25,005 nt of DNA, taken from IMG/VR virus record IMGVR_UViG_3300032820_000105, positions 1 through 25,005 of that record; one strand, 5' to 3'. This stretch comes from a virus. Position numbers and translations under genes: made by a program. The notes beneath the pieces are model-generated. The model ran no database searches and was not told the DNA's origin. It worked only from the letters and a program-made list of their open reading frames with translations. Shown here in pieces: positions 1 to 25,005 of this stretch (positions within the stretch are counted from its first letter, which is position 1; every line of letters begins with the position of its first letter).

Positions 1-1062
1 TCTTCCAGTAGCTGCACCCCAATTACAGAAAGAAGTATGCATGGTTTCAACAGCCAAATAAGGGTCAATGTATGTAGACTTAAGTTTCTCTAAAGTTCTA
101 TATTGGCGGATTAAGCCCGCAAGTCTATGATTGATATTTACTAAGGCCGCTTCATTCCATGAATCGTTGCCCTTAGAGGTTTTTATGGGAGATTCAATTC
201 CCATAGAAAGAAAGACCTCACCTATTTGTTTTGGACTTGAGATGTTAAATTCTCTCTCGTCATGTTTAGGTGAGGCTATTGGTAAATCATAATTCCATTT
301 TATTCGCCCGGAGATGTTAAGAATCTCTTGTTCTACTTCGTCTAAGCGAGTGAGAATTGCTTTCTGTGTACTTAAAGCGTACTTATTATCAATAGAGATG
401 CCACGCCTCTCCATCTTATAAAGTACTTTAGTCAAGTCACATTCTAAATCAAAGATTCTATTTTGTTGAGTTTTCTCAATCTTTTTTAAATAGTCTGTAT
501 AAATTTTGGCTGTAAGTTCGACATCTTTCTTACAGTATTCGCCAAGAAATTCGGCAGGGGCTTCTGAGAAGTCTTTATGCCATTTATTGGCTCTAAGTTC
601 TTTCTTTGTATCAATATCATATTGAACGGCTTCATCTCCATAGACTCGTTTTCCTGTTGGAGTTAAACCTAATTCTTTAATATCACTATGCTCAATTAAA
701 CGAACCATGACAATTACATCAATTAATTTCTTGTCCACAACACTTAAACCATCTTTTTCAAGAAAGTGTAAGTCAAACTTTAAATTATATCCGATATACG
801 TTTCAACAAACTCATTTAAAAAATACATTAAATAAGCCAATGAGTCACCACTTAGATTATTACCTTGGTGATGACGGAAGGGGTAATACTGAGAAAGCCC
901 ACCGGGAGTTGGTTCCCCTATTCCTATGCCACATATCTGATTCATCCCAAACGCATCTAAACCATTAGTCTCAACATCAACTACTAGGGTAGGATTTTTG
1001 ACAAGAACTTCTTTTAATTTATCAAGTTCATCAGTCCAGTTATGTTCGGTTACTATCGACAT
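1..1062 (-). CDS. DNA polymerase, family A (N-terminal part, cut by window edge)
   Basis: I read this 354-codon reading frame by hand; it runs off the left edge of the window, so only the proofreading domain and the start of the polymerase domain are present. The 3'-5' exonuclease signature is complete: D29-V-E31, the YNLKFD block ending in D97, and Y176-C-K-K-D180, which is the DEDDy pattern of Pol I-type proofreading. A Pol I thumb-like stretch (NISSPKQIGEVFLSMG) lies near residues 273-288. The last visible residues, ATGR, match the start of the TGRLSS palm motif of family A polymerases. The ATG at 1062 overlaps the end of the dCMP deaminase gene by 23 bases and has only a weak ribosome-binding site, so translation is probably coupled. 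Its role is replication of the phage genome with the helicase and primase encoded upstream. The family call is secure; the catalytic palm residues lie outside the window. Confidence 0.93.
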   Translation of the reverse strand, partial: MSIVTEHNWTDELDKLKEVLVKNPTLVVDVETNGLDAFGMNQICGIGIGEPTPGGLSQYYPFRHHQGNNLSGDSLAYLMYFLNEFVETYIGYNLKFDLHFLEKDGLSVVDKKLIDVIVMVRLIEHSDIKELGLTPTGKRVYGDEAVQYDIDTKKELRANKWHKDFSEAPAEFLGEYCKKDVELTAKIYTDYLKKIEKTQQNRIFDLECDLTKVLYKMERRGISIDNKYALSTQKAILTRLDEVEQEILNISGRIKWNYDLPIASPKHDEREFNISSPKQIGEVFLSMGIESPIKTSKGNDSWNEAALVNINHRLAGLIRQYRTLEKLKSTYIDPYLAVETMHTSFCNWGAATGR

Positions 1063-1498
1063 TATGTATTTCTACTTTAATCTTTGCTTTCTCTAGAATC
1101 TTAGTGGCTAACGATTGGACATATGGTTCATGGGCAACAATTCTAGATACGTTACTGTTGGCTAATATCTTAGCACATGTTATACAAGGTGTCACCGTAA
1201 GATAAGCCGTAAGAGAATCGTTAGACCTTAACTGAAGGAAAGCGTTTTGTTCAGCATGAACTGCTAAACATTTCTCTAAAACATACCCGGATGGAGCAGA
1301 GGCTCCTTCGCAAGGCTCATCTAAACAATGTGGAAAGTGTGTAGGGACTCCATTGTAACCAGTGGCAACCACATGATTATTGGAATCCACTAACACACAT
1401 CCAACTTTTCGTCTTCTACAAGTTGACCGTTCTCCTACGAGATAGGCCATTTGTAAAAAATAATCGTCCTTAGAGAGTCTAGAATAACTCGTCATCAT
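1040..1498 (-). CDS. dCMP deaminase (zinc-dependent cytidine/deoxycytidylate deaminase family)
   Basis: This 152-residue protein deaminates dCMP to dUMP, the precursor for dTMP, and so supplies thymidine nucleotides for AT-rich phage DNA. The catalytic zinc site is visible as HAEQNA (His zinc ligand plus Glu proton shuttle) and PCITC (two Cys ligands), with the family's substrate-loop sequence ATGYNGVP upstream and a CLDEPCEG insert rich in Cys. The reading frame is open upstream to a TTG at 1555, but that extension lies inside the preceding gene and carries no family similarity. I chose the ATG at 1498 (or the adjacent ATG at 1495), which sits directly after GGAAG and overlaps the end of the ssDNA-binding protein gene by 15-18 bases. 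It lies between replication genes, as in many lytic phages. Confidence 0.93.
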   Translation of the reverse strand: MMTSYSRLSKDDYFLQMAYLVGERSTCRRRKVGCVLVDSNNHVVATGYNGVPTHFPHCLDEPCEGASAPSGYVLEKCLAVHAEQNAFLQLRSNDSLTAYLTVTPCITCAKILANSNVSRIVAHEPYVQSLATKILEKAKIKVEIHNVDSNRT

Positions 1499-2177
1499 CT
1501 TCCGAAGAGACGGGAGATTCGCTCTCAGGGGCATTAAAGTTACCATACCTCTCAAAGTAATAATCTTTGATTTGAGGAAGTTCTGTTATTTCTGCCCTCT
1601 TCTCTTCAGGAATTTCATCGTCTTTAGGTGTAGCAGCTAGAGTATATGAAGTGTCTAGCATACCAGAACCAGTTCTTTTGATTCTCATAACACCCTTGTT
1701 CAAAGAACCCCAATCACTATAGATGTCTACCAATTGGTTCCAAATATAGTCGCCTCGTCCAAAAGTAAGAGGAATGATTCGGAAATCATTTACGGTTTCC
1801 TTAAACATCTTCTTACCCGCAGGTCCTTCTATTTCTTCCCAATCATCGTTTCGCTTTTCTACATGGATTATGTTATGAACATATGCCCAAAAAGCAAACT
1901 TATGAGAAGGGCGAACTGGGTTTCCACTAGCGTCAGTTTCGGGAACTGCACTAGTATCCACACGTTCATCTTTCAGAACGTTTGTGAATCGATTGCCTAC
2001 ACGGAAAGTATAAAGATAAATTTCATCTAGAAAGGTATCGTTTTCTTCTCCTGTAGCTATTGAAGTAAGGAACATTTGCTCACCATCTTTGAGCCAAATT
2101 TCTTTCCCAACTTCTCTTGTCTCTTGAGGCCTTCTAAAGTCCTCTCGACCTTTTTGTATACGACTTATACCACTCAT
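1479..2177 (-). CDS. Putative single-stranded DNA-binding protein
   Basis: This 232-residue soluble protein lies directly between primase and dCMP deaminase/polymerase, the place where many phages encode their ssDNA-binding protein. Its C-terminus is strongly acidic and ends in an aromatic residue (SSEDDDELF). That is the hallmark of phage and bacterial SSBs such as T7 gp2.5, where the tail recruits polymerase and helicase. The core is mixed beta-rich sequence with many aromatic and basic residues, including FGRGDYIWNQLVDIYSDWG and a following basic strand MRIKRTGSG near residues 140-175, compatible with an OB fold. The ATG at 2177 has AAGGAG seven bases upstream. I see no named catalytic motif. 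The assignment rests on context and tail, so another replication accessory protein is possible. Confidence 0.6.
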   Translation of the reverse strand: MSGISRIQKGREDFRRPQETREVGKEIWLKDGEQMFLTSIATGEENDTFLDEIYLYTFRVGNRFTNVLKDERVDTSAVPETDASGNPVRPSHKFAFWAYVHNIIHVEKRNDDWEEIEGPAGKKMFKETVNDFRIIPLTFGRGDYIWNQLVDIYSDWGSLNKGVMRIKRTGSGMLDTSYTLAATPKDDEIPEEKRAEITELPQIKDYYFERYGNFNAPESESPVSSEDDDELF

Positions 2178-2190
2178 CTTAGTCTCCTTA

Positions 2191-3060
2191 TTACCAGATA
2201 CTTTTGTTACTAATTACTTTATTTAAGACATTAATGTTACTGATTTCTTGTACATCTTTGTATTGTTTAGGTAATTTCAAATAGGATAACATAAATCTAT
2301 TGCCCATGTCAATAGATGCTTTATCCATACCCTTTTTACCTGCTTCATCATTATCTAATGCTAATACAACTTCGTCTGGATGTAAAGTACTGATTAAATC
2401 AATTTGTGTTGGAGAAACTGATGCACCTAATACAGCTACCGCAGAATATCCATGTTGATTCAACCACATACAATCTAAGGCTCCTTCCACTACATAAATT
2501 GTTTCAGTTTGATATAACTGATTAATACCAAACAAACTATGCGATTTAGCAAAACCCGCAGAAAATAAATATTTTGGAATAGCTTGTGTGCGTCTTGAAA
2601 TCCATCCTTGAACTTCACTATTTTTATTTTCAACAGGTATTAAAAAATCTAAATACCTATTTGTTTTACATCCCCACTTACGAATTGTTTCTTTAGTAAA
2701 TCCTCTCTTGTATATCCAATGAGAGTCTTCAATAGCAACCAACTCATCAGGTGGTTCGTATTCAGGAGTAGTGTCTATAAAGTCATCTAATACAGGCTCA
2801 TCAAACAAAGAAAGGCCAAGTTCCCAACTTTTCTCCTCTATTTCTGAGTCCACTTCATTCCAAGATTTCCCAGAAAGCTTATAGATGAAATACTTTAAAC
2901 TCCCTTGGCCACAACCGGCAAAACAAATCCACACCCCTTTTTCAAGATTAATAGAACATGATTGTCTACTATCTTCATGAAAGGGACAATGAATTATTAC
3001 TTGCTCTTCGTTAGGTAAGGAAACCCCATATTCTGATAATACAGAGTACCAATCAACCAT
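2191..3060 (-). CDS. DnaG-like DNA primase (zinc finger plus Toprim)
   Basis: This protein of 289 residues makes RNA primers for replication. A CHC2-type zinc finger is visible near the N-terminus: C25-P-F-H28, then C46-F-A-G-C50 in the context WICFAGCGQGS. The Toprim catalytic core follows, with the acidic residue in VVEGALD (E192) and the LALDNDEAG metal-binding motif (D236 and D238). A linker of about 130 residues holds the predicted RNA polymerase basic part. It is shorter than bacterial DnaG (about 600 residues) because it lacks the C-terminal helicase-binding domain, and the helicase is a separate gene two positions upstream. Its ATG overlaps the stop of the preceding small gene as TAATG, so the two are probably translationally coupled. 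Confidence 0.92.
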   Translation of the reverse strand: MVDWYSVLSEYGVSLPNEEQVIIHCPFHEDSRQSCSINLEKGVWICFAGCGQGSLKYFIYKLSGKSWNEVDSEIEEKSWELGLSLFDEPVLDDFIDTTPEYEPPDELVAIEDSHWIYKRGFTKETIRKWGCKTNRYLDFLIPVENKNSEVQGWISRRTQAIPKYLFSAGFAKSHSLFGINQLYQTETIYVVEGALDCMWLNQHGYSAVAVLGASVSPTQIDLISTLHPDEVVLALDNDEAGKKGMDKASIDMGNRFMLSYLKLPKQYKDVQEISNINVLNKVISNKSIW

Positions 3061-3272
3061 TATCTATCCTTTTTGTTTTTTCGTAAGAATAGAACTACTT
3101 CATTTTTGTAGCCATTTGGGTCTACAGCAATACCTTGTTTGATGTCACCGACTGTTACATCAACAGCAATCTTGCTTTTGCCCTTACTTTTCATGGCCTT
3201 AACTACTACTGCATTTTCTTTATGCAATCGGTCAAGTTCACTATTTCCTGTAAGCCAACTAAAAAGTCCCAT
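3060..3272 (-). CDS. Small protein of unknown function between helicase and primase
   Basis: This is a 70-residue, basic, soluble protein with no membrane segment. It starts at an ATG with a near-perfect AGGAGG seven bases upstream and overlaps the primase start by one base, so the frame is well supported as a real gene. The sequence begins MGLFSWLTGNSELDRLHKEN, has a central Lys/Gly/Ser-rich KSKGKSK stretch, then a predicted beta-rich segment (IAVDVTVGDIKQGIAVD) and a very basic end (RKNKKDR). I do not recognise the family. Its position between DnaB-like helicase and primase suggests a replication accessory role, for example a loader or primosome adaptor, but nothing in the sequence proves that. 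Confidence 0.75.
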   Translation of the reverse strand: MGLFSWLTGNSELDRLHKENAVVVKAMKSKGKSKIAVDVTVGDIKQGIAVDPNGYKNEVVLFLRKNKKDR

Positions 3273-3290
3273 TATAGACCTCCTACTTTA

Positions 3291-4538
3291 CTAAAAATCG
3301 CCCCACTCGTAGTCAGGCAACTCCTCAATACTACCATTATTAACTTTCCAGTTCATAACTGTCAAGTCTTTTGCCAACTCTCCATCACGATACTTTTGAA
3401 ATTGGACTAATCTTTTATCGTCCTCATCCTCTAAAGCACACATAGCTAATGCAACATCAGCCGCTCTTATTAAAGCATCACCAAACGCTACTTGGTCGGC
3501 TCTAGGTGGAGTGAACATATTTGCCGCTTCCCTAGTGGCTTGTGTAGACACCATGATTGGAGTGTTGGTTGAGGTAGCTAAATTCTTTAATCCATAAAAC
3601 AGCATATGAGATTGTTCCCATGCAGCTTTACGAGAATCGCCTGTACTAACTAAATAAACACCATCTATAACTACAAACTCTGGATTATGTTTTCGGACCA
3701 ATCCAGCGATGGCTTCTAAAGAAATACCGTTTGTTCCAGAAATATGGTCACATACTAATAAATTCTGTGTATTAGATTCTTCTAAGAATTTAGTATATGC
3801 TTCTTCATCGATTTCATCTCCATGTCGTAAAGCCCTATGAGATAAGTCATACCCCATCATCTTTGCTAATACCACATCAAGCCTCATATTAATCGACTGA
3901 GAGGGCATTTCGGTAGAAATAAGTAAAGTTTTATGTCCATGAAAGACAGATGTAGCCGCGGCATGAACACATAGCCAAGTTTTTCCAATCGTTGGCCTAG
4001 CAAACATAGCTATTAATTCGCCCGGATTCCATCCCACGCCTGTATTGTTGATGGTTTTAAAGCTTGTAGGAACTCCCATCAAGCCATCTCCCATCTTTCT
4101 CTTCTGAGTTCGTTCACGCCACTCTTCTAATCGAGTAAGATTACCTTCATCATAGGATTGAACATCCTCATCATAAACAACTTCAATATCGGTAAGTCCT
4201 ACCATTAAAGCAGATAAGGCTTCTTTAGGATTCTCTTTTATCTTTTCTTTTTGGGCTTGAACAGTCTTTACTATAGTTCGATACAGTACTTGTTCTTTAA
4301 AATTCTCAACAGCATAATCAAAGTTTACGGAGTTAGCCGTTTTATCTAAGAGAGGGAAATTTTCACAAAGGGTGTCGGTTGAAGGGAACTCACCATATTT
4401 ATCAAAGTGATTAATAACGAAGCTATATGCATCACCATGTCTAGCAAAATCTTTTTGAGTATGCTTAAATGACCGTAAATTCGTCTTATTGTCTAAATTT
4501 AATATTAATGCTGATTCTATATACTCGAAACTTGGCAT
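3291..4538 (-). CDS. Replicative DNA helicase, DnaB/RecA-fold
   Basis: This 415-residue protein is a ring-shaped 5'-3' helicase expected to unwind phage DNA ahead of the polymerase. The RecA-like ATPase motifs are all visible: Walker A ARPTIGKT (residues 180-187, the DnaB-type form), LISTEMPSQ near 206-214 with the catalytic Glu, Walker B FVVIDG (288-293), STQ near 331-333, and a KYRDGE arginine-finger region near 382-387. The N-terminal 150 residues are helical and would form the oligomerisation collar. The length is close to bacterial DnaB (about 450-470). A strong AGGAGG precedes the ATG at 4538. The gene is followed within 20 bases by a small gene and then primase, giving a helicase-primase cassette. 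Confidence 0.95.
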   Translation of the reverse strand: MPSFEYIESALILNLDNKTNLRSFKHTQKDFARHGDAYSFVINHFDKYGEFPSTDTLCENFPLLDKTANSVNFDYAVENFKEQVLYRTIVKTVQAQKEKIKENPKEALSALMVGLTDIEVVYDEDVQSYDEGNLTRLEEWRERTQKRKMGDGLMGVPTSFKTINNTGVGWNPGELIAMFARPTIGKTWLCVHAAATSVFHGHKTLLISTEMPSQSINMRLDVVLAKMMGYDLSHRALRHGDEIDEEAYTKFLEESNTQNLLVCDHISGTNGISLEAIAGLVRKHNPEFVVIDGVYLVSTGDSRKAAWEQSHMLFYGLKNLATSTNTPIMVSTQATREAANMFTPPRADQVAFGDALIRAADVALAMCALEDEDDKRLVQFQKYRDGELAKDLTVMNWKVNNGSIEELPDYEWGDF

Positions 4539-4547
4539 TAACTCCTC

Positions 4548-4775
4548 CTATTTATAGTAAAGAACTCTATTTGAATCTGTGTGTACGTAGTAGGATACAC
4601 TGGGAGTCGTATGATTGTCAACATACGCAATAGCCTCATCTAAAGAAGTAAACGTATCAACATCCCATGACTCCTTGTTGTCCTTGGAACGTGCAATAAC
4701 GTAATACTTTTTTTGACTTTGTTCTTTTGACTTTTGAAGGAGTTTACCCCTCATTCGTCTTACTCGTCTTGGCAT
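4548..4775 (-). CDS. Small basic protein of unknown function
   Basis: This is a 75-residue protein with a strongly basic N-terminus (MPRRVRRMRGKLLQKSKEQSQKK), followed by a compact alpha/beta-looking segment (YYVIARSKDNKESWDVDTFTSLDEAIAYVDNHT) and a Tyr-rich end. The start at 4775 has GGGAG eight bases upstream and overlaps the preceding gene by 32 bases. An internal ATG at 4754 would shorten it by seven residues and reduce the overlap to 11 bases. The stop lies ten bases before the helicase start, and the helicase ribosome-binding site overlaps it. I do not recognise the family. The basic stretch could bind nucleic acid, and the replication context fits that, but this is inference. Confidence 0.7.
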   Translation of the reverse strand: MPRRVRRMRGKLLQKSKEQSQKKYYVIARSKDNKESWDVDTFTSLDEAIAYVDNHTTPSVSYYVHTDSNRVLYYK

Positions 4776-5181
4776 TAGTCCACTCCCTAAGTTTGTTCAA
4801 TACTTCTTTTCGTTTAGTCTTTTGAGAAGCTGAAGGTAACCATACAGCATCTAAGAACATAAAAGAACGATATAATTTTTTAATTTCTGGTGTTCCATAT
4901 CGTTTCACATACCAATAAACATCCGGGTGTGGGACTAAGTAATATTTTATCCCAGCCGCAAAATATGGAACATTAACGGTTCTATCATTATTATTAATGC
5001 AGTTTAGAATCGCACAAGCTGTAGCACTTGACCCATGAAGATTTAGAACTTCTTTAAGTTTGTGCATTTCATTACCAATGAAACCGACTCCCTTATACTC
5101 TCTTCCATACTTATCATAGTATAAAGTACCAAATAAAGAATATAGTTCTTTAGCATTAAGGTTACTGATGTTTAAATTCAT
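4744..5181 (-). CDS. Unknown protein, possible replication accessory factor
   Basis: This 145-residue soluble protein is encoded between the sigma-like gene and the helicase cassette. It is rich in Tyr and Asn, with an N-terminal helix (NAKELYSLFGTLYYDKYGREY), a middle HGSSATACAILNCINNND segment and a basic C-terminus (KTKRKEVLNKLREW). The ATG at 5181 overlaps the sigma-like gene's stop by 20 bases and has only a purine-rich stretch (GAGAGAAG) at a longer distance, so translation is probably coupled. I do not recognise the family and see no catalytic motif. A helicase loader or initiation factor would fit the position, but the sequence does not show it. Confidence 0.7.
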   Translation of the reverse strand: MNLNISNLNAKELYSLFGTLYYDKYGREYKGVGFIGNEMHKLKEVLNLHGSSATACAILNCINNNDRTVNVPYFAAGIKYYLVPHPDVYWYVKRYGTPEIKKLYRSFMFLDAVWLPSASQKTKRKEVLNKLREWTNAKTSKTNEG

Positions 5182-5686
5182 CGGACAAATTTACAAACTT
5201 CTCTCGTAAGGTTTGACGTACCTTATAAGCACTCTCACCTAAGTCTTCGGTAATCTCTTCCATGGTCATACCTTCTAATTTTAACTGAATAAATGTTTTT
5301 TCTTTCTCAGATAATCCCTGAGAATTAATCCATAAATCAGCCTCAATCTCTGCCATCTTTACTTCGGGTCTTGAGTCCACCAAAGCCTTCGCCAAAGAAA
5401 GAGGAAGTTGTCCTGACTCTGGAAAGACATTATCTAGACTTCGTTGTTCGGGTTGTCGTTGAGCCTTGCTTATTAAAGTACGAATTGTGTTAACTAAAGA
5501 AGTGTGTAAATAAGTATGAAAAATAACCCCACGACTATCATCGTAGGCTTTAGCAGCTTTTAATAATGATATTCTTAGTTCTTGGGCGATGTCTTCTCTA
5601 TCCATCCCTATAACAAAAGAATTAGATACCATCTTCTGTATTTTGGGTTCCCATTGCCTAATTAAATCATCATTTATTTCTATCAT
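5162..5686 (-). CDS. RNA polymerase sigma-70-family-like protein
   Basis: This 174-residue protein has the layout of a small sigma factor. Residues about 30-75 (REDIAQELRISLLKAAKAYDDSRGVIFHTYLHTSLVNTIRTLI) match region 2, which binds core RNA polymerase and the -10 element. Residues about 124-165 (LSEKEKTFIQLKLEGMTMEEITEDLGESAYKVRQTLREKF) match region 4, a helix-turn-helix. The two are joined by a divergent linker of about 50 residues. Such phage sigma factors (T4 gp55, SPO1 gp28 and gp33/34) redirect host polymerase to middle or late promoters. The ATG at 5686 overlaps the preceding gene by 17 bases, with GGAAA upstream. A non-sigma HTH regulator of the same fold is the main alternative. The shared AGTATAATA motif in structural-gene gaps is a candidate target. 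Confidence 0.8.
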   Translation of the reverse strand: MIEINDDLIRQWEPKIQKMVSNSFVIGMDREDIAQELRISLLKAAKAYDDSRGVIFHTYLHTSLVNTIRTLISKAQRQPEQRSLDNVFPESGQLPLSLAKALVDSRPEVKMAEIEADLWINSQGLSEKEKTFIQLKLEGMTMEEITEDLGESAYKVRQTLREKFVNLSDEFKHQ

Positions 5687-6143
5687 CTTTATTTCCAGCC
5701 TTACGTGCTTTGGAATCTACTTTTAATCGTTTCCATAATTGAGGTAAGGCTTTATTACTATGGGGGTTCGGCCTTATGTACATAGGTCTATGCAACATCA
5801 ATTCTAAGTATGGAATTGTACTTCTTATATAATTATAGTCTTGCCATTCATTAAAACATTCTACATAGCATATATCTGGCGTTAGGGTTAAAGCCGCCAA
5901 AGAATGAACAGGAAAAGTGGAATGCGGAGAAGCTTTTAATCGCTTCATAATAGCATTTACTTCTTTAATAATAAGCACCGCTAACTTAGGGTCTACATCA
6001 GGATGATGGCAAACCCAATGAATTGTAGTAAAGATAGAGACAGGCTCTTGAGCGTCCTGTCTTATCTCTGCTATTATTTCTTGACCTTGGTATGGTAAAA
6101 AGCTTATATATGCCTCTAGGGTGTTAGCGTCATCCAAAGCCAT
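5670..6143 (-). CDS. Unknown phage protein
   Basis: This is a 157-residue soluble protein that I do not recognise. The frame is open five codons further upstream to a TTG at 6158, but I chose the ATG at 6143 because GGAAG sits eight bases before it. Visible features are a helical first half (PYQGQEIIAEIRQDAQEPVSIFTTIHWVCHHPDVDPKLAVLIIKEVNAIMKRL), several His and Trp/Tyr residues, and a very basic end (KRLKVDSKARKAGNKDDRNK). No zinc-binding or catalytic pattern is clear; the HWVCHH stretch might bind a metal, but no partner ligands stand out. It follows the small heat shock gene by 16 bases and overlaps the sigma-like gene, so it is co-transcribed with the early/replication block. Confidence 0.75.
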   Translation of the reverse strand: MALDDANTLEAYISFLPYQGQEIIAEIRQDAQEPVSIFTTIHWVCHHPDVDPKLAVLIIKEVNAIMKRLKASPHSTFPVHSLAALTLTPDICYVECFNEWQDYNYIRSTIPYLELMLHRPMYIRPNPHSNKALPQLWKRLKVDSKARKAGNKDDRNK

Positions 6144-6159
6144 ATGTACATCTTCCAAC

Positions 6160-6573
6160 CTATTCTACAGCAACGGTTATGCTTTTCGGCTTCGCTTCCT
6201 CTGCTTTTGGTAAGATGATAGATAAAATACCATTTTTATACATAGAAGAAATTTCCGCTTCATCTACACCATATTGGCTAATATTAGGAATGGTTCTCTT
6301 ATATGAAAAATCTTTTAGACCTCTCAAAAGATATGTGCCTGCGCCCTCATCAGCCTTGGTAGCAGTACTTATTGCTTCTATATGTAGACTATTATTTTCA
6401 ATTGTTACCGTGAGGTTTTCTTTATTTACTCCGGGAACAACTACTTTCACTTCATATTCATCATCTCTTTCAATGATATCCATAGGAAATGAGGTTTCGG
6501 TGGTTGCAAAAGGCATCCACTTTGAATTCATAATTTCGTCTAAATCACGAAATATAGGGTTTCTCTGTAACAT
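6160..6573 (-). CDS. Small heat shock protein, Hsp20/alpha-crystallin family
   Basis: This 137-residue ATP-independent chaperone holds unfolding proteins in a refoldable state. The alpha-crystallin domain spans roughly residues 28-123: it opens with FPMDIIERDDEYEVKVVVPGVNKENL, has the conserved NSLHIEA strand, and closes with NGILSIILPK, the family's GVL signature. The C-terminal tail carries an I-x-V motif (ITV, residues 132-134), which docks neighbouring subunits in the oligomer. The N-terminal arm is short. GGAGG lies eight bases before the ATG. The gene opens the leftmost gene block after an 86-base gap that holds inverted repeats and an AGTATA-type motif, so it may have its own promoter. 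Hsp20 genes occur in many aquatic phages, where they may help virion assembly or protect the host machinery during infection. Confidence 0.95.
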   Translation of the reverse strand: MLQRNPIFRDLDEIMNSKWMPFATTETSFPMDIIERDDEYEVKVVVPGVNKENLTVTIENNSLHIEAISTATKADEGAGTYLLRGLKDFSYKRTIPNISQYGVDEAEISSMYKNGILSIILPKAEEAKPKSITVAVE

Positions 6574-6590
6574 GAACTGTCCTCCAAGTT

Positions 6591-6603
6591 ATCTATACTT
6601 ATC
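6591..6603 (-). promoter_or_regulatory. Candidate promoter or operator motif upstream of hsp20
   Basis: The minus strand reads GATAAGTATAGAT, about 19 bases before the hsp20 ATG and just upstream of its GGAGG. It shares AGTATA with the motifs in the three other large gaps, but its hexamer TATAGA is a poorer -10 match than the TATAAT found there. No -35 box is evident. This is a low-confidence call based on recurrence and position. Confidence 0.35.
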
Positions 6604-6622
6604 AAATCCCCATAGGATTTGT
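6604..6622. repeat. Short perfect hairpin upstream of hsp20
   Basis: CAAATCC and GGATTTG form a perfect seven-base inverted repeat around a five-base loop. There is no T-run on either side, so a rho-independent terminator is unlikely. It lies next to the candidate promoter motif and could be an operator or an mRNA stem. Confidence 0.45.
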
Positions 6623-6639
6623 ATCTAAAGCCTAGCATA

Positions 6640-6672
6640 GAGAGATAGTTATGTCAAACTTATTTATCTCTC
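6640..6672. repeat. Inverted repeat at the 3' end of the HTH/zinc-ribbon gene
   Basis: GAGAGATA (6640-6647) pairs with TATCTCTC (6665-6672), a perfect eight-base match with a 17-base loop that contains the stop codon of the HTH/zinc-ribbon gene. On the transcribed strand it is followed by TATGCTAGGCTTT rather than a clean T-tract. It may be a weak terminator or an mRNA-end stabiliser. Confidence 0.4.
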
Positions 6673-7019
6673 CGACCTCTATAATAGCAGGGTCTACTAC
6701 AATATATTTTATTATACCCGCGATTATACTTATTAACTATTTGTCCTCGTTTTCTATAGAATGGTACTCTACAAGAAGCACAATTGACTTTAATATTATA
6801 GTATTCAAAGCGACAAGTACCTTTATGCACCATAGTAGGGCTAGGTTCTTTACAATGTAAACAGTATTGAACCTTTTTTCTTTTTGCTCTTATAGTAGGA
6901 ATATTATTATTTTTTAAGACTTTATGAATATATTGTCTTGAAACTTGAAAATTATTCCCAATTTGTTCTAATGTGTCGTGAGGATTATCATATCTATATT
7001 GGATAATCTCTGCAATCAT
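6660..7019 (-). CDS. Small DNA-binding protein with helix-turn-helix and zinc-ribbon segments
   Basis: This 119-residue basic protein has two visible parts. Residues about 14-40 (DTLEQIGNNFQVSRQYIHKVLKNNNI) form a helix-turn-helix like those of sigma region 4 and phage regulators. The rest holds paired Cys motifs: C53-x2-C56 with C69, then C80-x2-C83 (NCASC) with C107-x3-C111 (YCSRPC), a zinc-ribbon pattern often found in phage HNH nucleases and regulators. No HNH catalytic motif is present, so it is either a transcription regulator or a remnant or relative of a homing-endonuclease DNA-binding part. The ATG at 7019 has AGAGGTG just upstream. It sits between the endolysin gene and the 86-base gap before hsp20, a good place for a switch regulator. 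Confidence 0.75.
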   Translation of the reverse strand: MIAEIIQYRYDNPHDTLEQIGNNFQVSRQYIHKVLKNNNIPTIRAKRKKVQYCLHCKEPSPTMVHKGTCRFEYYNIKVNCASCRVPFYRKRGQIVNKYNRGYNKIYCSRPCYYRGRRDK

Positions 7020-7035
7020 CTACACCTCTTTATTT

Positions 7036-7686
7036 TCATACTCTTCTAGGTATTCTAACTTGGTGGATTTCCTCTTCTCCATCAAAAGCGATGGGGGTAG
7101 CCCCCTTTAACCAAGCTTTTAACCATAGTCTTATATCACCTTGCATAGGAAGGGGAACTCTTTCTTTAGCTACTTGTTCTACTAGCCATTCCTTATCCCA
7201 ATTGGGTCCGGGGTCATGTAATCGAGTCATAGGACAAATGTCTCGATGACCAATTAAAGTTTCCTCGTTAATAGTCATATCTTGTTCATCAGCAAGCCAA
7301 CTAAGAATTTTCAAACATGATTCGTGTTGTGCTTCATTCCATGACGACTCGCTAAAGCCTTCAGCTGCTATACCAAGAGTGTATCCATTAGGATTTGTTC
7401 CTCTATAAGCTTTCCAAGGAACGCCTACGGATGGGTGATTCGTAGCATCAACTCTTCCAGCATGCCATGCAGCTCTATCTATTGGTACATATTGTGTGAT
7501 GCTACCGTCTAATCCTATTACGAAATGATAAGATGCTTGATTAACAACAGGGCGTTCTTTAGCCCAATCATTCATCGTGTTTTTCCATCCTTCCATAACA
7601 TGACATACAATAGCAATTGGTGTTATCTTTCCATAGCCTCCCATAGCTGCGGTCTGAAGTTTCGATGCTTCCGGCATCCAAGTCAT
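7036..7686 (-). CDS. N-acetylmuramoyl-L-alanine amidase (Amidase_2 endolysin)
   Basis: This 216-residue enzyme cuts the bond between N-acetylmuramic acid and L-alanine in peptidoglycan, releasing progeny phage. The Amidase_2/PGRP fold is clear: the first zinc-ligand His lies in IVCHVMEGW (H29), followed by the conserved SYHFVIGLDGSITQYVPIDRAAWHAG strand pair (about 52-76). Then comes GHRDICPMTRLHDPGPNWD with H147 and D158 as likely ligands; there is one residue more between them than in AmpD. The last 45 residues are basic and amphipathic and may help reach the wall. No signal peptide and no adjacent holin are visible. AGAGGA precedes the ATG at 7686. It could instead act as a virion-associated lysin, but its position after the tail genes fits an endolysin. 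Confidence 0.93.
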   Translation of the reverse strand: MTWMPEASKLQTAAMGGYGKITPIAIVCHVMEGWKNTMNDWAKERPVVNQASYHFVIGLDGSITQYVPIDRAAWHAGRVDATNHPSVGVPWKAYRGTNPNGYTLGIAAEGFSESSWNEAQHESCLKILSWLADEQDMTINEETLIGHRDICPMTRLHDPGPNWDKEWLVEQVAKERVPLPMQGDIRLWLKAWLKGATPIAFDGEEEIHQVRIPRRV

Positions 7687-7699
7687 AAGTTATTCCTCT

Positions 7700-8095
7700 C
7701 TAGACATCCGTTGCGGTTGTCCAATTTATTCCATTTCCTTGATTATCTAGTCTCTCACCAGTATCACTATGCGTGGCTGTCCCATCATTATGGGCTTTTA
7801 ACCACGAATATAGGCTACTTGTTATAGAGACATCGTTTGCTTTGATTACAGAATCTTCAAGGTAGGTTGTGTAATCACTCCCCTTTAAAACATATGTAAA
7901 ATCTTTAAAGGCTCGTTTCATATTAGATGGGTTGTCTTTACTTCGCGCGGCAATATTATGCCACAGTAGTACTTCCACCCTCGCAATTTGCCCTTCATCT
8001 CTGTCTAGAAATGTTAATCGTACATGACTTATTTTGGCATAGGCTTCGGCATGTTGTACGCCATATTCATCTGTCCAATCTATTTGTAAAGCCAT
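7700..8095 (-). CDS. Unknown protein downstream of the central tail protein gene
   Basis: This 131-residue soluble protein starts at the base immediately after the stop codon of the 1578-residue tail gene, with GGAGG nine bases upstream inside that gene. It begins MALQIDWTDEYGVQHAEAYAKISHVRLTFLDRDEGQIARVEVLLWHN, a predicted beta-strand pattern, and ends with a Thr/Asn-rich tail. I see no transmembrane segment, so it is not a holin. Phage genes at this spot are often small tail or fibre accessory proteins. That is a contextual guess; the family is not recognised. Confidence 0.75.
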   Translation of the reverse strand: MALQIDWTDEYGVQHAEAYAKISHVRLTFLDRDEGQIARVEVLLWHNIAARSKDNPSNMKRAFKDFTYVLKGSDYTTYLEDSVIKANDVSITSSLYSWLKAHNDGTATHSDTGERLDNQGNGINWTTATDV

Positions 8096-11000
8096 TTATT
8101 TTTCCTCCAACTTTTCTATTTTACTCGATAATTCTTGAACTGCTTTAATTAATATGGCTACAAACTCTGTGTATCTTGCTCCATAGTAAGTATCTTCTTC
8201 ACCATTGATGCCCGCAAAATCTGCTCGTTCAGTTATACCATGTTTTTTTAAGGTTTCTAAAACATCTTGAGCAACTAGACCATAATGAGTTCTAGGAGTT
8301 TTTGTCGTGTCTTTCCACCTATAAGATACTGGGGCTAAATCATTAATAAAATCCAATCCTAGATTAGAAGATTTAATCTGTTCCTTTAGTCGTCTATCAG
8401 AAGTTTGTATATTACCGTTGGTAGCATAGATATCATCAAATCTTTTCGTTGATGAACCTATATCATAAACATTATCGTTGAATGGTCTAATATGTTGAAA
8501 GGTAGTAAGTTGGGTACTATCGATTTCAAATCGTTGAGTGCCACCAGTAAAAAATTTGTGGTCGTCCCATGAATATCCATCGGGGGACCCCGCCTGATAT
8601 TGTATAACATCATTACCTTGTATTATGGCTGTGTGACTAGTACTAGGATATGTTATTTGTTGAATACCATTAATGAATCCGGGATTACTAAAATTCCTGA
8701 AGTTATGGGCGCCAGCATCATAACGCATCCAAGAAGCACTAGCCCCAGCAGAAATATATGCTACATAATTACTATTTGCTGTGTTCACCACAAAGAGAAC
8801 AGCATTAGATTGGGTAGGAGTTCCAGTGTCTGGTTGTCCGGGACCCCATGCTCTTATTCCATTATTATTATTACCAATAGCTAGTCTTTTAACGTAACTT
8901 TCATATTTTTGGATACCATCATCATCTATCTCTAATCTAGTGCCACCAGAGCCAACAGTTAAACCACCAGAATCCATGGTGATGTCACCACCAGCAAACT
9001 CGGCTTTTCCATCGGTAGCACGTATTTTAAATTGTTCTGAATATGTGGAAGAGTATCCAATAAGACCATCATTACCTATCATTACTCTAGCGCCAGTATC
9101 ACTATTAACACTAGAAGAAGTTGGACCAGAGGACTCTAAAATAGAACTAGAACCTCCACCTGATTTCAAAATAATTTTTTGAGTTCGTATAAGTCCACCA
9201 TCAATAGTTGTTGTTGCATTATTAATAGCCGTAGCATCTTCTCTAGTACGCCAATTTCCCGTGCCTTGGCCAGTTGATATTTTTATTACGTCATTATATT
9301 CGTTTATCCAAACATCACCAGCATCATTTGCGTATGGAATAGTAGGAGTAGAAGAGGTCGTTCTAAAGACTTGTGCTTTTAATTCTGCAAGGGCTTCTGC
9401 TGCATTGGCTTTTGTTTTAGCATCATTACGAAGAACCCATGTAGAACTTTCTCTACGATAAATATCTTGAGTACTTGTATTAATATAAATATCACCATCT
9501 ACTTCTCCAGTTACCTCGGCCGCAATAGCACTACTAGTAGAATTAGTTCCACTAAAGATTTTATTCTTTCCATCAGCCGTTGATTGGGCGGCAGCAGCAT
9601 CGTTTACTGCGGTAGTAGCTGTATCTTTTGCATCGTTTCTTATTACCCAAGTACCAGATTCTCTAATGTAAACAAGTTGGGTGTTTGTATTGATATACAT
9701 ATCCCCATCTGTCTCACCAGTAATAGAGCCAGCAATACCACTACTAGTTGTTTGAGTACCTGTAAATATCTTAGCTTTTTCAGTTGGATTATAACCAGAA
9801 GCAAAGGATGTAGAACCAGTTATCTCGATTCTATCCCCAGAAATTTCTAAGCCCTCGTTAGAAGCATTAATTGTCGCAAGAATATTACTTCCTGATACAG
9901 GAGTAAAATTTAATTCGGTTGTTGTAATTGAACCCGCTTTTATATTAGCTGCCGTAATTACATTAGCTGCAATTGCTCCAGCAGATATGCTTAATTTATT
10001 TCCATTGAATGGAATAATAGTAGGACTATCAGTTCCAGAGTCAGTTGACCTAACTACCGTTGCTAACATGACTTTATCATCATCAAAAACAGTACTATAG
10101 GTAGGGGTTACTAATAAACCGGGGTCTGCAGAATCTCCAACTAACTTATAAACATACTCAGTATCATTTTGCATAGTTCTACTACTAGCATTGATACTTT
10201 CTGTATCATTATCAGTAAAACTTATGTTTCCTGAAGTCCATGAGAAAGAGTTGTATCCAGTACCAGAGAAAACTGTACTAGTGGACCAAGGCTGTGTACC
10301 CTTCTTTTGTAGTTGGGCGGCAACGGTAAATTTAGCAATCCGACCTTGGGCATCGAGTTTGCCTCCAAAAGAATTAAATTCTCGAACAAATATTTTAAAT
10401 AAAGCTTCTGGAGTAGCGTACCATGCCATCGCCACTAAAAGTGTATTTTTACTGGCTACAGTATCATACTGACTTTTTTCGATAATGCTTAATCCTTCAT
10501 TACCTTTAACATAGTAGATATAATAATCTCTCCCATCAGCGTTCATAGCACCCGTATTGCCCGCTATGATTTCGTATGAGTTACCATTCGCCATCAATTT
10601 TCCGGGAGTCGTATCACTTCCCGCGCCATGCCATTTAACTGTATTATTAGTAACTGATTCAAACACTAGGTCAGTAGTTGAATTTGAAATAGACATAGAA
10701 AAAGGTAGATTTGGAGGTAAACCTTCATCTGTGTTGGCTGCGGCATTTAATTGGGCTAAAGTTTTAGACCTAGCTTGACCAGTTTCTTTAACTTCTTCTG
10801 CCCCAACTACTTCAAAATGAGTAAAGGAAATACCACCTCCACCTATATCATAGGTAAGTTTGGTTACAAGATATTTACCATCTACATCAACTAGGTCGTT
10901 CCTAATATTTATTAAATCTCCTGCTCGAACAGGGATGAAATAACGTAGGGTATCTCCAGAGGAAATAGTATCTGACATAGTAACAGTCACTTGTGTGCTA

Positions 11001-12832
11001 CTAACACCCGAAGCATAACCATGTGTTGATGTCGGATTACCACTAGAATCTAATTTAACAACCGTCATTCCCTTCATAAATCCATAACTTTGTGGATTTA
11101 CACTCCCACTTAATGTTATGTCTGTACCTACAATACTTGTCGGGGAATTATCAAAATAAAATCTTGGGGCTTCGTATGATTTAAAATCCCCTCTAACAAT
11201 TTGATAAGTATTCTTCAATAATTTCGCAACAATTTGTTCCCTAACTGAATTAGATTTAGTATCAGAGCCAGTACTAAAACTCGTTGTTCTTTTTACCCCA
11301 TATGTAACTTTAGGTCGCCCCTTTAATTTAAAACTAGAGCCAGAGGTTTCTCCAACCCATAACTTACTAGAACTTCCTGTTTGCCAAATATTAGTATTAT
11401 CATTTTCAATTCCGGGGTCAATATCACTTACTAGTACATGAATAGTTCCACTACTACCAACATCGGTGGTAGAACTTGTATATTGTATAGTTGCTACATT
11501 TCTTGCATAAACTGTTGCCCCATTACTATGCGAGGCACGAGGAGAACCCCTTGTTACACCCAAAGAATTAGTTCCAATTGTACTAACCGTAATAATTTCT
11601 GAACTTGTTCCAATTAATAATTTTTGTCCTATGTAAAAACCACCCGTACTAGCAACTGCCATTGTGGTGTCACTAACACCACTTCCTAAAGCAGTAGTCA
11701 AGGTTGTCAGACCTAATTTTAATCGTTCTGCATTTGTCGTACCTGATGGAAATCCTGTAATATATTTACCACTCCAAATGAAATCGGCAACATCGGTCGT
11801 GTCTTCTACTGTCCACAATTCCATTTTAGCGCTTTCACCACTTACAACTGAGTCTCCATCAACATCTGTGGACATCTGTTTAAAATCAACATTAGCTTCA
11901 GTAAAAATTTCATCTTTTGGGCGCTCAAAAGAAAAATCAGTCATAGCTAATCGTTGACCAGTCTGACTAAATTTACCGTTTGACGTTGTATCTGGTGAAG
12001 GGTAATCAATAGTTAATCCATACGTTGATGGATTTGTTGATGGGCGTGTTCCTCTTTTAAAATAATTAAAGTATGCTTTTGGTTTATGTGTCGAGGCTGT
12101 AGAAGTAAAATTTGGGTCTACATAATAATCGTATCCAAACTCTGTCTCGCCTGATGCTGTATGTGGGTCTGTAAGAGCCAGTCCTAAAATATGGGCTAAT
12201 GCGGATTTCGCACCTGACCCACCTAAGTTATATTCTTGAGACTCAGTAAATTTTTTAACAGAATCTACAAATCTAGAATCGGTTGATGAATAATCACCCG
12301 GATGGTCAATATTGTCCGAAAACTGAGTTATTAGAGATTTAATTAAACCCCCACGAGAACTAACTGTGGTTGACCATTCTTTTGTTCGTTCATTTTTTAA
12401 ATCAGTATTTCTTACGGCATCTGCTAAATTAGCCGAAGTTGATATGTTATAACCATAAGCATTCTTAGTGGAATTATCTCTTAATTCCATTAAGTAATCC
12501 TCACCAATGATGTCAATTACTTGCCCAAAATCATGAGCATAAGATTCCACGACATCTTTAATTAATCCATAAAATAAAATATCATTAGTATCGGTATCAG
12601 TTACTTTAATTGGCATGAAGTCGCCTAACAATCCTGTGAAAGGACCTTTAGCCGATGAGCCTGAGTTGCCATATGGATTGCCCGAACTGTTTTGAACTCT
12701 AGCGTTCATCATTCTAGGAAGGCCAATCTCATCTCGAACTGAGAAAGAAACAGTCGCACTAGAAGTAGCTGATGGGTTTACCATGTCCACCCATGCACTT
12801 CCATTCCAATATGAAGTCATAGGTCTAGCCAT
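8096..12832 (-). CDS. Central tail hub/fibre protein, gpJ-like, with C-terminal S74 self-cleaving chaperone
   Basis: This 1578-residue protein forms the tail tip. Residues 1-690 look like a tail-hub region (FMPIKVTDTDTNDILFYG near 72-89; DLINIRNDLVDVDGKYLV near 639-656) with an inserted small beta module near 375-442. Residues about 705-950 are beta-rich and resemble lambda gpJ-type domains. AGAIAANVITAANIKAGSIT (951-970) is a tail-tip-like helical signature. Three related segments of 47-49 residues follow (1021-1069, 1091-1139, 1154-1200), then a fibre shaft. The C-terminus (about 1478-1578) is a Peptidase_S74 intramolecular chaperone: TSDRRLKEQI supplies the Ser at 1478, where the chaperone is expected to cut itself off after trimer folding, with LVAQDV downstream. 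Lying after the tape-measure and baseplate genes, it probably binds the host receptor. Confidence 0.88.
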   Translation of the reverse strand: MARPMTSYWNGSAWVDMVNPSATSSATVSFSVRDEIGLPRMMNARVQNSSGNPYGNSGSSAKGPFTGLLGDFMPIKVTDTDTNDILFYGLIKDVVESYAHDFGQVIDIIGEDYLMELRDNSTKNAYGYNISTSANLADAVRNTDLKNERTKEWSTTVSSRGGLIKSLITQFSDNIDHPGDYSSTDSRFVDSVKKFTESQEYNLGGSGAKSALAHILGLALTDPHTASGETEFGYDYYVDPNFTSTASTHKPKAYFNYFKRGTRPSTNPSTYGLTIDYPSPDTTSNGKFSQTGQRLAMTDFSFERPKDEIFTEANVDFKQMSTDVDGDSVVSGESAKMELWTVEDTTDVADFIWSGKYITGFPSGTTNAERLKLGLTTLTTALGSGVSDTTMAVASTGGFYIGQKLLIGTSSEIITVSTIGTNSLGVTRGSPRASHSNGATVYARNVATIQYTSSTTDVGSSGTIHVLVSDIDPGIENDNTNIWQTGSSSKLWVGETSGSSFKLKGRPKVTYGVKRTTSFSTGSDTKSNSVREQIVAKLLKNTYQIVRGDFKSYEAPRFYFDNSPTSIVGTDITLSGSVNPQSYGFMKGMTVVKLDSSGNPTSTHGYASGVSSTQVTVTMSDTISSGDTLRYFIPVRAGDLINIRNDLVDVDGKYLVTKLTYDIGGGGISFTHFEVVGAEEVKETGQARSKTLAQLNAAANTDEGLPPNLPFSMSISNSTTDLVFESVTNNTVKWHGAGSDTTPGKLMANGNSYEIIAGNTGAMNADGRDYYIYYVKGNEGLSIIEKSQYDTVASKNTLLVAMAWYATPEALFKIFVREFNSFGGKLDAQGRIAKFTVAAQLQKKGTQPWSTSTVFSGTGYNSFSWTSGNISFTDNDTESINASSRTMQNDTEYVYKLVGDSADPGLLVTPTYSTVFDDDKVMLATVVRSTDSGTDSPTIIPFNGNKLSISAGAIAANVITAANIKAGSITTTELNFTPVSGSNILATINASNEGLEISGDRIEITGSTSFASGYNPTEKAKIFTGTQTTSSGIAGSITGETDGDMYINTNTQLVYIRESGTWVIRNDAKDTATTAVNDAAAAQSTADGKNKIFSGTNSTSSAIAAEVTGEVDGDIYINTSTQDIYRRESSTWVLRNDAKTKANAAEALAELKAQVFRTTSSTPTIPYANDAGDVWINEYNDVIKISTGQGTGNWRTREDATAINNATTTIDGGLIRTQKIILKSGGGSSSILESSGPTSSSVNSDTGARVMIGNDGLIGYSSTYSEQFKIRATDGKAEFAGGDITMDSGGLTVGSGGTRLEIDDDGIQKYESYVKRLAIGNNNNGIRAWGPGQPDTGTPTQSNAVLFVVNTANSNYVAYISAGASASWMRYDAGAHNFRNFSNPGFINGIQQITYPSTSHTAIIQGNDVIQYQAGSPDGYSWDDHKFFTGGTQRFEIDSTQLTTFQHIRPFNDNVYDIGSSTKRFDDIYATNGNIQTSDRRLKEQIKSSNLGLDFINDLAPVSYRWKDTTKTPRTHYGLVAQDVLETLKKHGITERADFAGINGEEDTYYGARYTEFVAILIKAVQELSSKIEKLEEK
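8099..8401 (-). other. S74 (endosialidase-type) intramolecular chaperone domain
   Basis: Codons 1478-1578 of the central tail gene encode the chaperone. The cleavage Ser is encoded at 8399-8401 within TSDRRLKEQI, and the C-terminus is a coiled coil (IKAVQELSSKIEKLEEK). Known members trimerise the fibre, then cut N-terminal to this Ser, freeing about 100 residues. Confidence 0.88.
9233..9772 (-). repeat. Three tandem protein repeats in the central tail protein
   Basis: Segments at 9626-9772, 9416-9562 and 9233-9373 encode related units. Units 1 and 2 share a K-I-F-(T/S)-G-T start, then TGE-x-DGD-(M/I)-YIN-T, an IY or VY strand, RES-x-TWV-(I/L)-RNDAK at the end. Unit 3 (QVFRTT, DAGDVWINEYNDV, NWRTREDA) is diverged. 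Linkers are Ala-rich and probably helical. Confidence 0.85.
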
Positions 12833-13359
12833 TAGAAACTTATGCCCTCCCTAAGACCCGCAGCAAATTGTATAGTAAACATCCACCTATCTTCTGTTGA
12901 AGGTGCTACTGCAAAGTTGCATTGTTGAATAATAACTTTGTAAATACCTCCCCCTGTGGAAGGAGTACTTGAACCTATTCCTCCTTCTACAACAGATGCA
13001 TCTCCAATTTCTATTTGAACGTCTTGGTCACCTGTAACCCATGTAATTAGTTTATTCTCTAGATAATTTTTATATGGAACATAATAAGTTTGTCCATTTA
13101 TTTGCATAGACTCCATATGTTCAAAACCAGAGGTAGTATTAGAGGTATCTCCCCCCACATTATCAACAATACCTGATATAGTGATACTTGGTCTATTGCT
13201 ACCCATATCTAAAAGAATGGGTGCAGACCTTGGGACAGGAACTTGGATAGGAGTTTTAGAGACAGCTATAGAGAATTGGTCACACTTTAAAGCAAAGCGT
13301 GTAGTAGCGCCTGCGTGTGTTCCATCTCTTAATAATACTGCTAATGGAGATTCGGCCAT
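12832..13359 (-). CDS. Baseplate or distal tail-like structural protein
   Basis: This 175-residue protein lies between the tape-measure-like gene and the central tail protein, the usual place of distal tail or baseplate components. It is beta-rich, with a typical run near residues 30-67 (IAVSKTPIQVPVPRSAPILLDMGSNRPSITISGIVDNVGG), a Gly/Ser/Thr loop around 128-138, and a final strand pair (IIQQCNFAVAPSTEDRWMFTIQFAAG). The sequence suggests a tube-like fold related to tail-tube and baseplate hub proteins, but I cannot name a family with certainty. AGGAGG lies six bases before the ATG, and the stop overlaps the next ATG as TAATG, so the two tail-tip proteins are translated in a coupled way. Confidence 0.75.
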   Translation of the reverse strand: MAESPLAVLLRDGTHAGATTRFALKCDQFSIAVSKTPIQVPVPRSAPILLDMGSNRPSITISGIVDNVGGDTSNTTSGFEHMESMQINGQTYYVPYKNYLENKLITWVTGDQDVQIEIGDASVVEGGIGSSTPSTGGGIYKVIIQQCNFAVAPSTEDRWMFTIQFAAGLREGISF

Positions 13360-13369
13360 TTAATCCTCC

Positions 13370-14494
13370 TTACCAGAATTTGAATTTACTCGCAACAGAA
13401 CCAACTGCATCACCTACGCCATCTAATACAGCCCCAGAAATATCAAATCCATCACTACCACCATCAATAGGCAAGCGATGACCATCTTTAAAGACAGTCA
13501 CTTTAACATCCATTCCTTTTTGTTGCATTTGTCGTTCTCTATCATTTATAGCTTTTTGGGCAGTTGCTATACTTCCTTCCATACTAACGCCCGGAATCAT
13601 ATGAATACCTTTAAAGAAAATTAATTTAAATTTATCCCATAACAGCATAAATCTATCCCACATACCCCCAAGCCAATTCTTAAATCCATCCCATCCAGCT
13701 TTAAAGCCTTCGGTTAGATTAGAAACAAAGTTAGTAATAAAATTCTCAATTGTTTCTAACCAAGGCATTTTTTCTTTCATTTTGTCCCAAAGCGCGGATA
13801 CTAATCCTCCAAGAAACCCAAAAATTTCTCCGAATATTGCCCATTGTAGTTCAAACCAAGCTTTTCCAATTTCCCAAGCACCACTTAGAATGGTTCCCCA
13901 AAATTCTCCAGAAAACAATATACCAAATGCACTTTTTACACCCTCTAATAATAAATCTAGCAGCTTGCTAATTGCTTTAATGGCTAAATCTTTAATCATT
14001 TGTATCTTTTCAGAAAATCCTGCTCTGAAAAATGCCCCAAGCCAATCGGCTACTTTCTGTCCCATGGCGGCAGCGTGTGGTACACCTCTCGCCATCCACG
14101 TTATTAATTTAAACATAGTAGGCATCATTGGGGCTAAGAATGCATCAATTAATGCACCTACGACTTGGAATATTGCACCAAGGAATCCAGTAAATAACTG
14201 AGACTGTTTCAACATACCAGCCACGGTGAAAGAGACGCCCATCTGCTTTTGAGCCATTTTCATCATGCCTTGCCCTTGCTTAAACATACGTTTAGGACCA
14301 TCGATGAGGGCTTTCATTCCCTTCTTTTCATCGGGAGATTTGCCAGCAGATTTCATTACTCTACTAGCACCACCTACTAGTTGTCCGGCCCCAGCACCAG
14401 CACCGCGCGCCATTGCACCTGCGCCCATAGCACCTATTTTACCGGCGGTAGCTAACGCTCCACCCATAACTGCACCAAGTAACGGTAGTGGCAT
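13370..14494 (-). CDS. Tape-measure-like protein (short)
   Basis: This 374-residue protein directly follows the tail assembly chaperones, the standard position of the tail tape measure. It has a Gly/Ala-rich hydrophobic N-terminus (first 45 residues), a basic helix (KKGMKALIDGPKRMFKQGQGMMKMAQKQMG), a long hydrophobic helix-rich region (about 93-140, QSQLFTGFLGAIFQVVGALIDAFLAPMMPTMFKLITW) and a Trp/Phe-rich amphipathic region (about 200-300). It ends in a small soluble tail. Tape measures set tail length and may insert into the membrane during DNA entry. At roughly 0.15 nm per residue this would give a tail of only about 55 nm, so the tail is short or part of the length is set otherwise. A pore-forming tail component is an alternative. 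The stop of the preceding gene is one base upstream of the ATG codon. Confidence 0.72.
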   Translation of the reverse strand: MPLPLLGAVMGGALATAGKIGAMGAGAMARGAGAGAGQLVGGASRVMKSAGKSPDEKKGMKALIDGPKRMFKQGQGMMKMAQKQMGVSFTVAGMLKQSQLFTGFLGAIFQVVGALIDAFLAPMMPTMFKLITWMARGVPHAAAMGQKVADWLGAFFRAGFSEKIQMIKDLAIKAISKLLDLLLEGVKSAFGILFSGEFWGTILSGAWEIGKAWFELQWAIFGEIFGFLGGLVSALWDKMKEKMPWLETIENFITNFVSNLTEGFKAGWDGFKNWLGGMWDRFMLLWDKFKLIFFKGIHMIPGVSMEGSIATAQKAINDRERQMQQKGMDVKVTVFKDGHRLPIDGGSDGFDISGAVLDGVGDAVGSVASKFKFW

Positions 14495-14495
14495 T

Positions 14496-14735
14496 CTATA
14501 AAGACCTCATACTAGTAGCAAGACGACTATTAGCAGCTTGTTTAGCTTGTTCATCTTCCTCTCGTTGTTGTATAGCCATTTCAATTCCTAATATTAGTTG
14601 TATTTCTTCTTCTGAAAAATTCATTACTGACTCCCACGATATTCCTAACTTTAGCAATTGAAGAATAGTATGCCAGTAGGAAAAGAGGAGTATTTCATGA
14701 GGATGTACATCACTACTCCCCCTCATGAAAGCCAT
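14496..14735 (-). CDS. Tail assembly chaperone, C-terminal (T-like) part, reached by -1 frameshift
   Basis: This 79-residue frame begins at an ATG overlapping the stop of the previous gene (TAATG). Read in the -1 frame, codons from the previous gene's A7 run continue directly into it (AGG GTA ATG), so it need not start on its own. The product would be a 206-residue fusion, as in lambda G-GT. The sequence is helical and acidic in the middle (MNFSEEEIQLILGIEMAIQQREEDEQAKQAA), typical of T-like chaperone ends, which bind the tape measure while the N-terminal part binds the tail tube protein. It sits immediately before the tape-measure-like gene, as expected. Independent translation from AAGGG just upstream cannot be excluded. 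Confidence 0.88.
   Translation of the reverse strand: MAFMRGSSDVHPHEILLFSYWHTILQLLKLGISWESVMNFSEEEIQLILGIEMAIQQREEDEQAKQAANSRLATSMRSL
14693..14730 (-). promoter_or_regulatory. Stem-loop downstream of the slippery site (frameshift stimulator)
   Basis: On the transcribed strand TTTCATGAGG and CCTCATGAAA form a perfect ten-base stem around an 18-base loop. A G-U pair could extend the stem, and the loop itself contains the ten-base palindrome GATGTACATC. The stem begins ten bases after the slippery run, close to the usual 5-9-base spacing for stimulators. Confidence 0.85.
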
Positions 14736-15115
14736 TACCCTTTTTTTATGTTTTGGGCAGCTTGTCCATCACCAGCAAATGCCGTAGGAACAAGATTTTC
14801 TAAAGCTGTTCCAAGCCTCTCGTCAATTGAGATTAAGAACGCTTCAGTTGTTCTACCCCAAGGGGCTTCCACAATCATTTCCTTCAAACACTCTCTAATA
14901 TATAAATCGCCATTAAAGGAACTTTCGCCATTCTTGCCCCACTCAAGACATTTGGAAACCAATTGGTTTCGTCTTGTCCAAGCAAGCTGTTTGACTGTAA
15001 GTTCAAATTCATCGCCTGTTTCTGGAATTGTAACTGTTTGTACAACTGTCTCAGGCGTAATTTGATATTTACTAACATCAAACGTCTTTCCTTGGTCTTT
15101 ACTTTCCTCTGTCAT
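14735..15115 (-). CDS. Tail assembly chaperone, N-terminal (G-like) protein
   Basis: This 126-residue soluble protein follows the tail tube gene and precedes the short T-like frame and the tape-measure-like gene, the invariant order of the tail chaperone pair in long-tailed phages. It has a beta strand pair near the start (VVQTVTIPETGDEFELTVKQLAW) and a helical second half (RNQLVSKCLEWGKNG and LYIRECLKEMIVEAPWGRTTEAFLISIDERLGTALENLVPTAF), matching the general layout of such chaperones. Its last codons are ATA AAA AAA GGG TAA, giving a slippery A AAA AAA site. Most ribosomes would stop here; a fraction would shift and make the longer fusion. GGAGG lies five bases upstream of the ATG at 15115. 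Confidence 0.88.
   Translation of the reverse strand: MTEESKDQGKTFDVSKYQITPETVVQTVTIPETGDEFELTVKQLAWTRRNQLVSKCLEWGKNGESSFNGDLYIRECLKEMIVEAPWGRTTEAFLISIDERLGTALENLVPTAFAGDGQAAQNIKKG
14741..14747 (-). other. Programmed -1 ribosomal frameshift site (A AAA AAA)
   Basis: The transcribed strand has seven A bases whose zero-frame reading is A AAA AAA, the canonical X XXY YYZ form: the first A is the third base of ATA and two AAA Lys codons follow. GGG and the stop codon TAA come next. A -1 slip allows full re-pairing of both tRNAs and enters the 79-codon frame through AGG GTA ATG. Confidence 0.9.
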
Positions 15116-15139
15116 AAAAGCCTCCTCGACTATTATTTT

Positions 15140-16897
15140 TTATGGATAAAATGCTTCATTATCCCTTACCACAATTCTTAAATTCCTAAACATCATATCT
15201 GCATCTATCTGCATTGGATTGTCTGTTGTAACATTGTGGGCAGCTGTATTTATATACAACCCACCCGTATCAATACCAGAAGCAGTACTTCCTGCAGTTC
15301 CTGCGGCAATACCACCCGATGCATAATGTTGATATGGAATATCAATTATAATGTAATCATCGGTTCCTCTATCAAAGCGTAATTGGCAAGACATCCCTTT
15401 GGAGCCTGTTCCATAGTCGCCTTCTAAGAGTAATTGTTTGAACAATTCCATTGCAGTATCTTGGTCAGTAGCATCGGGTGCTGCTGAATCAGGTAATGAA
15501 ATGGTAGCAGACATAGAGTACTCTCGTTGTCCTTCTCGTATTTCATAAGGACCCCTTGCTCTATTTCCTTGTCTACCAATATAATATCTAGGTTCTGCCC
15601 CATTTCCAATAGAAAGGGAAAAACTTCGTACTCGTGCAAACTCTGTTCCAAAAAACTTAATAGTTCCTTGTGAGAAATAATATGGTTGTGTACTTGGGTA
15701 GCCAGTTCCAGCATTTGCTGCTCCGGCTGTTTGGCTTGGCATACCAACATCTTGTGCATCAATTGGTTGCATTAAGCCATATCGTGGCATATTGTGGGTG
15801 ATAGAAGCACCATTATATAAATTAGTGCCTACATCAGTTTGATTTTTTTGGTTGTGAACCATATTCAAGAAGTTCACGCCATCCCATGACATTGAAACAA
15901 TTCCACCTTCTTCGGCTGAAATTGTAGTCGAATCAATCATTCCACCTACATAGCGTCTATCGAAAGTATTAGTTTCTGCACTATCCAACATGTGAACATG
16001 CCATGAAACTGTATCTAAATCAGTAGTCTCAATAATTTCATGTTCCCAATAAGTAGGGGCAGACGAATGTGTTTTAACATTTACTCCATTAGCATGGTCA
16101 AATGATAACGGATAATTTAATTTTGCTACGTTAGTAGAAGGAAATGAATCTATTCTTCGTACTTCTGTAGTTTTCGTAGCATTGTTCGTATTTGCCGAAC
16201 TATCGTAGATAGCAACTGTTGTATCTGCAGAGATACCGTGAGAAGAACTAAGAGTAATATAGACATCCCCCTTCTTTGCTGCGGCGCCAAGAGTAGCTGA
16301 ACCACTCCCAGCCGATGCCGGAGTTGTTGTAACTTTACCGATTGGGAATCGTAGTGGCCATCCATTCAATAGAAGAATATCACTAACGGACCCAGTAAGA
16401 GTCTGTTGACCCGGATAGGCAACCGACCAATTCCTTTTAGAAAGGGTATTTAAAAATCTTCGTCCTTCCATGGACATTTCGGGGTCAGGAGTATCAATTG
16501 TCTCATAAACTCCGGGAATCCACGAAACAAATTTAGCTTTATCGTTTCTAGTGGCATCCCCACCAATAGCAGTTATTTCAACCGCTGCAGCACCACTTGG
16601 ATGATAGAAGGCTGTAGGTCTATCAAGAACAAAGGTAGCACCATCAATTAATTCAATTTTTCTTGCTTCGTGTTCATCTGTTGTTGTAGCACCACTCACA
16701 TCCCCAATACGAACTGTATCACCCACTACAAACCCTGTTGCAGAGGCTACAGTTATCGTCCTACTTCCTGCGTTATGTGCAGCAGACAAAGTAGTAGAGG
16801 CAGAACCAGAGGTTCCCTCTATAAATTCGGGGTCACCCCCTTGTGCCGCTTCCACGGCAAATGTCAATTGTGCTTGGTCACTTCTAAATACAGCCAT
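15140..16897 (-). CDS. Major tail tube protein with inserted beta modules
   Basis: This 585-residue protein is larger than usual tail tube proteins (about 150-350 residues). Its ends look like a tube domain: MAVFRSDQAQLTFAVEAAQGGDPEF at the start, FVSWIPGVYETIDTPDPEMSMEGRRFLNT near 123-151, and near the C-terminus IKFFGTEFARVRSFSLSIGNGAEPRYYIGRQGNRARGPYEIREGQREYSMSATI. Two related inserts lie at about 34-108 and 198-277, each with an I-T-V/L strand, a GD-TV or DTTV turn, an arginine-rich strand and a closing P-L/T-x-F-x-H-x-(S/N)-G loop. They probably project from the tail as decorations. Its place, right after the tail terminator gene and before the chaperones, supports the call. GGGAG lies seven bases before the ATG and a TATAAT-type motif about 36 bases before it. 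Confidence 0.83.
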   Translation of the reverse strand: MAVFRSDQAQLTFAVEAAQGGDPEFIEGTSGSASTTLSAAHNAGSRTITVASATGFVVGDTVRIGDVSGATTTDEHEARKIELIDGATFVLDRPTAFYHPSGAAAVEITAIGGDATRNDKAKFVSWIPGVYETIDTPDPEMSMEGRRFLNTLSKRNWSVAYPGQQTLTGSVSDILLLNGWPLRFPIGKVTTTPASAGSGSATLGAAAKKGDVYITLSSSHGISADTTVAIYDSSANTNNATKTTEVRRIDSFPSTNVAKLNYPLSFDHANGVNVKTHSSAPTYWEHEIIETTDLDTVSWHVHMLDSAETNTFDRRYVGGMIDSTTISAEEGGIVSMSWDGVNFLNMVHNQKNQTDVGTNLYNGASITHNMPRYGLMQPIDAQDVGMPSQTAGAANAGTGYPSTQPYYFSQGTIKFFGTEFARVRSFSLSIGNGAEPRYYIGRQGNRARGPYEIREGQREYSMSATISLPDSAAPDATDQDTAMELFKQLLLEGDYGTGSKGMSCQLRFDRGTDDYIIIDIPYQHYASGGIAAGTAGSTASGIDTGGLYINTAAHNVTTDNPMQIDADMMFRNLRIVVRDNEAFYP

Positions 16898-16919
16898 AAA
16901 TTTACTCCCCTTATAGAGT

Positions 16920-16940
16920 AGTATATAATTATATTATACT
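16920..16940 (-). promoter_or_regulatory. Candidate promoter upstream of the tail tube gene, within an imperfect palindrome
   Basis: The minus strand reads GAGTATAATAT with a perfect TATAAT at 16933-16938 (a second overlapping one at 16928-16933), about 36 bases before the ATG. The stretch is an imperfect palindrome with AGTATA and TATACT arms around an AT-rich centre that includes a 12-base palindrome. No good -35 box is seen. A separate promoter for the tail tube, the most abundant tail protein, would make sense. Confidence 0.5.
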
Positions 16941-16948
16941 CACTACCG

Positions 16949-17383
16949 TTAAGTTTCTAATAAAACCCCATTGTTTTCTAATTCGATATCAATTGTTCCT
17001 GTCCACATATTGGCTTGTTCGGCTACTTCTTCATCGAAGCCAATAAACACAATACGTTGGAAATTAGTGAGAGCATGTCTCCTTAAATGTAAGACTCTTC
17101 TCACTTCCGCCATTAAGTCATATAATCGTTGACGATTTGCCAACGTATATATTTCTAATTCAATTCCATAACTTCTATTCCCATATTTATGATTTCCTAT
17201 AGGAATCTCATTAAAAGCGGGGCTTCCAGTTCTTCCAATAATATGGTCACCTGTGTTTAAATCGAAACGAAATGGTTGATTTGCCCCATTTACCGTTACG
17301 AAAGTAGGTTTTATCACATTACTTGCGTTCCATTGACCGCTAATATCGGTCATTGCGTCATCAATTGCTATTGGTTCAGGCAT
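16949..17383 (-). CDS. Tail terminator/completion (neck) protein
   Basis: This 144-residue soluble protein lies between the head-tail adaptor and the tail tube gene, where the tail terminator that caps the tube and joins it to the head is normally encoded. Sequence features fit: an N-terminal strand region with FVTVNGANQPFRFDLNTGDHIIGRTGSP, then RSYGIELEIYTLANRQRLYDLMAEVRRVLHLRRHAL near 69-105 (a strand followed by the long helix seen in terminator and minor tail completion proteins) and a final strand IVFIGFDEEVAEQANMWTGTIDIELE. Its ATG overlaps the previous stop (TAATG) with GAGGTG upstream. The family name is inferred from order and pattern; exact homology was not checked. Confidence 0.72.
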   Translation of the reverse strand: MPEPIAIDDAMTDISGQWNASNVIKPTFVTVNGANQPFRFDLNTGDHIIGRTGSPAFNEIPIGNHKYGNRSYGIELEIYTLANRQRLYDLMAEVRRVLHLRRHALTNFQRIVFIGFDEEVAEQANMWTGTIDIELENNGVLLET

Positions 17384-18501
17384 TAGAACACCTCGAAGGC
17401 TTTCATACCATCTAAATTATCTGCAATTTCTTCTTGCCATGACGATATTCGTGTTCCAATGTCCATTCTATCCATACCACTTACAACTATCCCACCAAAA
17501 TCACCAGTTCTTGCAACATCGATTGCAGCTAATTTCTTTGCGATATCTTGAATTACCCCACCTTGACGAACATCTGTCTGAATATCTCGTCCATATAGGT
17601 ATGTTACTTTCACGGGCATAGTAAATTCTCCACCACCCCATCTCCATACAGGAGCATTGTAGCTAGTAAACCTAGCAGGTAGTAAGAAGTATCGACTAAA
17701 TTGAACCATTCCCGTATCTGGTACTAAGAAATAATCTTTAGTTCTTCCTTGGCGTTTAGAGTCCCAATTCGCCCCATTCCAAATTTCTAAATCTAGAATT
17801 TTATAAGCGTCTGCTTTATCTAAATGGAAACCATTTAAGTTAAATTGTTGATATTCATTAGCGACATAATTTGGTCGCCATGACTTCCTTGTTTGCATAT
17901 CAATATACGATTGTGCTTCAATAATAAACTGTTCTACTGTTTCCTTACTTGGAACTGTAGAAGATGTAAAGTCAGTACCACCTAAAATGTTGTTAAGTTG
18001 TAATAACTTAAAGACATCTTGGGTCGTACAGTAAGCCGCATATGGACGCATTTGAATACGTTTAATAGTTGGGGCTAATGTAACAGACGTAGGGGATGAA
18101 ATTCTCACCCAATATAACGTATTACTATTTATAGCTGTTGTACTCCAACTACTTAATAAGTTCGGAGGAAAAATTTCTGCTCCATCTTTACCAAAATCAT
18201 ATTGACCCCCGAAATCATCATCAGGGTCAAGTTCATATCTCCCAGAAGCAGGAATAAATTCAATCCATGCAGAACCATCATAGTATTCATATTTTAATGT
18301 TCCTAGATTGCCTGCAGTATCAACATCAAACATAGCCATATCAAATTTAGAATCATGTCCTAAATAAAGAAGGTGGGAAGTTCCTCCTAAAATTGAGAAG
18401 GAGGTACCAGCTGGAGTTTGTGCTTCCAATGTAACATCAACAAACGATGAACCATCGTATGTGAAAATCTTTTTAAATTCTGCTCCTGCTGCAGTTGCCA
18501 T
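17383..18501 (-). CDS. Head-tail adaptor protein with N-terminal beta domain
   Basis: This 372-residue protein appears to be two domains. Residues about 10-150 are a beta domain with YDGSAWIEF and LYWVRISSPTSV, a module repeatedly found in phage virion proteins. Residues about 155-372 resemble gp6-like head-tail connectors: CTTQDVFKLLQLN opens a helical part, then ETVEQFIIEAQSYIDMQTRKSW is the typical adaptor helix, and VPDTGMVQFSRYFLLPARFTS with VKVTYLYGRD completes the usual beta part before the C-terminal helix. Adaptors form a ring under the portal and dock the tail terminator, which is the next gene. Ordinary gp6-like adaptors are about 100-200 residues, so the N-terminal fusion is unusual. 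AGGAG precedes the ATG. Confidence 0.75.
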   Translation of the reverse strand: MATAAGAEFKKIFTYDGSSFVDVTLEAQTPAGTSFSILGGTSHLLYLGHDSKFDMAMFDVDTAGNLGTLKYEYYDGSAWIEFIPASGRYELDPDDDFGGQYDFGKDGAEIFPPNLLSSWSTTAINSNTLYWVRISSPTSVTLAPTIKRIQMRPYAAYCTTQDVFKLLQLNNILGGTDFTSSTVPSKETVEQFIIEAQSYIDMQTRKSWRPNYVANEYQQFNLNGFHLDKADAYKILDLEIWNGANWDSKRQGRTKDYFLVPDTGMVQFSRYFLLPARFTSYNAPVWRWGGGEFTMPVKVTYLYGRDIQTDVRQGGVIQDIAKKLAAIDVARTGDFGGIVVSGMDRMDIGTRISSWQEEIADNLDGMKAFEVF

Positions 18502-18514
18502 TTATATATTTCTC

Positions 18515-20599
18515 CTACGGTTTTGTAGTAACACCGACTAATAGTTTATTAGCAGCGATTGCTACGCCAACCTTGGCACCCGTGGTCGCTGTTGTAGAAA
18601 GTTCGCCACCACCCGACAGATAATAGAGCGCTCCGGGAGTTAGTCCAGTCACATTCTCATTTAATCCACCAGAAACGGTAATTGTGGCTTCTGCACCACT
18701 ATTAACGGCAGCCGTATTTACTCCGATATATGCATCTGAATTTACAATTGTCCCAAATGCAGTTGCGTCAGTAACAATTACTTTGTGTCTTTCTGTACCA
18801 CTAGCAGTACCACTAGTTCCAATATGGGTTAATACAAACCCACTATCTGGGTCATATACTGCTTGTTGTAATCCTGCTTGAACTTCCTCATCTTCCCCAA
18901 CTGCGGGAAATTCTGGAGCGTCAGATTCCGTATCCCAAGCATTCTCAAGTGTAAAGGTTGTTCCACTTAGTGAAATGTCATAGAATTCAAACTTACCCGT
19001 TCTATAATCGCCCGACAGTATAATTCTATTCCTTGCCGTATCATATACCAAAGGCGAATGATTAGGGCCACTCCATGCTTGAGAAGAACCATCATTTTTT
19101 ACATACGCAGGTAATCTCCAAATTGTTCCCCACGAAACAGTCATCCCAGAAGTAGCTGCCGATGAAACGGTTCCCGCAACAAAATATTGGTCTAGGGTTT
19201 CATTGGTAACCTTCCATGTCATAATCACTTTATCTTGGTCGGGGTCATAAAGCATTCTAATATATTTTGGGTAATAATGTATAGTCCCACTATTGATAAC
19301 TCTATTTTCAGCATTTGCTTGACCCGTGTTTGGACCAGCCCTGTCAAATGAAGAATCATTGACTCTATACATAATATGATAACGAGGATATAGGTAATTC
19401 CAGATATTATAACCAATAATTATTCGTTCTGTATCAGGGTCCCAAACACAATCTGCATTTTGAACTGCATCAAATTCTATAATTGAACCAGATTGTTTAG
19501 CAGTAAGAGTATTATCAGAGTTTATTTGGACTAAGCTATAGCATAATCTACCATAGTTGTTACTAGTTGTTCCATTTGTTTGGTCAGCATGTAATATAAA
19601 AACTTGGTCGTAATCAGTACCACCACTACTATAACTCACATCTATGGCTCTATGAGTATTTAAATCGTAATCGATATTCCCAAAAAAACCATTATCAATA
19701 GTTTTTACGGCCGCTTCTCCTGTATTAAAATTATCTGTATCAGTATTACCATTATTTGCGTTATACATTGTGATGTTACTACTAGAATCAACAGAAATAG
19801 TTAGTGCATTGAAGTTATTACTATCTCCAATACTTCTATAACCAACAAAATGTTTTGACGCAGTAGGAATATGGCAAGTTACAATATCGTTTGAACCATC
19901 AGAGTTATCCGAAAATACGCATTCTGTTCCCCATGTTATTTCCCCAGTAGTGGCATTTACATCACCAGCTTTGACCATTCCGTATCTATACATAGAACCC
20001 GGATGTCTCCAAAAGACTAATACTTTGTCAAATTCGGGGTCGTAACTGATATTAACACTTCCACCAGTTCCATCAGACTCAACGGTGCTATGTTGTAAAA
20101 AGCCTCCAGTTGCGACATGCACAGCATTTCCAGAAGAATTAACCACCACAGGTTTTCCTGCAGTTAGGTTTTCTCCCGCGGTTATTTTTATCGAACCTCC
20201 ACCAGAAGCTTCAGCCCACTTTGTACCAGTTGCTGTTGTTGAATCGGCAGTTAAAACATAAGCATCTGTTCCAAGAGAAAGTGCTTGAGGATTTCCTGAA
20301 CCATCCCCTATTAATATTGCCCCTTTAGCAGATAGGTCTACAGTAGCGACAGCATTTGTAGCATTTCCAATAAGAACACCATTAGCCGTGAATGCAGTCG
20401 TACCAGTTCCTCCCGCAGCCACACTTAAAGTGGTAGCAAGGGACTCTGAAGTCATAGCATTCCATGAGTCGGTATCCCACTGGAAAAGTTTATTTGTGTC
20501 TGTCTCACAAAAAATAGTTCCCTTTTCGCCAGCTGTTAGCGTAGGTTTTGTATCACTAGCTAACCCAGAGATTAGAGTTCCTAAATATTGTATCGCCAT
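18515..20599 (-). CDS. Fibre/appendage protein with probable seven-bladed beta-propeller
   Basis: This 694-residue virion protein begins with a 48-residue module (MAIQYLGTLISGLASDTKPTL through FQWDTDSWN) shared with the 386-residue fibre further right, probably a virion anchor. A Gly/Ala/Ser-rich shaft with AAGGTGTTAFTANGVLIGNAT follows. Residues about 185-600 contain seven copies of a YDP-D-x-x-(K/R)-(V/I)-type strand motif: SYDPEFDKVLVFW, a weak HIPTASKHFVGYR, DYDLNTHRAIDVSY, VWDPDTERIIIGY, LYDPDQDKVIMTW, VYDTARNRIILSG and VYDPDSGFVLTHI. They are spaced 58-75 residues apart, as expected for propeller blades. The C-terminus (GLTPGALYYLSGGGELSTT) resembles small beta domains of other fibres. 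Receptor or glycan binding is likely but not shown. GAGGT lies upstream of the ATG. Confidence 0.8.
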   Translation of the reverse strand: MAIQYLGTLISGLASDTKPTLTAGEKGTIFCETDTNKLFQWDTDSWNAMTSESLATTLSVAAGGTGTTAFTANGVLIGNATNAVATVDLSAKGAILIGDGSGNPQALSLGTDAYVLTADSTTATGTKWAEASGGGSIKITAGENLTAGKPVVVNSSGNAVHVATGGFLQHSTVESDGTGGSVNISYDPEFDKVLVFWRHPGSMYRYGMVKAGDVNATTGEITWGTECVFSDNSDGSNDIVTCHIPTASKHFVGYRSIGDSNNFNALTISVDSSSNITMYNANNGNTDTDNFNTGEAAVKTIDNGFFGNIDYDLNTHRAIDVSYSSGGTDYDQVFILHADQTNGTTSNNYGRLCYSLVQINSDNTLTAKQSGSIIEFDAVQNADCVWDPDTERIIIGYNIWNYLYPRYHIMYRVNDSSFDRAGPNTGQANAENRVINSGTIHYYPKYIRMLYDPDQDKVIMTWKVTNETLDQYFVAGTVSSAATSGMTVSWGTIWRLPAYVKNDGSSQAWSGPNHSPLVYDTARNRIILSGDYRTGKFEFYDISLSGTTFTLENAWDTESDAPEFPAVGEDEEVQAGLQQAVYDPDSGFVLTHIGTSGTASGTERHKVIVTDATAFGTIVNSDAYIGVNTAAVNSGAEATITVSGGLNENVTGLTPGALYYLSGGGELSTTATTGAKVGVAIAANKLLVGVTTKP

Positions 20600-20614
20600 A
20601 GTTACCTCATTGTA

Positions 20615-20881
20615 CTAACTTGAGGTGGATTCTTCGGGATACTCCGAACTCCTTTCAAAAGATTCGGGTTCTATAGTTGTATCAGGTTCAACTACTTCCG
20701 AACTATTTCCACCTTCAGTAGGTTCTTGTTTTCCTCTCAAATACATTGCTACACCTTGAAGGTTTTGCACTTGCTGGATAATAGTATTTCTATTACTGTC
20801 GAGAGTATTTAATTCCTCCACTAGTTTAGAAATCTGGTCATTAATCGCATTCAAGTCTGCTTCAACATTTATATCGGCCAT
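20615..20881 (-). CDS. Small coiled-coil protein with acidic tail
   Basis: This 88-residue protein has an N-terminal half with heptad-like hydrophobic spacing (LNAINDQISKLVEELNTLDSNRNTIIQQVQNLQGVAMYL), predicted to form a coiled coil. The last 35 residues are low-complexity and rich in Glu, Ser, Thr and Pro (GNSSEVVEPDTTIEPESFERSSEYPEESTSS). It is encoded just before the propeller fibre and just after the tandem small proteins, so it may be a trimeric or dimeric linker, fibre chaperone or accessory piece. AAGGAG lies ten bases before the ATG. I do not recognise a family. The 73-base gap upstream carries a candidate promoter. Confidence 0.75.
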   Translation of the reverse strand: MADINVEADLNAINDQISKLVEELNTLDSNRNTIIQQVQNLQGVAMYLRGKQEPTEGGNSSEVVEPDTTIEPESFERSSEYPEESTSS

Positions 20882-20928
20882 GATAATAACTCCTTATCTT
20901 TACTATCCCCAAAATGGGTATCTATTAA

Positions 20929-20951
20929 TATTATACTACCTATTAGTATAG
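20929..20951 (-). promoter_or_regulatory. Candidate promoter and dyad upstream of the coiled-coil gene
   Basis: The minus strand reads TAGTATAATAT with a perfect TATAAT at 20930-20935, about 49 bases before the ATG at 20881. A perfect inverted repeat overlaps it: TATACTA (20932-20938), five bases, TAGTATA (20944-20950). No clear -35 box is present at 16-18 bases. Confidence 0.5.
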
Positions 20952-20954
20952 AAT

Positions 20955-21248
20955 TTATTCTTTTGTTACAACGCCAGAAATTTTCAGAGTTTGCCAATAC
21001 CCGTTTGCAGTTAATCTGAACTGGTTGTTAGTGCCACTTTTAACAAATACCTTTGAAGATAAATTGTGTACTGTCAGGTTATTGTTGGCAATGTTATAAG
21101 CAATATTATTATCAGTCACAGATTTTACGTACCATGTACTAGTACTCCAGACAGAAGTAATACACCACTCAACCCCACTAGAGGGTTGAAAATCATAAGA
21201 AGTACTACTTGTGTATGCTTCCATTACTATTGCATCGCCAGCTGCCAT
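20955..21248 (-). CDS. Small virion-like protein, paralogue of its upstream neighbour
   Basis: This 97-residue protein is a tandem paralogue of the 98-residue protein encoded three bases upstream. Both start MA-x-GD, share DFQPSSGVEWC-(I/L)-TS near residues 18-31, alternate aromatic strands, and end in SG-(V/I)-VTKE. The compact beta-rich pattern with many Asn, Ser, Thr and Trp suggests a small surface or fibre-tip protein, perhaps a lectin-like fold, but I do not recognise the family. The Cys in VEWC is conserved between the two copies and is the only Cys here. AAGGAAT precedes the ATG. The middle parts of the two copies have diverged strongly, which could reflect pressure on an exposed surface. 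Confidence 0.8.
   Translation of the reverse strand: MAAGDAIVMEAYTSSTSYDFQPSSGVEWCITSVWSTSTWYVKSVTDNNIAYNIANNNLTVHNLSSKVFVKSGTNNQFRLTANGYWQTLKISGVVTKE
21163..21195 (-). repeat. Conserved 33-base block, copy 1
   Basis: This block matches 21463-21495 at 30 of 33 positions, exactly 300 bases away. It encodes DFQPSSGVEWC in the paralogous pair. It includes a perfect six-base inverted repeat (CAACCC and GGGTTG) with a seven-base loop, which may be incidental to the coding constraint. Confidence 0.75.
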
Positions 21249-21251
21249 AAT

Positions 21252-21548
21252 TTATTCCTTGGTTACAATCCCAGAATAACGATAATAACCATTACCTCCT
21301 TGATTAAAACGTATCTGAGTACTATTAGTCACAAAAATTTTACATGCTTGTTCTGTACCAGTACCAGTTCCAAATGTGTTATATGTACCTTGACCGTATA
21401 ATGTATAATTCCAAGATAAATCTCGAAAAACCCAAGATGTGGTAGACATAAATGAGGTTAAGCACCACTCAACCCCGCTGGAGGGTTGGAAATCAGTATT
21501 ACCACCACCGTTAAATCCATATGCTGCTACTACATCTCCAACTGCCAT
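21252..21548 (-). CDS. Small virion-like protein, tandem paralogue
   Basis: This 98-residue protein is encoded directly before its 97-residue paralogue. Shared landmarks are MAVGD at the start, DFQPSSGVEWCLTS near 19-32, a Lys-(V/I)-FV strand near 70, an NGY turn, and YSGIVTKE at the end. The centre (SWNYTLYGQGTYNTFGTGTGTEQ) is Gly/Thr/Tyr-rich and differs from the neighbour. It lies directly downstream of the 386-residue fibre, so the pair may cap or decorate that fibre or form a separate small spike. AAGGAG precedes the ATG. Function unknown. Confidence 0.8.
   Translation of the reverse strand: MAVGDVVAAYGFNGGGNTDFQPSSGVEWCLTSFMSTTSWVFRDLSWNYTLYGQGTYNTFGTGTGTEQACKIFVTNSTQIRFNQGGNGYYRYSGIVTKE
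21463..21495 (-). repeat. Conserved 33-base block, copy 2
   Basis: This is the second copy of the block found at 21163-21195, differing at three positions, all A or G on the plus strand. It encodes the same DFQPSSGVEWC core in the upstream paralogue. Confidence 0.75.
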
Positions 21549-21558
21549 AATTTACTCC

Positions 21559-22719
21559 TTATCCGAAAGCCATTGTTAAAGGTAAAGATACTCCACCACC
21601 AGAAGATGAAAGTTCTACTTCCGCTACATCTGCCGAATTGTAATACAACTTACCGTCATTTTTAACATATATATGACCACCTTCACCATCTGCAGCAGTT
21701 GCTACACTTCCATATTCACCGGCTAATTTTATATAAGTTCCAATACGTACTCCACCTTCTCCTTTAAGCCTTAATTGTTCAGTTCCTTCGGCTGTTTCTG
21801 AGAGAGCAGTAGCAAAAACCATATCAGTCTCATTAGAAGTAGTTGAAAAAGTATTAGCGGCTTCCATTCGGATTTCGCCATAAGTTAATTGAGAATCTCC
21901 TCCAGCTGTCATATTAGGGGCAGAAAATCTAATCATATTTAAATCTTGCCCAGCAGATGCTGTTGTAGCATCATTTTGAAAAGACAAAACTGTACCCGTA
22001 AAGGTTGCTCCAGTAGCTGTAGTTTCTAATTTCTTCACATTGTTGTGGTAGAGGTCTACCGAACCATCTTCCCCCGCATAAATCATTTGTTCAGTATCTG
22101 CGGCATTACGAAGGGTGAATATATTAGTCTTTACTATTAATGCCCCATCTCCAGCATCATGTATATAACTGTTAGTACCATTGTGGTAAATTTGTAAATC
22201 GTTACCGGGCTGACCAAAATAAGCTTTAGCATTATCAGAAAATCGTAAGTTATTCCCTGATGCACCATCCCATTTTATATAACGTCCTGCTGTAGTGCCA
22301 TAAAAAGTGACATCTATACCAGTGCCATCTACTCCAAAATAAGAAGCACCAAGATGGGAAGTAGCCGCTGAGAAGGTAACCGTACCATTTGCAGCAACTG
22401 TTATAGCATCGGTGTCGGAAGCTGAACCTATTGTTCCATCGTCAGCAAGAACAAGATTCCCTAATGTAGGACTAGTAGCTAACGTTACGTTACCACTAGT
22501 TACTGTAAAGTCAGTTGCATTAAATGATGCAAGACCTTTTACAGAATCGGTTGCGTCTGCAATCGTTGGATTCGTTTCATCCCAAGTATCGCCATCCCAT
22601 TGGTATATTTTATCTGTGTTTGTCTCAACAAAAAGTACCCCTCTTTGATTAGCACTCAAAGTAGGTTTTGTGTCGGACGAAAGTCCAGATATATTATTTC
22701 CTATATATTGGATTCCCAT
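21559..22719 (-). CDS. Fibre protein with modules common in aquatic phage fibres
   Basis: This 386-residue virion protein has three visible parts. Residues 1-48 (MGIQYIGNNISGLSSDTKPTL through IYQWDGDTWD) are homologous to the start of the propeller protein and probably anchor it. The middle holds a fibre-shaft pattern near 145-240: NNLRFSDNAKAYFGQPGNDLQIYHNGTNSYIHDAGDGALIVKTN and DGSVDLYHNNVKKLETTATGATFTG, a module recurring in marine phage fibres. The C-terminal 30 residues (KLYYNSADVAEVELSSSGGG then TMAFG) resemble the cut-off gene at the right window edge. The role is probably a trimeric fibre or capsid/tail appendage. AAATCC-type codons lead into the TAATG overlap with the preceding gene. 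Confidence 0.82.
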   Translation of the reverse strand: MGIQYIGNNISGLSSDTKPTLSANQRGVLFVETNTDKIYQWDGDTWDETNPTIADATDSVKGLASFNATDFTVTSGNVTLATSPTLGNLVLADDGTIGSASDTDAITVAANGTVTFSAATSHLGASYFGVDGTGIDVTFYGTTAGRYIKWDGASGNNLRFSDNAKAYFGQPGNDLQIYHNGTNSYIHDAGDGALIVKTNIFTLRNAADTEQMIYAGEDGSVDLYHNNVKKLETTATGATFTGTVLSFQNDATTASAGQDLNMIRFSAPNMTAGGDSQLTYGEIRMEAANTFSTTSNETDMVFATALSETAEGTEQLRLKGEGGVRIGTYIKLAGEYGSVATAADGEGGHIYVKNDGKLYYNSADVAEVELSSSGGGVSLPLTMAFG

Positions 22720-23270
22720 TAGTCAGGATTTCCCTCACATATTATTTCTTTTCGACCAAAGCCAAATCCGTTAGCATCATGTGTTCGTATTTTAACGGTT
22801 CCTTCAGCTATCTGTGTTTTGACACCTTTCCATGAAGCAGTTGTGCCATCTGGCAGATTTTCTGTTCCATCTTCTATAGGTATGTGACATATCAATGCCC
22901 CGATTATTAATTTGTTAGGAAATCTAGGGTTATATAAAAAATCATCAATAAATGTTATTTCACCATCTGTGGTTGAAAACACATGAGATTTTAATCGAAG
23001 TGCAATTAGTACTGTCATAGGTATTGCAATTGGGTCAGAATTTTCATCCTCTGCCGTAAACATGACTTCATTGGTAGTTGCATGCTTTACAGTAGTTCCA
23101 TCACCATTTCTTATAGGAGTATTAGAGGCATCCAAGTTAATTTTGGTCAAGTCTATCTCTGGGTATTCTGCTACCCGCGCATCATAATAATCATTAATGA
23201 ACGTATTATTAAACGTTTCAACAGCTAAACATTCTTCTAACGTTGGACTCGTGTTGTCCGTATAAGCCAT
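22719..23270 (-). CDS. Unknown protein in the fibre cluster
   Basis: This 183-residue soluble, acidic protein overlaps the next fibre gene as TAATG. The N-terminal third is helical (LEECLAVETFNNTFINDYYDARVAEYPEIDL), the middle is beta-like (IAIPMTVLIALRLKSHVFSTTDGEITFIDDFLYNPRFPNKLIIGALICHIPIEDG), and the end carries TVKIRTHDANGFGFGRKEIICEG. It has three Cys residues and no transmembrane or signal segment; the hydrophobic stretch near 80-95 is short. I do not recognise the family. An internal virion or assembly-chaperone role for the neighbouring fibre is possible by context only. AGGAG lies just before the ATG at 23270. Confidence 0.75.
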   Translation of the reverse strand: MAYTDNTSPTLEECLAVETFNNTFINDYYDARVAEYPEIDLTKINLDASNTPIRNGDGTTVKHATTNEVMFTAEDENSDPIAIPMTVLIALRLKSHVFSTTDGEITFIDDFLYNPRFPNKLIIGALICHIPIEDGTENLPDGTTASWKGVKTQIAEGTVKIRTHDANGFGFGRKEIICEGNPD

Positions 23271-23280
23271 AATAACTCCT

Positions 23281-23529
23281 CTATTTTCCTACATACTCTA
23301 GTATTAAATTTTCTTGCTCTCCAATCTCAAGAGCCAAAAAAGTTGGTTCTAAAGTTCCTTTTAAAACTGTATCAGGTGGATAATCAATTAAAGCGCCATC
23401 TATCATCATCCAAGTAAGATGATTAGCCAACATACTTTTAATTGAGGCATCGTCAAATACCTTATTTACATGATATTTTGCCAGAACTTCATTCTGTTCT
23501 CCAACTGTTAATTCATTATAAGTTGCCAT
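23281..23529 (-). CDS. Small unknown protein in the fibre cluster
   Basis: This is an 82-residue acidic soluble protein beginning MATYNELTVGEQNEVLAKYHVNKVFDDASIKSMLANHLTWMMIDGALIDY, with a helical first half and a short strand region at the end (FLALEIGEQENLILEYVGK). AGGAGG lies upstream of the ATG at 23529 and the gene is separated from its neighbours by about ten bases, so it is a genuine member of the operon. I do not recognise the family. Its size and place between two structural genes suggest a small assembly or linker protein. Confidence 0.72.
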   Translation of the reverse strand: MATYNELTVGEQNEVLAKYHVNKVFDDASIKSMLANHLTWMMIDGALIDYPPDTVLKGTLEPTFLALEIGEQENLILEYVGK

Positions 23530-23538
23530 AATGCCCTC

Positions 23539-24843
23539 CTAGGTCTTAATAATCTCCATTGAAACTGTACAAGTTGCTGTAGGGGCCGGCTTCAACTCTG
23601 TTGTACTTTTCATTTGTGCTTGTCCAAATCCTACACCAACAGCTAATTGATTCCCCTCTTGTAACCATACAGGTTGGGTTAATAACTTTGTTTGTTGTCC
23701 CGGAACAACAGTTATTCCAGCCGCTATATTTCCAACTGCATTAGCAGTAGTAGTTGTTATTAAATCGGCTGTATTAGTAGTATTTCTTAATGTAGATGGG
23801 GTCTGGCCTTGGGCAGCTAATCCTTTTATTTGGGCGCTCATAGCTAATCCAGCCGAACTACTTCCAGCATATATTTGATTAACTTTGACCGCATAACCTG
23901 TTGGTACAGTAAATAAAGTAGCTGCATTAGCTTGCTGAATAGTAACACCCGACATTCTATGATAATTATATTGGTATCCACTTGATGAAAATGAGGATGG
24001 CAAATATCCCAGATTAACTTCACCTCCACTTACAGAAGAGGGAACTGAAACATAATGACTATACCAATCATTACCATAAGCCGAATGAGCGTTATAATAC
24101 TCCCAAGTAATTCCATCCGTAGTGGATTTAAAACTATAATTTGTAGAATTAGGGTCGCTATAGCTAGACTGAACCCATTGTTCCCTAGTGAACCAATTAA
24201 TACATAAATCGCCCGGAGATGCAGTAAATGTCATGTTTTGTCTATATGACTCGGCGGGACTTGTTGAGCCACCATAATGACCCCAATTTAAAGCCCTATA
24301 ACACACTAGACCCGCATCATCAGTACTATTATTCAATTGAATTTTAAATGGTTGAGACTGATTGACATTATAAAAAGTATTAATTTCATAATTTAGTAGT
24401 CTTGTATAATTAGATGTAAAGTGATTAGCTGCCGTGAATCTAATATTGTTGGTCCCTGTTGCCGGATTAACTAAATACCAAACTCGCAGTTTTCCTCCAT
24501 AAGGCAAGTCCATAGTTGATGAAGTCGTAAGTTCTGTCATTGAAACACCCGCATAAGTTGGTGCTGTGGTGGTTGAGATAATCTCAGATTTTTCAGAACC
24601 CCAATAGTCAACTGACGCTCCCACAAAAACTAGTAAGCGATTGTCATGACTAGTAGGGACTGTATAAGAAATATCTACATACGAAGGCGAAGCAGAAGTC
24701 CAACTAGAAGTCCAGTTGTATGTTCCACCAGCGGTCTGGTATCTCTTACCATCATAAGAAAACACAGGCTGTGCAGGTGTTAGCTCCCAAGCTAACGAAC
24801 CTCCATATAATTCTGTTAATGCTGCAATATTTGGTACTGCCAT
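23539..24843 (-). CDS. Virion structural protein, probable fibre or surface protein
   Basis: This 434-residue protein has two parts. Residues about 1-320 are rich in Tyr, Trp, Ser and Asn with strand patterns (YNWTSSWTSASPSYVDISYTVPTSHDNRLLVFVGASVDYWG, FTASPGDLCINWFTREQW, ANHFTSNYTRLLNYEINTFYNVNQSQPF), resembling a beta-sandwich carbohydrate-binding-like domain. Residues about 324-434 form a smaller beta domain (ANAATLFTVPTGYAVKVNQIYAGSSSAG; GQQTKLLTQPVWLQEGNQLAVGVGFGQ; TATCTVSMEIIKT) of a type common as decoration or fibre modules. The aromatic-rich surface suits ligand binding. GGGAG precedes the ATG at 24843, with a TATAAT-type motif 20 bases upstream. The family is not named; the structural assignment rests on composition and context. 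Confidence 0.75.
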   Translation of the reverse strand: MAVPNIAALTELYGGSLAWELTPAQPVFSYDGKRYQTAGGTYNWTSSWTSASPSYVDISYTVPTSHDNRLLVFVGASVDYWGSEKSEIISTTTAPTYAGVSMTELTTSSTMDLPYGGKLRVWYLVNPATGTNNIRFTAANHFTSNYTRLLNYEINTFYNVNQSQPFKIQLNNSTDDAGLVCYRALNWGHYGGSTSPAESYRQNMTFTASPGDLCINWFTREQWVQSSYSDPNSTNYSFKSTTDGITWEYYNAHSAYGNDWYSHYVSVPSSVSGGEVNLGYLPSSFSSSGYQYNYHRMSGVTIQQANAATLFTVPTGYAVKVNQIYAGSSSAGLAMSAQIKGLAAQGQTPSTLRNTTNTADLITTTTANAVGNIAAGITVVPGQQTKLLTQPVWLQEGNQLAVGVGFGQAQMKSTTELKPAPTATCTVSMEIIKT

Positions 24844-24860
24844 TTATCTACTCCCTAGAT

Positions 24861-24880
24861 TTATTATACTATTTAAGTAT
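24861..24880 (-). promoter_or_regulatory. Candidate promoter and dyad upstream of the 434-residue virion gene
   Basis: The minus strand reads TAGTATAATAA with TATAAT at 24863-24868, about 20 bases before the ATG at 24843. ATACT (24866-24870) and AGTAT (24876-24880) form a five-base inverted repeat with a five-base loop, similar to the dyad near 20.94 kb. A -35 box is not evident, and the predicted leader would be very short. Confidence 0.5.
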
Positions 24881-24896
24881 CTTCTTTCTTTACACA

Positions 24897-25005
24897 TTAT
24901 GAGAACGTGGAACCAAATACTAAGGACATAGCAATAGCTGTTCCAGTTCCTCCTCCGCCCGAAGATGACACCTCTACTTCATCTACTTCGTTAGAGATGT
25001 AGTAT
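24897..25005 (-). CDS. Fibre-like protein, C-terminal end only (cut by window edge)
   Basis: The last 35 codons of a minus-strand gene run in from the right edge and stop at TAA (24897-24899). I translated them by hand as YYISNEVDEVEV, then SSSGGGTGTAIAMSLVFGSTFS. The pattern YYxS, then EVEV/EVEL, SSSGGG and a final FG matches the end of the 386-residue fibre (YYNSADVAEVELSSSGGG and TMAFG), so the missing gene is probably another fibre of that family. The start, length and other domains lie outside the window. Confidence 0.8.
   Translation of the reverse strand, partial: YYISNEVDEVEVSSSGGGGTGTAIAMSLVFGSTFS

Follow-up and report, generated by a model that had tools for sequence, protein, structure and literature searches.

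Probable programmed -1 ribosomal frameshifting in a tail assembly chaperone gene pair of an uncultured phage and its relatives

Between the genes for its tail tube and tape measure proteins, the 25,005-base IMG/VR virus record analysed here (the window) carries two overlapping reading frames on the minus strand, and the question is how the second of them, ORF2, is expressed. An A AAA AAA heptamer at the end of ORF1, followed by a -1 frame that runs open into ORF2, suggests an answer: the two frames would form a tail assembly chaperone pair of the G/GT type, expressed by programmed -1 ribosomal frameshifting. From the sequence comparisons reported below, we put the probability of this reading at about 0.93.

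Directly upstream of ORF1 lies a gene for a tail tube or major tail protein (15140..16897, minus strand; PF18906 Phage_tube_2, E 1.1e-10; phrog_290), and directly downstream of ORF2 lies a gene for a tape measure protein of 374 aa (13370..14494, minus strand; phrog_167, E 8.6e-7). The order tube-chaperone-chaperone-tape measure places the gene pair in the interval that is the classical location of the lambda G/T pair. Neither ORF1 nor ORF2 of the window itself matched a PHROG or Pfam family directly, and the identification of their proteins therefore rests on homologues and on the predicted fold. Nineteen of 21 ORF1 homologues matched phrog_25860, 'tail assembly chaperone' (best E 1.7e-6), and two matched PF08890 Phage_TAC_5 weakly, the window protein itself falling below threshold for that family. 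The AlphaFold2 model of ORF1 (mean pLDDT 78) resembled the folds of annotated viral tail assembly chaperones (R4TKL2, E 4e-6; M1I8W5, E 2.1e-5). Its best fold match in the PDB was YqbN (3klu; E 0.08, probability 0.89); a search of the PDB by sequence gave no meaningful match, and the window's ORF1 matched nothing among cultured phages. Judged by gene position, the profile matches of its homologues and its predicted fold, ORF1 is a tail assembly chaperone.

Some features of the surrounding genes may be recorded here. The tape measure protein (13370-14494) had no relatives in the viral contig scan, and, if the usual rule relating its length to that of the tail applies, a protein of this size would mean a short tail. 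Also on the minus strand are genes for an HSP20 small heat-shock protein (6160-6573), a sigma-70-like protein (5162-5686), a candidate Amidase_2 endolysin (7036-7686) and a dCMP/cytidine deaminase (1040-1555). Two sets of neighbours on the same strand look like paralogues: the long proteins encoded at 18515-20599 and 21559-22719 share the N-terminal start QYxGxxISGLxSDTKPTL, and the small proteins encoded at 20955-21248 and 21252-21548 both contain DFQPSSGVEWC. Rfam and tRNA searches gave no matches.

ORF1 (14735..15115, minus strand) starts at an ATG preceded by a strong Shine-Dalgarno (SD) sequence, GAGGAGG, and encodes a short zero-frame product of 126 aa. Its 3' end reads ATA (14749-14747) AAA AAA GGG TAA (14737-14735), which contains the slippery heptamer A AAA AAA (14741..14747) in the X XXY YYZ phase. 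The TAA stop is reached one codon past the heptamer and overlaps the ATG of the 79-codon ORF2 (14735..14496) as TAATG. After a -1 slip the sequence reads AGG GTA ATG GCT TTC, continuous with ORF2. The -1 frame extension (14496..14741) adds 81 residues after the slip, the 79 codons of ORF2 among them, and the predicted fusion has 125 + 2 + 79 = 206 residues. Of the four A7 runs that the coding strand of the 25-kb record contains, only that at 14741..14747 lies in phase at a gene end. An initial annotation of this DNA had described the zero-frame end, the heptamer at these positions and the passage through AGG GTA ATG into a 206-residue fusion, all of which the sequence confirms.

Conservation was assessed by two scans of viral contigs, which yielded 102 loci and, together with the window, 71 distinct junctions. 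The patterns used in the second scan lay in ORF1, away from the junction, and therefore did not select for the heptamer. The in-phase A AAA AAA was kept in 69 of the 71 junctions (window included), in three cases within a run of nine A's. The two exceptions, L072 (TTA AAA AAC, giving A AAA AAC) and L077 (AAT TTA AAA, giving T TTA AAA), have exchanged A7 for another canonical -1 heptamer and retained the -1 fusion. The -1 frame was open into a homologous ORF2 at every one of the 71 junctions. Relatives that keep the two genes and lose the slip site, which the initial annotation had named as evidence against a frameshift, did not occur, all 71 junctions having a canonical heptamer.

For the remaining comparisons we used 53 non-redundant sequences, less than 80% identical downstream, and a stricter set of 30. 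In every one of the 53 the zero-frame stop lay 1-5 codons past the heptamer. Ahead of the two lysines the codon was ATA in 27 of them, GTA in 16, TTA and GCA in three each, and ACA, CTA, AAA and AAT in one each; its third base was almost always A, whether the residue was Ile, Val, Leu, Ala or Thr. The lysines at the shift site were encoded by AAA in 104 of 106 cases, compared with 77% AAA usage for lysine across these loci. The corresponding values of log10 P, about -17 for a third base A and about -12 for the AAA codons, assume independence and are inflated by relatedness. Because the preceding codons vary in amino acid yet share their third base, and because AAA exceeds its general usage, the alignment indicates that selection acts on the RNA at the slip site. 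The proposal of a programmed -1 frameshift in a tail chaperone pair is strongly supported by the 71 distinct junctions, the homologue profiles and the predicted fold.

To measure RNA structure 3' of the heptamer, folding energies were set against those of synonymous recodings that preserved the -1-frame protein and drew on the codon usage of the locus concerned. The mean z was -1.55 over the 75 nt 3' of the heptamer (53 sequences, p 1e-9), a finer profile peaked in 51-nt segments starting 0-12 nt past it (z -1.5 at +6, p 1.1e-9), and the excess was also present in the stricter 30-sequence set (p 1.2e-5), all of these p-values presuming independence and being inflated by shared ancestry. No comparable excess was found in segments 80 and 140 nt downstream of the heptamer in the 53 sequences. 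About 40% of members were individually below p 0.05, and a few (L070, L082, L099) had no excess structure 3' of the heptamer. In many members, such as L017, L058, L060, L068, L072 and L074, a two-tier hairpin starts 3-9 nt past the heptamer, the most common spacer in relatives being 5-9 nt. A helix joining alignment columns 7-14 and 44-51 covaries, with a score reached by none of 500 shuffles; slid by +1 the helix scores about equally, which indicates that the register varies. From these alignments a 3' stimulatory hairpin is probable in the clade, with changes of sequence and register and with some members lacking it. An upstream SD-like stimulator was not enriched (17% of relatives, 22% in the background). 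Within ORF1, 100-150 nt upstream of the heptamer, is a second stretch of excess structure (14840-14890 in the window, minus strand, and likewise in relatives), with a mean z of -0.85 (p 1.3e-5; strict set p 1.2e-3, inflated in the same way by shared ancestry).

In the window, two hairpins compete for the RNA 3' of the heptamer. Stem A, which had been proposed in the initial annotation, pairs TTTCATGAGG (14721..14730, minus strand) with CCTCATGAAA (14693..14702) in a perfect ten-base stem, with a 10-nt spacer and an 18-base loop, and its 3' arm falls in the region of the family helix, one column off register. The ten-base palindrome GATGTACATC, which had been placed within the loop, is present, but it takes in the first C of the 3' arm and has only nine bases in the loop. 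Stem B, which excludes stem A, pairs GAGGGGGAGUA (14714..14724, minus strand) with UACUCCUCUUU (14682..14692) after a spacer of 16 nt. The two mutually exclusive stems are nearly isoenergetic (-14.6 kcal/mol for A and -16.3 kcal/mol for B); stem A is better spaced and no more than one column off the family register, stem B is the more stable, and which of them is predicted depends on the length of flanking RNA folded. Both spacers are longer than the 5-9 nt commonest in relatives. Perfect 10-bp inverted repeats were found in 2 of 1248 60-nt segments sampled every 20 nt along the record, corresponding to about one repeat. An H-type pseudoknot between the loop sequence GGGAGTA and TACTCC past the stem was considered and rejected, as the 10-bp stem would have to be crossed and no nucleotides remain for a linker; the pairings are alternatives.

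The proposed stem is partly supported. Folding of the window RNA revealed more structure downstream than in its synonymous recodings (z -2.65; 1 of 200 recodings as stable), but stem A was not the minimum-energy fold. Across relatives the canonical heptamer is kept throughout (71/71), but the exact stem is not: relatives have lost it and kept both genes, sharing only the presence of a hairpin at this place, and some have none.

These observations can be read in two ways. Frameshifting in this presumably marine clade may be driven by a selected, fast-changing 3' hairpin, the structure being kept while its sequence, register and pairing turn over, and the two mutually exclusive hairpins of the window may tune the rate; we would give this roughly even odds. 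If true, it would depart from the published view that the frameshifts of certain tailed phages have no stimulatory signals. It is also possible, though on balance unlikely, that the frameshift is real and the 3' hairpins are incidental, A7 alone setting a low rate as at the lambda-type sites described without stimulators. The members without a hairpin (L070, L082 and L099) and the lack of conservation of the exact stem A fit such an account. It does not explain why the excess over synonymous recodings is concentrated in segments starting 0-12 nt 3' of the heptamer, or why a helix in that region covaries.

The fusion could also arise before translation, if RNA polymerase were to add or drop a base on the A run so that ribosomes read the fusion without slipping. 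The site is indeed a homopolymer, A runs with n > 7 are known to undergo transcriptional realignment (PMC3711429), and L098, L100 and L102 have nine A's at the slip site. However, most of the runs contain just seven A's, and a long homopolymer is not present in all members, since T TTA AAA in L077 and A AAA AAC in L072 keep the rule for tandem tRNA slippage. The L077 site argues for tandem tRNA slippage over polymerase slippage on a homopolymer, and selection on the downstream RNA structure fits stimulation of the ribosome. Transcriptional slippage is on these grounds very unlikely.

Less likely again is an explanation that needs no frameshift, in which ORF2 is a separate protein translated by termination and re-initiation at TAATG. 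The initial annotation had allowed this route to the second protein alongside the shift, and both the window and roughly a third of relatives do have an in-frame ATG overlapping the TAA. Yet the route is not conserved: in 23 of the 53 non-redundant relatives none of the first 12 codons in the -1 frame is ATG, GTG or TTG, although ORF2 and the heptamer are kept. The ORF2 ATG of the window has no SD-like bases other than a GGG 2 nt away, compared with a full GAGGAGG for ORF1, and the R-V codons ahead of the ATG are conserved as protein. Because so many relatives have no start codon in this stretch, the second domain is, as judged from the alignment, chiefly a fusion domain; re-initiation is possible as, at most, an optional extra in the window phage. 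That the frame break is a sequencing or assembly error within one fused gene is refuted: A7 runs are error-prone in sequencing, but 71 distinct junctions drawn from many metagenomes share the break, with the zero-frame stop 1-5 codons on.

With programmed -1 ribosomal frameshifting as the preferred reading, expression of the pair would proceed as follows. For most ribosomes, translation of ORF1 would end at the TAA and yield the short chaperone of 126 aa. A smaller share would pause at A AAA AAA with two Lys-tRNAs in place, slip back by one base and continue through AGG GTA ATG, producing the 206-aa fusion with a C-terminal 'T' domain; the hairpin directly 3' of the slip site probably raises the rate of slippage. 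A AAA AAA is a known shift site. In a published reporter study it gave 10% frameshifting as an A_AAA_AAA cassette (PMC3711429), which makes a rate between a few and ten percent plausible here. In lambda, coating of the tape measure protein falls to the short form and delivery of tail tube subunits to the long form, and G-T frameshifting is widely conserved among long-tailed phages (PMC5009743). By analogy with lambda gpG/gpGT, the N-terminal part would bind and coat the tape measure protein, the T domain of the fusion would bind and recruit the tail tube protein, and for this reason the ratio of short to long product would matter for tail assembly; on the same analogy, both products would be missing from the finished virion.

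A search of 84,980 bacterial and archaeal genomes gave no relatives. The nearest cultured tail proteins are haloarchaeal, which raised the possibility of an archaeal host, but the sigma-70-like protein and the Amidase_2 gene argue against it. Because the window encodes a sigma-70-like protein and an N-acetylmuramoyl-L-alanine amidase, we infer a bacterial host. The samples we take to be of marine origin, from the dataset numbers of related contigs and general knowledge. The analysis identifies the full predicted tail-chaperone product in a group of uncultured, presumably marine phages, in which the fusion would escape standard gene calling and these proteins mostly go undetected by family profiles. 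It also argues, from alignments, that a selected, putative 3' RNA stimulator can accompany tail-chaperone frameshifting.

The lambda G/GT heptamer differs from A AAA AAA, and the likeness of the window to lambda is one of arrangement, not of sequence comparison. In common with lambda gpG/gpGT and its counterparts in long-tailed phages (Xu, Hendrix and Duda 2004), the window has a pair of overlapping ORFs flanked by the tube and tape measure genes, a second ORF in the -1 frame with a canonical heptamer near the end of ORF1, and a predicted fusion of a short chaperone to a C-terminal domain. It differs from lambda in that the zero-frame stop follows almost directly after the heptamer, and its clade has excess 3' RNA structure. 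A relationship to the XkdN/YqbN-type chaperones (PF08890 Phage_TAC_5) is suggested by the weak profile match of two homologues and by YqbN (3klu) being the top PDB fold match. The nearest cultured homologues of the window's tube and chaperone proteins are those of Haloarcula hispanica tailed virus 2 (HHTV-2), in which gp46-gp49 are the tail tube protein, two tail assembly chaperones and the tape measure protein, in the same gene order as in the window and with the second chaperone in the -1 frame. HHTV-2 differs in being an archaeal virus, with about 30% identity over 43% of the query, and in having a junction without an A-rich heptamer. At that junction (L104, 3290-3320) gp47 ends GAG GAA AAC TGA and the -1 frame is open across; no frameshift is annotated there and no strong heptamer is present. 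With E. coli dnaX (A AAA AAG, a hairpin and an upstream SD), the window shares an A-rich Lys-Lys slip site, followed in the window by a predicted 3' hairpin, whereas its clade has no enriched upstream SD-like element, and the gene and its purpose are different. Taken as a whole, the sequence evidence makes this locus a well-supported addition to the known lambda G/GT-type class of tail-chaperone frameshifts, rather than a new kind of system.
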